This document shows, in pieces, positions 1 through 64,000 of a stretch of DNA of 64,000 bases. Every line of letters begins with the position of its first letter. Within the stretch, counting starts at the first letter, position 1. Both the position numbers and the translations under genes were made by a program. The DNA comes from Allobosea sp. TND4EK4 (lineage in GTDB: Bacteria; Pseudomonadota; Alphaproteobacteria; Rhizobiales; Beijerinckiaceae): the NCBI RefSeq assembly GCF_900156025.1, contig NZ_FTMO01000007.1, positions 124,001 through 188,000 on the forward strand. The letters run 5' to 3'. The notes below the pieces were generated by a model. That model had not been told where the DNA came from. It did not search any database and saw only the letters and a list, made by a program, of their open reading frames with translations.

Positions 1-1935
1 AAGCTCCTCGTCATCCTCCACGATCTCGTGGTGACGGCGCTCGCGATCTGGCTCGTCTTCGTGATCCGGTTCGAGGGCCGGCTGCTCGACGAGCATCTGC
101 GCTATCTGCCCCGCTTCCTGCCCTTCTTCGTGGTCTATGCCGGGCTGGTGTACTGGTTCTTCTCGCTCTACCGGTCGAAATGGCGCTTTGCGTCGCTTCC
201 CGACCTCTCCAACATCGTCAAGGCGGTCTCGGTCCTGACCATCAGCCTGCTGGCCATCGACTATGTGCTGGTTTCCCCTGAACTCTACGGCAATTTCTAC
301 TTCGGCAAGATCTCGATCGCGCTGTACTGGCTCGTCCAGATCGCGCTGCTCGGCGGCCCGCGCCTGGCTTATCGCTACTTCAAATACGCTCGCTCGCGGA
401 ACCAGGCGGAGCGCGGCGCGGCGCTGCCTGCCCTTCTGCTCGGCCGCAGCGTCGAGGTCGAGATGGTGATCCGCGCCATGGAGGCCGGCACCATGCGCCG
501 GCTGCGCCCGGCCGGCATCCTGTCTCCCCGCGCCGACGATCTCGGCCAGTCGATCCGGGGCGTTCCGGTGCTCGGCCTGCTCTCGGACATCGAGCGCGTC
601 GCCGGCGAGGCGGCCATCCGCGGCGAGGACTATCGCCGCATCGTCGCGACGCCGTCGGCGCTGCTGCCGGAGGCACAGCCGGACAAATGGCTGAAGCAGA
701 CCCGGAAGCTCGCGCTGCCGATCTCGCGCATCGAATCGCCTGGCGAAGGCACCCGCGACACCGATGTCGCGCCGCTGGAGATCGAGGATCTGCTCGTGCG
801 CTCGACGGTGACGATCGATCGGCAGCGGCTCGGCAGCTTCCTGAAAGGCAAGCGCGTGATCGTCACGGGCGGCGGCGGCTCGATCGGCTCGGAGATCTGC
901 CTGCGTTGCGCCGCGTTCGGTGCCAGCGAGATTTTGGTCGTCGAAAGCTCCGAACCTGCTCTGTTCCAGATCACCGAGCAGCTCTCCGTCGTGGCGGACG
1001 GGACCGTGGTGTCAGGCGCGCTTGCCGATGTCCGCGACCGCGACCGGATCATGCCGCTCTTCGCCGGGTTCCGCCCCGACATCGTCATCCACGCCGCCGC
1101 GCTGAAGCATGTCCCCTATCTGGAAGCGGACTGGAGCGAAGGCATCAAGACCAATATCTTCGGCTCGGTGAACGTCACCGACGCCGCCGTCGCCGCCGGC
1201 GCCAGGACCTTCGTGCTGATCTCGACCGACAAGGCGATCGAGCCGGTCTCGATGCTGGGGGCGACAAAGCGCTTCGCCGAAATCTACGCACAGTCGCGCG
1301 ACGCGGAGTTCGTCGGCTCGGCCTCGGCCATGCGCCTGGTGGCCGTGCGGTTCGGGAACGTGCTGGGCTCGGCAGGCTCGGTCGTGCCGAAGTTCAAGGC
1401 GCAGATCGCGCGCGGCGGGCCGATCACCGTGACCAGCCCCGAGATGATCCGTTATTTCATGACGATCCGCGAGGCCTGCGACCTCGTGCTGACCGCAGCC
1501 TCCCACACGCAGACGCTGGGCCCCGATGCCGAACGCGCCGCCGTCTACGTCCTCAAGATGGGCCAGCCCGTGAAGATCATGGACCTGGCGGAGCGGATGA
1601 TCCGGCTCGCCGGCTACGAACCCGGAGAGGATATCGAGATCGTCGTCACGGGCGTCAGGCCCGGCGAGCGCCTCAACGAAATCCTGTTCGCGCGCGACGA
1701 GCCGATGGCGGAAACCGGGCTCGACGGCGTGATGGCCGCCAAGCCGAGCTTCGCCGATCGCCCACGGATTCAGAGCTGGCTTTCCCGGCTTGAAGTGGCG
1801 CTGCATCGCGGCGACCGCGCGGCCGCGGACGTTGTGCTGGTCGAGGCGATTCCGGATTTCAGCCGGCGCGAGCAGACGCCGCCAGACGCGCCAGCGCAGC
1901 TTCGGTCTCCACCGGCGGTCGCCAGCCTGCGCTGA
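1..1935 (+). CDS. Membrane NDP-sugar 4,6-dehydratase/epimerase (CapD/WbpM/FlaA1 family), 5' truncated
   Basis: The reading frame is open to the first base, so the true start lies outside the window. The N-terminal ~130 residues hold about four membrane segments. A CoA-binding-like Rossmann region follows, then an extended SDR domain starting with the nucleotide-binding GGGGSIGS. The active-site stretch STDKAIEPVSMLGATKR has Met in place of the usual Tyr, as in FlaA1/PglF-type dehydratases. The family converts UDP-GlcNAc (or related) to 4-keto-6-deoxy sugars for surface polysaccharide at the inner membrane. At about 640 residues the length is nearly full. The 3' end overlaps the convergent epimerase gene by 77 bp. 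The family assignment is firm; the exact sugar is unknown. Confidence 0.92.
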   Translation, partial: KLLVILHDLVVTALAIWLVFVIRFEGRLLDEHLRYLPRFLPFFVVYAGLVYWFFSLYRSKWRFASLPDLSNIVKAVSVLTISLLAIDYVLVSPELYGNFYFGKISIALYWLVQIALLGGPRLAYRYFKYARSRNQAERGAALPALLLGRSVEVEMVIRAMEAGTMRRLRPAGILSPRADDLGQSIRGVPVLGLLSDIERVAGEAAIRGEDYRRIVATPSALLPEAQPDKWLKQTRKLALPISRIESPGEGTRDTDVAPLEIEDLLVRSTVTIDRQRLGSFLKGKRVIVTGGGGSIGSEICLRCAAFGASEILVVESSEPALFQITEQLSVVADGTVVSGALADVRDRDRIMPLFAGFRPDIVIHAAALKHVPYLEADWSEGIKTNIFGSVNVTDAAVAAGARTFVLISTDKAIEPVSMLGATKRFAEIYAQSRDAEFVGSASAMRLVAVRFGNVLGSAGSVVPKFKAQIARGGPITVTSPEMIRYFMTIREACDLVLTAASHTQTLGPDAERAAVYVLKMGQPVKIMDLAERMIRLAGYEPGEDIEIVVTGVRPGERLNEILFARDEPMAETGLDGVMAAKPSFADRPRIQSWLSRLEVALHRGDRAAADVVLVEAIPDFSRREQTPPDAPAQLRSPPAVASLR

Positions 1936-2788
1936 GCAGCCGCTGCGGCCGGGCAACGAGGCTGCCCGCCAGTTTGACGAAGGTCTCCTCACGGCCCGCC
2001 CGCCGGGCCAGCCCCCGCAGCCAATGGGCCGGCACCGGCATGAGGCCGGGACCACGGCCGAGCCCGGCACGCAGCGCCGCGATCATCCCGGCGACGCTGA
2101 TCGGCTCGGGATCGGCAACGAGGCAGCATCGTCGGGGCGGGCAGTCCTCGCCCAGAGCAAAGAGGATGGCGCTGGCGAGGTTCTCGACCGCCAGCAGCGA
2201 GCGCGGCGCCTGCAGCCCGCCGAACGGCAGCGGCAGCGGCAGGCGCGCCAGCCGCAGCAACGCGGCCATGTTGGCCTTCACGCCCGGCCCGTAGATCAGG
2301 ACCGGCCGCAATGCCACCCAGTCGAGATCGAGCGCCGCGAGCCCCTGCTCCGCCGCGAGCTTGGAGCGGCCGTAGGCGTCGTCCGGCGCGGGAACCGCGT
2401 CCTCGGCGAGAGGCGGGCCGTCGAAGGCGCCGGTCAAGGCCTTGACCGAGGACAGATAGACGAAACGGCGGATGCCCGCCTCCTGCGCCGCTCGAGCGAG
2501 TTCGCGCGTCGCATCCGTGTTGATGCGGCGATAGAGCGCCTCGTCGAGCCCGGGCCCGGCATGAGCAAGCCCAGCCATATGCACGACATGATCGACATCA
2601 AGCAGCGCCGGCGCCCAGTCGATTGGGCCCGCCATGTCGCCGACGACCACCGTCTCGACATCGGCCCGCGCCGGGCCGGGCCGACGCAGCGCCAGCCTCA
2701 GCCGATAGCCGGATTGCGTCAGCGCGGTCACGACATGCGGACCGACGAAGCCCGTCGCGCCCGTCACCAGGATGCGCGGTTCAGCCAT
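1859..2788 (-). CDS. NAD-dependent epimerase/dehydratase family protein (NDP-sugar)
   Basis: A 309-residue extended SDR protein. GATGFVGPHV near residue 10 is the NAD-binding glycine motif, and SSVKAL plus YGRSK around residues 120-150 give the Ser and Tyr-x3-Lys catalytic residues. It probably epimerises or reduces a nucleotide-activated sugar in the cytoplasm. It overlaps the upstream sugar-phosphate transferase gene by 8 bp, so the two are translated from one message, a common pair in O-antigen or exopolysaccharide clusters. Its 3' end runs 77 bp into the convergent CapD-like gene. The substrate cannot be told from sequence; the product could equally be called WbpP/GalE-like. Confidence 0.85.
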   Translation of the reverse strand: MAEPRILVTGATGFVGPHVVTALTQSGYRLRLALRRPGPARADVETVVVGDMAGPIDWAPALLDVDHVVHMAGLAHAGPGLDEALYRRINTDATRELARAAQEAGIRRFVYLSSVKALTGAFDGPPLAEDAVPAPDDAYGRSKLAAEQGLAALDLDWVALRPVLIYGPGVKANMAALLRLARLPLPLPFGGLQAPRSLLAVENLASAILFALGEDCPPRRCCLVADPEPISVAGMIAALRAGLGRGPGLMPVPAHWLRGLARRAGREETFVKLAGSLVARPQRLLSAGWRPPVETEAALARLAASARAG

Positions 2789-3830
2789 CGGCCTTCCGGG
2801 GCGTTGCGAAGTGGCGGAGAAGCAGGCCGGTCAGCAGAACGGCAAGAATCAGGCAGGCCAGCTGCACCGGAGCCTCGGGATTCGCGATCGTGACGGCGGC
2901 AAGCCCGGCGAGGACGAGATTCAGCGCCGCGACCCGCCCGACGACGCCGGGAACGCTAAATCCGTTCACCGTCGCCTGCTGGTAAAAATGCGAGCGATGC
3001 GCCTCCCAGACCTTCTCGCCGCGCAGCAGGCGCCGCAGCAGCGTGAGCGTCGCATCGGCGATCGAGTAGAGCGGCAGGATGACCGCCGCGGCGAACGCCC
3101 CGGTTCCCGCGAGGCGATACAAAAGATAGGCGCCGAGCAGGCCCAGCGGCAGCGAGCCGACATCGCCGAGGAAGAGCCGGGCCACCGGCTTGTTGAAGGG
3201 AGCGAAGCCGACAAGCCCGCCCAGCAGGGCGGCCGCGAGCCAGCCTGTTGCCGGATCGACGATGCCGGTTGCTCCGCATAGCGCCAGCAGGCCGGAGAAC
3301 GGCACGAAGGCCGCCACCGTGATCCAGTCGAGCCCGTCGATGAAGTTGACGAGGTTGACGAACCAGATGCCGGCCAACAGCGCCAGCCCGCGCTCGGCAG
3401 GAAGCGGCAGGATTTCAGGGAACAGCCTCAGCTGCGGCGCGGCCTGCGTCAGGACAAAGCCGACGCAGGCGGCCTGGAGCAGGAGCCGCAGGCTCGCCGG
3501 CAAGGGGCGGATGTCATCCCAGGCGCCGACAACGGCCAGGGCCGCAGCGCCCGCCGCGACGACGAGCAAGGCCCGCATCGCCTCGGCTTCGAGCGGATCG
3601 AGCAGGAGCGCCGACAAAAGAGCGAGGAAGGCGCCTGCAAGAACGGCGATGCCGCCACCCTGCGGCGTCGGGGTCTTGTGGCTCGAGCGCGCATTCGGTC
3701 GTGCCAGCGCATAGCGCAGCAGCAGCGGGCGGAGCAGCACGCAGAGCATCGCCGCCGCGAATGCGGCGGCGACAGCAATGGCGAGGGGAAGGATGGCGTC
3801 GGTCAAGATGGGCCGCACCATACTGCGCAC
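2781..3830 (-). CDS. Polyprenyl-phosphate sugar-1-phosphate transferase (GT4, WecA/MraY family)
   Basis: A 349-residue polytopic membrane protein with about ten hydrophobic segments. Signature motifs of the family appear in order: SHKTPTPQGGGI (~residue 50), DDIRPL (~105), NFIDGLDW (~160, the Asp-rich catalytic loop), GDVGSLPLG (~220) and HRSHFYQ (~280). The enzyme moves a sugar-1-phosphate from a UDP-sugar to undecaprenyl phosphate, starting synthesis of O-antigen or exopolysaccharide at the inner membrane. The gene is first in a two-gene operon with the overlapping NDP-sugar epimerase. It is not MraY itself: no cell-wall (dcw) neighbours are present and the context is surface glycan. Confidence 0.9.
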   Translation of the reverse strand: MRSMVRPILTDAILPLAIAVAAAFAAAMLCVLLRPLLLRYALARPNARSSHKTPTPQGGGIAVLAGAFLALLSALLLDPLEAEAMRALLVVAAGAAALAVVGAWDDIRPLPASLRLLLQAACVGFVLTQAAPQLRLFPEILPLPAERGLALLAGIWFVNLVNFIDGLDWITVAAFVPFSGLLALCGATGIVDPATGWLAAALLGGLVGFAPFNKPVARLFLGDVGSLPLGLLGAYLLYRLAGTGAFAAAVILPLYSIADATLTLLRRLLRGEKVWEAHRSHFYQQATVNGFSVPGVVGRVAALNLVLAGLAAVTIANPEAPVQLACLILAVLLTGLLLRHFATPRKADG

Positions 3831-3873
3831 GGCCGAAAATCCTAGAGCCTATCGCCCTTCCCTCGGCGGTGGC

Positions 3874-4323
3874 TTACTGCCTGAAGCCGATCAGGACGCC
3901 GTCGGCGCCGAGCGAGAGCTGCAGGCCCTGACGGCGGGTGGTGAGACGCAGGGTCACGCCCTTGTCGTTCTGGAGCCAGACCGAGCCGCGCCCGGCCCGG
4001 CCGACAGCCCAACCTTCCTTGAGCTGCACATAGGGGCCGGCAAAATCGGATACCCGACGAAGCCCGTAAACCGTGCCCGATGCGACGGTTCGCGACGCGC
4101 CTATGGTGCCGAAGCCGAGGCCGCCGACCGTGATCGGATAGGCCTTGCCGCGGTAGCGCAGCGTGCCGCCGCCGGCCTCGCCGGAGGCGATGAAGCCCGC
4201 CTGCACCTGCTCGATCCGCACCGTGCCGGTCGAGGGGCCGAGCGTCTTGGGCTGCGCGAGGGCCGGGGTCGAGAGCATGGCGACGGCGGCGAGGGACAAT
4301 GAGATTTGCTTGAAATTCAGCAT
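3874..4323 (-). CDS. Secreted beta-rich hypothetical protein
   Basis: 149 residues starting at MLNFKQ, where a typical Sec signal peptide begins (hydrophobic stretch, then ALAQ as the cleavage site near residue 22). The longer upstream frame reads as Arg-rich non-coding sequence and was not used. The mature part is rich in Gly, Thr and aromatic residues and looks like a compact beta structure, with repeated patterns such as GGLGFGTIGAS and GRGSVWLQN. I do not recognise a named family. It is probably periplasmic. The gene stands alone, with no operon partner in close range. Confidence 0.7.
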   Translation of the reverse strand: MLNFKQISLSLAAVAMLSTPALAQPKTLGPSTGTVRIEQVQAGFIASGEAGGGTLRYRGKAYPITVGGLGFGTIGASRTVASGTVYGLRRVSDFAGPYVQLKEGWAVGRAGRGSVWLQNDKGVTLRLTTRRQGLQLSLGADGVLIGFRQ

Positions 4324-4462
4324 GGCTTCACTCCTTGCGCCTCTGCGGCGCTGCAGCATCAACCCACGAAAAGCGATTTCGATCCCAAGGACGGCGAGGC
4401 AGCGCCGCCGAATTCCGTCGCTGAAGGCGAGGCGCCATCGGCAAGGCTGCCGGGCGCTCGCC

Positions 4463-4870
4463 TCAGTCCGGCTTGTGGCAGACCGCCTCGACATTGACGC
4501 CGTCCGGGTCGAGCACGAAGGCCGCGTAATAGGCCGGATGATAATGCGGCCTCAGCCCGGGCGGCCCGTTATCGCGGCCGCCTTGGGCAATGGCAGCGGC
4601 GTAGAAGGCGTCGACCGCAGTCCGGCTTTCGGCCGCAAAGGCGATGTGGAGACCTGCGCTGCCTGAAACGTCCGGCCTCGCGCTCCGGCTGTCGCTGGAG
4701 AGCCAGAAGAACGGCTTGCTGCCGGCGCCATAGCCGATCCCATGATAGCCGCCGGTCTCTTCGGGCCTGACTTCCATCACCTCGACGATCGCCAGAGCCT
4801 TGAGGGCGGCACCATAGAACCTGCGCGAGGTCTCCATGGAGGAAGGATGGATCCCGATATGATCGATCAT
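4463..4870 (-). CDS. VOC (glyoxalase/bleomycin-resistance/dioxygenase) superfamily protein
   Basis: 135 residues starting at MIDHIGIHPSSM; the family typically begins with this MIDHI beta strand, so the ATG eleven codons inside the longest frame is preferred. Features of the fold are the N-terminal H4 metal-ligand candidate, SRRFYGAALKAL after it, LHIAFAAES in the middle and FVLDPDGVNVEAVCH at the C-terminus with the conserved D-P-D-G-x-x-x-E turn. Such small proteins bind a metal and act as isomerases, dioxygenases or thiol transferases in the cytoplasm; the reaction here is unknown. It is a single gene. Confidence 0.85.
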   Translation of the reverse strand: MIDHIGIHPSSMETSRRFYGAALKALAIVEVMEVRPEETGGYHGIGYGAGSKPFFWLSSDSRSARPDVSGSAGLHIAFAAESRTAVDAFYAAAIAQGGRDNGPPGLRPHYHPAYYAAFVLDPDGVNVEAVCHKPD

Positions 4871-5004
4871 CGCCAGCTCGTCCGTGGGCTTGTCTCGATG
4901 CAACGCTAGAGACTTTCCGCCGGAACGGATTGATGCTGGTCAACTCCTTGCGCCCGCGAAGACAGCCGCCATGGCGCTTACGCTTCATCCACTGGCTGAA
5001 AGCG

Positions 5005-5283
5005 TTATTTCGAGTTCCGCTTCTTCTTCTCGTCATTGGCAGGCTCCGACGCGGACTTGGTCGACCGACGGAGCGTGGCGATCGCGAGCGGCGGCTTGCC
5101 AGACCTTTCCGAAATCAGCCGGTCCTGCTCGGAGATGGCATCGCGTGCCGGCTCGTCACCATCCAACCCACCGAGCAACGACGTTGGTACCCTGCGATTC
5201 GACGTCCTCGACCCGTCCTCGTAGACGACATCGAACATCGTAAAATCAGTATCGAGTGGCTTGGATTTCGTGCGTTTAGCCAT
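5005..5283 (-). CDS. Small conserved-looking hypothetical protein
   Basis: 92 residues from MAKRTKSKPLDTDF. The internal ATG is chosen because residues before it are Arg-rich and atypical, while the part after it is balanced and charged. It contains MFDVVYEDGSRTSNRRVP, a Gly-rich turn (LLGGLDGDEPA), a helix-like DAISEQDRLISERSGK and a Lys-rich end (DEKKKRNSK). There is no signal peptide or membrane segment, so it is probably cytoplasmic. Similar short proteins are, as far as I recall, common in Hyphomicrobiales genomes, but I know of no function. It lies just downstream of tRNA-Ala on the same strand. Confidence 0.6.
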   Translation of the reverse strand: MAKRTKSKPLDTDFTMFDVVYEDGSRTSNRRVPTSLLGGLDGDEPARDAISEQDRLISERSGKPPLAIATLRRSTKSASEPANDEKKKRNSK

Positions 5284-5470
5284 TGCAGCTTCCTGTCTGC
5301 GAAGTCCTGCTCGAAAGGCAGCCTTCAGCCGCCGGTATCGGCTGTGGCGCGGCGTGACTTTTTTGGCGCGGCTCACTGAAGCAGTGCCGCGAGCGCTGCT
5401 GCGGTGGCAGTCGGCGCCGCTCAGCGGCAGCACTCCGAACACCCGCAGTCCGTGTCATGGAAGAGAAATT

Positions 5471-5546
<76 letters not shown>

Positions 5547-5710
5547 ACGCGCAACGATCGGTTGGGATTCGATCGTTGATCCGTATCGACCGCCTCGGCG
5601 GTTGAAGTCCGGGCCGCCTCTCGGCGACGCAGCGCTCTATAGGCGGCCCGGGATGAAGACACAAGCGGCTATTGTCGCCTCGCCGTCATCTTTTTTTCGG
5701 AAGGCGAGGA

Positions 5711-6136
5711 TCAGTTGTCCTCGTCGCCCTCGATCTCGCCGTCGATCAGGTCGGAGACGTCATCGTCACCTTCCTCGTCCTCTTCCAGGAAGGTGTCGTC
5801 GTCCTCGGCGTCGATCTCGTCCTCGACCTCGATGTCGTCCTCGCTGGTGACGACGGCTTCCTTCTCGGTCGCCTCGGCATCCGCATCCTCAAGCGAGACG
5901 AGCTCGACGGCCTCATCGGCGACCTCGACCTCATCCTCTTCCTCAGTCGCCTTGGGCGCGGCCACGGCAGCGGCCTTGGCCTGCGGCTCGAACATCGAGA
6001 GAGGATAGGACTGGCCCGTATAGGGCGAGACCACGGGGTCTTTGTTCAAATCATAGAACTTGCGACCCGTGACCGGGCAAACGCGCTTCGTTCCGAGTTC
6101 CGGTTTCGCCACTGCGTCGGACCCTTCAACCATCAT
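5711..6136 (-). CDS. TIGR02300 family protein (FYDLN acid domain)
   Basis: 141 residues. The N-terminal half holds the hallmark KFYDLNKDPVVSPYTG with CPVTGRKF before it, the FYDLN domain found almost only in Alphaproteobacteria. The C-terminal half is strongly acidic, with long Asp/Glu runs from about residue 85 to the end, and is probably disordered. The function is unknown; the acidic tail suggests interaction with a basic partner. The gene is divergent from aroA, its usual neighbour in this order. The start MMVEGSD is the longest frame; the second Met is equally possible. Confidence 0.9.
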   Translation of the reverse strand: MMVEGSDAVAKPELGTKRVCPVTGRKFYDLNKDPVVSPYTGQSYPLSMFEPQAKAAAVAAPKATEEEDEVEVADEAVELVSLEDADAEATEKEAVVTSEDDIEVEDEIDAEDDDTFLEEDEEGDDDVSDLIDGEIEGDEDN

Positions 6137-6164
6137 GTATCTGAAAAGCAGGCGCGTCCGTTAG

Positions 6165-8368
<2,204 letters not shown>

Positions 8369-8491
8369 GCGGCCGACATCCGGGTGCTCGCGCAATTGCG
8401 ATCCGGGAAGGCATGCAAAGCCGGCTTTTGATGCTTGGCGACGCTGCAGAGCCGGCGCACACTCGCTTCCGCAGGGGATGCGGAGGTGGCG

Positions 8492-9295
8492 ATGCGGCGG
8501 CGGCTGTTCGGTCTCTCATGTCTGGCGGCTGCAGCGCTGTGGAGCGCCCCCGCCGCTTTGGCCCAGACGGCAGGGCCGCCCGAGGAGGTCGATGTCGCGC
8601 TGGTCCTGGCCGTCGACATCTCCTATTCGATGGATCTCGACGAGCTCGCCTTGCAGCGCAACGGCTATATCGAGGCCTTCCGCTCGAAGGAACTTCAGGA
8701 TGCGATCGGCAAGGGCGCGCTCGGCAAGATCGCTGTCACCTATGTCGAATGGGCGGGCGGCGGCTTTCAATACATCGTGCGACCCTGGAAGATCATCGAC
8801 GGCCCCGCCGCAGCCAACGCTTTCGCCGAGGAGCTGGGCGAGGCGCCGACCCGGCGCGGCCGGCGCACCTCGATTTCGGCCGCGATCGATCTCGGAGTGA
8901 AGCTGCTGGACGAGGCCAACGTCACGGCTGCAAGGCGCGTCATCGACATCTCCGGCGACGGCGCCAACAATGACGGGCGGCCGGTCACCGCCGCGCGCGA
9001 CGAGGCGGGCGCGAAGGGCATCGCCATCAACGGGCTGCCGGTGATGCTGAAGCAGGCCGGCTATTTCGACATCGAGAATCTCGACATCTACTACAAGGAC
9101 TGCGTGGTGACGGGCATCGGCGCCTTCGTCATCCCGATCCGCGAGAAGAACCAGTTCGTCGATGCGACGCGGACCAAGCTGGTGCGCGAGATCGCAGAGG
9201 CGCCTCCCGAAGCGATGGTGCAGAAGGCGCAGGCCGGCACGCCCGCGAGCTGCCTCGCCGGCGAGCGGCAATGGCGCGAGCGGATGGGGAATTGA
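8492..9295 (+). CDS. DUF1194 (von Willebrand A-like) secreted protein
   Basis: 267 residues starting at MRRRLFGLS, chosen because GGAGG lies five bases upstream and it begins a clean Sec signal peptide ending at ALAQ (~25). The mature protein opens with VDVALVLAVDISYSMDLDE, a MIDAS-type D-x-S-x-S motif of the von Willebrand A fold, followed by RRVIDISGDGANNDGRP. DUF1194 proteins are secreted or periplasmic and of unknown role; a metal-dependent binding function is likely from the fold. It is in the position usually held by rpsA after cmk, 123 bp downstream. A composite palindromic repeat follows the stop. Confidence 0.9.
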   Translation: MRRRLFGLSCLAAAALWSAPAALAQTAGPPEEVDVALVLAVDISYSMDLDELALQRNGYIEAFRSKELQDAIGKGALGKIAVTYVEWAGGGFQYIVRPWKIIDGPAAANAFAEELGEAPTRRGRRTSISAAIDLGVKLLDEANVTAARRVIDISGDGANNDGRPVTAARDEAGAKGIAINGLPVMLKQAGYFDIENLDIYYKDCVVTGIGAFVIPIREKNQFVDATRTKLVREIAEAPPEAMVQKAQAGTPASCLAGERQWRERMGN

Positions 9296-9313
9296 ACGCT
9301 GCGGCGGGACCAG

Positions 9314-9406
9314 CCGTCATGCCCGGGCTTGACCCGGGCATGACGGAAACCAGAGCCCATGATCCTGAGATTCTCGGTTCTGCGCTGCGCTCCGCCCGAG
9401 AATGAC
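9314..9406. repeat. Composite intergenic palindrome, copy 1
   Basis: The first half is a perfect inverted repeat: CCGTCATGCCCGGG at 9314-9327, a 5-nt loop, and its complement at 9333-9346. The second half pairs TTCTCGG at 9371-9377 with CCGAGAA at 9396-9402 around a GCGCTGCGC-rich loop and ends in ATGAC. Related copies lie near 41170, 53372, 57834 and 60174. It sits between the ends of two convergent genes and may also serve as a bidirectional terminator. Confidence 0.85.
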
Positions 9407-9415
9407 GCCTCCGAA

Positions 9416-11920
9416 CTACGTCCCCCGCGGCTTTGCCCGCGTCGTCGGCACGGCCGCCGCCGGATCATCCGGCCACAGGTGGCGGGGGTAGCGGCCCTTC
9501 ATCTCGGATTTCACCGCCGCCCAGGAACCGCGCCAGAAGCCCGGCAGGTCGCGGGTGATCTGGACGGGCTTGTGTCCCGGCGAGAGCAGCTCCAGCACCA
9601 GCGGCACGCGACCACCCGCCAGCGCGGGATGGGTCGCCAACCCATAGAGCTCCTGCACACGAATCGAGATGGTCGGGCCGGCCTCGGCCGCGTAATCCAC
9701 GGCCAGCGAGGAGCCGGTCGGGGCGGTGAAATGCGTCGGAGCCTCGGCATCGAGCCTGCGCTTCATGTCCCAGGGCAGAAGGGCGGCCAGCGCCGAATCG
9801 AGATCGCCCGGCTGAATCGCAGCCAGCGAGGCGCGGCCCGGGATATGCGGCGCCAGCCACAATTCGGGCTCTGCGGCCAGTCCTTCATCCGTCAGGTCGG
9901 GCCAGCCGGCCTCCGGCTCGGCCCTGCGCAGGAAGACGACGCGCTCGCGCAGCTGGTCCTGACCTTTCGTCCAGGGAAGGAGCCCGATGCCAAGAGCGGC
10001 GATGCCCCTCGCCAGAGCGTCGGCATTCTCCTGCGTGGCCGAGACGGGCAAAGGCCGTTCGGCCAGGGACAGCGCGCCGTAACGGCGCACGGCGCGCACG
10101 CGCAGCGCGCGCGCCTGCCGGTCGAAGCTCGCCTCCTCACGCTCGGAGATGGCGAAAGGCGCCAGACCCGCCGCGACGAGTGCCGCGATCTCCGATTCGG
10201 CGATCGCGGCAGCCGCCACGATCCGGGCCTGCTGGGCGGAGCCGGTCATCTCGGCGACGACGATATAGGGCTCGCGCGCCAGACGCTCCGCCGCCTCCAG
10301 CACCGCGCCGCGGCCATTGGCGAGAAGGTACTGGCCGGAGCCCGGCGTCCGGGCTTTGGCGACGCGGTCGGGATAGGCGCAGGCCAGCAACAAACCGACG
10401 GACGGCACGCCTGCCGCGGCGCCCGGCTCAGCTTTCGCCCGCCGCCCGGCCGTGCTGGCCCAGCCTTCGGCAAGGCGGCGCATGTCACCGGCCCGGCCGC
10501 CACGCTCCCGCCCGAAACGGTCCAGCCGCTCGGCGAGATCGATGGCATCGCCGCCCAGCCCCCGCTCGACGAGCAAGGCGGCAAGATCGGCCGCGACTCC
10601 GGCTTGCCCGAAGCGGGCCGCGGCCAGGACCATCCGCGCCAGCCGTGGCGGCAGGGGCAGGGCCTGCAGCGCTCTGCCTTGCGGGGTGATGCGACCATCC
10701 TCGCCAAGGGCTCCGATGGCGGCGAGCAAAGAGCGCGCTTCCTTGAGGGCGGGCGCCGGCGGCGGGTCGAGGAAGGCGAGGCTTGCCGGGTCGGCGACGC
10801 CCCAGACCGCACAGTCGAGCAGCAGGGGCGCGAGATCGGCCGAGAGGATTTCCGGCCGGGCGAAGGCCTCCAGCGCGCCGGTGGCAGCCTCCTCCCACAG
10901 GCGGTAGCAGATGCCCGGTTCGGTCCGGCCGGCGCGACCACGGCGCTGGTCGGCGGCAGCACGGCTGACGCGGCGGGTCTCCAGCCGGGTGATGCCGATA
11001 TCGGGCTCATAGACGGGCACGCGGGCCAGCCCCGAATCGATCACCACCCGCACGCCCTCGATGGTCAGCGAGGTCTCGGCGATGGCGGAGGCGAGCACGA
11101 CCTTGCGTTGCCCGGCCGGTGCCGGGAGTACGGCGCGGTCCTGATCGCGCTGGTCGAGCGCGCCATAGAGCGGGGCGATCTCGACCGACGGATCGCGCAG
11201 TTTCTCGCGCAGACGCTCCTCGACGCGGCGGATCTCGCCCTGTCCGGGCAGAAAGACGAGCTGCGAGCCGGGCTGTTCGTTCAGCGCCAGCAGGATCGTC
11301 TCGACGACCTGATCCTCGATCCGCTTCAGCGGGTCGCGGCCGCGATGGCGCGTCTCGATCGGGAAGGCGCGGCCTTCGCTCTGGATGACCGGCGCCTCGC
11401 CGAGCAACGTGGCGATGCGCGCCCCGTCCAGCGTTGCCGACATCACGAGGATCCGCAGATCCTCGCGCAGGCCGCCCTGCGCGTCGAGAGCCAGCGCGAG
11501 CCCGAAATCGGCATCGAGCGAGCGCTCATGGAACTCGTCGAAGAGCACGGCCGCGACGCCTTCGAGCGAAGGATCGTCGAGGATCATCCTCGCGAAGACG
11601 CCCTCGGTCACGACCTCGATGCGCGTCCGCGGCCCGATCTTCGAGCCGAGCCGCACGCGCAGGCCGACCGTCTCTCCAACGCGTTCACCGAGCGTCTGCG
11701 CCATCCGGGCGGCCGCGCCGCGCGCCGCGAGCCGGCGCGGCTCCAGCACGATCAGCTTGCCGGCTTGAACCCAAGGCTCGTCCAGCAGAGCCAGAGGCAC
11801 GCGCGTCGTCTTGCCTGCGCCGGGCGGAGCAACCAGGACGGCGTTCGGCCGGGCGCGCAGGCTCGCCGCCAGCTCGCCGAGCACGGCATCGATCGGAAGG
11901 GGCGTGTCGAAAGCGCGCAT
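9416..11920 (-). CDS. hrpB: ATP-dependent helicase HrpB
   Basis: 834 residues, the usual length for HrpB, starting at [14 protein letters not shown]; the longer upstream frame runs antisense into trpA and was rejected. It is a DEAH-type superfamily 2 helicase. Walker A GAGKT is at 34-38, the DEFH box at 128-131, the SAT motif (VMSATLDG) near 160 and [12 protein letters not shown] (motif VI) near 330. The C-terminal HrpB domain is present. Its role is probably in RNA metabolism; HrpB function is poorly defined in bacteria. It is divergent from trpA, with 123 bp between the starts. Confidence 0.95.
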
Positions 11921-12043
11921 CGCCTGGCGATGTGGCGCAGGCGGCGGCACATCGCAAGCCGCTCCCGCGCACGCCAGGCGCCGACCAGTGCCGCGCCAGC
12001 TAGCCTCTCGCAAGTTCGCGCGCGCCATGCTAACCGCAGGCGC

Positions 12044-12901
12044 ATGACAGACCACACCACCGAGACCGGCCAGAGCCGCATCCGCAGCCGCTTCGAGGCC
12101 TGTGCCCGCGAGGGCCGCGCCGCGCTGGTGACCTTCGTCACGGCGGGCGATCCCGATCTGGCGACATCGAGCGCGATCCTCGCCGCCCTGCCCGGCGCCG
12201 GCGCCGACCTGATCGAGCTCGGCGTGCCCTTCACCGATCCGATGGCGGACGGCATCCCGGTGCAGCTCGCCGGTCAGCGGGCGTTGAAGGCCGGCCAGAC
12301 GCTGAAGAAGACGCTCGCCATGGTCGATGACTTCCGCAAGGCCGGCCACGACACGCCGATCGTGCTGATGGGCTACTACAACCCGATCTATGTCTATGGC
12401 GTCGAACGCTTCCTGAAGGATGCGCGCCGCTGCGGGGTGGACGGTCTCATCGTCGTCGACCTGCCGCCGGAAGAGGATGCCGAACTCTGCATCCCGGCGC
12501 TGGAAGCCGGCATCAGCTTCATCCGGCTGGCGACGCCGACCACCGATGACAAGCGCCTGCCCAAGGTGCTGCAGAACACCTCCGGCTTCGTCTATTACGT
12601 CTCGGTCACCGGCGTGACCGGCGGCGCCATCGCCGATTACGGCGCGGTCGGCGAGGCCGTGACCCGGATCAAGCGCCACACCGAACTGCCGGTCGCGGTC
12701 GGCTTCGGCGTCAAGACGGCGGCCGACGCCGCGACCATCGCCAAGAGCGCGGACGGCGTCGTCGTCGGCTCGGCGCTGGTCGAGCGCGTGCGGCTTTCGC
12801 TCGATGCCGAGGGCAAGGCCACGGAAAAGACCGTTTCGGCTGTCACCTCGCTGGTCGAGGAACTGGCGGGCGGCGTTCGCCAGGGCCGCAAGGCCGCCTG
12901 A
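12044..12901 (+). CDS. trpA: Tryptophan synthase alpha subunit
   Basis: 285 residues starting at [10 protein letters not shown], after rejecting a much longer frame antisense to hrpB. It cleaves indole-3-glycerol phosphate to indole and glyceraldehyde-3-phosphate and passes indole to TrpB. Catalytic Glu is in [15 protein letters not shown] (~residue 50), catalytic Asp in VDLPPEE (~131), and VGFGVKTA plus VVGSALV bind phosphate. It leads a trpA-accD-folC block, but trpF and trpB are 33 kb away in this window instead of directly upstream as is usual in related genomes. Confidence 0.98.
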
Positions 12902-13004
12902 AGCTTCCCACGGGACCGCGCCGCCTGGCTAAAGGCGGCGGCACGGCCCATCTCCTGCATGACGGCGCCGAACGGCGCCGCAACCGTCAGGGACATCAGA
13001 CCCG

Positions 13005-13913
13005 ATGAACTGGATTTCCGAAGTCGTCCGCCCGCGCATCAAGACGCTGTTCAAGCGCGAGAGCCCGGAGAATCTCTGGATCAAGTGCCCGGATTCCGGG
13101 CAGATGGTCTTCCACAAGGACGTCGAGGCCAATGCCTATGTCATCCCCGGCTCCGAGCACCATATGCGCGTCACCGCGCCGGAGCGGCTGCGCCTGACCT
13201 TCGACGAGGGCAAATGGGTGGATGTCGCGCTGCCCGAGGCGCCGGTCGATCCGCTGAAGTTCCGCGACGAGAAGCGCTATCTCGACCGGCTGAAGGACGC
13301 CCGCGCCAAGACCGGCGCGCAGGACGCCTTCAAGGTCGGCTATGGCCGGGTCAAGGGCCTCGCCATGACCGTCGCCGCGCAGGATTTCCACTTCATGGGC
13401 GGCTCGCTCGGCATGGCGGCCGGTGAGGCCTTCATCAAGGGTGCCGAGACCGCGTTGGAAAAGAAGACGCCCTATGTCGTCTTCGCCGCCTCGGGCGGTG
13501 CCCGCATGCAGGAGGGCATCCTCTCGCTGATGCAGCTGCCGCGCACCACTGTCGCCGTGCGGCGCCTGCGAGCAGCCGGCCTGCCCTATTTCGTGGTCCT
13601 GACCAATCCGACGACCGGCGGCGTCACCGCCTCCTACGCCATGCTGGGCGACATCCATATCGCCGAGCCCGGCGCGCTGATCGGCTTCGCCGGCCCGCGC
13701 GTGATCGAGCAGACGATCCGCGAGAAGCTGCCCGACGGCTTCCAGCGGGCGGAGTACCTCAAGGATCACGGCATGGTCGACATGGTCGTGCATCGCCGCG
13801 ACATCCCGGAAACGCTGGCGCGCCTCGGCCGCCTGCTGACGAAGCAGCCGGCCCTGCCAGCCGAGGTCACGGCTCCCGCCGCCCCGCCGCAGCCCGTCAC
13901 TGAGACGGTCTGA
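13005..13913 (+). CDS. accD: Acetyl-CoA carboxylase carboxyltransferase subunit beta
   Basis: 302 residues. With AccA it transfers carboxyl from carboxybiotin to acetyl-CoA, the first committed step of fatty acid synthesis. [30 protein letters not shown] and [12 protein letters not shown] are conserved carboxyltransferase motifs. The N-terminal zinc ribbon is degenerate: at the four positions that are Cys in E. coli this protein has Cys28, Ser31, Ile47 and Ser50, so zinc binding is unlikely. The C-terminus ends in an Ala/Pro-rich tail. It lies 103 bp after trpA and 22 bp before folC, on one probable transcript. Confidence 0.97.
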
Positions 13914-13935
13914 TCGACCGGTCCCGGAGGCGCGC

Positions 13936-15258
13936 ATGGGCTCGTCCGACACGCTGCTCGCGCGCTTCATGGCGCTGCACCCCAAGCTGATCGATCTTTC
14001 GCTCGGCCGCATCCTGACGCTGCTCGAGCGGCTGGGCGATCCGCAGACGCGTCTGCCCCCGGTGATCCATGTCGCCGGGACCAACGGCAAGGGCTCCACC
14101 ATCGCCTTCATGCGGGCGATCCTGGAGGCGGCCGGGCTTTCGGTGCATGTCTATATCTCCCCGCATCTGGTGCGCTTCCATGAGCGCATCCGCCTGGGGG
14201 CACCCGGCGGCGGGCGCTTCGTCGAGGAAGAGAAGCTCGTCGCGGCGCTGGAGCGCTGCGAGGCCGCCAATGCCGGCGATCCGATCACCTTCTTCGAGAT
14301 GACAACGGCGGCTGCCATGCTGCTGTTTGCCGAGAACAAGGCCGATGTGCTGCTGCTCGAAGTCGGACTTGGCGGGCGCTACGACGCGACCAACATCGTC
14401 GCGCACCCGGCCTGCACGGTGGTCACGCCCGTCTCGCTCGACCATTCGGAATATCTCGGCGACACCGTGACCAAGATCGCGGGCGAGAAGGCCGGCATCT
14501 TCAAGCGCGGTGCGCCTGCCGTGATCGCGCCGCAGGAGCCGGAGCCGACCGCCGTGCTGGAAGCCGCCGCCGAGCGGGCCGGCGCCTCCAAGATCCTGGT
14601 CGGGGCACAGGATTTCAACGTCCACGAGGCCGGGGGCCGATTGGTCTATGAGGACCTGGACGGTTTGCTCGACCTGCCGCTGCCGCGCCTCTCCGGCCGG
14701 CACCAGCACATCAATGCCGGCACCGCGATCGCGGCGCTGAGGGCCGCCGGCTATGGCGGCCTTCCGGCACAGGCGTTCGAAGCGGGCATGCGCAACGCCG
14801 ACTGGCCGGCGCGGCTGCAGCGGCTGGCACGCGGGCAACTCGTCGGCCTCATCCCCGAGCGGGCCGAGCTCTGGCTCGACGGGGGGCATAATCCCGATGG
14901 CGGGCGCGTGCTGGCGCAGGCCATGGCCGACCTTGCCGACCGCAACCCCGCGCCTCTGGTGATGATCGCGGGACTGCTTTCGACCAAGGACGCCGGGGCC
15001 ACGCTGCGCCATTTCAAGGGCCTGGCGCAGATGCTTTATGCCGTGCCGATCCAGAATTCGCTTGCGGCCCGGCCGGCCGGGGAGGTCGCCGAGGCCGCCA
15101 GAGAGGCGGGGCTCACGGCGGAGGTTTCGGGATCGGTCGAACAGGCGCTGCGGACCATTGCGAGCCTGAGCTGGCCCGCGCCACCGCGCATCCTGATCTG
15201 CGGCTCGCTCTATCTGGCAGGCGAGGTGCTTTCCGCCAACGGCACGCCGCCGACCTGA
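13936..15258 (+). CDS. folC: Bifunctional folylpolyglutamate synthase/dihydrofolate synthase
   Basis: 440 residues. It adds glutamate to dihydropteroate and to reduced folates in the cytoplasm. The Mur-ligase P-loop VAGTNGKGSTIAFM is at ~residue 50, the Omega-loop region SPHLVRFHERIR follows and VGLGGRYDATN (~150) is the family signature. GGAGG lies five bases before the ATG. It is the third gene of the trpA-accD-folC cluster; trxA, often next in related genomes, is not here and an aldo/keto reductase follows instead. Confidence 0.97.
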   Translation: MGSSDTLLARFMALHPKLIDLSLGRILTLLERLGDPQTRLPPVIHVAGTNGKGSTIAFMRAILEAAGLSVHVYISPHLVRFHERIRLGAPGGGRFVEEEKLVAALERCEAANAGDPITFFEMTTAAAMLLFAENKADVLLLEVGLGGRYDATNIVAHPACTVVTPVSLDHSEYLGDTVTKIAGEKAGIFKRGAPAVIAPQEPEPTAVLEAAAERAGASKILVGAQDFNVHEAGGRLVYEDLDGLLDLPLPRLSGRHQHINAGTAIAALRAAGYGGLPAQAFEAGMRNADWPARLQRLARGQLVGLIPERAELWLDGGHNPDGGRVLAQAMADLADRNPAPLVMIAGLLSTKDAGATLRHFKGLAQMLYAVPIQNSLAARPAGEVAEAAREAGLTAEVSGSVEQALRTIASLSWPAPPRILICGSLYLAGEVLSANGTPPT

Positions 15259-15311
15259 ACCGAGTACAGGCCGCAGCTGCCGGCCGAATGCAACGTCACG
15301 GAGGACGCCGC

Positions 15312-16145
15312 ATGACGATCTGGACCCGCAAGCGCGTCCCCGCCATCGGCCAGGGCAGCTGGTACATCGAGCGAGGGGACAAGGCCGAGGCCATCGCCGC
15401 GCTGCGCCACGGGGTCGATCTCGGCCTGACCCATATCGACACGGCGGAGATGTATGGCGATGGCGCCTCCGAGGCGATCATCGGAGAGGCGATCGCCGGG
15501 CGCCGCGACGCGGTCTTCCTCGTGTCCAAGGTGCTGCCGCACAATGCCTCCCGTGCCGGCATACGCGCGGCCTGCGAACGCACGCTGAAGCATCTGAAGA
15601 CCGACCGGCTGGATGGATACCTGCTGCATTGGCGCGGGCCGCATCCGCTGGAAGAGACCTTCGCCGCCTTCGAGGCGCTGAAGCAGGAGGGCAAGATCCT
15701 GTCCTGGGGCGTCAGCAATTTCGACGAGGACGATCTCGACGAGGCGCTCGAGGTCGCCGGCGACGGGAAAATCGCCTGCAACCAGGTCCTCTACCATCTG
15801 CGCGAACGCGCGATCGAGCACGCCGTCATCCCGTGGTGCCAGCGGCACGGCGTCGCCGTGACGGCCTACAGCCCCTTCGGCCATCATGATTTTCCGGAGC
15901 CCGGAAGCGCGCAGGGGCGGGTCCTCGCCGAGATCGCGAGCGCCCATGGCGCGACACCACGGCAGGTCGCACTCGCCTTCCTGACGCGCGATCCGGCTGT
16001 CTTCGCGATCCCGAAAGCGGCGAGCCTGACCCATGTCGAGGACAATGCCGGGGCGCTGACAGTGTCGCTGACGGAGGCCGATATCGCCCGGATTGACGCC
16101 GCCTTTCCGCGCGGACGCAAGCCGTCTTCGCTGCCGATGATCTGA
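15312..16145 (+). CDS. Aldo/keto reductase
   Basis: 277 residues from MTIWTRKRVPAIGQGSW. It is a TIM-barrel NADPH-dependent reductase: catalytic Asp and Tyr are in HIDTAEMYGDG (~45-55), Lys in VSKVLP (~78) and His in YLLHWRGPHPLEE (~110). The C-terminal IPKAASLTHVEDNAGA binds the cofactor phosphate. The small size and motif set fit the YafB/DkgA-like group of AKRs. The natural substrate is unknown. It starts 53 bp after folC and may be read from the same transcript. Confidence 0.92.
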   Translation: MTIWTRKRVPAIGQGSWYIERGDKAEAIAALRHGVDLGLTHIDTAEMYGDGASEAIIGEAIAGRRDAVFLVSKVLPHNASRAGIRAACERTLKHLKTDRLDGYLLHWRGPHPLEETFAAFEALKQEGKILSWGVSNFDEDDLDEALEVAGDGKIACNQVLYHLRERAIEHAVIPWCQRHGVAVTAYSPFGHHDFPEPGSAQGRVLAEIASAHGATPRQVALAFLTRDPAVFAIPKAASLTHVEDNAGALTVSLTEADIARIDAAFPRGRKPSSLPMI

Positions 16146-16175
16146 GGAGCGGAAACCACGATCCGCTTCGCCGCT

Positions 16176-16259
16176 TTACAGGCCGCCGCCGCCGGGCTTT
16201 CCTAGAGTCAGGGCGCCGGCCGCCAGAGCCACGATCAAGCCCCAAAACAGTTGCGTCAT
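16176..16259 (-). CDS. Possible 27-residue single-span membrane peptide
   Basis: A short frame on the minus strand codes MTQLFWGLIVALAAGALTLG followed by a Gly-rich end. The hydrophobic run of ~18 residues would span the membrane once. No clear ribosome binding site is seen upstream, and the frame lies in the 130-bp gap between an aldo/keto reductase and an L,D-transpeptidase. It could be a real small protein or chance; composition is the only support. Confidence 0.25.
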   Translation of the reverse strand: MTQLFWGLIVALAAGALTLGKPGGGGL

Positions 16260-16275
16260 TTCGGAGTTGCGGGCG

Positions 16276-17016
16276 ATGCGTCGTGTCCTGGGCCTTCTGG
16301 CCGTCCTGTTCCTTTCCTTCGGCGCCATCACGGCGGCGAAGGCCGGCGTCGATGTGAAGGTGGACATCGCCGCGCAGCGGATGAGCGTCACCACCAGCGA
16401 CGGCGAAGTCTACAACTGGGCGATCTCATCAGGACGCCAGGGCTTCCGCTCGCCGAACGGCGTCTACCGGCCGACACGGCTGGAGAAGAACTGGTATTCG
16501 CGCAAATATGGCGGGGCCATGCCCCATGCCGTGTTCTTCCGGGGTGGCTATGCGATCCATGGCACCGGCGCGGTCGGCGCACTCGGGCGCCCCGCCTCAC
16601 ATGGCTGCATCCGCCTGCACCCGGCCAATGCCGCCAAGCTCTTCGCGCTGGTGAAGAAGCATGGCGCCGCCCAGACCCGGATCGCGCTCAACGGCTCCGC
16701 GCCGGACAACCATTCGCGCTTCGCCAAGGCAACCCCTGCCGGCAAGGCGAAGCTCGCCAAGCTCCGGAGCAAGGCGACGGTGGCGGTCGCGACCCGCGGC
16801 GAGCCTCGGCTGGGCGTTGCGAAGGTCAGCAAAGCCAAGCTCGCCAAAGCCAAGACGCAGCGGCATCACGCGCTTGGCGCCGCCCAGCAGCAGCGCGGGG
16901 CGGGCTGGGAAGCGGCGCGCGGCCAGATCATGCTTCGCCCGGCCCTGCCGGCGGGCGCCTATGGCTACCAGCCCTATTACCCGGCCGGGTACGGCTACGG
17001 GTCGGGCTGGCGCTGA
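16276..17016 (+). CDS. L,D-transpeptidase (YkuD domain), secreted
   Basis: 246 residues. The ATG at 16276 is chosen because CGGAG lies nine bases upstream and it begins a signal peptide ending at AKA (~24). The YkuD catalytic motif is complete: HGTGAVGALGRPASHGCIRL at ~95-115, with the conserved His and Cys. It makes or edits 3-3 peptidoglycan cross-links, or attaches envelope proteins, in the periplasm. After ~residue 150 the protein has a Lys/Ala-rich linker and ends in a Tyr/Gly/Pro-rich tail (GYGYGSGWR), which may contact the cell wall. It is a single gene, convergent with the aldose epimerase gene 14 bp away. Confidence 0.92.
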   Translation: MRRVLGLLAVLFLSFGAITAAKAGVDVKVDIAAQRMSVTTSDGEVYNWAISSGRQGFRSPNGVYRPTRLEKNWYSRKYGGAMPHAVFFRGGYAIHGTGAVGALGRPASHGCIRLHPANAAKLFALVKKHGAAQTRIALNGSAPDNHSRFAKATPAGKAKLAKLRSKATVAVATRGEPRLGVAKVSKAKLAKAKTQRHHALGAAQQQRGAGWEAARGQIMLRPALPAGAYGYQPYYPAGYGYGSGWR

Positions 17017-17030
17017 GGCCGCACGGCGGG

Positions 17031-17915
17031 TCACAGCGCGGAAGGCGCGATCCTCATCCAGCCTGCGAGCGTCTCGCCCGGCTCCAGCCTCGTCAACGGT
17101 GTGGCTGCCCGGGCGGCCGGCTCGCTCGGCGCGCCGATCGCATGGCTCTGCGGCTCGACGCAGAGAAAATCCGCGCCGGCCGGTGCCCATACGACCGGGC
17201 AATGGAGATTGGCACTCGCCGTGATGTCGATGGCGAGCCCGGTCGAAGGTGTCTCGATGCGCGCTTGCCCGTCCCAGCCGAGGAAGCTCCAGGCGGTGAC
17301 CGCATCGCTGCGGAACAGGGCTCCATCCGCATAGGGTCCGCCATCGGCAAGGTCCTGCCGGCCGGTCGCGCGGAAGGCACCGGCGAAGGTGAGCGCTCCG
17401 GCCGCCCGCATCTGCAACCGGGTATCGGCAGCACAGGGAAACCATGGGTGATGGCCGATCCCGAAGGGTAGTGCCCGGTCAGCCGCGTTGGTGACTGAAA
17501 AGCCGATGGTCATACCGCCCGTTTCCAGCGTGATCTCCTGGCGCGCGCGGTAGCGATAGGGGTCCGGCCCCTCGGCGCGGCGATGCTCGATCACAGTATG
17601 GCTGCGGTCCTCCCGCAGAACCTCCCAGGGCGACTGCCAGCCGAAGCCGTGGATGGCGCCGCCGGGATCGTTGACCGGGACGGAGAATCGCTGCGTGCCG
17701 TCATCGACCAGCCCGCCGAAGGCGCGGTTGGCGAAGGGCAGCATCGCCCAGGTCCCGCAGTGACTGGGTTCCGCCGTCGAGGGAGCCTGCGCGCCGGGCG
17801 GCCTGAGAACGGGGTGGATGCGCCCGTCCGGCCCCCGCCAGTCCAGCCGTGCGACGATACCGCCAACCGCCGGCAGGATGCTGGCCTTGAGGCCGTCAGC
17901 TTCGAGTTCGAGCAT
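17031..17915 (-). CDS. Aldose 1-epimerase (mutarotase) family protein
   Basis: 294 residues starting at MLELEADGLKAS; the frame continues upstream but overlaps the divergent kinase gene. The family has a beta-sandwich fold, with catalytic His and Glu. Motifs seen are GTWAMLPFANR (sugar-binding Arg), HGFGWQSPW (His), FGIGHHPWF (second His) and CVEPQSHAIGAPS near residue 255 (Glu). It interconverts alpha and beta anomers of a hexose or similar sugar in the cytoplasm. It is divergent from a dgoK-like kinase with 129 bp between starts, which suggests shared regulation in sugar or sugar-acid catabolism. Confidence 0.9.
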   Translation of the reverse strand: MLELEADGLKASILPAVGGIVARLDWRGPDGRIHPVLRPPGAQAPSTAEPSHCGTWAMLPFANRAFGGLVDDGTQRFSVPVNDPGGAIHGFGWQSPWEVLREDRSHTVIEHRRAEGPDPYRYRARQEITLETGGMTIGFSVTNAADRALPFGIGHHPWFPCAADTRLQMRAAGALTFAGAFRATGRQDLADGGPYADGALFRSDAVTAWSFLGWDGQARIETPSTGLAIDITASANLHCPVVWAPAGADFLCVEPQSHAIGAPSEPAARAATPLTRLEPGETLAGWMRIAPSAL

Positions 17916-18044
17916 GGCGCGTCCAGGGAATCGGTGCGGCGGCAGCTTCGGCCGGGTCGTCCTGCGAGACAAGCCTTGCGCCTCGCCGCCTCCTTGACCG
18001 GACGTGTCGCTATGGGAACAGTGCGACCGCTGCCGGAGCCTGCC

Positions 18045-18941
18045 ATGCCGAAACCTTTGATCGCGCTCGACTGGGGAACCACCCGAGCGCGCGCCTTCCT
18101 GATCTCCCCGACCGGTGAGGTGCTGGAGCGGCGCGTGGCCGATCAGGGCATCCAGGCGGTGCCAGCCGGCGGCTATCCTGAAGCCTTCGAGGCGCTGGCC
18201 GGCGACTTCCAGCGTGCCGCTCCCGATGCGGCGATCGTGCTTGCCGGGATGGTCGGCAGCCGGAATGGCTGGGTCGAGGCCGCCTATGTCGCCTGCCCCG
18301 CCTCGGCCGAAGCGGTTGCCGCTGCCGCGATCACGGTAAACCTCGCGGAGAACACCGCCGCGACCATCCTGCCCGGCCTGTGCTGTGACGAGGGTGCCTT
18401 CGACGTGATGCGCGGCGAGGAAACGCTGCTCTTCGGTCTCGGCGTCGAGGACGGCCTGGCCTGCCTTCCGGGCACGCATTCCAAATGGGCCGAGATCCGC
18501 GGCGGGCGCGTCATGCGGTTCGCCAGTTTCATGACCGGCGAGGTTTACGGACTGCTGCGCAACGACTCGATCCTGGCGCGTCTGGCCCAGGCGCCGGAGG
18601 GCGACGATGCCGCCAGCGGCGCGGCACGCGGGCGGGCTGCGGCCGAAAGGCCGGGAGGTCTGCTGAACACCGCGTTCTCGGCTCGCACCGAGGTGCTGGC
18701 CGGCCGCATGGCTGGAGGCGAGGTCGGCCCCTTCCTCTCGGCCCTGCTCGTCGGCCAGGAGATAGCCGGCGCCCAGGCCCTGTTCGGCCGGACCGATGAG
18801 GTTTACCTGGTTGCCGATGGCGCGCTGGCCGAAAGCTATGGCGAGGCGCTCGCCGCGGCTGGAATCACCGCCACGGTGACGTCGCCCGAAGCGGCCTTCG
18901 TCGCCGGCGTGCGCACCCTTGCCGCCGGCATTGCGGAATGA
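18045..18941 (+). CDS. dgoK: 2-dehydro-3-deoxygalactonokinase (DgoK family)
   Basis: 298 residues from MPKPLIALDWGTTRARAFL, with GGAG seven bases before the ATG. The phosphate-binding DWGTTRARAF at ~8 and the GMVGSRNGWVEA and CLPGTHSKWAEI motifs are typical of KDGal kinases. The enzyme phosphorylates 2-dehydro-3-deoxygalactonate in galactonate breakdown. The partner aldolase dgoA and a transporter are not in the window. The divergent aldose 1-epimerase is the only sugar-related neighbour. Confidence 0.88.
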   Translation: MPKPLIALDWGTTRARAFLISPTGEVLERRVADQGIQAVPAGGYPEAFEALAGDFQRAAPDAAIVLAGMVGSRNGWVEAAYVACPASAEAVAAAAITVNLAENTAATILPGLCCDEGAFDVMRGEETLLFGLGVEDGLACLPGTHSKWAEIRGGRVMRFASFMTGEVYGLLRNDSILARLAQAPEGDDAASGAARGRAAAERPGGLLNTAFSARTEVLAGRMAGGEVGPFLSALLVGQEIAGAQALFGRTDEVYLVADGALAESYGEALAAAGITATVTSPEAAFVAGVRTLAAGIAE

Positions 18942-19129
18942 TCGCTCGGTCTCAAGCAGGCGGGCAGAACGCGCCAACGGAGCCGCCACGCCCGTAACGG
19001 CAACCTGCGATTCATCTTCGCGCGATCACGTCCCGGCCAAAGCCGCTTTCGACACAATCCGCCGAGCCCTGTTCACGCTTCGTCAGGGCAGCATGCCGGA
19101 TGCTGATGCTCTGCAAGGAGCGTCCCGCC

Positions 19130-19654
19130 ATGTCGAATGCCACGAGCTGGGCCTTGGGCTGCGCCGGCGCAGCCGCTCTCACCGCACTGGCCTACACGCA
19201 ATGGCTTGCGCCGAAGGTCGTGGCGGAACCGGCGCAGGCCGCCACCGCGACGCGCGCCACCCAAGCGCCCGGCCCACGCAAGCCCGCCACCCTCGCGGTT
19301 GCCGCCGATTATCGCGGGCATTACCTCGTCCACCCGACGATCGACAACTTTCGCGTCCGGATGATGGTCGACAGCGGCGCCAGCCTCGTGGCCCTGACGG
19401 CCGAGGATGCGCGAGCCCTCGGCATCACCGCCGGCAGCAACCCGCGCCGGATGATGCTGAGCACGGCCAATGGCAGCGTGAGCGGCTTCCGTGCGGTGCT
19501 GAAAGAGATCCGCCTCGGAGAGATCGTCGTCAGGAACGTGGATGCGGTGGTGCTGCCGCCAGGCGCCCTGTCGATCAGCCTGCTTGGGAACTCGTTCCTC
19601 GGCAAGCTGACGGGCTACGAGGTCCAGACCGGCCGTATGGTCCTGCGGGGCTGA
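19130..19654 (+). CDS. Retropepsin-like aspartic protease, TIGR02281 clan AA, membrane-anchored
   Basis: 174 residues starting at MSNATSWALG, where AAGGAG lies nine bases upstream. One hydrophobic helix (~8-25) anchors it, an Ala/Pro linker follows, and the rest is a single retropepsin-type domain. The active-site motif MMVDSGASLVAL has the D-S-G triad, and SLLGNSFLGKL forms the conserved second half. Such proteins act as homodimers because one copy supplies only one Asp. The domain most likely faces the periplasm. It is widespread in Alphaproteobacteria; the substrate is not known. Its position next to the Tad locus may be chance. Confidence 0.9.
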   Translation: MSNATSWALGCAGAAALTALAYTQWLAPKVVAEPAQAATATRATQAPGPRKPATLAVAADYRGHYLVHPTIDNFRVRMMVDSGASLVALTAEDARALGITAGSNPRRMMLSTANGSVSGFRAVLKEIRLGEIVVRNVDAVVLPPGALSISLLGNSFLGKLTGYEVQTGRMVLRG

Positions 19655-19685
19655 GACCGGCCGCAGCGCTCGGGCGCGGAAGGCG

Positions 19686-20282
19686 TCAGCTGAAGCTCGG
19701 ACAGGGGTTGGCGTCGGTGCGGATCACCTGCTCGATGCTTGCGGAGCCGGCGGCCTGGGCACCACGTGGGCGCGTATAGATCGGATCGTTTCCGAGCGTC
19801 ACAGCTCCCGTGATCACGTAACCAGTGATCGGGGTGTAATCATAGCTCGCCCGGGCCATGATAACCGATGTGTTCGGCACCCGAAGGGCCGTCGGGAGCG
19901 TGACCGTCGTACCGCGTGCAAGCGCGGCGCTGTTGCGCTGGCTGCTCCAGCAGACCCGCGCCGTGCCGGTCGAGTCGATGATGACATTGGAGATCACCAT
20001 CTTCGCCGGTGTCGAGGAGAAGGGCGCCAGGATCATCTGGGCCGCGTCGAAGATGTTGTTGACGTCGGCGGGCGCAACGATCTGCGCGCGGGCCGTGAGG
20101 TCGGCGAGGGCCGATGTCAGCTGCGTGACCTTGCGGCTGGCCATCACCATCTGCGTAACGTCGACGGTTCCGAGATAGGCGACGAGCATGACGGGAAGGG
20201 CGACGGCAAACTCGACAAGCGCCACGCCCTTGCGGTCCTCCCGGAACGCAAGGAGGTGCTGTTTCAGCCTGGTGGACAGCAT
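19686..20282 (-). CDS. TadE/TadG-like pilus protein 2
   Basis: 198 residues from MLSTRLKQHL; this ATG has AGGAGG nine bases upstream, whereas the GTG six codons earlier would overlap the previous stop but has no site. The N-terminus carries a pseudopilin-like segment: DRKGVALVEFAVALPVML, where Gly is followed by a hydrophobic helix with Glu. The remainder is extracytoplasmic, with Thr/Ser-rich beta-like sequence. TadE/TadG-type minor pilins are processed by the prepilin peptidase and needed for Flp pilus assembly. It is the second gene in a minus-strand pair and the last before the stop-adjacent retropepsin gene on the other strand. Confidence 0.85.
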   Translation of the reverse strand: MLSTRLKQHLLAFREDRKGVALVEFAVALPVMLVAYLGTVDVTQMVMASRKVTQLTSALADLTARAQIVAPADVNNIFDAAQMILAPFSSTPAKMVISNVIIDSTGTARVCWSSQRNSAALARGTTVTLPTALRVPNTSVIMARASYDYTPITGYVITGAVTLGNDPIYTRPRGAQAAGSASIEQVIRTDANPCPSFS

Positions 20283-20296
20283 GATGGAGCCCCTCC

Positions 20297-20950
20297 TCAC
20301 GAGCCGACGAATGGTTCCGCTCGGAACGTGGTCGTCGCGATCAGCGCCGTGCGCCCGGGCCCGATATTGGCGAGCGCCGCCGAAGCCCAGGATGTCAGGA
20401 ACAGCTGATAGTCGAGCACCGCGCGCGCCACGATGATCTGGCCGGGCTGTGGCTGGTTATAGGTAAAGCCATTGGTGTTCAGCGCGCCGCCCGCTGTCAC
20501 CGCCCCGGTGCCGGCGCTGGCATTGGCGAAACTCGAATAAAGCTTCACATCGACATAGAGCTTGGAGCAGTCGATCAGTCCCGTCGGCGCGAGCGCGCAG
20601 ATGTCGTCACGAAAGGCCTGCGCATTGGCGGCCGGATTGTTGGAGGTATAACGGCTGACGGCCTCTCCTGTCAGGAGGCGCCGCGAAGCCTGGGACAGCG
20701 ACTCCTCGAGGATCTCGTTCGCCCAGAACATCAGGGCGGTCTCGAAGATCGCGAACATCAACGCAAAGAACGGCACGGCGACCAGGCCGAATTCGACGGC
20801 GGCGACACCTCGCTCGGACCGTCGAAAGCGCCGAAGCAAGCCGGCCTTGGGAGCACGGGGCGGATGAGCGCCGCCATCGGGATGAGAAGAGAGGCCCATC
20901 GGATCCGCAATCTGTTCGAGGGCAGCGCCTTTGCGCCGCGCAAGAAACAT
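20297..20950 (-). CDS. TadE/TadG-like pilus protein 1
   Basis: 217 residues by the longest frame; a start at MGLSSHPDGG (base 20899) is about as likely, since neither has a good ribosome binding site. RRSERGVAAVEFGLVAVPFF near residue 45 is the pseudopilin-like cleavage and membrane segment, with Glu after the Gly as in TadE. The C-terminal ~140 residues are predicted to lie outside the inner membrane and include two Cys that could pair (DICALAP and LIDCSKL). It overlaps or abuts the next TadE-like gene, so both are probably produced together for minor pilins of the Tad system. Confidence 0.85.
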   Translation of the reverse strand: MFLARRKGAALEQIADPMGLSSHPDGGAHPPRAPKAGLLRRFRRSERGVAAVEFGLVAVPFFALMFAIFETALMFWANEILEESLSQASRRLLTGEAVSRYTSNNPAANAQAFRDDICALAPTGLIDCSKLYVDVKLYSSFANASAGTGAVTAGGALNTNGFTYNQPQPGQIIVARAVLDYQLFLTSWASAALANIGPGRTALIATTTFRAEPFVGS

Positions 20951-21086
20951 CTACGGGAAAAGAATTTCCGATCGGTTATGCCTATCCAGCAGCGGTCGCG
21001 ACCCGGCGTGAACCCGATCTTCACCATGCGCCCGCCCCGGCGGGTGCGGCCGAGCCATTCGGTCAGCCGCGCCGTCGAAGCGCGAC

Positions 21087-21578
21087 CTAGCGAGGCGCTG
21101 CCCCGCTGGCCATGGCATTGCGGCTGGAGGCCTGCGCCCCGGCCTCGCTGAAATATTTCTGCGAGTCGCCGAGCTGGACCGAAGGCTGGCACTGGGGCGT
21201 GCAGGAATAGCTTTCGCGTTCCATGCCCCGCTGGACGGTCAGCACCGCATCGCCGTCGGGACTCACGCGCACGAGCGATTCCGCCAGAAGGGTTCCGGTG
21301 GCGTCGAGCGCGATCAAGTTGGTCACGCCGTAGCTCTTGCCCGTCACGATCATCACGCCGTTGCGCTGCACCGTCACATCGGCGATAGCCGGGTTGCCGA
21401 CCACGACGGTCTGTGCCTGCGCCGGCAGGCGGATGACCTTGGCATGATCCACAAGCACGACGACGCTCTCGAGCGGCGCGGCGACAGCCGGACCAGCCGC
21501 GAGCAGCACGGAAACGATGGCGGCAGACAGGTAGGATCTGGCTGGACGGGACCCTTCTGCGGTCCGGACAGTGTCCAT
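21087..21578 (-). CDS. Secretin N-domain only protein (CpaC-like, pilus assembly)
   Basis: 163 residues starting at MDTVRTAEGS; a signal peptide ends near AVAA (~37). The next ~80 residues resemble the N-terminal pilus_BMP domain of CpaC: VIRLPAQAQTVVVGNPAIADV, then GKSYGVTNLIALDATG. The secretin pore domain is absent. The C-terminal part has two close Cys (SCTPQCQPS). Such stand-alone N-domains occur beside tad loci in Alphaproteobacteria and may sit at the periplasmic entrance of the secretin. It is divergent from flp across a 412-bp regulatory region and upstream of the TadE-like pair on the same strand. Confidence 0.8.
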   Translation of the reverse strand: MDTVRTAEGSRPARSYLSAAIVSVLLAAGPAVAAPLESVVVLVDHAKVIRLPAQAQTVVVGNPAIADVTVQRNGVMIVTGKSYGVTNLIALDATGTLLAESLVRVSPDGDAVLTVQRGMERESYSCTPQCQPSVQLGDSQKYFSEAGAQASSRNAMASGAAPR

Positions 21579-21990
21579 GGCGGCGCCTCGAAGCTTGTGA
21601 CCCGGCGATCCAAGCGCAAAATGATGAATCAAACGCTAAACCGGCCCGGACTCAGGACCTGAAAGGACCCGGCGGATGATCTCGTAACGGAAGACATCAG
21701 GGCTATGATTGACCAACTCGCCTGATCGCTGCCGGTTCTCTGAAATTCTCCGAAACTATTCCTGCAATTTTAACCAATCAATTCGCAGTATTTACTAGAT
21801 ATCGAGGAATTATATCGGATAAATACATATCAATCCCGCGTTAACCACAGACGAAAGCGCTTCGAGATTCCGCGAATTCTTCTCATCGTTTAACGGTTCA
21901 GCAAGAGGCGCTCGCTAAGTTCGTTCCTGTCGCTGACCGAAGCCGATCCAGAGCGAAGGCAGCCGTCAAACCGTGGCAAGGAGTTTCATC
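21579..21990. promoter_or_regulatory. AT-rich divergent control region between the CpaC-N gene and flp
   Basis: A 412-bp gap with no supported gene. Bases ~21720-21900 are far richer in A and T than the rest of the window, as at strong promoters. TTAAC half-sites of the kind bound by CtrA appear at 21770, 21841 and 21890, and a GANTC site (GATTC) at 21866. None of the three forms a full TTAA-N7-TTAA box. No precise -35/-10 pair could be chosen with confidence. Confidence 0.5.
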
Positions 21991-22161
21991 ATGACCAATC
22001 TTTTCGCCCGCTTCATCAAGAACGAGTCCGGCGCCACCGCCATCGAGTACGGCCTGATCGCCGCCCTGGTCGCCGTTGCCGCGATCGGCGGCATGACCGC
22101 CCTCGGCGGCAAGCTGCAGGCGCAGTTCACGGACATCTCGACCCAGCTCAAGGGCAAGTGA
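21991..22161 (+). CDS. flp: Flp family type IVb pilin
   Basis: 56 residues, the usual very small size of Flp pilins. The start ATG has AAGGAG seven bases upstream; a GTG six codons earlier is less likely. A short basic leader (MTNLFARFIKNESG) is cut after Gly14 by the prepilin peptidase. The hydrophobic helix that follows has the Glu+5/Tyr+6 pair (ATAIEYGLI) typical of Flp. It is the main subunit of the adhesive Tad pilus. It is followed by a terminator that should let most transcripts stop after flp, giving excess pilin over the assembly genes. Confidence 0.96.
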   Translation: MTNLFARFIKNESGATAIEYGLIAALVAVAAIGGMTALGGKLQAQFTDISTQLKGK

Positions 22162-22162
22162 T

Positions 22163-22224
22163 CTAGCTGCCTCTCGGCAGCTAGCGGCGGGGCGCCCGGA
22201 TCATCCGAGCGCCCCGTTTCGTTT
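22163..22224 (+). terminator. Double hairpin after flp
   Basis: Two hairpins follow the flp stop. The first is a perfect 9-bp stem (CTAGCTGCC/GGCAGCTAG, loop TCTC) at 22163-22184. The second pairs GGGGCGC at 22189-22195 with GCGCCCC at 22209-22215, with an inner CGGAT/ATCCG extension, and runs into TTTCGTTTT. The second looks like a factor-independent terminator or attenuator, the first like an RNA-stabilising 3' hairpin. Confidence 0.75.
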
Positions 22225-22259
22225 TGGTTAGGCCGTTCGAGCCTGGGTCGGGTGAAGCC

Positions 22260-22775
22260 ATGTCGGTGCTCTCGCAAATCATCTTTCTCGGTATCTTTCC
22301 GGCCATCATGGCGTTCGCGGCGTCGAGCGATCTCGTCTGGATGACCATTTCGAACAGGCTCTGCCTGATCCTGATCGCGACATTCGGGCTTTGTGCGGCC
22401 GTGATCGGCCTTTCGGCAGTCGAACTGGCATGGCATGTCGCGGCGGGCGCCCTCGTGCTCGCGGTCACCTTCGGCTTCTTCGCCGCCGGATGGATCGGCG
22501 GCGGGGACGCAAAGCTGGCCGCCGCAACCGCCCTGTGGTTCGGCTTCGATCAGCTCTCGGCCTATCTCATGATCTCGGGCGCGATCGGCGGGCTGCTGAC
22601 GGTCGCCATCATCCGGCTGCGGGAGTATCCGCTGCCACAGGTCGCGAAAGATTGGGAATGGGCCCGGCGCCTGCACGGTGCGACGACCGGCGTGCCGTAC
22701 GGGATCGCACTGGCGATGGCAGCGCTCTTGATCCTGCCGGAGACGGCCATCTGGCGCGCGGCGATGGCTCTGTAG
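22260..22775 (+). CDS. cpaA: Prepilin peptidase CpaA/TadV
   Basis: 171 residues starting at MSVLSQIIF with about five membrane segments. It is a type IV prepilin peptidase of the A24 aspartic family: Asp24 (AASSDLVW) and the GxGD-type motif GGGDAKLAAA (~residue 82) are the two catalytic aspartates. It removes the leader of Flp and the TadE/G pseudopilins at the inner membrane. It lies after the flp terminator and 116 bp before cpaB, which has its own probable promoter. Confidence 0.94.
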   Translation: MSVLSQIIFLGIFPAIMAFAASSDLVWMTISNRLCLILIATFGLCAAVIGLSAVELAWHVAAGALVLAVTFGFFAAGWIGGGDAKLAAATALWFGFDQLSAYLMISGAIGGLLTVAIIRLREYPLPQVAKDWEWARRLHGATTGVPYGIALAMAALLILPETAIWRAAMAL

Positions 22776-22816
22776 CCAAGGCGACCCCGGCTCCCTTTCA
22801 AAAAATACACGACCGA

Positions 22817-22831
22817 TTAACCATAAGTTGA
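22817..22831. promoter_or_regulatory. Candidate CtrA-binding box upstream of cpaB
   Basis: TTAA-CCATAAG-TTGA matches the CtrA consensus TTAA-N7-TTAA at seven of eight fixed bases, and TTAACCAT is the extended left half-site. It lies 61 bp before the cpaB start. CtrA controls pilus genes in Caulobacter. Binding here is inferred. Confidence 0.55.
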
Positions 22832-22891
22832 CGTTTCGGACCGACGATCCCGAGCAAGAGCCGAATGCGATCGGCTGAGGATCGGGCGTCG

Positions 22892-23674
22892 ATGAGTCCA
22901 GCACGCATCATCATTCTGGCGGTCGCCCTGGCCGCAGGCCTGGGAGCCGCTCTGCTTGTGCAGCGCCCTTCCGAGGTTCCTCCTGCGGTCGCCAAGGTCG
23001 AAGCTGCGCCGACCGTTCCGGTACTGGTCGCCGCTTCCGACATCCCGCTGGGCAACACCGTTTCCGCGGGCGATCTGCGCTGGATCGACTGGCCTCTAGC
23101 GGGAGTTCCTTCGGGCATCGTGCGCAAGGACGAAGCCCCCGACGCTGAAAAAGAGATCATCGGGCAGGTGGCGCGCTATGCGATCCTGGCCGCCGAGCCG
23201 ATCCGCCGCGAGAAGCTCATCAAGACCGACGGCACCGGCTTTCTCTCCGCCGTCCTGCCATCCGGCATGCGCGCTGTCGCCATCAGCACCGACAGCCGCG
23301 GCGCGAATACGGCGGGCGGCTTCATCCTCCCCAACGACCGGGTCGACGTCATCAGCACGGTCCGCACCGAAGCCAGCAATGGCGGCGCCGATTCCTATGC
23401 CAGCGATACCTTGCTGCGAAACATCCGTGTGCTGGCCATCGGTCAGAACATCCAGGAACGGAACGGCGAGAAGGTCGTGATCGGGGAAACCGCCACGCTC
23501 GAGATCGCTGCCGCCCAGATCCCCGTCCTGGTGCAGGGGCAGAAGGCCGGCGCCCTCTCGCTCGCGCTCCGCAGCCTCAAGGATAGCGGCGAGGTCAGCG
23601 CGCCGGAGAACACGGTCGAAAACGGCATGACCCTCGTGCGGTACGGCGTCACCACCAAGAATGTGAAGCCATGA
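22892..23674 (+). CDS. cpaB: Flp pilus assembly protein CpaB/RcpC
   Basis: 260 residues from MSPARIIILA; an ATG nine codons earlier is possible but GAGG eleven bases before this one supports it. The N-terminus is a signal anchor (~3-25). A SAF-like domain follows: VLVAASDIPLGNTVSAGDL near residue 45, then RVDVISTVRTE. CpaB sits in the periplasm and works with the CpaC secretin, possibly binding peptidoglycan or sugar. The stop overlaps the cpaC start (ATGA), so the pair is coupled. A candidate CtrA site precedes it. Confidence 0.93.
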   Translation: MSPARIIILAVALAAGLGAALLVQRPSEVPPAVAKVEAAPTVPVLVAASDIPLGNTVSAGDLRWIDWPLAGVPSGIVRKDEAPDAEKEIIGQVARYAILAAEPIRREKLIKTDGTGFLSAVLPSGMRAVAISTDSRGANTAGGFILPNDRVDVISTVRTEASNGGADSYASDTLLRNIRVLAIGQNIQERNGEKVVIGETATLEIAAAQIPVLVQGQKAGALSLALRSLKDSGEVSAPENTVENGMTLVRYGVTTKNVKP

Positions 23675-25113
23675 GCAGATCCGGCATCCTCCTCGCAGCG
23701 GCGGCGCTCCTTCCGCTGCTCCCGCTCCCCGCCCAAGCGCAATCCGCCGGCCCTGCGCCGGTGCTCAACGTCGGCACCAGCGACTATGCGATATCGCGCA
23801 AGCTCGACCTTTCGATCGGGCGTTCGCTGGTGGTCGAACTGCCGCGTGACGCCAAGGAGGTCTTCGTCGCGAACCCGAAGGTCGCCAACGCGGTCGTCCG
23901 CACGGCGCGCAAGCTCTTCATCATCGGCATCGCCGACGGCGCGACCTCGATGTTCGTGATGGACGCCGAAGGCCGCCAGATCACCGCGCTCGAAATCAAT
24001 GTCGGGCGCGATCTGAACGTCCTGCGCCAGACGCTGCGCACGGCGCTGCCGAACTCCCAGATCGAGATCAAGCCGGCGGGCGAGTCGATCCTGCTGATCG
24101 GCACCGTGCCGAACGCCTCGGAAGCGACCCAGGCCGTCGATATCGCCAATGCCTTCGTCGGCGTCTCCGACAAGACCAGCGCCAAGGGCTCGGTGATCAA
24201 CTCCCTGACGATCAGGGACCGCGACCAGGTGATGGTGAAGGTCGTCATCTCCGAGGTTCAGCGCAAGGCGATCAAGCAGCTCGGCATCAACTCGACCGGC
24301 GAATGGAAGCTCGGCAAGTTCTCGATCACCCCCTCGATCGACAATCCGCTGCCCCTGCAGCCGCAGGCCCTGTCCGCCACCGCGATCGGCGCCGGCATCG
24401 GCAACTCCCAGAACTTCACGCTGCGCGCGCTCGAGCGGGCGGGCCTGGCGCGCGTCCTCGCCGAGCCGACCGTGACGGCGATCTCGGGCGAAACGGCGAA
24501 GTTCACCGCAGGCGGCGAGATTCCGGTTCCGAAGGGGCAGACCTGCTCCTATGACACGTTCGGGCGCCAGACGTGCCAGGTCCAGCTCGAATACAAGCCC
24601 ATCGGCGTGACGCTGAATTTCACCCCGATCGTTCTGTCCGACGCCAAGATCAGCATGCGCATCGCGACCGAGGTGACGGAACTCGATTTCGAGAACCAGT
24701 TCCGCCTCAGCGACAACTCACAGGCCGGCCTCAACACACCCGCCTTCCGGGTGCGCAAATCCGATACGACGGTCGAACTGCCCTCGGGCGGCACGCTGGC
24801 AACTGCGGGGCTGATCCAGCGTGTCTCGAAGAGCTCGCTCAACGGCCTGCCCGGGCTGATGAACCTGCCGATCATCGGCACGCTGTTCCGCTCGCGCGAC
24901 TATCAGCGCGAGGAAACCGAATTGATGATCACCGCGACCCCCTACATCGCCAAGCCGATGGCGCCGAGCCAGGTGCAACGCCCGGATGACGGATTCGTCG
25001 AATCGCATGATTCGCAGGCGATCCTGCTCGGCCGCCTCAACAAGATCTACGGCAGCGGCAGCGGTCCGGTTCCCCAGGCCTATAAGGGCCGCGTCGGCTT
25101 CATCGCGGATTGA
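23671..25113 (+). CDS. cpaC: Outer-membrane secretin CpaC/RcpA
   Basis: 480 residues. A signal peptide ends at AQAQ (~24). The N-terminal pilus_BMP-like domain (RSLVVELPRDAKEVFVANPK) is followed by a BON-like ring domain (~105-165) and the secretin pore from ~190: RVLAEPTVTAISGETAKF and VGVTL-like strand (IGVTLNFTPIVL) and GLIQRVSKSSLNGLPGL. CpaC forms the outer-membrane pore through which the Tad pilus passes. It ends with a free tail after the LFRSRDYQREETELMI secretin signature. It is the full-length version of the 163-residue fragment protein at 21087-21578. Confidence 0.96.
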   Translation: MSRSGILLAAAALLPLLPLPAQAQSAGPAPVLNVGTSDYAISRKLDLSIGRSLVVELPRDAKEVFVANPKVANAVVRTARKLFIIGIADGATSMFVMDAEGRQITALEINVGRDLNVLRQTLRTALPNSQIEIKPAGESILLIGTVPNASEATQAVDIANAFVGVSDKTSAKGSVINSLTIRDRDQVMVKVVISEVQRKAIKQLGINSTGEWKLGKFSITPSIDNPLPLQPQALSATAIGAGIGNSQNFTLRALERAGLARVLAEPTVTAISGETAKFTAGGEIPVPKGQTCSYDTFGRQTCQVQLEYKPIGVTLNFTPIVLSDAKISMRIATEVTELDFENQFRLSDNSQAGLNTPAFRVRKSDTTVELPSGGTLATAGLIQRVSKSSLNGLPGLMNLPIIGTLFRSRDYQREETELMITATPYIAKPMAPSQVQRPDDGFVESHDSQAILLGRLNKIYGSGSGPVPQAYKGRVGFIAD

Positions 25114-25128
25114 GGCGGGGGAGATCGC

Positions 25129-25890
25129 ATGAAGGATCAAGCGATGAAGACGGCACCGGCCCGATCGCATTTCCCGCTGCCATGGCGACTCGCCCTCATG
25201 GCGGCGGCCACCGGCCTGCTGGCCGCCGGCTGCGCCAGCAAGGGCCCGGAGCCCGTTGCCTCCGCCCCGATCGACGTGCGCGAAAGGCATCCGATCGTCC
25301 TGCGCGACGCGCCGCGCTCGCTCGACGTCTTCGTCGGGCGCTCCGGCAAGGCGCTCGACCCGCGGCAGAGGGGCGATGTCATCGCCTTCGCCCAGGAATT
25401 TCGCCGCAGCGGCCGTGGCGGACTCGTCGCGGAAGTTCCGACCGGAGCGCGGCGTGAACTCGCGACCCACGATACCCTCGGCGGCATTCGCGCGGCGCTG
25501 GCCCAGGGAGGCGTCTCGCCGGCCCTTCTGTCGGTCCGGACCTATCCGGTGCAGGATCCGCTGCTCGCTTCGCCGATCCGGCTGACCTTCGCCTCGCTCC
25601 AGGCGCAGCTGCCGCATGAATGCGGGCAGTGGCCACAGGATCTCGGCAGCTCGGATTTCAAGTTCTCCGCGTCGAACGAGCAGTACTGGAACTTCGGCTG
25701 CTCCCAACAGGCGACGCTAGCCGCCCAGGTCGCCGATCCGATCGATCTCGTGCGCCCGCGCGAAGAAGGGCGGCCGGACATCGTCAAGCGCATGAACGCC
25801 ATCGCCAAGATCCGCCAGGGGCAGGATCCTTCGACGCAATATCGCGCGACAACCCCGCAGATCAACTCGTCCGTCGGAGGGGGGACATGA
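25129..25890 (+). CDS. cpaD: Pilus assembly lipoprotein CpaD
   Basis: 253 residues. The signal sequence ends in a lipobox LLAAGC (Cys ~36), so the mature protein is lipid-anchored, probably in the outer membrane with CpaC. The CpaD region covers most of the rest, with LPHECGQWPQDLG and YWNFGCSQQATLAAQVADP, including two conserved Cys. It is a pilotin-like or stabilising partner of the secretin. GGGGGAG lies before the first ATG; an ATG five codons on is possible. The stop overlaps the cpaE start by 4 bp. Confidence 0.93.
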   Translation: MKDQAMKTAPARSHFPLPWRLALMAAATGLLAAGCASKGPEPVASAPIDVRERHPIVLRDAPRSLDVFVGRSGKALDPRQRGDVIAFAQEFRRSGRGGLVAEVPTGARRELATHDTLGGIRAALAQGGVSPALLSVRTYPVQDPLLASPIRLTFASLQAQLPHECGQWPQDLGSSDFKFSASNEQYWNFGCSQQATLAAQVADPIDLVRPREEGRPDIVKRMNAIAKIRQGQDPSTQYRATTPQINSSVGGGT

Positions 25891-27155
25891 GCGTGTCGGA
25901 GACGGGCGCCGCAGACGCCGGGGCCCCTTCGAGCGAAGGCGTCATCGCCCCGCTGCCGCGGATCACCCTGCAGGCATTCTGCGAAACCGCCCCGGTCGCG
26001 GCCGCGATGCAGGCGGCTGTCGCCGACCGGCGCATGGACAAGGCGCATGCGCGCATCCAGATGGGCGGCCCTGCCGCAGCGGTGGAGGCGTTCCGCGCCG
26101 CTCCGACGCCCAACATCATCGTGCTGGAGACCGTTTCGGAGCCGGCCGCGCTGATCGGCCACCTCGAATCCCTCTCTGAGAGTTGCGACCCCGGCACCAA
26201 GGTCGTCGTGATCGGGCACGTCAACGACGTTCAGCTCTATCGCGACCTGATGCGACGCGGCGTCAGCGAATATCTGGTGGCGCCGCTCGATACCCTCGAC
26301 ATCCTGCGCACCCTCTCCGAGCTTTATACGACGCCGGAGGCGCGCCATCTCGGCCGCACCGTCGCGGTGATGGGCGCGAAGGGCGGTGTCGGCTCCTCGA
26401 CGATCGCGCACAATGTCAGCTGGGCGATCGCCCGCAATCTCGATGCCTCGACCGTGATCGTCGATCTGGACGTCGCCTTCGGCACGGCTGGGCTCAACTT
26501 CAACCAGGACCCGCCTCAGGGGATCGCCGAGGCTCTGTTCGCGCCCGAGCGGCTCGACTCGAACTTTCTCGACCGCCTGCTGTCGCGCTGCAGCTACAAT
26601 CTCGCGCTGCTGGCGGCGCCGGCAATGCTCGATCGCACGATCGACCTCGACGAAGGCGCGCTGGACCAGTTGCTCGAGCTGCTGCGCGCCAGCATCCCCT
26701 GCATCGTGCTCGATGTGCCGCATCAATGGACCGCGTTGACGAAGCGCACCCTCCTGGGCGCCGACGAGATCCTCATCGTGGCCGAGCCGGAGCTGGCATC
26801 CCTGCGCAACGCCAAGAACCTGCTCGACCTTGTCCGCGCCGGCCGGCCCAACGATGCGCATGCGCGCCTGGTGCTGAACCAGGTCGGCATGCCGAAGCGG
26901 CCGGAGATCGGCGCGGCGGAGTTCGCCAAGGCGCTCGGCGTCGAGGTCACCTGCTCGATCCCCTTCGACGCGCAGCTCTTCGGCACCGCCGCCAATAACG
27001 GCCAGATGATCGCGGAGGTCCAGGCGGGCAGCAAGGCGAACGAGGCCTTCACGCAGATCGCCAGCCTGCTGACCGGCCGGGGCGAGGCCAAGCGCGGCAA
27101 GCGCGGCCTGTTCGAGCCGCTCGTTTCGAAACTGAAGCGTCGCAAGGCCTCATGA
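25887..27155 (+). CDS. cpaE: Pilus assembly ATPase CpaE (receiver-like plus MinD/ParA-like domain)
   Basis: 422 residues starting at the ATG that overlaps the cpaD stop, with GGAGG six bases before. Residues ~25-145 resemble a response-regulator receiver that lacks clear phosphorylation residues. Residues ~157-400 form a MinD/ParA-like ATPase with the deviant Walker A KGGVGSST at 165-172 and VIVDLDVAFG as the A' motif. CpaE places the Tad machinery at a cell pole in Caulobacter. The C-terminus is basic (KLKRRKAS). It is the third of the cpaCDE group and 76 bp before cpaF. Confidence 0.95.
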   Translation: MSVSETGAADAGAPSSEGVIAPLPRITLQAFCETAPVAAAMQAAVADRRMDKAHARIQMGGPAAAVEAFRAAPTPNIIVLETVSEPAALIGHLESLSESCDPGTKVVVIGHVNDVQLYRDLMRRGVSEYLVAPLDTLDILRTLSELYTTPEARHLGRTVAVMGAKGGVGSSTIAHNVSWAIARNLDASTVIVDLDVAFGTAGLNFNQDPPQGIAEALFAPERLDSNFLDRLLSRCSYNLALLAAPAMLDRTIDLDEGALDQLLELLRASIPCIVLDVPHQWTALTKRTLLGADEILIVAEPELASLRNAKNLLDLVRAGRPNDAHARLVLNQVGMPKRPEIGAAEFAKALGVEVTCSIPFDAQLFGTAANNGQMIAEVQAGSKANEAFTQIASLLTGRGEAKRGKRGLFEPLVSKLKRRKAS

Positions 27156-27231
27156 GCACCGGCTTGAGCCCCCGTTCCCATCGTCCCGCCCACTGGCCCG
27201 CGGCGCCTCGACCGCGGCCGGAGTAATCGAG

Positions 27232-28665
27232 ATGTTCGGCAAGCGATCCGCCGGCACCGCGCCGGCGCTGAACCCGGTAGCCCGGAATTCGGCTCCGCAG
27301 CCGGCGGCTGCGCGCCGCGCGGAGCCGACCGTCGTCGTCGAGGAGCGCAAGACAGCGCCGGAAACGGCGCGCTCCGAAGACTACTACCAGATGAAGAGCA
27401 TGATCTTCGGGGCGCTGATCGAGGCCATCGATCTGTCGCAGCTGGCGAAGCTCGACTCCGAATCGGCACGCGAGGAAATCCGCGACATCATCAACGAGAT
27501 CATCTCGCTGAAGAACGTCGTGCTCTCCATCGCCGAGCAGGAAGAACTGCTCGAGGACATCTGCAACGACGTGCTCGGCTACGGGCCGCTGGAGCCCCTG
27601 CTCGCGCGCGACGACATCGCCGATATCATGGTCAACGGCGCCAGCCGCACCTTCATCGAAACCGGCGGCAAGATCACCCTCACCAACATCCGCTTCCGCG
27701 ACAATGCGCAGCTGATGAATATCTGCCAGCGCATCGTCAGCCAGGTCGGCCGGCGCGTCGACGAAAGCTCGCCGATCTGCGACGCGCGCCTCGCCGACGG
27801 CTCGCGCGTCAACGTGATCGCGCCGCCGCTGGCGATCGACGGGCCCGCGCTCACCATCCGCAAATTCAAGAAGGACAAGCTGACGCTCGACCAGCTCGTC
27901 AGGTTCGGGGCGATTTCGCCGCCGGGCGCCGAGATCCTGAAGATCATCGGCCGCGTCCGCTGCAACATCGTCATCTCCGGCGGCACGGGCTCGGGCAAGA
28001 CGACGCTGCTGAACTGCCTGACCAACTATATCGACGAGGACGAGCGCGTCATCACCTGCGAGGACGCGGCGGAACTTCAACTGCAGCAGCCGCATGTCGT
28101 GCGCCTCGAGACGCGCCCGCCCAATCTCGAGGGCACCGGCGCGGTGACGATGCGCGACCTCGTCAAGAACTGCCTGCGCATGCGGCCCGAGCGCATCATC
28201 GTCGGCGAGGTGCGCGGGCCCGAGGCCTTCGACCTGCTGCAAGCGATGAATACGGGCCATGACGGCTCGATGGGCACGCTCCACGCCAACACGCCGCGCG
28301 AATGCCTGAGCCGTATCGAATCGATGATCACGATGGGCGGCTTCTCGCTGCCCTCGAAGACCCTGCGCGAGATGATCTGCTCCTCGGTCGACGTGATCAT
28401 CCAGGCGCAGCGCCTGCGCGACGGTTCGCGACGGATCACGCACGTCACGGAGGTGATGGGCATGGAAGGCGAGGTCATCATCACGCAGGATCTGCTGACC
28501 TACGAGATTTTGGGCGAGGACGCCCAGGGCAAGCTGCTCGGCCGCCACCGCTCCACCGGCATCGGCCGCCCCCGCTTCTGGGAGCGGGCGCGCTATTATG
28601 GCGAGGAGCAAAGGCTGGCGAACGCGATCGACCAGCTCGACCAGGACGGCGCTGCCCATGTCTGA
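27232..28665 (+). CDS. cpaF: Secretion ATPase CpaF/TadA
   Basis: 477 residues, a hexameric GspE/PilB-family motor for Flp pilus extension and, in this subfamily, retraction. Walker A GGTGSGKT is at 250-257; the Asp box (ITCEDAAELQLQ), Walker B (IIVGEVRGPEA) and the His box (GSMGTLHANTPRE) follow. An N-terminal ~50-residue Ala/Pro-rich region precedes the folded part. It is membrane-associated on the cytoplasmic side and works with TadB and TadC, whose genes follow directly. Confidence 0.97.
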   Translation: MFGKRSAGTAPALNPVARNSAPQPAAARRAEPTVVVEERKTAPETARSEDYYQMKSMIFGALIEAIDLSQLAKLDSESAREEIRDIINEIISLKNVVLSIAEQEELLEDICNDVLGYGPLEPLLARDDIADIMVNGASRTFIETGGKITLTNIRFRDNAQLMNICQRIVSQVGRRVDESSPICDARLADGSRVNVIAPPLAIDGPALTIRKFKKDKLTLDQLVRFGAISPPGAEILKIIGRVRCNIVISGGTGSGKTTLLNCLTNYIDEDERVITCEDAAELQLQQPHVVRLETRPPNLEGTGAVTMRDLVKNCLRMRPERIIVGEVRGPEAFDLLQAMNTGHDGSMGTLHANTPRECLSRIESMITMGGFSLPSKTLREMICSSVDVIIQAQRLRDGSRRITHVTEVMGMEGEVIITQDLLTYEILGEDAQGKLLGRHRSTGIGRPRFWERARYYGEEQRLANAIDQLDQDGAAHV

Positions 28666-28680
28666 TCGTGCGGGGCCGAG

Positions 28681-29658
28681 ATGGACATGAGCACGCTCGC
28701 GGTCGCGCTCCTGGCGATGCTCGCCGTCGGCGGCGTCGCCTATGCGCTGCTCTACCCGGCCCTCAGCGGGGAAAAGCGCGCGCAGAAGCGGCGCCAGGAC
28801 CTTGCCGGGCCGGTCGCCATTCGCGGCGTCGATCGCGAGCAGCAGGCGCGTGCCAAGCGCGGCCAGGTCGCCCAAAGTCTCAAGGAGATCGAGAATCGCG
28901 AGAGCGCGCGAAACAAGGTCTCTCTCGAAACGCGGATCGCACAGGCCGGTCTGAGCTGGACGCGCCGCAAATATTACATCGTCTCGGCGGTGACCGCAGT
29001 TGCCCTGGCGCTGTTGGTGTTTGTCCTCAGTGGCAACGCGATTCTCGCGATGACAGCCCTGTTCATCGGTGGTTTCGGGCTGCCGGTCTGGTTTCTCAAG
29101 CGCTGCAAGACCAAGCGGCTTAAGCAGTTCGGGATCGAGTTCCCGAACGCGCTCGACGTCATCGTCCGCGGCATCAAGTCCGGCCTGCCTGTCAACGACT
29201 GCCTGCGGATCATCGCCAGCGAAGCCAACGAGCCCGTCCGCGGCGAATTCAGGCAGATCATCGAGGGCCAGGCGCTGGGCCTTCCGCTGTCCGACGCCGT
29301 GGTCAAGCTCAACGAGCGGATGCCCTGCGCCGAGGCGAATTTCTTCGGGATCGTCATCGCCATCCAGCAGAAGACCGGCGGCAATCTGGCCGAGACGCTC
29401 GCCAACCTGTCGCGCGTGCTGCGCGACCGGCGCAAGATGCGCGACAAGATCCAGGCCGTGTCGATGGAGGCCAAGGCTTCCGCCTCGATCATCGGCTCGT
29501 TGCCGATCATCGTCGGTGTCCTCGTCTATCTGACCACCCCGAAATACATCGAACTGCTGTGGCTGACGCAGGTCGGCAAGTTCGCCATGATCGGCAGCGC
29601 CATCTGGATGCTGATCGGCGTTCTGGTGATGCGCAAGATGATCAATTTCGAGATCTGA
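28681..29658 (+). CDS. tadB: Tad inner-membrane platform protein TadB
   Basis: 325 residues with about four membrane segments and the T2SSF domain in the second half (FGIEFPNALDVIVRGIKSG and AIQQKTGGNLAETLANLS). The N-terminus is a single helix and a charged cytoplasmic region. TadB and TadC form the inner-membrane platform on which CpaF acts. The start is 15 bp after the cpaF stop and tadC follows 9 bp later, so the three are one unit. The adjacent GxxLxxaL motifs are typical for F-domain proteins. Confidence 0.95.
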   Translation: MDMSTLAVALLAMLAVGGVAYALLYPALSGEKRAQKRRQDLAGPVAIRGVDREQQARAKRGQVAQSLKEIENRESARNKVSLETRIAQAGLSWTRRKYYIVSAVTAVALALLVFVLSGNAILAMTALFIGGFGLPVWFLKRCKTKRLKQFGIEFPNALDVIVRGIKSGLPVNDCLRIIASEANEPVRGEFRQIIEGQALGLPLSDAVVKLNERMPCAEANFFGIVIAIQQKTGGNLAETLANLSRVLRDRRKMRDKIQAVSMEAKASASIIGSLPIIVGVLVYLTTPKYIELLWLTQVGKFAMIGSAIWMLIGVLVMRKMINFEI

Positions 29659-29667
29659 GGGGCCACC

Positions 29668-30645
29668 ATGATTTCCCTCATCGTCGACCGGATCACCAAT
29701 CCCCAGTTCATGCTGGCGCTGCTGGTGGCCGTGGCCGCCGCCGCCACCGTGCTCACCATCGCGATCCCGCTGACGGAAGGCCAGAGCCTGCAGAAGCGGA
29801 TGAAGAACGTCGCTTCCGAACGCGACAGGATCAGGGCCCGCGAGCGCGAAAGGCTCAATCGGCAAAGCGACAAGGTCAGCCTGAGGCAGGAGCCGAAGGC
29901 CTATATGCGCCGTATCGTCGAGCAGTTCAAACTGGGCGACTGGCTGGGAACGGAAACGGCCAAGAAGCAGCTCGCCATGGCCGGCTATCGCGGCCCCCAG
30001 GCGGAAGTCGCCTTCCTGTTCTTTCGGATGGCGAGCCCGATCGGGCTGTTCCTCTTCGCGGCCTTCTACATCTTCGTCGTGAACGATTTCGGCCTGGCGC
30101 CGATGATGAAGATCGGTGTCATCATCGCCGCCGCCTATCTCGGCATCAAGGCGCCGGAGATCTTCCTCTCGAACCAGATCAGCAAGCGACAGGCCTCGAT
30201 GCGACAGGCCTTCCCAGACGCGCTCGACCTCCTGCTGATCTGCGTCGAGGCCGGCATGTCGATCGAGCATGCCTTCCGGAAGGTGTCGACCGAAATCGGC
30301 GGACAATCCGTCGCGCTGGCGGAAGAATTCGCCCTCTGCACGGCAGAGCTTTCCTATCTGACCGACCGGCGCATCGCCTATGAGAACCTGACGATGCGCA
30401 CCGGGCTCGAGAGCGTGAAGTCCGTCTCGACCGCGCTGATCCAGGCCGAGCGCTACGGCACGCCGGTGGGTACAGCCCTGCGGACGCTGGCGCAGGAGAG
30501 CCGCGACCAGCGCATGAACATGGCGGAAAAGAAGGCGGCCTCGCTGCCGCCCAAGCTTACGGTGCCGATGATCGTGTTCTTCCTGCCGGTGCTGTTCGTC
30601 ATCATCATGGTCCCGGCGCTGACGCAGGTGTTCAAGTGGCAGTGA
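29668..30645 (+). CDS. tadC: Tad inner-membrane platform protein TadC
   Basis: 325 residues, the same length as TadB, with a helical N-terminus and a T2SSF domain: FPDALDLLLICVEAGMS and YGTPVGTALRTLAQESRDQR are characteristic. Three membrane segments are near ~110-160 and at the C-terminus (VPMIVFFLPVLFVI). It is the last gene of the plus-strand Tad operon, followed after 29 bp by a strong terminator. Confidence 0.95.
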   Translation: MISLIVDRITNPQFMLALLVAVAAAATVLTIAIPLTEGQSLQKRMKNVASERDRIRARERERLNRQSDKVSLRQEPKAYMRRIVEQFKLGDWLGTETAKKQLAMAGYRGPQAEVAFLFFRMASPIGLFLFAAFYIFVVNDFGLAPMMKIGVIIAAAYLGIKAPEIFLSNQISKRQASMRQAFPDALDLLLICVEAGMSIEHAFRKVSTEIGGQSVALAEEFALCTAELSYLTDRRIAYENLTMRTGLESVKSVSTALIQAERYGTPVGTALRTLAQESRDQRMNMAEKKAASLPPKLTVPMIVFFLPVLFVIIMVPALTQVFKWQ

Positions 30646-30674
30646 GCCCGTGAGCGGTAGCAGCCGCGTAAACA

Positions 30675-30708
30675 AAAGGCCGGTTCACCCGTCCGGGTGC
30701 CGGCCTTT
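30675..30708. terminator. Bidirectional terminator between tadC and tadD
   Basis: AAAGGCCGG at 30675-30683 pairs with CCGGCCTTT at 30700-30708, with an inner CACCC/GGGTG stem and a GTCC loop. The A-run on one side and T-run on the other let it work in both directions, ending tadC (plus) and tadD (minus). Confidence 0.85.
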
Positions 30709-30766
30709 CTGATTCACCGGCTCTGTCGAGCGCGGGGTTGAGCCAGTGCCAAGGGCGGCCGGTTCT

Positions 30767-31639
30767 TCAGCCCGGCTGAGCTTCGGCGGTCCGGGCCCGC
30801 GCCGCCGGCTGCTGCGCCTTCGGCTTGCCGCCCTTGAGCAGATCCCAGCTGTTCTGCTGGCTGACGCTGCGCTTGAGATAAGCGACGGTCGCCGCCGCCT
30901 CGGCCGGGCTCTGGTCCCGGCGCGCAACGGTCTCCGCTTCCGCGAAACGCCCCTGCAGCCCGAGCACGAGCACGAGATTCTGGCGCACCCGTGCATCGGC
31001 GCCGGGGGCGGCCGCCGCCTCGTGAAGGACGCGCTCGGCCTCCGGCAGCTTGCGCGAGAGCGCCAGCGAGAGGCCGAGATTGGACATGATCGTCGGCTCG
31101 TTCGGCGCGAGCTTCAGCGCCGTCTGGTAGAGCTGCTGGGCGCGCTCGTGCTCGCCGAGCTGGTCGGCGACGGTGCCCTGCGCCGACAGGATGCGCCAAT
31201 CGGGACGCTCTGGCGTATGGGCTCGGGAGAGCACCTCGTCGGCTTCGCGCAGGCGGCCGTTATCGGCAAGCGAGCGGCCATAGGCGCCGAGCAGCTCGCG
31301 ATCGTCCTGATGGATCAGGACCGCGCTCTGCAGCACGGCCAGCGCTTGGGCGTTCTGGTCGAGCGCGCGCAGGGCACGCGCATAGAAGAAGGCCGCGTTC
31401 CGGTCCTTGCGGTCGGCATCGTAGCGCTTGCCCCAGCTCTCGCTCTCAGCCTGCCAGCCTGCCGCCGTGCGCGGCTGGGCGGGCGCGCTGCGGCCGATCG
31501 ACCCGGTGACGTCGCCGAGGCCCGCCCGGCTCTGGCAGCCGGCGAGGCCGAGCGCCGCCATCCCGATCGCAAGCGACAGGGCGACATGACGATGCCGGCT
31601 TCGGGAGGGGTGCGGAGATGCGAAGGGGGCTGGGCACAT
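30767..31639 (-). CDS. tadD: TPR lipoprotein TadD
   Basis: 290 residues. A signal sequence ends in the lipobox LGLAGC (Cys ~35), so the protein is lipid-anchored in the envelope. Four to five TPR-like helical pairs cover ~60-240: ARALRALDQNAQALAVLQSA, TVADQLGEHERAQQLYQTAL and NLGLSLALSRKLPEAERVL. TadD is the small TPR lipoprotein of the Tad system and is usually close to tadC. Here it is on the opposite strand, convergent with tadC. Its start lies 119 bp from the divergent aminopeptidase gene. Confidence 0.9.
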   Translation of the reverse strand: MCPAPFASPHPSRSRHRHVALSLAIGMAALGLAGCQSRAGLGDVTGSIGRSAPAQPRTAAGWQAESESWGKRYDADRKDRNAAFFYARALRALDQNAQALAVLQSAVLIHQDDRELLGAYGRSLADNGRLREADEVLSRAHTPERPDWRILSAQGTVADQLGEHERAQQLYQTALKLAPNEPTIMSNLGLSLALSRKLPEAERVLHEAAAAPGADARVRQNLVLVLGLQGRFAEAETVARRDQSPAEAAATVAYLKRSVSQQNSWDLLKGGKPKAQQPAARARTAEAQPG

Positions 31640-31758
31640 GGACCGATCGCCTGCGAGAGTGCGGCTGCATGGACTGCGTCTGGTAGAGCCGGTGATAAGT
31701 CGTTAACCCTAACGCTTCCTTAAACGGCCCCCTCCCTCCTGCTTCCGGACTGCCCGTC

Positions 31759-33135
<1,377 letters not shown>

Positions 33136-33214
33136 GCCTGATCGAGCAAGACAGTTGCCTGTCGCCGGCTGCAGGCTAATGATACGGGTCCGTAACGATC
33201 GGACCCGGACAGGC

Positions 33215-33568
33215 ATGCCTCTGGAGATCAAACCCTCGCAGGCGCTGCGGCTCTGGCGACAGGTCCATCTTGACCTCGTTCGCGACGGACAGGCGGACCT
33301 GTCGGCCCGCCAGACGGCGATCCTCCTGACGGTCTATCTGGAACTGCCGCCTCATACGGTGCGCGGGCTTGCCCAGCAGCTCGGCGTCACCAAACCCGTC
33401 ATCACCCGCGCCCTGGACACGCTCGGCAAGCTCGGCCTGCTGACGCGCAAGCGCGACGAGCAGGACCGCCGCAACGTGGTGATTCAGCGCACGGTCGCCG
33501 GCGCGCTCGCGGTCGAGCGGCTGGCCGATCTCGTCACCGAGCGCGCCAGGGAAGCCGGCGGCGGCTAA
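33215..33568 (+). CDS. MarR-family transcriptional regulator
   Basis: 117 residues from MPLEIKPSQALRLW; an ATG twelve codons earlier (33179) is possible, and neither has a clear ribosome binding site. The winged-helix region is VRGLAQQLGVTKPVITRALDTLGKLGLLTRKRDEQDRRNV, with recognition helix and wing. It is small for MarR and has a short C-terminal helix. The target is unknown; it could control the flanking peptidase genes. It lies 79 bp after the aminopeptidase gene and 40 bp before the NlpC/P60 gene. Confidence 0.85.
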   Translation: MPLEIKPSQALRLWRQVHLDLVRDGQADLSARQTAILLTVYLELPPHTVRGLAQQLGVTKPVITRALDTLGKLGLLTRKRDEQDRRNVVIQRTVAGALAVERLADLVTERAREAGGG

Positions 33569-33608
33569 ACCCTTCCCGCCGATGCGAGCGAAGCGTTAGG
33601 TTGTCGCC

Positions 33609-34463
33609 ATGAGCACGATTCTCGACAGGCGCATCACCGTTTTCCGCTCCGACCTTGCGGCGAGCCATCTGCGCGGGCAGGTGGAGGCCGGCGCCTTCGC
33701 CGAGCCGCAGCCGATGCGGGTCGTCGCATCCTCCGCCCCGGTCAGGCGCGAGCCGCGGCCCGATGCGCCGCTCGATACCGAGGCACTCCGCGGCGAGCTG
33801 GTTCAGGTCTATGAGCGCCATGAGGGCTGGGCCTGGGCGCAGCTCGCCGGCGACGGCTATGTCGGCTACCTGCCCGACGACGCGCTCAGGGCCGAGGCGA
33901 GTGCGCCGACCCACCGGGTCGCCGCGCTGCGGACTTTTCTGTATCCGGGGCCCTCGATCAAGCTGGCGCCCCTTGCGGCCCTCTCGCTCGGCGCAAGCGT
34001 GACCGTGGTCGCGCAGACGGGCGATTTCGCCGTGCTGGCCGACGGGGGCCATATCTTCCTGCGCCATCTCGCCCCCCTCGACCGGCTCGAGCCCGATTTC
34101 GTCGCGGTCGCGGAGCGCTTCCTCGGCGTGCCCTATCTGTGGGGCGGGAAGACCAGCCTCGGGCTCGACTGCTCGGGTCTGACGCAGCTCGCGCTCGCCG
34201 CCGCCGGCATCGCGGCACCGCGCGATTCCGATCAGCTGGAGGCTTTGGTCGGACAGCCCGTGCGGTTTGACGAGGCGCTGGATGGCTTGAGGCGCGGCGA
34301 TCTCGTGTTCTGGAAAGGCCATGTCGGCATTCTGACCGACCCAGACACGCTGCTGCACGCGAACGGCTATACCATGGATGTCCATCGCGAGCCTCTGCGG
34401 GAGGCCCGCGACCGCATCCGCGATAAGAGCTTCGGCGCGATCACGAGCGTCCGCCGCCTTTAG
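33609..34463 (+). CDS. C40 family peptidase (SH3 plus NlpC/P60)
   Basis: 284 residues. Residues ~30-160 are SH3-like, with one or two bacterial SH3 units; ~165-284 form the NlpC/P60 domain. The catalytic triad is visible: Cys in GLDCSGLTQLAL (~191), His in KGHVGILTD (~238) and the third polar residue in HANGY (~250). It cuts gamma-D-Glu-diamino acid or similar bonds in murein peptides. No signal peptide is seen, so it may act in the cytoplasm in murein peptide recycling. Its stop lies 3 bp from the stop of the convergent kinase gene. Confidence 0.9.
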   Translation: MSTILDRRITVFRSDLAASHLRGQVEAGAFAEPQPMRVVASSAPVRREPRPDAPLDTEALRGELVQVYERHEGWAWAQLAGDGYVGYLPDDALRAEASAPTHRVAALRTFLYPGPSIKLAPLAALSLGASVTVVAQTGDFAVLADGGHIFLRHLAPLDRLEPDFVAVAERFLGVPYLWGGKTSLGLDCSGLTQLALAAAGIAAPRDSDQLEALVGQPVRFDEALDGLRRGDLVFWKGHVGILTDPDTLLHANGYTMDVHREPLREARDRIRDKSFGAITSVRRL

Positions 34464-34466
34464 CCG

Positions 34467-35840
34467 TCAGGCCTCGCGCTTCGGGAACGTCACTTTCACG
34501 CAGGTGCCGGGGCGCGGCTGGCCCGGGCGGAGCGGCTCGGTCGTCATGGTCGCGCGCATGCTGCGCAGGAGGCTTGCGATCACCGTCTGTCCGAGGCCGC
34601 TGCCGTGATTCTCCTCCGGCATGCCGACACCGTCATCCTCGATGGACATGCACAGCGCCGGGGCGCCCTCGAACTCGACCTGCTCCAGCCGAACCGCAAT
34701 GCGCCCGGAAGCGCCGTCGGCGAAGGCATGCTTGATCGCGTTGGTGACGAGCTCGTTCACGATCACCACGAAGGACACCGCGTCGCGCCCGGGCAGGCGG
34801 ATCGCATCCATGTCGAGATCGATGGCGATCGGCCTGCCCTCGGCCGACTTGCCGATCTCCGCCAGCAGGTCCTCCATATAGGGCCGCGCATCGACCTCGT
34901 CCGTGTCGATATCGAGCCTCAGGCGGCGCTGTCCGGCGGCGATCGCCTGGATGCGCGTCTGCGCCTGCATCAGGGCCATCTTGACCGCAGGCTCCGGGCT
35001 CTGCCGGCTCTGAACGTTGAGCAGGGCCGAGACCATGGCGAGATTGTTGCCGACACGGTGGTTGACGTCGCGCAGAAGCGCTTCGATGCGCAGGCGTTCG
35101 CTTTCGAGCTGGCGGGTGCGGTCGCTGACGATCTGCTCAAGTTCGGCATTGCTCAGCGCCAGCGCCGCGCTGCGGCGCTGGCGGCTGCGCAACTGCTGCC
35201 ACGCCGCGAAGGCAAGCCCCGCGAGGGCCACGACGATGCCGGTGCTGCCCCAGAGCCGGCGGCGCTCCTCGCTGCGGTAGAGCGACAGGAGACGGGCGTT
35301 CTCGGTTCGCTGGATCTCCTGGACGGTATCGCGAATCCGGCTCATCGCGGCGATGCCGGGCCCGTCCCTGACGAGGGCCACAGCCTCCTCCCGGCGGCCC
35401 GAGCGTTCCAGCTCGATGGTCCGGGTAAGCTCCTCGAGCTTGATCCGCATGGCCACGCGAAGGATCTCGACCCGCGCCTTCTGCCCGGGATCGGTATCGA
35501 CAAGCGCGTCCAGAACCACCAGCTCGGGGCCGGCTTCGGCGCTGCCTTCGGTGAACGGCTGGAGATAGGCGGCCTTGCCAGTGAGCAGATAGCCGCGCTG
35601 GCCGGTTTCCGCATCACGCAGCCGCCCGAGGAACCGCTCGGCCCGCTCGCGAATCTCGATGGCGTGCGACACCGAATCGGCGGCCTGCCGAGCCTCCCGA
35701 TTGATCCATGCCGCCAGGATGATCGCGAGCGCGACAACGCCGATCGCAATGATCGTCACCGTCGCCGATCGAATTCTCGCTCCCAGCACCGGAAGGGCCA
35801 CGGCCCGGAACCGTCTGCGAGACCTCGCCTGATCCGTCAT
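34467..35840 (-). CDS. Membrane sensor histidine kinase (CHASE3, HisKA_2)
   Basis: 457 residues with two membrane segments (~28-45 and ~203-220) around a CHASE3 sensor domain in the periplasm. The phosphoacceptor region is HisKA_2 type: RDVNHRVGNNLAMVSALLNVQS, with His ~266. The N box NELVTNAIKHAF and G box DDGVGMPEENHGSGLGQ follow. No receiver is fused and no response-regulator gene is adjacent. HisKA_2/HWE kinases often feed the PhyR-NepR-EcfG general stress cascade in this group, and an EcfG-type promoter lies 1 kb away; the link is speculative. Confidence 0.92.
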   Translation of the reverse strand: MTDQARSRRRFRAVALPVLGARIRSATVTIIAIGVVALAIILAAWINREARQAADSVSHAIEIRERAERFLGRLRDAETGQRGYLLTGKAAYLQPFTEGSAEAGPELVVLDALVDTDPGQKARVEILRVAMRIKLEELTRTIELERSGRREEAVALVRDGPGIAAMSRIRDTVQEIQRTENARLLSLYRSEERRRLWGSTGIVVALAGLAFAAWQQLRSRQRRSAALALSNAELEQIVSDRTRQLESERLRIEALLRDVNHRVGNNLAMVSALLNVQSRQSPEPAVKMALMQAQTRIQAIAAGQRRLRLDIDTDEVDARPYMEDLLAEIGKSAEGRPIAIDLDMDAIRLPGRDAVSFVVIVNELVTNAIKHAFADGASGRIAVRLEQVEFEGAPALCMSIEDDGVGMPEENHGSGLGQTVIASLLRSMRATMTTEPLRPGQPRPGTCVKVTFPKREA

Positions 35841-35918
35841 GCCACCGTGTTAAACAGAGCCTGCCCGATTCCCAATGCAAAATGACGAGGAGGGACGGGC
35901 GGCCACCTCCGCAGAACC

Positions 35919-36350
35919 TTACACGTCGAGGTCATCCTCATCGGCGCCGCCGGTGAAGAGTTGACGGCCGATGATCGTCCCAAGGACCGCGATTCCACCC
36001 AGAGCGACCACCCGCCAGCCGGTTCGGGAAGTCATCAGCCTGGCGGCCAGCGGAGCGGCCGCGAAAGCGGCGGCCGCCGGAATTGGCCGGGAAGGCCGCT
36101 TTCGGTTCTTGATGTACAGAGCCGTACAGAGCGCGAGCACTGCCGCCAGAGCGAGGCCGCCAGCGATCCACAAGCTGGCGGCCACAGGGCCGTAGCTCAG
36201 GCTCAACACCGTGTGGAGCGCGCTGAGGGCGTAGCCCGCCGCGCAGACCAACAGCAGCCCGGTCAAGCCGAACAGGCCGTAAATTGCGACGTTGCGCCTG
36301 ACCGACCCCGACACTTCCGAGGCGATGTAGGATCCGAGCCCCCCGAACAT
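35919..36350 (-). CDS. Holin-like superfamily III membrane protein
   Basis: 143 residues with two strong membrane helices (~22-45 and ~52-80) and a third weaker one (~112-130). The pattern of an N-terminal amphipathic region and a positively charged linker (KNRKRPSR) fits the phage-holin 3.6-type family found in many non-phage chromosomes. No phage genes are near, so a lytic role is unlikely. It starts 3 bp after the DUF883 gene stop and is probably its operon partner, read from the EcfG-type promoter at 36798-36822. It may protect the membrane in stress. Confidence 0.75.
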   Translation of the reverse strand: MFGGLGSYIASEVSGSVRRNVAIYGLFGLTGLLLVCAAGYALSALHTVLSLSYGPVAASLWIAGGLALAAVLALCTALYIKNRKRPSRPIPAAAAFAAAPLAARLMTSRTGWRVVALGGIAVLGTIIGRQLFTGGADEDDLDV

Positions 36351-36353
36351 GGC

Positions 36354-36713
36354 CTAGCGCGCCGAAAGGTAGCCGACGAACAGGCCGACCATCGCCGCAA
36401 CGCCGAGGGCGCGCAACGGCCGCTCGCGGATCTCGTCCTCGATCAGCTGCTGCAGCTCGGAAGCCTGTTCCTTCGCAACATCGACCATGCGGTCGGCATC
36501 GACGCCCACCGCGCGCAGCCGCTCGCTGACGGTGGCCGCGATATCCTCGGCGCCACGGGCGAGCGTGTCCTCGAGAGCGCCGGCCTGGCGCTTGGCCCGC
36601 TCTCCGGTGCGGCGGGCCTCGGCCGCGACGTCTTCCGCTCCGGCCTCGATCTGCGCCTTGACGCGCTTGGCAGCGGCGCCTGCCTGACGCTTCGCGGATT
36701 CAGTGGTGGCCAT
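36354..36713 (-). CDS. DUF883 family (ElaB/YqjD-like) membrane-anchored protein
   Basis: 119 residues starting at MATTESAKRQAG; the frame upstream is not typical of the family and the ATG is preceded by AAGGAAG. The protein is almost all helix, rich in Ala, Glu, Arg and Lys, with one C-terminal membrane span (LGVAAMVGLFVGYL) just before the end. The family associates with the inner membrane and, in E. coli, with ribosomes in stationary phase. The gene has an EcfG-type promoter 85 bp upstream and a holin-like partner downstream. Confidence 0.85.
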   Translation of the reverse strand: MATTESAKRQAGAAAKRVKAQIEAGAEDVAAEARRTGERAKRQAGALEDTLARGAEDIAATVSERLRAVGVDADRMVDVAKEQASELQQLIEDEIRERPLRALGVAAMVGLFVGYLSAR

Positions 36714-36797
36714 GAGGATCGCTTCCTTGTGGTTTCGATAAAGGTGATCGTGTCGAGACAATGCCCACACCGCAAGGGCACTGCGCGACTTTCAGCC

Positions 36798-36822
36798 AAC
36801 GCCGGACATGCGGTTCTGTTCC
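36798..36822 (-). promoter_or_regulatory. EcfG (general stress sigma) promoter
   Basis: On the minus strand GGAAC (complement of 36818-36822) is followed by a 16-nt spacer and CGTT (complement of 36798-36801). This matches GGAAC-N16-17-CGTT exactly, the consensus of alphaproteobacterial EcfG promoters. It lies 85 bp before the DUF883 start, in the right direction, and in the short gap downstream of the AI-2E gene stop at 36827. Confidence 0.75.
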
Positions 36823-36826
36823 CTCG

Positions 36827-37960
36827 TCAGCCGGCGGCGGGCTCGGCCTGTGCCTCGTCCTCCTTCACCTTCTCCAGACGGTAGCGCGCAAACTCCTCCT
36901 GCGCGACCATGGCGACGATGATGATCGGCGTCGCCAGCACCGCACCGACCGGACCCCAGAGCCAGAGCCAGAAGATGAAGCCGATGAAGACGAGGAAGGG
37001 CGAGATCGTCAGCCGCGAGCCGACGAATACCGGCGTCACCGCATTGCCCTCGACAAGATGCAGCCCGTAATAGGCAGCGGCCGGCCAAGCCGCGGCCAGC
37101 ACTGAAGGCGCATCGATCAGAGCGCCCGCGAACAGCGCCACGGCCACGATGACCGGGCCGATGAAGGCAAGGTAGTTGAGCAGGAAGGCGAGCGCGCCCC
37201 AGAAAATCGGGAAGGGCAGGCCCGCGAGCCAGGCGATCGCCATCGTCAGCAGGCCCATGCCAAGATTGATCACGGTGACCAGCGCGAAATAGCGCGCCAC
37301 CCGCTCCTCGATCTCCTCGAAAAAGGAGCCGGCGGATTTGCGGGCGCTTCGGCCAAGGCACAGCCGCAGGATGCGCGCCTTGAGGTGGCGGCGCGTCGCC
37401 AGCCAGAAATAGATCGTCGCGACGAAGAGCAGCAACCCGCCTGCTGCCGCGGAGGACGACATGGCGATGTCCATCAGCGGATTGCCCTGGGAGACGCTGA
37501 TATCGCCGCCATGGCCGGTCAGCCCCGTCAGGCCGCGCTTGAAGTCGTCCATGACGGTAAACATTCCGTTGAGCTTGGTTTTAAGCGCCGCCATCATCGC
37601 GGGGCCCTGATCGCTCCAGGCCGCCATCGGCACGGCGAGTACGCCGATCGCCATCGCCAGCAACGCCACGAACAGCAGGACGACGAGCGCCGCCGCGAGA
37701 TGCTGCGGAACGCGGTGCCTCACCATCCAGTCGACGAGAGGGCCCAACACGAGGCCGAAGATCACGCCCGCCGTCACGGGAACAGCGATCACCCTCATCA
37801 GATAGAGCGTGCCGGTGAAGAGGATGACGAAGATGCCGACGATCGCATAGCGGAGGATGAGGTCGTGCTCATAGGGCGTGACGTCGGCGTCCGGCTCCTC
37901 GGAGCTGCCCTGCTCCACCATGTAGCGAGGAAACGGCCTCCAGGCCGAGGAGTTGAGCAT
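36827..37960 (-). CDS. AI-2E family transporter (PerM/YhhQ-like), inner membrane
   Basis: 377 residues with about eight membrane segments, starting at MLNSSAWRPFPR. The fold is typical: two helices near the N-terminus (IVGIFVILFTGTLYLM), a long soluble-facing middle (~150-220) and a cluster of helices at ~215-345 with the conserved PIFWGALAFLLNYLAFIGP. Such proteins move small molecules or ions; only some carry autoinducer-2. Substrate is not predictable. The C-terminus is charged and cytoplasmic. Confidence 0.9.
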   Translation of the reverse strand: MLNSSAWRPFPRYMVEQGSSEEPDADVTPYEHDLILRYAIVGIFVILFTGTLYLMRVIAVPVTAGVIFGLVLGPLVDWMVRHRVPQHLAAALVVLLFVALLAMAIGVLAVPMAAWSDQGPAMMAALKTKLNGMFTVMDDFKRGLTGLTGHGGDISVSQGNPLMDIAMSSSAAAGGLLLFVATIYFWLATRRHLKARILRLCLGRSARKSAGSFFEEIEERVARYFALVTVINLGMGLLTMAIAWLAGLPFPIFWGALAFLLNYLAFIGPVIVAVALFAGALIDAPSVLAAAWPAAAYYGLHLVEGNAVTPVFVGSRLTISPFLVFIGFIFWLWLWGPVGAVLATPIIIVAMVAQEEFARYRLEKVKEDEAQAEPAAG

Positions 37961-38045
37961 GTTTCGTGGTCCTGACGCGCACCCCGCGCACTCGGCGCGT
38001 CCGACAGTGAACGCGCGGCCGGATGCGCCGGTTCCGGCGGCCCCC

Positions 38046-41000
38046 TCAGTGCGCCTCGTCCCAATTGCCGGCCGCGCGCGCCTCGACGGCCAGCGGCACG
38101 CGCAGCTGCACGGCGGGGTGCGGGGCCTCGATCATCACACGCTCGATCACCGGCAAGGTCTTCTCGACCTCGTCCTCGGGCACCTCGAAGACCAGCTCGT
38201 CATGGACCTGCAGCAGCATGCGGGCGTTCAGCCGCTCGGCCTCGAGAGCCGCATCCATCCGGATCATGGCGCGGCGGATGATGTCGGCCGCCGAGCCCTG
38301 GATCGGCGCGTTGATCGCCTGGCGCTCGACGAAGGCGCGCTCGGACGGGTTCTTGGACGCGACGGCCGGGAAATGGCAGACGCGGCCGAAGAGCGTGGTG
38401 ACCTTCGCATGCGTCCGCACATAGGTCTTGGTCTGGTCCATGTAGTCGCGGATGCCGGGGAAGCGCTCGAAATATTTCCGGATATAGGCGCCGGCCTCCT
38501 CCCGGCCGATGCCGAGCTGGTTGGCGAGGCCGAAGGCGGAGATGCCATAGATGATGCCGAAATTGATCGCCTTGGCGCGGCGCCTCACCTCGCTCGGCAT
38601 GCCCTGCACGGGTACGCCGAACATTTCCGACGCCGTCATCGCGTGGATGTCGATGCCGTCGGCGAAGGCCTGCCGGAGCTGCGGGATCTCGGCGATATGG
38701 GCAAGCAGGCGCAGTTCGATCTGGCTATAGTCGGCGGAGACCAGCTTGAAGCCCTTCTCCGGCACGAAGGCCGTGCGGATCTTGCGGCCGGCCTCGGTGC
38801 GGATCGGGATGTTCTGAAGGTTGGGCTCGGAGGAGGAGAGCCGGCCGGTGGTGGTCGCAGCCAGCGCGAAGGAAGTGTGCACGCGGTGGGTCTGCGGGTT
38901 CACATAGGCCGGCAGCGAGTCGGTATAGGTCGATTTGAGCTTGGCGAGCTGGCGCCATTCGAGGATCTTCGACGGCAGCGGATGGCCCTGCTCGGCCAGC
39001 TCCTCCAGCACGCCGGCCCCCGTCGCCCATTGGCCCGTCGCGGTCTTCTTGGCGCCGGCCAGACCCATCTTGCCGAACAGGATGTCGCCGAGCTGTTTCG
39101 GGCTGCCGATGGTGAATTTCTCACCGGCGAGTTCGTAGATCTCGTCCTCCAGCCGCGCCAGGCTCTGGGCGAACTCGCCAGAGAGGCGCGAGAGGATCTG
39201 CCGGTCGATGGCGATGCCGCGCTTTTCCATGTCGGCGAGCACGGCGACCATCGGCCGTTCCAGCAACTCGTAGACCGACGTCTTCTTCTCGGCGACGAGG
39301 CGCGGCTTCAGGGCGAGCCAGAGCCTCAGCGTGACGTCCGCATCCTCCGCCGCATACTCGGTCGCCTTGTCGAGCGGCACCCTGTCGAAGGTGATCTGCG
39401 ATTTTCCGGTGCCGGCAACCTGCGCATAGGGAATCGTCTCGTGGCCGAGATGAAGCTGCGAGAGCCGGTCCATCCCATGGCTGGTGGCGCCGGCATCGAG
39501 CGCATAGGAGATCAGCATCGTGTCCTCGATGCCGCGGACGGTCAGGCCGTGCCGCTCCAGCACGAGCAGGTCGAACTTCAGGTTCTGGCCGATCTTGAGC
39601 ACGCCCGGATCGGCGAAGAGGGCCTTCAGCGCCGCGACGGCCTGGGCGAGCGGGATCTGGTCCGGCAGCAGGCCCTCATCGAAGAGCCCGCCATCCCCCG
39701 CGCGATGCTGCAGCGGAACGTAGCAGGCGCGGTTGGGCGCAACCGCCAGCGACAGGCCGACGAGGTCCGCCTGCATCGCGTCCAGCGAATTGGTCTCCGT
39801 GTCGAGCGCGACATGGCCGGTCTCGTAGGCCCAACCGACCCAGCGTTCGAGATCGGCCAGCGTGCGCAGGCATTCATAGCGCGAGCGGTCGACCATGATC
39901 GCGAGCGCCTCGTTCTTGCGGGCAGCGGCGAGATCAGCCGGCTTCAGCCAGCCCGCTTCGCCCCCGGAGGCTTCCGCCAGCGTCGCACCGGCCGTCGGCG
40001 CCGCCGGCGTGATGCCGGAGACGGCATCCTCGATCGCGTCGGCGCCGGCATGGAGCGCCTTGAGTTCCGCCGCGCGCGTGCCGCCCGGCGCCAGTGCGGG
40101 ATCGGCATCGATCGCGCCGACATCGGCCTCATAGGCCTCGGCGACGCGCTTGGTGATGGTGGTGAATTCCATCGCCTTGAGGAAGGCGATGAGTTTGGCG
40201 GGGTCCGGCTGGTCGAGCGTCAGGGTTTCCAGCGGCGTTTCGACCTCGACATCGTCGACGAGCGTGACGAGCTTGTGCGAGATTCGGACCTTCTCGATCA
40301 CCTCGGGATTGGTCAGGGTCTCGCGGCGCTTGGGCTGCTTGATCTCGCCGGCGCGGGCCAGCAGCGTCTCGAGATCGCCATATTCGCCGATGAGCTGGGC
40401 GGCCGTCTTGATGCCGATACCCGGCGCGCCGGGAACGTTATCCGTGGCGTCGCCGGCCAGCGCCTGCACGGCGGTCACCTTGTCGGGCGTCACGCCGAAA
40501 TACTCGACGACTTCGGGCTCGCCGATGCGGCGTTCGGCCCGGAAGCCGGCACCCTTCTTCTGGTCGCCGGAGGCGGGGTCGTACATGGCGACGCCCGGCC
40601 GCACGAGCTGCATCAGGTCCTTGTCGGCGGAGACGATCAGCACATCGGCGCCGGCCGCTCTGGCCTGTTTCGCATAGGTCGCGATCAGGTCGTCCGCCTC
40701 ATAGACGTCCTGCTCGACGGGGATGAGGCCAAAGGCGCGCACCGCCTCGCGCATGAGCGGAAATTGCGGGATGAGATCGGCCGGCGGCTCCGAACGGTTG
40801 CCCTTGTAGGCCGGGTAGATCGCCTTGCGGAACGAGTTCTCGGACTTGTCGAAGACGATGGCCAAATGCGTCGGCCGGACACCCAACACGCCCTCGCGCA
40901 CGAACTGGAAGAGCTTGGTCGCGAAGAGCCGCACCGCGCCGGAGGGCAGCCCGTCCGAGCGGGCATTGTATTTCCGGTCCTGATTGATCGACTGGAAATA

Positions 41001-41087
41001 GGCGCGGAAGATGAAGTTCGAGCCGTCGACCAGGAAAAGATGGTCACCGGGCTTCAGCGCAGGCGCGGGGGAGGCTTTCTCGCTCAT
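38046..41087 (-). CDS. polA: DNA polymerase I
   Basis: 1013 residues. The start MSEKASPAPAL is four codons into the frame and precedes the conserved GDHLFLVDGSNFIFRAYF. Residues ~15-300 are the 5'-3' exonuclease (IVSADKDLMQLV, GDATDNVPGAPGIG). The 3'-5' exonuclease keeps the D-x-E motif (ALDTETNSLDAM, ~430). The polymerase A domain has DYSQIELRLLAHI, RRRAKAINFGIIYG and LQVHDELVFE. It fills gaps in repair and removes RNA primers. Single gene, with a degenerate copy of the composite palindrome upstream. Confidence 0.98.
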   Translation of the reverse strand: MSEKASPAPALKPGDHLFLVDGSNFIFRAYFQSINQDRKYNARSDGLPSGAVRLFATKLFQFVREGVLGVRPTHLAIVFDKSENSFRKAIYPAYKGNRSEPPADLIPQFPLMREAVRAFGLIPVEQDVYEADDLIATYAKQARAAGADVLIVSADKDLMQLVRPGVAMYDPASGDQKKGAGFRAERRIGEPEVVEYFGVTPDKVTAVQALAGDATDNVPGAPGIGIKTAAQLIGEYGDLETLLARAGEIKQPKRRETLTNPEVIEKVRISHKLVTLVDDVEVETPLETLTLDQPDPAKLIAFLKAMEFTTITKRVAEAYEADVGAIDADPALAPGGTRAAELKALHAGADAIEDAVSGITPAAPTAGATLAEASGGEAGWLKPADLAAARKNEALAIMVDRSRYECLRTLADLERWVGWAYETGHVALDTETNSLDAMQADLVGLSLAVAPNRACYVPLQHRAGDGGLFDEGLLPDQIPLAQAVAALKALFADPGVLKIGQNLKFDLLVLERHGLTVRGIEDTMLISYALDAGATSHGMDRLSQLHLGHETIPYAQVAGTGKSQITFDRVPLDKATEYAAEDADVTLRLWLALKPRLVAEKKTSVYELLERPMVAVLADMEKRGIAIDRQILSRLSGEFAQSLARLEDEIYELAGEKFTIGSPKQLGDILFGKMGLAGAKKTATGQWATGAGVLEELAEQGHPLPSKILEWRQLAKLKSTYTDSLPAYVNPQTHRVHTSFALAATTTGRLSSSEPNLQNIPIRTEAGRKIRTAFVPEKGFKLVSADYSQIELRLLAHIAEIPQLRQAFADGIDIHAMTASEMFGVPVQGMPSEVRRRAKAINFGIIYGISAFGLANQLGIGREEAGAYIRKYFERFPGIRDYMDQTKTYVRTHAKVTTLFGRVCHFPAVASKNPSERAFVERQAINAPIQGSAADIIRRAMIRMDAALEAERLNARMLLQVHDELVFEVPEDEVEKTLPVIERVMIEAPHPAVQLRVPLAVEARAAGNWDEAH

Positions 41088-41169
41088 GGCGCGGACCATA
41101 GGCGGGGCCAAGGGCGCGGTCCATGGGCTCTGCGCGTGCCGAGGCCCGAAGCTGTCAGGATTGGCCCGT

Positions 41170-41269
41170 CCTGCTCGGGCTCGCCCCGTGCATCCGGGGA
41201 CAAGCACCCTCCAGCGCCTCAGATGGCAAGAGATTCCCGGGTCCGCGCAAAGCGCGGCCCGAGAACGAT
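41170..41269. repeat. Composite intergenic palindrome, copy 2 (partly degenerate)
   Basis: TTCCCGG at 41234-41240 pairs imperfectly with CCCGAGAA at 41258-41265 around an inner CCGCGC-AAA-GCGCGG hairpin (41243-41257), followed by CGATG. The first half is degenerate but keeps TGCTCGGGCTCGCCCC. It lies between the end of an aldo/keto reductase gene and the start of polA. Confidence 0.65.
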
Positions 41270-41277
41270 GCCCTTCG

Positions 41278-42210
41278 TTACTGCGTGATCCTGTCGATCT
41301 CGGCCAGGTCCTCCACCGTCAGCGCCCAGTCGGCGGCCTTGACATTGGCGGCGATCTGCTCCGGCTTCGTCGCGCCAGCGATGACGCTGGAGACCACGGG
41401 CTGGGCCGCGAGCCATGAGAAGGCCAGTTCGACGAGGCTATGACCGCGCTGCTCGGCGAAGGCAGCGAGCCCCTCGATCCTGCGCCAGTTGTCCTCGCTG
41501 AAGATCTGGCCGGCCCGTTCGGGCAGCTTGGTCAGGCGCGCCCCCTCCGGCATCGCCGCGCCGCGCTTGTACTTGCCGGTGAGCGCGCCGTTGGCGAGCG
41601 GGAAATAGGGCAGCAGGCCCATGCCGTAATGGGAGATCGCCGGGATCAGGTCCTTCTCGGCGGCGCGCTTCAGCAGGCTGTACTCGTCCTGCGCCGAGGC
41701 AAACCCCGGGAGCCCGAGCTCGCGCGCCGTCCACTGCGCGTCGGCAACCTGCCAGGCGACCATGTTGGAGCAGCCGACATAGCGGACCTTGCCCTGAGTC
41801 ACGAGGTCTTCCAGCGCTCGCAGCGTCTCGTCGATCGGCGTCAGCGGATCGGGCGTGTGGAACTGGTAGAGGTCGAGCCAATCGGTCTTCAGGCGCGTCA
41901 GCGATTCCTCGACGGCGCTCATGATGTAGCGGCGCGAGCCGCCCTGCCCGCCATGGAACATCTTCATGCCGAACTTCGAGGCCAGCACGATGTCCTTGCG
42001 CCGCGCACCCAGGACCTGGCCCAGCGCCGTCTCCGAGCCGCCCTTCTCGCCATAGATGTCGGCGGTATCGAACAGGGTGATGCCGTGCTCGATCGCGGCA
42101 TCGACGACCTTGCGCGTCGCGTCCAGGTCGATGCGCCCGCCGAAATTGTTGCAGCCGAGGCCGACGAGCGAGACGCGCAGGCCCGAGCGGCCGAGATTGC
42201 GGAACTGCAT
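41278..42210 (-). CDS. Aldo/keto reductase
   Basis: 310 residues from MQFRNLGRSGLRV. It is an NADPH-dependent TIM barrel of the YajO/Tas type. Catalytic Asp, Tyr and Lys are in LFDTADIYGEKGGSE (~50) and LASKFGMK (~80); His is in YQFHTPDPLTPIDE (~120). IAGATKPEQIAANV near the C-terminus binds the cofactor. The role is unknown; these enzymes reduce varied aldehydes and ketones. It is a different branch from the smaller reductase at 15312-16145. Confidence 0.93.
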   Translation of the reverse strand: MQFRNLGRSGLRVSLVGLGCNNFGGRIDLDATRKVVDAAIEHGITLFDTADIYGEKGGSETALGQVLGARRKDIVLASKFGMKMFHGGQGGSRRYIMSAVEESLTRLKTDWLDLYQFHTPDPLTPIDETLRALEDLVTQGKVRYVGCSNMVAWQVADAQWTARELGLPGFASAQDEYSLLKRAAEKDLIPAISHYGMGLLPYFPLANGALTGKYKRGAAMPEGARLTKLPERAGQIFSEDNWRRIEGLAAFAEQRGHSLVELAFSWLAAQPVVSSVIAGATKPEQIAANVKAADWALTVEDLAEIDRITQ

Positions 42211-42320
42211 GGCGATGGTCCTTCCCTGAACAGGCGCGCACAGGACCAGAGCGGGAGCGGCAGGGCAATCGCCGCAGCCGTCAGTCAAGGGCTGCACCCA
42301 GCGCAGGCCCGCGGCAGACC

Positions 42321-42355
42321 CGAAACAAAAATGCCCGGGCGTCGCGCCCGGGCAT
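42321..42355 (-). terminator. Terminator of typA
   Basis: A 10-bp stem, ATGCCCGGGC at 42331-42340 with GCCCGGGCAT at 42346-42355, closes a short loop GTCGC. Reading the minus strand, TTTTGTTTCG follows, the normal U-tract of a factor-independent terminator for typA, whose stop lies 6 bp before. Confidence 0.85.
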
Positions 42356-42360
42356 CGGTA

Positions 42361-44184
42361 TCAGGCCACTTCGGCCTTCTGCTTCTGCGAGCGCTTGCGC
42401 TCGTTGGGGTCGAGGACCGCCTTGCGCAGGCGGATCGACTTCGGCGTCACCTCGACCAGCTCGTCGTCGTCGATCCAGGCCAGCGAACGCTCCAGCGTCA
42501 TGCGGATCGGCGGGGTCAGGCGCACGGCCTCGTCCTTCGAGGTGGTGCGGATGTTGGTGAGCTTCTTGCCCTTGAGCACGTTCACCTCGAGATCGTTCTC
42601 GCGGGTGTGCTCGCCGACGATCATGCCCTGATAGACCTTCCAGCCCGGCTCGATCATCATCGGGCCGCGATCCTCGAGGTTCCACAGCGCATAGGCCACG
42701 GCCTCGCCGGTCTCCATGGCGATCAGCACGCCGTTGCGGCGGCCGCCGATCTCGCCCTTATAGGGCATGTAGTCATGGAACAGGCGGTTCATGATCGCGG
42801 TGCCGCGGGTGTCGGTCAGGAGCTCGCCCTGGTAGCCGATCAGGCCGCGCGTCGGGGCATGGAAGGCCAGGCGCAGACGGTTGCCGCCGGAGGGGCGCAT
42901 CTCCAGCATGTCGGCCTTTCGCTCCGACATCTTCTGCACGACGACGCCGGAATGCTCCTCGTCGACGTCGATGATGACCTCCTCGATCGGCTCGAGCAGC
43001 TGGCCGCTCTCGTCGCGCTTCAGCACCACGCGCGGACGCGAGACGCCGAGCTCGAAGCCCTCGCGGCGCATGGTCTCGATCAGGATGGCGAGCTGGAGTT
43101 CGCCGCGGCCCGAGACGATGTAGCTGTCCTTGTCGGTAGCCTCCTCGATCTTGAGCGCGACATTGCCCTCGGCTTCCTTCAGCAGGCGGTCGCGGATGAC
43201 GCGGGTGGTGACCTTGTCGCCCTCGGTGCCGGCCAACGGCGAGTCGTTGACCATGAAGGTCATCGAGACGGTCGGCGGATCGATCGGCTGGGCCTCGATC
43301 GGCTCGGTGACGGAGGGGTCGCAGAAGGTGTCGGCGACCGAGCCCTTCACCAGGCCGGCGATCGAGACGATGTCGCCGGGGATCGCTTCCTCGATCGGTG
43401 TGCGCTCGAGGCCGCGGAAGGCGAGGATCTTGGTGATACGGCCGGTCTCGACGGTGGAGCCGTCGCCCGAGAGCACCTTGATCTGCTGGTTCGGCTTGGC
43501 GGAACCGGAAACGACGCGGCCGGTGATGATGCGGCCGAGATAGGGGTTGGCCTCCAGCAGCGTGCCGATCATGCGGAACGGGCCTTCCTCGATGCGCGGC
43601 TCGGGCACATGGGAGAGGATGAGGTCGTACATCGGCGCCAGGCCCTGGTCCTGCGGGCCGGCAGGATCATGCGCCATCCAGCCCTGCTTGCCCGAACCAT
43701 AGAGGATCGGAAAATCGAGCTGCTCGTCGGTGGCGTCGAGGGCGGCAAAGAGGTCGAAGACCTCGTTGATGACTTCGGTGGTGCGGGCGTCAGGCTTGTC
43801 GACCTTGTTGATCGCGACGATGGGCTTCAAGCCCAGCTTCAGCGCCTTGGAGACCACGAACTTGGTCTGCGGCATCGGGCCCTCGGCCGCATCGACCAGC
43901 ACGATGGCCGAGTCGACCATGTTCAGGATGCGCTCGACCTCGCCGCCGAAATCGGCGTGGCCGGGCGTATCGACGATGTTGATGCGCGTGTCCTTCCAGA
44001 CGACCGAGGTCGCCTTGGCCAGGATGGTGATGCCACGCTCCTTTTCCAGGTCGTTGGAGTCCATCACCCGCTCGATCACGCGCTGGTTGTCGCGGTAGGT
44101 GCCGGACTGCTGCAGGAGCTTGTCGACGAGCGTCGTCTTGCCGTGGTCGACGTGCGCGATGATCGCGATGTTGCGCATGGACAT
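42361..44184 (-). CDS. typA: Ribosome-associated GTPase TypA/BipA
   Basis: 607 residues, the normal length. G1 motif [15 protein letters not shown] is at ~10-24; RGITILAK (G2) and [14 protein letters not shown] (G3) follow and NKVDKPDAR (G4) is at ~128. EF-G-like domains II to V and the TypA-specific C-terminal domain complete it. It binds the 70S ribosome and helps assembly and translation under stress or cold. Single gene with its own terminator; a parS-like site lies in the upstream gap. Confidence 0.98.
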
Positions 44185-44247
44185 GCAGGTAGGGCCTTGT
44201 CTTCAAGGCCACGGGCCGGTCAGGGGCGAAGCCCCGCCGGCGCAGCC

Positions 44248-44263
44248 TGTTTCACGTGAATCT
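44248..44263. other. Candidate parS site (ParB-binding)
   Basis: TGTTTCACGTGAATCT matches the near-universal parS palindrome at 14 of 16 positions, including the fully conserved core TTTCACGTGAA. It is in a 155-bp intergenic gap between typA and a TAXI-type gene. parS sites are usually clustered near the replication origin, so this is consistent with an origin-proximal location. Confidence 0.6.
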
Positions 44264-44339
44264 GGAATTCGTTGCGCTGCACATAAACGCTGGAGGGCGT
44301 TTCGGCAACCGCAGCCCGTGCCGAAAGGTGAACGCCCCC

Positions 44340-45632
44340 TCAGTCCTCGGCCAGCACCCGCTGCCTTTCGGCCACGGCGCGGCCGACCTGGTCGATCGCC
44401 AGCCGGTAGGCTGCGAGCGCCGCGACGTCGAGATCGCCCTTGGCGTAGTCGGTCAGCACGCGGCTCAGGATGATGTCCGCCTCCCGGCCCAGCCCCAGCA
44501 GCTCGGCCTCGTCCTCGCAGGAGCGGATCACACCCAGCAGCGTCAGCAGTTCGTCGAGCCCCTGCATCGCGCGGCGGCGGCGGTTGGCGCTCTCGCGGCC
44601 GAGCAGGGCGGCCCCGCCGGTGCCGACGCCGGACAGAACCATGGCGCCGATATAGAACCAGTCCCCATAGCGGTCGAAGAAACTCTCCTGCTCGCCGTCG
44701 ATGTAGGCGGCCGCACCGGAATGGACCGGGAGCGGGGCGTCCTTGTCTGTCGCTGGCGTCTCGAGCGCCTGGATCGCTGGCAGCTCCGAGGCCAGCGTGA
44801 GGCGCAGATCGAGGATGTCCTTGGTCAGCTCCCCGACGAGATTATCGTCGAGGCTCTGTGCGGCGACCAGCCGGGAGGTAATCGAGATCGTCGGCAGGCT
44901 CTCGGCCGGACGGGGCGGATCGCCCCCCAGCGCCCCGCGCACGATCTCGCCGGTTTCGATCGCCCGGTAATGCGCCGCCAACGCAGCGGCCTCCCGGATC
45001 GGGATCAGGACCGGGTCCTCCCCCCAGGCCGAGCGCAGCCGCTTCAGCCCATCATTGTTGGTGTGGGAACCCACGGCATGGATCGCGAAGAAGGCGTCGA
45101 TGCGCCTGTCGCGGGCGGCCTGGACGATCTCGTCCTGGTTCAGGCCGACGATCCCCAGCTCGTCAGCACCGACTTCATACTGGGCGAGCACCCGCTTCAG
45201 CAGCGCGATGTTTCCAGCCGGATTGCGCGAAACGCCCACCCTGCGCCCGCGCAGGTCGGCGATGCGGCCGATCCCGCTGTCCTTGTTGGTGATGAAGAAG
45301 GGGTAGCTCCGGCGCGTGATCAGCACCGTGTCGGCCCTGGACGGCACCGCGATGTCCGGGCGCAGCATGGCGAGCTCTGCCTGGCCGTCATCGACCTTCT
45401 TCGCGCTGTCGTCCGAGCCTTCCGTCAGGATCAGCCGCAACCTCACCGAAGCCTTGTCGCGGTTGAGCCCCTGCACGAAGGCGGCGGCCATCCGCGCATC
45501 CTCCGATCCGAGCGGCCCGACAGCGAGCCGCAAGGTGCGAGGCTGGGTGAAGAGGTAAAAGGCCGTGGCCGCCATGCCGGACAAGGCGAGGAGGCCAGCC
45601 AGCACCAGAAACCCGCGCCGCCCCATGCCCAA
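44340..45632 (-). CDS. TAXI-family TRAP transporter solute-binding protein, membrane-anchored
   Basis: 430 residues. It opens with a hydrophobic N-terminal helix (~5-28) that looks like an uncut anchor. The binding domain (~30-300) has TLRLAVGPLG and GRIADLRGRRVGVSRNPAGN, typical TAXI motifs. A second membrane segment at ~340-365 (WFYIGAMVLSGVGTGGAALL) and a ~70-residue cytoplasmic helical tail follow, which ordinary TRAP binding proteins lack. No permease genes (DctQ/DctM fusion) are adjacent. It may be a sensor or an orphan scavenging protein. It is divergent from trpF. Confidence 0.85.
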   Translation of the reverse strand: MGMGRRGFLVLAGLLALSGMAATAFYLFTQPRTLRLAVGPLGSEDARMAAAFVQGLNRDKASVRLRLILTEGSDDSAKKVDDGQAELAMLRPDIAVPSRADTVLITRRSYPFFITNKDSGIGRIADLRGRRVGVSRNPAGNIALLKRVLAQYEVGADELGIVGLNQDEIVQAARDRRIDAFFAIHAVGSHTNNDGLKRLRSAWGEDPVLIPIREAAALAAHYRAIETGEIVRGALGGDPPRPAESLPTISITSRLVAAQSLDDNLVGELTKDILDLRLTLASELPAIQALETPATDKDAPLPVHSGAAAYIDGEQESFFDRYGDWFYIGAMVLSGVGTGGAALLGRESANRRRRAMQGLDELLTLLGVIRSCEDEAELLGLGREADIILSRVLTDYAKGDLDVAALAAYRLAIDQVGRAVAERQRVLAED

Positions 45633-45762
45633 TGCCTTGTCCCCCTCAGCCTCGCGCCAGCATGGCTTCTCTCGCGATGATGTCGCAAGTGCGGCATGAC
45701 CGTAACGGCATGCACCTTGCGCGGCCTCATGCTAAGAGCCGCGGCGAAGAAAGGTTCCGCGC

Positions 45763-46424
45763 GTGCTGATCAAGATCTGTGGCCTGTCCACACCCGAGAC
45801 GATGGAGGCGGCTCTTGCAGCCGGCGCCGACATGATCGGGCTTGTGCTTCATCCGAAAAGCCCGCGCCATGTCACGATGGAACAGGCCGTCGAACTGGCC
45901 GGCATCGCACGCGGCAAGGCCGAGATCGTCGCGCTGATCGTCGATTGGGACGGGACGCGGGCCGCGGAGATGGCGGGCATGCTGAGGCCGGACTGGCTGC
46001 AGCTCCACGGATCGGAGACGCCGGAGGCGGTGGCCGGCCTTGCAGCGGCCAGCGGCCGGCAGGTGATGAAGGCGCTCGGCATCGCCGCCGCGGACGACCT
46101 TGGCGGCATCGCACGCTATGCCGGCGTGGCCGACCGCATCCTGCTCGATGCCAAGCCGCCGAAGGACGCGGCCTATCCCGGCGGGCACGGCCGGCCCTTC
46201 GACTGGGGCCTGCTCGCCAGCCTCGACCCTGCGCTGTCCTTCATGCTATCGGGCGGGCTCGATCCGGCGAATATCGGCACGGCGGTCCATGTGACCCGAC
46301 CGGCCGGTGTCGACGTATCATCCGGTGTCGAGAGCGCTCCGGGGGTCAAGGATCCGGCCCGGATCGTGGAATACGTCGCAGCGGCCCGCAAAGCCGCAGC
46401 CTCGGTGCAAGAAGGTTCGAGCGC

Positions 46425-46428
<4 letters not shown>
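45763..46428 (+). CDS. trpF: Phosphoribosylanthranilate isomerase
   Basis: 221 residues starting with GTG, with AAAGG eight bases upstream. It isomerises phosphoribosylanthranilate to CdRP in tryptophan synthesis. Cys and Asp acid-base residues are in [11 protein letters not shown] (Cys7) and LIVDWDGTR region (~66) and [10 protein letters not shown] (~128); the phosphate site is SGGLDPANI (~163). The stop overlaps trpB by 4 bp. trpA, usually directly after trpB, is at 12 kb in this window, in front of trpF rather than behind it. Confidence 0.97.
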
Positions 46429-47642
<1,214 letters not shown>

Positions 47643-47709
47643 GCTCTTTCGGCAGGCCAGTTCTCTTGGCGTCGTCCGGACTCGACTCCTGCGTGCAATT
47701 CGGCAAGGC

Positions 47710-49689
47710 TTGTCGCGACTGGCGGCACAGCCGGAACGGATTGCGCGAGGTCTGGCCGATTTGGGCGGCGCGGGGGCGAACGAAGCGGAGGATGCCGAGC
47801 GGCGAGACTTCGCTCTGCCGGTCGAGCTCGCATTCCTTCAACGCCACGGCCTGTCGCCCTCTGGCCTGTCTGCAGCCGCGACGCGAGCCACGCGCAATGG
47901 CACGTCGCCTCTGCGCGAGGCCTACGCGCTCCGCCTGATCGACGAGGACCGGTACTACCGCGCCTTTGCGGCCGAGCTGGCACTACCCTTCTGCGAAAAC
48001 GCCTTCGCACTCGCGGCTGGCGGCGAGTATGAGGCAGTGCTGCGAGCCGGTATCGCGCCCGGCGCGTCAAGTCAGACCGGGCACTACCGCTTCATCCTCG
48101 CGCCGCAGGAGGCCGGGCTGCGCAGGATGATCGAGGCCGGACCGCGGGCGCGTGACGACGTGGCCGTCACGACGCCCCGTCGCTTCGCCAAGGCGCTGCG
48201 CCTGGCCAATGCGTCGGACGTCGCTCTGCATGCCGCCAATCTCGACGAGGCGGGTCTTGTCCGCGACAGCGCTCGGCTGAAGGCCAGTCGCGGCCAGAAG
48301 ATCGCCGCCGGGGTCGCCGTGGCGGCCGCAGCGCTGGGAGGCGTCCTAGCGCCGCTGGAGGCGTTCTTCACCCTGGCCCTGCTGCTTTGCCCGGTCTTTC
48401 TCGGCCTGATCCTGCTGCGCCTCGCCGCGTCGATCGAACCTGAGGCCGAGGACCTCTGGCGCACCCAGCGCTGGCGCCTCGACGATGCGAGGCTGCCGGT
48501 CTACACGGTCGCGATCCCGCTCTATCGCGAAGAGGCCGTGCTCGACCAGATGCTGCGCGGGCTGGCGGCGCTGGACTACCCTGCCGCGAAACTCGACATT
48601 CGCCTGCTGATCGAGGCCGACGACGACGGCATGCGGGCCGCCCTGGCCCGGCTCCGGCTGCCCGCGCATGTCACGGTGGCGGTCATGCCGCCCGGCCAGC
48701 CGCGCACCAAGCCGCGTGCCCTCAACCTCGCCCTGCGTGAGGCGCGCGGCACCCTCTTCACCATTTTCGACGCCGAGGACATTCCCGATCCGCAGCAATT
48801 ACGCCTCGCGGCTGCGCGCTTCCAGCGCGCGCCGGCGGAACTCGCCTGCCTGCAGGCCCGGCTCGTCATCGACCATGCCGAGGAGGGGCTGCTGCCGGCG
48901 CTGTTCGCGCTTGAATATGCCAGCCTTTTCGAGGTCCTGAATCCCGGACTGCTGACGGCGGGCCTGCCGATCATGCTCGGCGGCACATCCAACCATTTCC
49001 GCACGCAGGCGCTGCGCGCGGTCGGCGGCTGGGACGCCTGGAACGTGACGGAGGATGCCGATCTCGGCCTCAGGCTGGTCAGGGCGGGCTATCGCATGGG
49101 CGACCTGCCCTCGGACACGCGGGAGGAGGCGCCAGTCAGCATCAAGGCCTGGCTCAGGCAGCGCTCCCGCTGGATCAAGGGCTACATGCAGACGGCGATG
49201 ACGCATTCGCGCGCGCCGCTCGCCCTGCTGCGGGAAGCCGGGCCTGCCGCCACAATCACCTTCACGTCGCTGATCATCGGCACGATCGTGACGGCCCTGG
49301 GCTTCCCCATTTTCGCGCTGGCGACGATCGCCGCCTACTGGGAAGGGTCGGTCTTCTCGCCCCCGACGCCCTTCGTGACGCTGACCTCGGCCTTCGCCAC
49401 GACGGTCTGGCTGCTGGGAGCGGTTGCGCTCTTTGCGCCGCCTGCCGTCGGCGCCATCCGGCGGCGCGATCCCGGCCTGCTGCTGCTCCTGCCGATCCTG
49501 CCGCTCTATTACGGGCTCGTCTCGATCGCCGCCTGGATGGCGTTCTACGAGTTCTTTGCGCGGCGCTTCGCCTGGAACAAGACCGAGCACGGCCTGGCTC
49601 GCCGGCGGCAGGCGCCGGGGGCGTCCGAGGAGCCTAGAAGTGGCGCAGCCATTCGGCCGCCGCCTGCGCCGGCGGCTGCTCGATATTGA
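47710..49689 (+). CDS. Membrane glycosyltransferase (GT2) with GspE/MshEN-like N-terminal domain
   Basis: 659 residues. No ATG or GTG precedes the chosen TTG at 47710, so the start is uncertain. Residues ~35-105 resemble the N-terminal GspE/MshEN domain (LPVELAFLQRHGL, then RLIDEDRYYRAFAAELALPF). Two membrane helices near ~200-240 precede a GT2 domain with FDAEDIPDP (~362), VTEDADLG (~450) and QRSRWIKGY (~480), the Q-x-x-R-W motif of BcsA-like processive enzymes. Three to four membrane helices end it. It probably makes or exports a polysaccharide. The last 56 bp overlap the convergent SCO gene. It lies 67 bp after trpB. Confidence 0.88.
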   Translation: MSRLAAQPERIARGLADLGGAGANEAEDAERRDFALPVELAFLQRHGLSPSGLSAAATRATRNGTSPLREAYALRLIDEDRYYRAFAAELALPFCENAFALAAGGEYEAVLRAGIAPGASSQTGHYRFILAPQEAGLRRMIEAGPRARDDVAVTTPRRFAKALRLANASDVALHAANLDEAGLVRDSARLKASRGQKIAAGVAVAAAALGGVLAPLEAFFTLALLLCPVFLGLILLRLAASIEPEAEDLWRTQRWRLDDARLPVYTVAIPLYREEAVLDQMLRGLAALDYPAAKLDIRLLIEADDDGMRAALARLRLPAHVTVAVMPPGQPRTKPRALNLALREARGTLFTIFDAEDIPDPQQLRLAAARFQRAPAELACLQARLVIDHAEEGLLPALFALEYASLFEVLNPGLLTAGLPIMLGGTSNHFRTQALRAVGGWDAWNVTEDADLGLRLVRAGYRMGDLPSDTREEAPVSIKAWLRQRSRWIKGYMQTAMTHSRAPLALLREAGPAATITFTSLIIGTIVTALGFPIFALATIAAYWEGSVFSPPTPFVTLTSAFATTVWLLGAVALFAPPAVGAIRRRDPGLLLLLPILPLYYGLVSIAAWMAFYEFFARRFAWNKTEHGLARRRQAPGASEEPRSGAAIRPPPAPAAARY

Positions 49690-50230
49690 AGGCGCCGACG
49701 AAGCCGCCGTCCTTGTCCATCAGATAGACCAGCGCGGTGTGGTCCATCGTGTAGTCACCGTCCTTGAGCGGCACCTTCTTGGCATAGGCGCGATAGGCCT
49801 TGATCGCCGCATCGATCGCCGGCCGATCGCCGCTGAGGCCGACGATGCGCGAGTCGAAGGAGCCGAGATAGCTCTTCATCGTCTCGGGCGTGTCGCGCTC
49901 GGGGTCGACCGTGATGAAGAGCGCCTTCAGCTTCTTCGCCTTGTCGCCGTCGCCGGCGGCGCGCAGCACTTCGGAAATCTCGAAGAGCTTGGTCGGGCAG
50001 ATATCCGGGCAGTGGGTGAAGCCGAAGAAGACCAGGAAGGGCGAGCCCTTCAGATCGGTGTCCGAGAGCGGCTTGCCGTCCTGCGTGGTCAGGGTGAACG
50101 GCCCGCCGACGCTCGCCGTTCCGGAACTGGTCGTCCGTGCACCGGGCGAGAAGGTCAGGATCGCGGCCGCGGCCAGCGCGAGCGCGCCGAAGAGGAAGAC
50201 GACGAGGGGCAGGACGAGGCGGCGGTTCAC
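49634..50230 (-). CDS. SCO family protein (SCO1/SenC, cytochrome oxidase copper insertion)
   Basis: 198 residues starting with GTG. One N-terminal membrane helix (~7-28) anchors a thioredoxin-like periplasmic domain. The copper ligands are present: C-x3-C in FTHCPDICPT (~75-79) and His in DYTMDHTALVYL (~165). It delivers copper to the CuA centre of cytochrome c oxidase. The 3' end overlaps the convergent glycosyltransferase gene. It is 30 bp downstream of a small membrane protein gene on the same strand. Confidence 0.93.
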   Translation of the reverse strand: MNRRLVLPLVVFLFGALALAAAAILTFSPGARTTSSGTASVGGPFTLTTQDGKPLSDTDLKGSPFLVFFGFTHCPDICPTKLFEISEVLRAAGDGDKAKKLKALFITVDPERDTPETMKSYLGSFDSRIVGLSGDRPAIDAAIKAYRAYAKKVPLKDGDYTMDHTALVYLMDKDGGFVGAFNIEQPPAQAAAEWLRHF

Positions 50231-50260
50231 GATGGATATCCGAAAGATGGCCGCAGGCGG

Positions 50261-50437
50261 CTAGAAGCAGGCGACGATGGCGGCGATCAGCCCGTCGGTG
50301 AAGAGGCGGCTGCCCTCGCGCCACCAGAGCAGCAGCCCCGTCAGCAGCAGTGCGAAGGCGCCCGCGCAGAGCAGCAGGATGCCGGTGCGGCTCGACGAAC
50401 CGTCTTCAGATCCTGAGCGGGGTTCGACCTCGGCCAT
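50261..50437 (-). CDS. 58-residue single-span membrane protein upstream of SCO
   Basis: A short frame codes MAEVEPRSGSEDGSSS, a hydrophobic helix (TGILLLCAGAFALLLTGLLL), WWREGSRLFTDGL and a hydrophobic end. The N-terminal polar part is followed by one clear membrane span and a W-W-R-E turn, a sensible inner-membrane small protein. It lies 30 bp upstream of the SCO gene on the same strand and reads as one operon with it. It may help in cytochrome oxidase assembly; no function is established. Confidence 0.65.
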   Translation of the reverse strand: MAEVEPRSGSEDGSSSRTGILLLCAGAFALLLTGLLLWWREGSRLFTDGLIAAIVACF

Positions 50438-50506
50438 GGCTCATGAATAGCGCCGAACCCCGCTTCATGAAAGCGGCCGGGTGACGCAGGGCGTTCTCGC
50501 CGTCGG

Positions 50507-51622
50507 TCAGTCGATGAAATGCTTCGAGAGCTTGAGCGCCTGGCCCTGATAGTTCGACTTCAGTCCGGAGCCGTAGAGGGCTTCCGGCCGCGCCGCCATC
50601 GCCTCGTAGACCAGCCGGCCGACGGTCTGCCCGTCTTCGATGATGAAGGGCACGTCCCGCGAGCGCACCTCCAGCACCGCGCGCGCGCCGCGCCCCCCGG
50701 CCGCCGCGTGGCCGAAGCCGGGATCGAAGAAGCCGGCATAATGCACCCGAAATTCGCCCACGAGCGCGTCGAAGGGCGTCATCTCGGCGGCATAATCCGG
50801 CGGGACGTGGACCGCTTCCTTCGAGGCGAGGATATAGAACTGTCCAGGGTCTAGGATCATGGCGCCGGAGCGGTCATCCGGGATCGGCTCCCAGAATTCG
50901 GCCGCGCGATAGGCGCCGACGCGGTCGACATCGATCAGCGCCGTGTGGTGCTTGCCGCGATAGCCGAGCAGCCCCCCGAAGCCGGAGAGATCGACGCTGA
51001 CGGCGACGCCGCCCTGGAAGGAAGGCACGGCGGCCGAGACGAGCGTCTCGCGGGCGTGGACCTCCTCCAGCGCGCGATCGTCGAGCCGTGTCTCGCCGGA
51101 GCGGAATCGGATCTGCGAGAGCCGCGAGCCACTGCGGACCAGAACAGGGAAGGTACGCGGCGAAATCTCGATGAAGAGCGGGCCGTCATAGCCGTCCTCG
51201 ACGAGATCGAACTCGCGGGCGCGATCGGTGATGACGCGGGTGAAGACATCGAGCCGGCCGGTCGAGCTCTTGGGATTGGCAGCCGCCCGCAAACCCTTCG
51301 GCAGGCTCAATCCCTCCATCAACTCGGCGATATAGACGCAGCCGGTCTCCAGAACCGCACCTTGCGTCAGGTCGATCTCATGCAGCGAGAGATCCTCGAT
51401 ACGGCTGCGCACCGTACGCTCCGGCCCCGGCAGGAAGCTGGCGCGAACGCGATAGGCGCGGGCGCCGAGCCTGAGATCGAGGCTCGCCGGCTGGATCTGG
51501 CCATCGGCCGGCGGATAGGCGAGCCGGATCGCGCCCTGCTCGATGAAGGCGCGGATGGAGCTGTCGGGCTGGATGCCGGGATTGAAGGGCAGCATGCGTG
51601 TTCCGGGAGGATAATCGGTCAT
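50507..51622 (-). CDS. 2'-deoxycytidine 5'-triphosphate deaminase (tandem Dcd fold)
   Basis: 371 residues from MTDYPPGTRML, about twice the length of E. coli Dcd. The N-terminal half has ASLDLRLG, NPKSSTGRLDVFTRVITD and FIEISPRTFPVLVRSGSRLSQIRF, the Dcd/dUTPase core. The C-terminal half repeats the fold with more divergent motifs (EFRVHYAGFFDPGFG and AVLEVRSRDVPFIIEDGQ). It deaminates dCTP to dUTP for thymidylate synthesis. The longer form is common in Hyphomicrobiales; it is likely a fused dimer or trimer unit. Single gene, divergent from apaG. Confidence 0.9.
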   Translation of the reverse strand: MTDYPPGTRMLPFNPGIQPDSSIRAFIEQGAIRLAYPPADGQIQPASLDLRLGARAYRVRASFLPGPERTVRSRIEDLSLHEIDLTQGAVLETGCVYIAELMEGLSLPKGLRAAANPKSSTGRLDVFTRVITDRAREFDLVEDGYDGPLFIEISPRTFPVLVRSGSRLSQIRFRSGETRLDDRALEEVHARETLVSAAVPSFQGGVAVSVDLSGFGGLLGYRGKHHTALIDVDRVGAYRAAEFWEPIPDDRSGAMILDPGQFYILASKEAVHVPPDYAAEMTPFDALVGEFRVHYAGFFDPGFGHAAAGGRGARAVLEVRSRDVPFIIEDGQTVGRLVYEAMAARPEALYGSGLKSNYQGQALKLSKHFID

Positions 51623-51750
51623 TGCTAGCGAAGGCCGCGTCAAAGGCCAAGGCAAGGCGGCACGATGGAGCGCCGCTATGACGCGTTGTCCACGCTCGTC
51701 TGAACTGCACGGACCATTGACGCCCCGGCTCACGCCACCATAACTGGCGC

Positions 51751-52188
51751 ATGGCGAAGGATCGACAGAGCGCGGGCCGGCAAGAGACTCAGGCCGTCTA
51801 TCGGGCCGAGACCCATGGCGTGCGCGTCACCGCCGAGCCGCGTTTCATGGAAGCGGAATCCTCGCATGAGCAGAGCCGCTATTTCTGGGCCTATGCGATC
51901 GAGATCATGAACCTTTCGGGCGACGTGCTGCAATTGCTGACCCGGCATTGGACCATCACCGATGGCCGGGGCCAGGTCCATGAGGTGAGCGGCGAGGGCG
52001 TGGTCGGCCAGCAGCCGGTCCTGCGTCCGGGCGAGAGCTTCAGCTACACCTCGGGCTGCCCGCTGGCGACGCCACACGGCTCGATGGAAGGCGCCTACAC
52101 CATGCAGGACGAGCGCGGGGCAACCTTCGACGTCGCCGTGCCGCTGTTCCCGCTCGATTCCCCTTATGTGAAGAAGGTCCTGCATTGA
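51751..52188 (+). CDS. apaG: ApaG (Co2+/Mg2+ efflux-associated) family protein
   Basis: 145 residues, slightly longer than the usual 125-130 because of an N-terminal basic extension (MAKDRQSAGRQETQA). The ApaG domain is an immunoglobulin-like beta sandwich: YRAETHGVRVTAEP, YFWAYAIEIMNLSG, TRHWTITDGRG and VVGQQPVLRPGESFSYTSGC. The role is unclear; it is linked to metal tolerance and Ap4A metabolism. The stop overlaps the argE start (TTGA). Confidence 0.94.
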   Translation: MAKDRQSAGRQETQAVYRAETHGVRVTAEPRFMEAESSHEQSRYFWAYAIEIMNLSGDVLQLLTRHWTITDGRGQVHEVSGEGVVGQQPVLRPGESFSYTSGCPLATPHGSMEGAYTMQDERGATFDVAVPLFPLDSPYVKKVLH

Positions 52189-53363
52189 CTGCCGCCTCCA
52201 AAGCCGGGCAGCGCTATACGCCGCTCGACATGCTCGCCCGTCTCGTCGCCTTCGATACGGTGAGCCACAGATCCAACCTGCCGCTGATCGATTTCGTCGA
52301 GGATTACCTCGCCGGCTGGGGCGTGACCTGCCATCGCTTCCCCAATGCGGCGGGCGACAAGGCGGCGCTGTTCGCCACGCTCGGCCCGCAGGATCGCGGC
52401 GGGGTCGTCCTCTCCGGCCATACCGATGTGGTGCCGGTCGAAGGCCAGCCCTGGAGCCGCGATCCCTTCACGCTGCATATCGAGAACGGGCGCGCTTATG
52501 GCCGCGGCGCGGTCGACATGAAGGGCTTCGTCGCGCTGGCGCTGGCCCTCGTGCCCGATTTCCTGGCGGCAGACCTCGCGACGCCGATCCATCTGTTCCT
52601 GTCCTATGACGAAGAGGTGACCTGCCTCGGCGTGATCGACGGCATCGCCGCGATGGGCAAGACCCTGCCGCGCCCGACAGCCGTCATCGTCGGCGAGCCG
52701 ACATCGCTCGACATCGCCGACGCGCACAAGGGCATCCGCACCTTCCTGACCACGATTACCGGGTTCGCCGCCCACTCTTCCAAGCCGCATCTGGGCGCCA
52801 GCGCGGTGCATGCCGGCGCCCTGCTGGCGGCCGAGCTCGACAGCATGCAGGAGGAGGCCAAGGAGCGGCCGGACGGGAGCGGGCGGTTCGACCCGCCCTA
52901 CGACACCGTCCATGTCGGCAAGTTCCATGGCGGCATCGCCCGCAACATCCTCGCCGACAAGGCCGAACTCTCCTGGGAAATCCGCACCCTGCCTGGCTCC
53001 GATCCGGAGGCAGGGCCGGCTCGCTTCACCGCCAGGGTGGAGACCGTGCTGGCGCGGATGCGCGAGACAGCGCCGTCCTCCACGATCGAAACGGCGATGA
53101 CCTCGGACGTGCCGGGGCTGGCACCGGATCCGGGCTCGCAGGCCGAGCGGCTTGCCATGCGGCTCTCGGGCCGCAACGACACCATCGCCGTCGCCTATGC
53201 GACGGAGGCCGGGCATTTCCAGCGCGCGGGCCTGCCGACCGTCGTCTGCGGGCCGGGCTCGATCGACCAGGCGCACCAGCCTGACGAATACATCACGCTG
53301 GAGCAGTTGCAGGCCGGGGAGGCCTTCATGCGCAAGCTGATGGCGGAGTGCCGGGGCTCGTAG
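52185..53363 (+). CDS. argE: Acetylornithine deacetylase
   Basis: 392 residues with a TTG start that overlaps the apaG stop, supported by AAGG eight bases upstream. It is a dizinc peptidase M20 family enzyme that removes acetyl from N-acetylornithine in arginine synthesis. Metal ligands are His79 and Asp81 in SGHTDVVPVEG, Glu in YDEEVTCLG (~142), and the later GEPTSLD and C-terminal VCGPGSIDQAHQPDEY. argF and argD are 1-3 kb downstream on the other strand, so arginine genes are clustered but not in one operon. Confidence 0.94.
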   Translation: MTAASKAGQRYTPLDMLARLVAFDTVSHRSNLPLIDFVEDYLAGWGVTCHRFPNAAGDKAALFATLGPQDRGGVVLSGHTDVVPVEGQPWSRDPFTLHIENGRAYGRGAVDMKGFVALALALVPDFLAADLATPIHLFLSYDEEVTCLGVIDGIAAMGKTLPRPTAVIVGEPTSLDIADAHKGIRTFLTTITGFAAHSSKPHLGASAVHAGALLAAELDSMQEEAKERPDGSGRFDPPYDTVHVGKFHGGIARNILADKAELSWEIRTLPGSDPEAGPARFTARVETVLARMRETAPSSTIETAMTSDVPGLAPDPGSQAERLAMRLSGRNDTIAVAYATEAGHFQRAGLPTVVCGPGSIDQAHQPDEYITLEQLQAGEAFMRKLMAECRGS

Positions 53364-53371
53364 GACGCGTC

Positions 53372-53469
53372 ATGCTCGGGCTCGACCCGAGCATCTCACG
53401 ACGAGAAAGCTTCCCGCTTTCTTCCTTCATGGGAGGCTCGGGTCGCCACTTCGCGGCGCCCGAGACTGA
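53372..53469. repeat. Composite intergenic palindrome, copy 3
   Basis: ATGCTCGGG (53372-53380), loop CTCGA, and CCCGAGCAT (53386-53394) form the first half. CTCGGG (53437-53442) with CCCGAG (53459-53464), around GGTCGCCACTTCGCGGCG-like loop, forms the second, followed by ACTGAC. It separates the convergent argE and hslO ends. Confidence 0.75.
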
Positions 53470-53478
53470 CGGCGAAGC

Positions 53479-54477
53479 TCAAGACCCGGCTGACGTCCCA
53501 GCCTCGACCTCGGACGGCTCGAACGAATAGCGCCGGGAGCAGAACTCGCAGGTGACGCCGAGCTGGCCGTCATCGGCGACCATGGCGCGGCGATCCTCCG
53601 GCGAGAAGCCGCGCAGCATCGACAGCACCCGCTCGCGCGAGCAGCGGCACGCCTCGTGAACCGCCACCGGCTCGAATACCCGCGCCCCGCGCTCGTGGAA
53701 GAGCCGATAGAGCAGGCGCTCGCTCTCCAGCATCGGGTCCAGCAGTTCGTGATCCTCGACCGTCTCGACCAGCGAGCGGGCCTCGGTCCAGGCATCGTCC
53801 TCGATGCCGTCCGGGTCCTGGCTGGTCAGGATGTCATGGCCCTCCGGCGCATCGCCCGGATGGATGTCGGCAGCGCGCAGCCGGTCCGGCGAATGCGGCA
53901 TGAACTGGACGAGGATGCCGCCGGCACGCCATTGCGGCTTTCCGCCGCTCGTCACCGTGCCGACACCCAGCCGCACCCGCGTCGGGATCTGTTCCGACTG
54001 CAGGAAATACTGGTGCGCCGCCTCTTCCAGACTCTGGCGCTGGAGTTGCACGATTCCCTGGTAGCGCGTCGTGGCCGAGCCCTGATCGATGGTCATGGCG
54101 AGATGGCCCTCACCGAGCAGATCTCCGGTCGAGACCTTGTCGAGCGCGATCGCCTCGGCCAGCTTGGCCTCGTCGATATGGGCGACCGCCCGGAAATTAT
54201 CCGGGGCGTTGAAATCGACGACCATCATCGAGATCGGCCCGTCGCTCTTGGTCTGGAGCTGGAAACGGCCCTCGAATTTCAGCGCCGTGCCGAGCAGCAC
54301 GGTGAGAGCCGCCGCCTCGCCCAGCACGCGCGAGACCGGCGCGGGATAGCCGTGCCGGTCGAGGATGGTGTCGATCGAGGCGCCCAGCCGCACAACGCGC
54401 CCGCGCACGTCGAGATCGGGCACGGCAAAGGGAACGACCCGGTCGTCGGGTGAGGCACCCCGAGCTTGGTCGGCCAT
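53479..54477 (-). CDS. hslO: Redox-activated chaperone Hsp33
   Basis: 332 residues starting at [12 protein letters not shown]. Hsp33 becomes active when its zinc centre is oxidised and protects unfolding proteins. The four zinc Cys are intact: C-x-C in EACRCSRERV (~266) and C-x2-C in VTCEFCSRRY (~300). The N-terminal substrate-binding domain is normal. The start touches the argF stop (TGATG), so it is the downstream gene of an argF-hslO pair in this operon. The C-terminal tail after the last Cys is short and acidic. Confidence 0.96.
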   Translation of the reverse strand: MADQARGASPDDRVVPFAVPDLDVRGRVVRLGASIDTILDRHGYPAPVSRVLGEAAALTVLLGTALKFEGRFQLQTKSDGPISMMVVDFNAPDNFRAVAHIDEAKLAEAIALDKVSTGDLLGEGHLAMTIDQGSATTRYQGIVQLQRQSLEEAAHQYFLQSEQIPTRVRLGVGTVTSGGKPQWRAGGILVQFMPHSPDRLRAADIHPGDAPEGHDILTSQDPDGIEDDAWTEARSLVETVEDHELLDPMLESERLLYRLFHERGARVFEPVAVHEACRCSRERVLSMLRGFSPEDRRAMVADDGQLGVTCEFCSRRYSFEPSEVEAGTSAGS

Positions 54478-55400
54478 CAGGCCGGGACCCCGCCGAAGCA
54501 CCAGGCGAGAATGCCCTTCTGCGCGTGCAGGCGGTTCTCGGCCTCGTCGAACACGGCCGAGTGCGGGCCGTCCATCACCTCGTCCGTGACCTCCTCGCCG
54601 CGCGTCGCCGGCAGGCAGTGCATGAAGATCGCTTCCTTCTCGGCGCGGTCCATCAGCCGGTCGTCGACCTGATAGGGCCGCAGCAGGTTGTGGCGCGTGC
54701 CTTCGTCGTCGTCGCCCATCGAGACCCAGCAATCGGTGATGACGCAATCGGCTCCCTCGACCGCCTCCTCGGGCCGCGTGGTCAGCGAGAGCTTCGCGCC
54801 CTGCTTCTTCGCCCATTGGATCAGGGCTGGCGGAGGCGCCAGCTCTTCGGGGGTCGCGATGGCAAGCTCGAAATCGAGCCGGCCGGCAGCGTGGACCCAG
54901 GAGGTCAGCACATTGTTCGTGTCGCCGGTCCAGGCGATGCGCTTGCCGGCGATCGAGCCCTTGCGTTCCTCGAAGGTCATGACGTCGGCCATGACCTGGC
55001 AGGGATGCTGGCGCTTCGTCAGGCCGTTGATGACCGGAACGGAGGCGTATTTCGCCATCTCGACGACGGCATCGTGGTCGAGCATGCGGATCATGATCGC
55101 GTCGACATAGCGCGACAGCACGCGCGCGGTATCGGCGATGGTCTCGCGCTCGCCGAGTTCGATCTCGCGGCCGGTGACCATCATCGGCGAGCCGCCGAGC
55201 TCGCGGATGCCGACGTCGAAGGAGACGCGGGTACGCAGGGACGGCTGCTCGAACACCATGGCGACGACCTTGCCCTCGAGCAGGCGGTCCCCGGCGGCTT
55301 CGGGCGTGCGGCGTCGCGCCTTCATCTCCTCGCCCGCGCGCAGGATGGCGCGCAGTTCGGCTCCGGAGAAATCGGAAAGGTCGAGGAAATGGCGCGTCAC
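54477..55400 (-). CDS. argF: Ornithine carbamoyltransferase
   Basis: 307 residues with GTG start. It makes citrulline from ornithine and carbamoyl phosphate. The carbamoyl-phosphate loop is [13 protein letters not shown] (~52), the HPCQVMADV motif (~130) and [11 protein letters not shown] (~265) are the substrate sites. It lies 34 bp downstream of argD and touches hslO, forming an argD-argF-hslO operon. Confidence 0.98.
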
Positions 55401-55434
55401 GGGCGCTTCCTTCGCTTCGCTGGGAGGAATGAGA

Positions 55435-56655
55435 TTACTCGGCCGCCGGCCGCTTCAGGCCGGCCTCGACGGCGCTCGCGGCGGCGTCGAGCCGCTTGAC
55501 CGCCTCGGCCACATCGGCGTCCGAAATGATCAGCGGCGGCAGCAGGCGCACGACATTGTCGCCCGCGCCGACGACAAGGATGCCGTGGGCACGCGCCTCA
55601 TTGACGAATTCGGTGTTGAGCGTGCGCAGCTTGAGGCCAAGCATCAGGCCTTCGCCGCGGATCTCCTCGATCACCTGCGGATGCTTGTCCTTCAGCTCGG
55701 CCAGCGACTGCTTGAGCCTGAGCGCGACCTGTCGGACATGGTCGATGAAGGCCGGCTCCAGCACGACGTCGAGCACGGCGTTGCCGACCGCCATGGCCAG
55801 CGGATTGCCGCCGAAAGTGGTGCCATGGGTGCCGAGCGTCATGCCGGAGGCCGCTTCCTCGGTCGCCAGGCAGGCGCCCATCGGGAAACCGCCGCCGATG
55901 CCCTTGGCGATCGACATGATGTCGGGCGTCACGCCGTAATGCTCATGGGCGAAGAACTTGCCGGTCCGGCCGACACCGGTCTGGATCTCATCGAAGATCA
56001 GCAGGAGGCCGTGCTCGTCGCACAGCTCACGCAGGAGCTTGAGGAAACGGCCCGGAACGGTGCGCAGGCCGCCCTCACCCTGGATCGGCTCGATCATCAG
56101 CGCCGCGGTCTCGGGCGTGATGGCCGCGCGCAGCGCCTTCTCGTCGTCGAAGGGCACCTGATCGAAGCCGTCGACCTTGGGGCCGAAGCCGTCAATGTAT
56201 TTCTGCTGGCCCCCGGCGGCGATGGTCGCGAGCGTGCGGCCGTGGAAGGCGCCTTCGAAGGTGATGATGTGGTAGCGCTCGGGATGACCCTTCGCGGCAT
56301 GGTATTTCCGCGCCATCTTGATGGCGCACTCATTGGCCTCGGCCCCCGAATTGGTGAAGAACACCCGTTCGGCGAAAGTAGCCTCGCAGAGACGGCGCGC
56401 CAGGCGCTCGCCATCCGGCGCGCCATAGAGGTTCGAGGTGTGCCAGATCTTGCCGGCCTGCTCGGTCAGCGTCTTGACCAGATGCGGATGGGCATGGCCA
56501 AGCGCGTTGACGGCGATGCCGGCGCCGAAATCGAGATAGCGGGTACCATCGGCAGTGATGGCCCAAGGGCCTTCGCCGCGCTCGAACGCGACGGGGGCGC
56601 GGGCATAGGTCGGCAGGAGAACGGATGGGGAAGCAGAAACGGAAGCGGAGGCCAT
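55435..56655 (-). CDS. argD: Acetylornithine aminotransferase
   Basis: 406 residues, class III PLP aminotransferase. [17 protein letters not shown] (~105) and [21 protein letters not shown] (~215) hold the cofactor residues; the Lys is near [14 protein letters not shown] (~243). It converts N-acetylglutamate semialdehyde to N-acetylornithine, and often also acts on succinyl-diaminopimelate. It is first in the operon argD-argF-hslO. A 7-bp stem hairpin followed by a T-run on the minus strand lies about 100 bp upstream (56758-56776). Confidence 0.97.
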
Positions 56656-56883
56656 GACGTCAGATCCTCGCGAGGGGACGGGTGAGACCGGATGGGCGCT
56701 GGGGTCGAAAACGCGATCCGGGTGTGATGCTGCAGCCTGCAGCCAAAAAACGACCCGGCGACGACGTTATCGTCGCAGCCCTTTGCCGACCTCTCGTCGC
56801 GCCGTCATCCGCATCGTCAAGCCCTGACTCGGGAGCGATCCCGTTCCACAAAACATAAGCGCCGCCCCAACGGGCGGCGACCT

Positions 56884-56892
56884 TGTGGATAA
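56884..56892 (-). promoter_or_regulatory. Perfect DnaA box upstream of gcrA
   Basis: The top strand reads TGTGGATAA, the exact complement of the consensus DnaA 9-mer TTATCCACA. It lies about 320 bp before gcrA. DnaA activates gcrA transcription in Caulobacter, so this is a plausible activator site; binding is inferred. Confidence 0.6.
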
Positions 56893-57014
56893 ATATGCTG
56901 AATGCCGTCCGCCCTGTCAATGACGCCGCCGGCACACCCGGCTCCGGCGAGGTGTTGCCGAAAAGATTCTCTTGCCCGCGCAATCGGCACTCGGCTGGGG
57001 AAAAGATGTTTTCT

Positions 57015-57040
57015 GATTCGGCGACTCTTGTCCGGGAGTC
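57015..57040. promoter_or_regulatory. Triple CcrM (GANTC) cluster upstream of gcrA
   Basis: GATTC at 57015, GACTC at 57023 and GAGTC at 57036 lie within 26 bp; a fourth (56965) and a fifth (57153) flank them. In GC-rich DNA GANTC should occur about once per 300 bp, so three in 26 bp is unlikely by chance. GcrA binds methylated GANTC promoters, so autoregulation is possible. Confidence 0.6.
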
Positions 57041-57212
57041 ACTGCCCCTTGTATGGTCGCCCTCGTCAGATACGACATTTCGTGCGGCGTCCCCAGTCCA
57101 GCCTGTTGCGACAGCAACGGTTTTTGCCCTCATGGCAGAAGCCGCGACTTTGGATTCCAAGCGAAGCACCCTCACGGGCGACTTCCTCCGAAGCCGCCCC
57201 GACAGACAGGTG

Positions 57213-57761
57213 ATGCGGATGAACGAAGCCGGAGCATGGACGGACGAGCGGGTCGAACTGCTCAAGAAGCTCTGGAGCGACGGTCTGAGCGCGAGCCAGA
57301 TCGCGGCCGAGCTCGGAAGCGTCACGCGTAACGCTGTGATCGGCAAGGTGCACCGGCTCGGCCTCTCGGGCCGTGCGAAGAGCGCCGCGGCGCCGGCGGC
57401 CCCGCGCAACGCAGCGCCGCGCAAGCAGCCTCCTCGCGCGCCGAGCCATCCGATGGCGGCGCCAGCCCAGACCCGCGGCGCCAACGCGCTGGCACCCGAT
57501 TTCGAGGCCGAGCCCGAAACGGACGTGCGCGCCGTGCCCCAGGTCTCCGAGGATGTGGTGATCCCGTTCTCCGAGCGCGTCACCATCATGGACCTGCGCG
57601 AATACATGTGCCGCTGGCCGATGGGCGACCCCACCACCGCGGAGTTCCGCTTCTGCGGAGCGCGCTCGCAGACCGGCCTGCCCTATTGCACCCACCACGC
57701 CCGCATCGCCTACCAGCCGGCTGCCGACCGCCGCCGCGACCGGAGCAAGGCGCGGGCCTGA
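57213..57761 (+). CDS. gcrA: Cell cycle regulator GcrA
   Basis: 182 residues from MRMNEAGAWTDERVELL; a second ATG two codons on is possible. The N-terminal helix-turn-helix (WTDERVELLKKLWSDGLSASQIAAELG) binds DNA near methylated GANTC sites with sigma-70. A long Ala/Pro linker (~60-115) joins it to a C-terminal domain with clustered Cys and His (EYMCRWPMGDP, FCGARS, YCTHHARIAY), which contacts RNA polymerase. It activates genes of DNA replication, division and polarity. Its own upstream region has GANTC sites and a DnaA box. Confidence 0.96.
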   Translation: MRMNEAGAWTDERVELLKKLWSDGLSASQIAAELGSVTRNAVIGKVHRLGLSGRAKSAAAPAAPRNAAPRKQPPRAPSHPMAAPAQTRGANALAPDFEAEPETDVRAVPQVSEDVVIPFSERVTIMDLREYMCRWPMGDPTTAEFRFCGARSQTGLPYCTHHARIAYQPAADRRRDRSKARA

Positions 57762-57789
57762 GCGGCCCTCTTCGTCCGTCAGGATATGG

Positions 57790-57816
57790 AAAACCGGCCC
57801 GCGCGGCCGGTTTTTT
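57790..57816 (+). terminator. gcrA terminator
   Basis: AAACCGGCC at 57791-57799 pairs with GGCCGGTTT at 57805-57813 around a CGCGC loop, with a T-run at 57811-57816. It lies 30 bp after the gcrA stop and may also end the minus-strand aapM operon. Confidence 0.85.
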
Positions 57817-57833
57817 GTTGTCGTGTCCGAAGG

Positions 57834-57925
57834 CGTCGTGCTCGGGCCCGATCCGAGCCTCTGGCTAAGAGCGGCGGCCCAAAGCGATTGGCGGACCTGC
57901 GCTTCGCTCGCCCCGCGAATGACGG
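57834..57925. repeat. Composite intergenic palindrome, copy 4
   Basis: GCTCGG at 57840-57845 pairs with CCGAGC at 57853-57858; the second half ends in CGAATGAC-like sequence near 57917 after a GCGCTTCGC loop. It lies between the gcrA terminator and the aapM stop. Confidence 0.6.
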
Positions 57926-57937
57926 CCGAGCCGCCTC

Positions 57938-58987
57938 TTACAGACGCCGCCGTTTCTCCAGCGAGCGGCTCCAGCGCGAGAGCCCAAAGCAGATCAGCCA
58001 GTAGATCGCACCCGAGAAGGCATAGGCCTCCATGTTCATGCCGACCCAATTGGGGTCGGCGAGCGAGGCCTGGGCGATGCCGAGCAGATCGAGGATCGAG
58101 ACGACGAGCACAAGCGTCGTGTTCTTGATCAGGGCGATGAACTCGTTCGTCATCGCCGGCAGCGAGATGCGCAGCGCCTGCGGCAGGACGATGAGGCCGG
58201 TCGCCTTCCAATAGGTCAGGCCGAGCGCGGTCGCCGCCTCGCGCTGGCCCTTGGGCAGGGCCTGCAGGCCACCTCGCACGGCTTCCGCCATATAGGCCGC
58301 GATGACGAGGCCAAGCCCGATCACTGCCCGGGCCAGCCGGTCGATGTCGATGCCGCCCGGCATGATCAGCGGCAGCAGCAGCGAGGCGAGGAAGATCACC
58401 GCGATGATCGGGACGCCGCGCCAGAACTCGATGAAGATGACGCTGACCAGCCGGACGATCCGCAATTCCGACTGCCGGCCGAGCGCGAACAGGATGCCGA
58501 GCGGAATCGCGATCAGGCTGGCATAGATCGAAATGAACAGGGTGAGCATCAGCCCGCCCCAGTCGCGCGTCTCCACCGGGCGCAGGCCAAAACCGCCGCC
58601 GATCAGCCAGATGCCGAGCAGCGGCAGGATGATCAGCATGGCGAGGCCCAGGCTGAGCTTGAGGCGCTGCGGTGCCAGGACGACGGAGGCAATGCCGAGC
58701 ACGAAGGCGATGCCGGCGAGATCGGGCCGCCAGCGCTGGTCGGCCGGGTAGAACCCGTACATGAACTGGCCGAAGCGGGCCCGGATGAAGACCCAGCAGG
58801 CGCCGCCGGCCGTGCAGTCCGCCCGCGTCGTGCCGCGAAAGGTCGCGTCGATCAAGGCCCAGCGGATCAGCGGCACGGCGACCCAGGCGATGGCCAGTGC
58901 CAGCACCACCGTGACGAAGGCGGTGAAGGGCGTGCCCAACAGGCGCTCGCGCCAAAGGGAGACCGAGGAGGTGGCGGGAGCGCTCAT
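57938..58987 (-). CDS. aapM: General L-amino acid ABC transporter permease (AapM-like)
   Basis: 349 residues with about eight membrane segments, starting at MSAPATSSVSLW, whose ATG overlaps the aapQ stop (ATGA). An insertion with Cys-rich GTTRADCTAGGACWVF lies in a periplasmic loop near the N-terminus, a typical AapM feature. The EAA loop is in YMAEAVRGGLQALPKGQREAATALGL near ~240-265. With AapQ it forms the channel for a broad amino-acid importer. It is the last gene before convergent gcrA, so the usual aapP ATPase is missing here. Confidence 0.93.
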   Translation of the reverse strand: MSAPATSSVSLWRERLLGTPFTAFVTVVLALAIAWVAVPLIRWALIDATFRGTTRADCTAGGACWVFIRARFGQFMYGFYPADQRWRPDLAGIAFVLGIASVVLAPQRLKLSLGLAMLIILPLLGIWLIGGGFGLRPVETRDWGGLMLTLFISIYASLIAIPLGILFALGRQSELRIVRLVSVIFIEFWRGVPIIAVIFLASLLLPLIMPGGIDIDRLARAVIGLGLVIAAYMAEAVRGGLQALPKGQREAATALGLTYWKATGLIVLPQALRISLPAMTNEFIALIKNTTLVLVVSILDLLGIAQASLADPNWVGMNMEAYAFSGAIYWLICFGLSRWSRSLEKRRRL

Positions 58988-60147
58988 CGCGTCACCAGGG
59001 CGATGCGGGCATTGTACCAGTTCATCAGCGCGGACACGGCGAGCCCGATCACGAGATAGACGGCGAGCGTCATCGCGATGATCTCGATCGCCTGGCCGGT
59101 GTTGTTGAGCGCCGAGCCCATGAACAGGCTGACCAGGTCGGGATAGGCGATGGCCGCGCCGAAGGAAGAGTTCTTCAGCACGTTGAGATACTGGTTGGTC
59201 ATCGGCGGGATCATCACCCGCAGCGCCTGCGGGATGGTGACAAGGCGCAGGATCTGGCCGGGCCGCAGGCCGAGCGCCGCCCCGGCCTCGGTCTGGCCAT
59301 GGGACACGGACTGAATGCCGCCGCGCACGATCTCGGCGATGAAGCCGGCCGTGTAGGTGACGAGTGCGGCCAGGAGCGCGACGAATTCCGGAATGACGAC
59401 GAAACCGCCGCGATAGTTGAAGCCGCGCAGGGCCGGTACATCCCAGCGCGTCGCCAGCACCGCCCAGGTCAACGCCAGCAGCGGCACGGCCACGAGCAGC
59501 ACGAGGCCGACCCGCAGGGTCGGCGCGTGGCGGCCGGTGCGCTCCTGACGGCGCCGCCCCCATAGAGCGAAGGCGATATAGCCGACGAGGCAGGCGAGGA
59601 TGAGCAGCCCGGCGACGCGCAGGCTCTCGAGCCCATCCGGAAGAGGGATGGTGAGGCCGCGGTTGTTCAGGAAGGCCACGCCGAAGACGCTGAGGCTCTG
59701 GCGCGGCTGCGGCAGCGCCGCGATGACGCCGAAATACCAGAAGAGCACGAAGAACAGCAGCGGGATGTTGCGGACGAATTCGATATAGGCGCCGGCGATG
59801 GCCGAAAGCAGCCAGTGCGAGGAGAGCCGCGCGACGCCGATGACGAAGCCGAGCAGCGTCGACAGCACCACCGCAATCACGCTGACCAGCATCGTGTTGG
59901 CGACACCGACCCAGAACAGGCCCAGAATATTGTCGGCCTGGGTGTAGCCGGTGAGGACGAAGGGCACCTCGATGCCCGAGGTGCGCCACAGGAAGCCGAA
60001 GCCCGAGGCAATGCCGGCCTTGACCATGTTCTCCGAGGCGTTGCGCACGAAGAAGACGGCAAGCGCCACCAGAAACACGACGAGCGCGATCTGGTAGATC
60101 CAGTCGCGCACGCGCTTGTCGTTGAGGAGGGAGAGAGGGCTGGTCAA
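58984..60147 (-). CDS. aapQ: General L-amino acid ABC transporter permease (AapQ-like)
   Basis: 387 residues, eight membrane segments. The N-terminal half has a long insertion before the main helix bundle, as in AapQ; the EAA loop is ETVRGG-like EIVRGGIQSVSHGQTEAGAALGL near ~275. It pairs with AapM in the inner membrane. Its start is 165 bp downstream of the aapJ stop, with a palindromic repeat between, and its stop overlaps aapM by 4 bp. Confidence 0.93.
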   Translation of the reverse strand: MTSPLSLLNDKRVRDWIYQIALVVFLVALAVFFVRNASENMVKAGIASGFGFLWRTSGIEVPFVLTGYTQADNILGLFWVGVANTMLVSVIAVVLSTLLGFVIGVARLSSHWLLSAIAGAYIEFVRNIPLLFFVLFWYFGVIAALPQPRQSLSVFGVAFLNNRGLTIPLPDGLESLRVAGLLILACLVGYIAFALWGRRRQERTGRHAPTLRVGLVLLVAVPLLALTWAVLATRWDVPALRGFNYRGGFVVIPEFVALLAALVTYTAGFIAEIVRGGIQSVSHGQTEAGAALGLRPGQILRLVTIPQALRVMIPPMTNQYLNVLKNSSFGAAIAYPDLVSLFMGSALNNTGQAIEIIAMTLAVYLVIGLAVSALMNWYNARIALVTR

Positions 60148-60173
60148 GGCGGGACCGTCATTCGGGGTGGAAT

Positions 60174-60301
60174 GTCATTCCGGGGCTTCGCGCAGCGGAG
60201 AACCCGGAACCCACGACAGGGTGAGCGATGAAGAATGGCGATGACCGGCCCAACCCAGTCGCGGGTTCCGGGTTCACGCCTTCGGCGTGCTCCGGAATGA
60301 C
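60174..60301. repeat. 128-bp nested palindrome between aapJ and aapQ
   Basis: Outer arms are GTCATTCCGG at 60174-60183 and CCGGAATGAC at 60292-60301. A 13-bp inner pair, GAACCCGGAACCC (60200-60212) with its complement (60263-60275), lies inside. It is in the operon gap between the binding-protein gene and the permeases and may raise binding-protein mRNA stability relative to the permeases, as REP elements do. Confidence 0.8.
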
Positions 60302-60311
60302 AGCGTCACTC

Positions 60312-61346
60312 TCACTGGAAAGGCGGGGTGAACAGCAGGCCGCCCTTGACCCAGAGCTGGTTCTGGCCGCGCTCGAGCTTGAGCGGCGAGGCCATGCCGA
60401 CGGTGCGCTCATAGCTCTCGCCGTAATTGCCGACCTGCTTGATCGCCTTGAACATCCAGTCGTTGGGGAGGCCCATCATCTCGCCAAAACCGCCCTCGGC
60501 GCCGAGCAGGCGGCGAACTTCGGAGTTCTTCGAGCTCGCCTTCATCTCGTCCACGTTCTTGGAGGTGACGCCGAGCATCTCGGCCGCGATCGTGCCGTTC
60601 AGCACCCAGCGGACGATGAGCTGCCAGCGTTCGTCGCCCCAGCGGGTCACCGGGCCCTGCGGGTCGTTCGAGATCGGCTTGGTCAGGATGATATGGTCGT
60701 CGGGAGCCTTGAGCTTGATGCGCTGGCCGGCCAGCGCGCCGACGCCGGCGGTGTAGGCGTCGCAGCGGCCGGCATCATAGGCCGCGATGGCATCGTCGTT
60801 CTTCTGGAAGTTCGTGATGGTGACCTTGAGGTTACGCTCACGGAACCAGTCGGCGGCGTTCTTTTCCTCGGTCGAGCCGGCGGCGACGCAGACCGAAGCG
60901 CCGTCGAGGCCCTCCGCCTCCTTCACGCCGGTGGACTTGCGGACGATGAAGGTCTGGCCCTCGTAGAAGTTGATGCCCTGGAAATTGAGGCCCAGCGTGG
61001 CGTTGCGCGAGAAAGTGATGGTCGAGTTGCGCGCCAGCACGTCGACCTGGCCCGACTGCAGGATCGGCCAGCGCTGCTGGACGGAGGTCGGCGTATACTT
61101 GACCTTGCTGGCGTCGCCGAAGATGGCAGCAGCGAGCGCGCGGCAGTAATCGACGTCGAGGCCGGTCCACTCGCCCTTGTCGTTGGCGAAGGAGAAGCCG
61201 GGCAGGCCCAGATGCACGCCGCATTCGAGATGGCCACGCGCCTTCACGGCATCGAGCGTCGGGCTCGGCGCCAGCTGCTGCGCCTGTGCCAGCGAGCCGA
61301 CCGAAGCGAGCGCCGCCGCCGCAACCAAAGTCCTGATCTTCATCAT
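60312..61346 (-). CDS. aapJ: General L-amino acid ABC transporter substrate-binding protein (AapJ-like)
   Basis: 344 residues with a signal peptide ending at AQAQ (~23). It is a periplasmic class II binding protein: GHLECGVHLGLPGFSFANDKG (~37-57) and VDVLARNSTITFSRN (~100) are typical of the AapJ branch, with two Cys (C42 and C68) that may pair. It captures L-amino acids and delivers them to AapQM. It is first in the minus-strand operon. The ATP-binding gene aapP is not in this window. Confidence 0.95.
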   Translation of the reverse strand: MMKIRTLVAAAALASVGSLAQAQQLAPSPTLDAVKARGHLECGVHLGLPGFSFANDKGEWTGLDVDYCRALAAAIFGDASKVKYTPTSVQQRWPILQSGQVDVLARNSTITFSRNATLGLNFQGINFYEGQTFIVRKSTGVKEAEGLDGASVCVAAGSTEEKNAADWFRERNLKVTITNFQKNDDAIAAYDAGRCDAYTAGVGALAGQRIKLKAPDDHIILTKPISNDPQGPVTRWGDERWQLIVRWVLNGTIAAEMLGVTSKNVDEMKASSKNSEVRRLLGAEGGFGEMMGLPNDWMFKAIKQVGNYGESYERTVGMASPLKLERGQNQLWVKGGLLFTPPFQ

Positions 61347-61455
61347 CCGTCTCCCGTCGCCGTTTGCGGCTTTTCCGTGTCGAAGCGCGGACTATAGGGA
61401 TTGCGGCGGAAAGGGGAATCGGTTTTGCGTCCTGCTGTTGCCAGAGCGCCGTAGA

Positions 61456-62499
61456 TCAGCTGCCGAACACCGTGTTGAGCTGGCTGCCGACCATGATGAA
61501 GGTGGTGCGCTTCGGCATTTCCTTGAGGCGGACGGCGCCGATATAGGTCATGGCCGAGCGCACGCCGCCGATCAGATCAAGCATCGTGCCTTCGACCGGA
61601 CCGCGATAAGGCACCTCGACGGTTTTCCCTTCGGAGGCGCGGTAGCGGGCGACGCCGCCGGCATACTTCTTCATCGCCGTGTCCGACGACATGCCGTAGA
61701 AGGTCATCGCGACCGGCACGCGCTCGCCGCCGCGCTCCTCGTAGCGGATATCGCCCTCGCATTCGTCATGGCCGGCGAGCATGCCGCCCATCATCACGAA
61801 GTCGGCGCCGCCGCCGAAGGCCTTTGCGACGTCGCCGGGAACCGTCAGCCCGCCATCGCCGCAGACCAGGCCTTTGAGGCCATGGGCTGCATCGGCGCAT
61901 TCGATGATGGCGGAGAGCTGCGGGTAGCCGACACCGGTCATCTTGCGCGTGGTACAGACCGAGCCGGGGCCGATGCCGACCTTGACGATGTCGGCGCCAG
62001 CCAGGATCAGCGCCTCGGTCATGTCGCCCGTGACGACGTTGCCCGCCATGATCGCAGCCTCGGGAAAGGCCTCGCGGGTCGCCTTGACGGTATCGACGAA
62101 CTTCTCGGTGTAGCCGTTGGCGACGTCGAGGCAGATCTTGGTGATCGGCGCCTGTTTGTGCACGGCCTTGAGCTTGTCGTGGTCGGCCTCGGTGGTGCCG
62201 AGCGAGTAGAAGGCGTTGGCCGCTTCCGGCTCGCGGAAGAAGGCGATCAGCTCCTCGACGGCGTAGTGCTTGTGAAGCGCGGCCATGGCGCCATGTCGCG
62301 ACAGGGCGCGCGCCATCGCCATCGTGCCGACCACATCCATATTGGCCGCGATCAGCGGAAACCCGGTCCATTCGCCGCCGGTATGGGCGAAGCGGAAGCT
62401 GCGCTCGACTTCGACATGGGCCCGGCTGCCCAGCGTGGAGCGCTTCGGGCGGATCAGCACATCGCGGAAATCGAGCTTCGGATCGTTCTCGATACGCAT
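61456..62499 (-). CDS. guaC: GMP reductase
   Basis: 347 residues, the same length as E. coli GuaC. It turns GMP to IMP with NADPH in purine salvage. The catalytic Cys182 is in [11 protein letters not shown]; the N-terminal [12 protein letters not shown] binds the base and [13 protein letters not shown] is the flap and cofactor region. It lacks the CBS domains of IMP dehydrogenase, which separates it from GuaB. Single gene, with 102 bp to the next gene on the same strand. Confidence 0.96.
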
Positions 62500-62601
62500 G
62501 GCGGCCCCGGTCTCGGCGAATCACGGATCGGCACGCCGGCCGGCGCACAACTGTTCTTAAGCCCGCGCCGGAAGAGGAAGCAAATCGCGCACCAAGCGCG
62601 T

Positions 62602-63444
62602 CTAGCGCGCGGCGTGGGTCCCGGAGAGGTATTGCCGCAGCACCCGCATCAGGAAGGCGGGATTGCCCAGCACATAGCGGCGCCAGAGGCGGCGGGGCTC
62701 CAGCCAGAGGCGATAGACCCATTCCAGCCGCATCCGGCGGAAGGCTTCCGGCGCCCTCTGAACCTCGCCGGCGAAGAAGTCGAACAACGCACCGACTCCG
62801 GCCGCGACAGCGCAATGCTGCGGACCGAGCTTGGCGGCGATGAAACGCTCCTGGAGCGGGTTGCCGAAGGCGACCAGCAGGATGTCGGGCCGGTCCGCCT
62901 TGAGCCGCTCGAGCAGCCCCTCCTCCTCCTCCGGAGAATAGTAGCCATGGGAGACGATGCTGAAGCGGTGCTGGGGATAGCGTTGCGCAAGCTGCGCCGC
63001 GGCACGATCGGGAACGCCCGGCCGACCGCCGAGGAGCGCGACATGGAGCGAGCGCTGCTGCGAGCCGAAGAAAGCCGGAAAGAAATCGGTGCCGTTCAGA
63101 TTGTCCGGAAAGGGGGAGGCATAGAGCAGCCAGCTCCCGATATCGACGCCGATGCCGTCGGCGAGCACGAGGAAGGTCGCGAGGCTGCGCTTCAAGGGGG
63201 CATCGTCCGCCGCGACGTTCACCAGATTGGCGTTGCAGAAGGCGAGCTTCACATGCCCGCCCTCGACGATCGCTTCATTCAGCTCACCGATCGCGCTGCC
63301 GCGGCTGACGACGGCGATGCCGATGCCGCCGATGTCGCGCTTGGCGTAGCGCTGCCGCTTGCGGCCGTCGGCTTCGCTCGAAATGCTGATGGTCAGTGCT
63401 GTAGGCACGGTCGTCTTCTGTCCCGGCAAGTGAAACAGGCTCAT
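62602..63444 (-). CDS. WecB/TagA/CpsF family glycosyltransferase (GT26)
   Basis: 280 residues. The region ~40-260 is typical: FCNANLVNVAADD (~70), ADGIGVDIGSWLL (~95), VALLGGRPG (~135), DILLVAFGNPLQERFI (~188) and GVGALFDFFAGEVQRAPEAFRR (~218). The Asp and Asn are probable catalytic residues. The family adds N-acetylmannosaminuronate or a like sugar to a lipid-linked acceptor at the inner membrane. The C-terminus is basic and amphipathic (WLEPRRLWRRY), suited to membrane binding. It may belong to the same surface-glycan system as the genes at the other end of the window. Confidence 0.93.
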   Translation of the reverse strand: MSLFHLPGQKTTVPTALTISISSEADGRKRQRYAKRDIGGIGIAVVSRGSAIGELNEAIVEGGHVKLAFCNANLVNVAADDAPLKRSLATFLVLADGIGVDIGSWLLYASPFPDNLNGTDFFPAFFGSQQRSLHVALLGGRPGVPDRAAAQLAQRYPQHRFSIVSHGYYSPEEEEGLLERLKADRPDILLVAFGNPLQERFIAAKLGPQHCAVAAGVGALFDFFAGEVQRAPEAFRRMRLEWVYRLWLEPRRLWRRYVLGNPAFLMRVLRQYLSGTHAAR

Positions 63445-63882
63445 GATGCCGAGGATGACATCGCCGATTGCCGCCGAAGGTCAAGGTGAAGTCAAGCAGA
63501 AGGTGAACATGACCTTCCTCAAACTGTCGAAGCCGCATTAACGGCCATTTTTGCGGATCATAAGATATTTGTTCCAATCCGAAACGATCCGTTCAGACGG
63601 TAGGCTGGCTGGTTAAACCGCACTTGCACGATCTGTCACCAATCGGGACATCGCCGGCAATCTTGGTTCTTTTCGATACATAGACGATGTGTTCATTACT
63701 GTGGGTTTTCTCCACCTGCCATTAACCAAGGGCATGGCCGTCCGGCTGCCGGTGCAAGGCTGGCGAAGCCCGCGGCGGCGTGGCGGGCCGGAAAGAGCGT
63801 CAGGCGATTGATCGGCGCCCCGCCTTCGGCTCTGATGGGGGGAAGCGGACTGCGGCAGATCAGCCCGCGCGGAGGATGACCA
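63445..63882. promoter_or_regulatory. 438-bp divergent control region, AT-rich in part
   Basis: No supported gene. Bases ~63520-63720 are relatively AT-rich and contain TTAAC or TTAAA half-sites near 63538, 63613 and 63713. No complete CtrA box, GANTC cluster or EcfG promoter was found. The right end contains GGAGG at 63871, the ribosome binding site of the SDR gene. Confidence 0.4.
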
Positions 63883-64000
63883 TTGAACCGGATCGATTTG
63901 AGCAAGCGCGTCGCCATCGTCACGGGCGGGGCGCAGGGAATCGGGCGCGCCGTCGCCGAACGCTTCGCCGCCAGCGGCGCGAGCGTCGCGATCTGGGATG
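63883..64000 (+). CDS. SDR family oxidoreductase, 3' truncated
   Basis: A TTG start with GGAGG seven bases upstream begins an SDR protein; an ATG at 63876 is in another frame. The 39 visible residues hold the NAD(P)-binding VTGGAQGIGRAVAERFA motif of classical short-chain dehydrogenases. The rest lies beyond the window. The exact reaction cannot be given. It is divergent from the glycosyltransferase gene. Confidence 0.85.
   Translation, partial: MNRIDLSKRVAIVTGGAQGIGRAVAERFAASGASVAIWD

Follow-up and report, generated by a model that had tools for sequence, protein, structure and literature searches.

The window, by which we mean the whole 64-kb stretch of DNA that was analyzed, carries the gene of the cell-cycle regulator GcrA beside a divergently oriented argD gene. 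It comes from a Bosea-like genome, the nearest named gcrA loci being from Bosea.

55435..56655, minus strand: argD, divergent from gcrA
57213..57761, plus strand: gcrA coding region, assigned by translation, with its start ATG at 57213 or 57219

The two genes adjoin each other in 27/27 Bosea loci, and gcrA gave a single match per genome in at least 41 genomes. A scan of the argD-gcrA region against Rfam returned just two matches, both of which were sub-threshold. The region was compared across a near-relative set of 110 gcrA loci, composed of 27 “Bosea” loci (L001-L025, L031, and L032, with the locus of the window included; 24 same-genus genomes entered the comparison) and 83 others, among which L074 (Bosea sp. 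117) was grouped because its gcrA is just 59% identical. The named gcrA loci are the best 80 of 576 matches and therefore favor near relatives; Bosea and Bradyrhizobium predominate in the near-relative counts, and the relatives are mutually dependent. Wider comparisons used an order-wide sample of 16 genomes from different families, 14 further loci from the same order or family, and 57 loci from other orders (30 families), the last two sets together forming 71 class and order loci. The 57 other-order loci stem from the upper part of a match list that covered 155 of 241 genomes, which leaves weak GcrA relatives under-represented.

The first-pass annotation of this DNA had placed six GANTC sites, the target of the methyltransferase CcrM, between argD and gcrA, with three of them inside 26 bp, and all of these are present, the triple spanning 57015-57040. 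Together with the core promoter that we predict around them, they are as follows.

56826..56830: GANTC, lacking an equivalent in all 26 other Bosea loci
56965..56969: GANTC, kept in 23/27 Bosea loci
57015..57019: GANTC, first of the triple, upstream of the predicted -35
57023..57027: core GANTC abutting the predicted -35, first half of the conserved 13-bp pair
57028..57033, plus strand: predicted -35, TTGTCC
57036..57040: core GANTC in the spacer, second half of the conserved 13-bp pair
57052..57057, plus strand: predicted -10, TATGGT
about 57064, plus strand: predicted gcrA transcription start, placed from the -10
57153..57157: leader GANTC at about +90, kept in 26/27 Bosea loci

The background assumed in that annotation, about one GANTC per 300 bp, was too high, as the window holds 102 sites in 64 kb, or one per 627 bp. 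Dinucleotide shuffles contained a mean of 332, about 3.3 times as many, which means that GANTC is avoided in the window and that the cluster upstream of gcrA is more unusual than had been supposed. At the window's own rate, the Poisson probability of finding at least six sites in 387 bp is 4e-5, and the 387 bp upstream of gcrA are the densest span of that size in the window. Just one other triple within 40 bp occurs in the window, at 24992-25013 (three sites in 22 bp). The conservation in relatives that had been proposed as a check was found for the triple (27/27 Bosea loci) and, to the extents listed above, for the sites at 57153 and 56965, but it failed for that at 56826, which stands alone among the Bosea loci.

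The most constant part of the cluster is a pair of GANTC sites 13 bp apart, of the form GACTC-TTG-N5-GAGTC, which flanks the predicted -35 in 27/27 Bosea loci and which was found in 78/110 near-relative loci, compared with 1/110 for a mirrored 13-bp control. Other spacings between 6 and 25 bp were also frequent in the 110 loci (21 bp in 30, 8 bp in 29, and 23 bp in 20), those of 21 bp, which separate the outer sites of the triple, and of 8 bp deriving largely from the Bosea triple. In the 78 pair loci, TTG follows the first GANTC in 77, the predicted -10, separated from the -35 by an 18-bp spacer, begins with TA in 78 and ends with T in 75, and the leader carries a GANTC between +75 and +112 in 76; the positions of the -10 and of the start were picked after the alignments had been viewed. 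The pair is kept in near relatives and is patchy in the wider order, as it appears in 3/16 order-wide genomes (L028, L030, and L216), 1/3 further family members (L152), 2/14 further same-order or same-family loci, and 1/57 other-order loci (L201). Nine pairless near relatives retain one GANTC in the spacer (L026, L027, L029, L064, L065, L074, L084, L088, and L091). Three loci (L034, L043, and L079) keep the -35- and -10-like words with no GANTC in the upstream stretch searched and thus provide a natural comparison. In eight Methylobacterium loci (L045, L068, L073, L086, L090, L095, L099, and L107), both the pair and the leader word are absent, and no argD is found in the stretch examined; their genomes encode CcrM. 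Within the genome of the window, GANTC-N8-GANTC occurs in eight places including gcrA (control, 11), and TTG is found at just one of the other seven (L114, near hpf-like and rpoN-like frames).

CcrM is encoded in the genome of the window, and it was found in 50/50 genomes tested, 28 of which have no GANTC pair at gcrA. Loss of CcrM was considered as the cause of the missing pair in the 32/110 pairless loci and was rejected because the enzyme is present in 28/28 of those tested. In Agrobacterium tumefaciens, the gcrA promoter PG is described as having six GANTC sites within 250 bp before the gene, and methylation lowers its activity in Agrobacterium and also in Escherichia coli expressing CcrM (PMC11514494). 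The proposal that CcrM is wired into the gcrA promoter thus appears well supported by the preserved core geometry, the presence of CcrM, and the analogy with Agrobacterium. The geometry would also offer a physical reason for the methylation effect because methyl groups would lie next to the -35 and within the spacer. The authors of the Agrobacterium study proposed that hemimethylation after passage of the replication fork activates gcrA (PMC11514494), and, given the six sites and the repression by methylation published for that species, our analysis likewise favors release by hemimethylation over autoactivation by GcrA. The likeness is one of description, not of sequence: the gene, the six upstream sites, and the methylation by CcrM agree, and the 13-bp geometry, the NrdR boxes, and the DnaA-like element described below are features of the present locus.

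The accompanying suggestion of GcrA autoregulation, although conceivable, gained no positive support. The extended GcrA motif of Caulobacter is YGAKTCK (PMC8725594), which, as judged by eye, fits the site at 57015 alone of the six, and the core pair does not fit it. A GcrA-activated promoter should carry YGAKTCK within its core, and the one fitting site lies upstream of the -35. In addition, the methylation effect reported for Agrobacterium is seen in E. coli expressing CcrM as well (PMC11514494). The promoters controlled by GcrA and CcrM in Caulobacter, such as ctrA P1, mipZ, and podJ, resemble the present one in having GANTC in or near the core promoter (PMC3667746, PMC4287350), but they differ in that the core pair here is unfit for YGAKTCK and that methylation, to judge from Agrobacterium, would repress. 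In Caulobacter, start sites that have GANTC between the -35 and the -10 are reported to be active at 40-60 min of the cell cycle (PMC4287350), a timing that, as an analogy, does not plainly fit repression by methylation.

The input of DnaA had been assigned to a perfect DnaA box, and that box does exist. The elements that bear on this assignment are the following.

56860..56879, minus strand: GC hairpin followed toward argD by a weak T tail
56884..56892, minus strand: exact DnaA box, TTATCCACA, confined to one Bosea clade
56892..56920, minus strand: argD-facing promoter TTGACA-17-CATATT (one found versus 0.1 expected in shuffles)
56996..57004, minus strand: W-box-like DnaA candidate, TGGGGAAAA on the plus strand, at about -68 to -60, invariant in 27/27 Bosea loci

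The box at 56884-56892 is the single exact copy of TTATCCACA in both the window and the 4.72-Mb assembly (G000), where a mirrored control word occurs 12 times. This suggests that strong DnaA boxes are avoided in the genome and that the one retained is probably not idle. It is, however, not the conserved element upstream of gcrA: the exact box is found in 10/27 Bosea loci, which form one side of a tree branch (support 100/99) and are explained by a single change on the Bosea tree, and in 0/83 non-Bosea near-relative loci, and it lies at the -10 of the argD-facing promoter, some 176 bp away from where gcrA transcription is predicted to begin. The order of this minus-strand promoter and the GC hairpin (56860-56920) would be compatible with a short leader RNA before argD.

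A better candidate for DnaA binding is the W-box-like element at about -65. One of the words TGGGGAAAA, TGTGGA, TGTTGAAA, and TGTGGGAA, a variant set selected after the alignments had been viewed, occurs in 76/78 loci within the 60 bp that precede the GANTC pair, compared with 31/2200 random 60-bp windows. The commonest distance from element to pair is 27 bp, seen for TGGGGAAAA in 39 loci, of which 27 are Bosea; next come 18 bp, in 17 loci that have just TGTGGA, and 38 bp, in four, and single loci have other distances; 18, 27, and 38 bp are roughly one helical turn apart. The weak DnaA W-box of Caulobacter reads TCCCCA (PMC4285127), and the strong box ends in TCCACA. The idea of a DnaA input thus remains plausible through the conserved element at 56996-57004, though not through the box at 56884-56892. 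In other orders, TTNTCCACA lies within 330 bp upstream of gcrA in 28/57 loci from 16/30 families (mirrored control, 1/57), and exact TTATCCACA in 18/57 (control, 0). An excess of TGGGGAAAA was not found there (2/57 versus 1 in the control), and the 14 further same-order or same-family loci gave 0/14 for TTNTCCACA and 1/14 for TGGGGAAAA. Because of these excesses in other orders and the W-box-like element in near relatives, control of gcrA by DnaA is probably widespread, taking a different form near Bosea and no visible form in others. The gcrA promoter of Caulobacter is activated by DnaA and contains one DnaA box (PMC3193534), and in a comparative study of 2010, few species had a DnaA motif at this gene (PMC2877005).

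A further regulator was suspected because the start of the leader, TACGACATYTCGTG (TACGATATCTAGTG in other orders), resembles an NrdR box and a second such word lies over the -10.

57039..57054: putative NrdR box 1, weak (matrix score 0.4), with C57042 and G57051
57070..57085: putative NrdR box 2 (matrix score 9.6), with C57073 and G57082
57082..57089, plus strand: word GTGCGGCG, able to pair with the loop of the small RNA EcpR1 with one G-U in the pairing

NrdR is a sensor of dATP and ATP and a repressor of ribonucleotide reductase genes. It binds a pair of boxes separated by about three helical turns, in which the G-C pairs at 9/18 and 40/49 are conserved (PMC9110341), and the putative boxes upstream of gcrA, which stand in tandem 31 bp apart over the predicted -10 and start site, repeat C-N8-G in a layout that matches the NrdR-DNA structure (PMC9110341). 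Thus, they share with NrdR-repressed reductase promoters the two palindromic boxes, the C and G nine apart, the 31-bp distance, and the position over promoter and start (PMC9110341), and differ from them in that the target is a cell-cycle regulator and box 1 is weak in the genome of the window. For an evaluation free of circularity, a matrix was built without gcrA from 42 boxes of 21 nrdJ-type promoters, namely the 21/40 that scored at least 23 (the best of 120 shuffles scored 22), the nrdJ-type label being given by frame length and profile match alone. Pairs were scored at 31 or 32 bp against the 99th percentile of 765 base-shuffled sequences, 8.8. The gcrA pair of the window has a sum of 10.0 and ranks first in the 64 kb, where the next pair scores 2.6; nearly all of the sum comes from box 2, and box 1 is apparently eroded.

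Because L063 had too little upstream sequence for scoring, 82 of the 83 non-Bosea near relatives were used. Pairs above the 99th percentile were found in 19/27 Bosea loci, 52/82 other near relatives, 47/57 other-order loci, and 5/14 further same-order or same-family loci (52/71 for the last two together), and pairs above the 95th percentile in 27/27, 61/82, and 53/71 class and order loci. Control windows from the same loci, which are mostly coding and hence an easy control, passed in 2/1231 and 6/1231 cases, respectively. Of the 30 other-order families, 26 have one or more loci whose pair exceeds the 99th percentile. All 19 held-out nrdJ-type promoters passed, over 701 bp, a longer stretch than the threshold was set for, and the median pair score was 19.8 for other-order gcrA and 17.9 for these promoters; nrdA-type reductase loci, which had been left out of training, showed a clear pair in 7/30. 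The summed score also exceeds the 99th percentile at wrong spacings, in 1/27 Bosea loci, 9/82 other near relatives, and 24/71 class and order loci at 27/28 bp, in 0/27, 6/82, and 17/71 at 25/26 bp, in 0/27, 0/82, and 11/71 at 35/36 bp, and in 0/27, 2/82, and 8/71 at 38/39 bp. Since such passes arise when one box is strong, both boxes were then required to reach 5. Under this rule, 22/57 other-order loci qualified at 31 bp, 10 at 32 bp, and no more than six at each of the remaining spacings between 17 and 49 bp; non-Bosea near relatives gave 34/82 and 4, with two at most elsewhere, and Bosea gave 5/27 at 31 bp and 0 elsewhere. Even when both boxes had only to reach 3, just 7/27 Bosea loci qualified.

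From the conserved sites, we infer that NrdR binds to the gcrA promoter and represses it in many of these bacteria. NrdR is encoded in the genome of the window, and it was found in 79/80 other genomes searched, a near universality that prevents its presence from being correlated with that of the boxes. The genome contains the 13-mer TACGACATNTCGT just once, which says little on the regulon because NrdR boxes vary. A pair scoring 19.8 precedes nrdA of the same genome, and an upstream pair was not found at its ccrM and nrdR. The nrdA leader (L219, 4322-4534) also contains, beside the box pair, a cobalamin riboswitch (RF00174, 132.8 bits). Control of gcrA by NrdR was not reported in the literature titles and abstract beginnings searched, and gcrA is absent from the main text of a study on regulons in Proteobacteria (PMC5343134). 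The NrdR pair on the gcrA promoter is therefore apparently new.

The leader itself offers another possible role for part of the conserved sequence. In Sinorhizobium meliloti, the gcrA leader is 122 nt long, and EcpR1 pairs with the mRNA 13 nt after the start via UCCGCCGCAUCU (PMC4414408). The word [AG]TGCGGC was found within the first 60 nt of 56/78 leaders, compared with 315/8803 background windows. S. meliloti gcrA resembles the gene of the window in being divergent from argD and in having a long leader with a GC-rich word soon after the start (PMC4414408), but the EcpR1 gene was not found here by its loop word, a weak test that gave 26 matches against 26 for the control and none at a locus with a GGDEF/GGEEF frame. 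EcpR1-type pairing is thus a possibility only, and, since the word and NrdR box 2 share positions, the conservation of the word could be due in part to either. A CtrA motif is situated at the start site of S. meliloti gcrA (PMC3616915). A candidate terminator in the leader (57103-57120) was rejected because its T run is shortened in most of 12 aligned Bosea leaders, and so was a consensus leader fold with 31 pairs, which is weak, with seven double changes and a covariation term of -1.3.

The reading that we prefer, to which we give slightly more credence than doubt, is that gcrA is transcribed from a sigma-70 promoter that fires during replication and receives inputs from CcrM, a DnaA-type element, and NrdR. 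Fully methylated CcrM sites at the -35 edge, in the spacer, and at about +90 would hold the promoter down until passage of the fork leaves them hemimethylated and releases it, and the weak DnaA-type element at about -65 would add an input from initiation. If replication stalls, dATP would rise and NrdR would repress gcrA from the operator over the -10 and start, and the fall of dATP during replication would bring relief. Each of the three inputs would signal ongoing replication, and gcrA would respond to it. The methylation step rests on the Agrobacterium experiments, and those of DnaA and NrdR on conserved sites; what is observed in the present study is that the sites exist, how they are spaced and conserved, and that the genome encodes CcrM and NrdR. 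The patchiness of the GANTC pair and of the NrdR pair in the wider order lowered our confidence in the full scheme. The more general claim that gcrA belongs to the NrdR regulon in much of Alphaproteobacteria, which is based mostly on other orders, seems to us moderately probable.

One alternative is that methylation acts without NrdR, CcrM repressing until the fork passes, and that the NrdR-like palindromes are kept for the leader RNA, a small RNA site, or some other regulator. The Agrobacterium data (PMC11514494), the erosion of box 1 in Bosea, and the overlap of box 2 with the EcpR1-like word would all agree with this, but it does not account for the exact two-box spacing of 31 or 32 bp in other orders and near relatives, detected with a matrix trained without gcrA, and we consider it rather unlikely. 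Alternatively, the NrdR-like words might be just AT-rich promoter sequence or the sites of another dimeric regulator that were caught by a promoter-trained matrix, as the passes of summed scores at wrong spacings would allow. The two-box scan, however, peaks solely at 31 and 32 bp, and the gcrA pairs of other orders score as high as those of held-out nrdJ-type promoters, which makes this explanation improbable.

Two further readings turn on the exact DnaA box. The box might serve argD, with DnaA at the -10 repressing or timing the argD-facing promoter in one Bosea clade. The abutting minus-strand promoter and the single change on the Bosea tree are in favor of this idea, no reason for timing argD is known, and we regard it as tenable while somewhat short of probable. 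The circuit originally proposed, in which DnaA bound at 56884-56892 would switch on gcrA and GcrA would stimulate its own promoter at methylated GANTC, can draw on the uniqueness of the box in the genome, the activation by DnaA of the one-box gcrA promoter of Caulobacter (PMC3193534), and the fit of 57015 to YGAKTCK. Considering that the box is limited to one Bosea clade and lies inside the argD promoter, that the core pair is unfit for YGAKTCK, and that methylation represses in Agrobacterium (PMC11514494), this circuit seems very unlikely.

If the preferred three-input scheme is correct, NrdR on the promoter would let gcrA be transcribed while replication consumes dNTPs, and, in combination with DnaA and GANTC hemimethylation, gcrA would be a three-input detector of ongoing replication. 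A 2025 paper described that high dNTP levels in nonreplicating Caulobacter cells delay S phase (PMC12186491), and control of gcrA by NrdR could explain such delayed entry under excess dNTPs. If gcrA has a conserved NrdR operator, the levels of dNTPs would have a direct and testable route by which to influence entry into the bacterial cell cycle.

Elsewhere in the window, the strongest single NrdR-like box is TTACTAGATATCGAGG at 21792-21807, which scores 14.0 and stands without a good partner box. DnaA words with one mismatch are found near it at 21445 and 21841.
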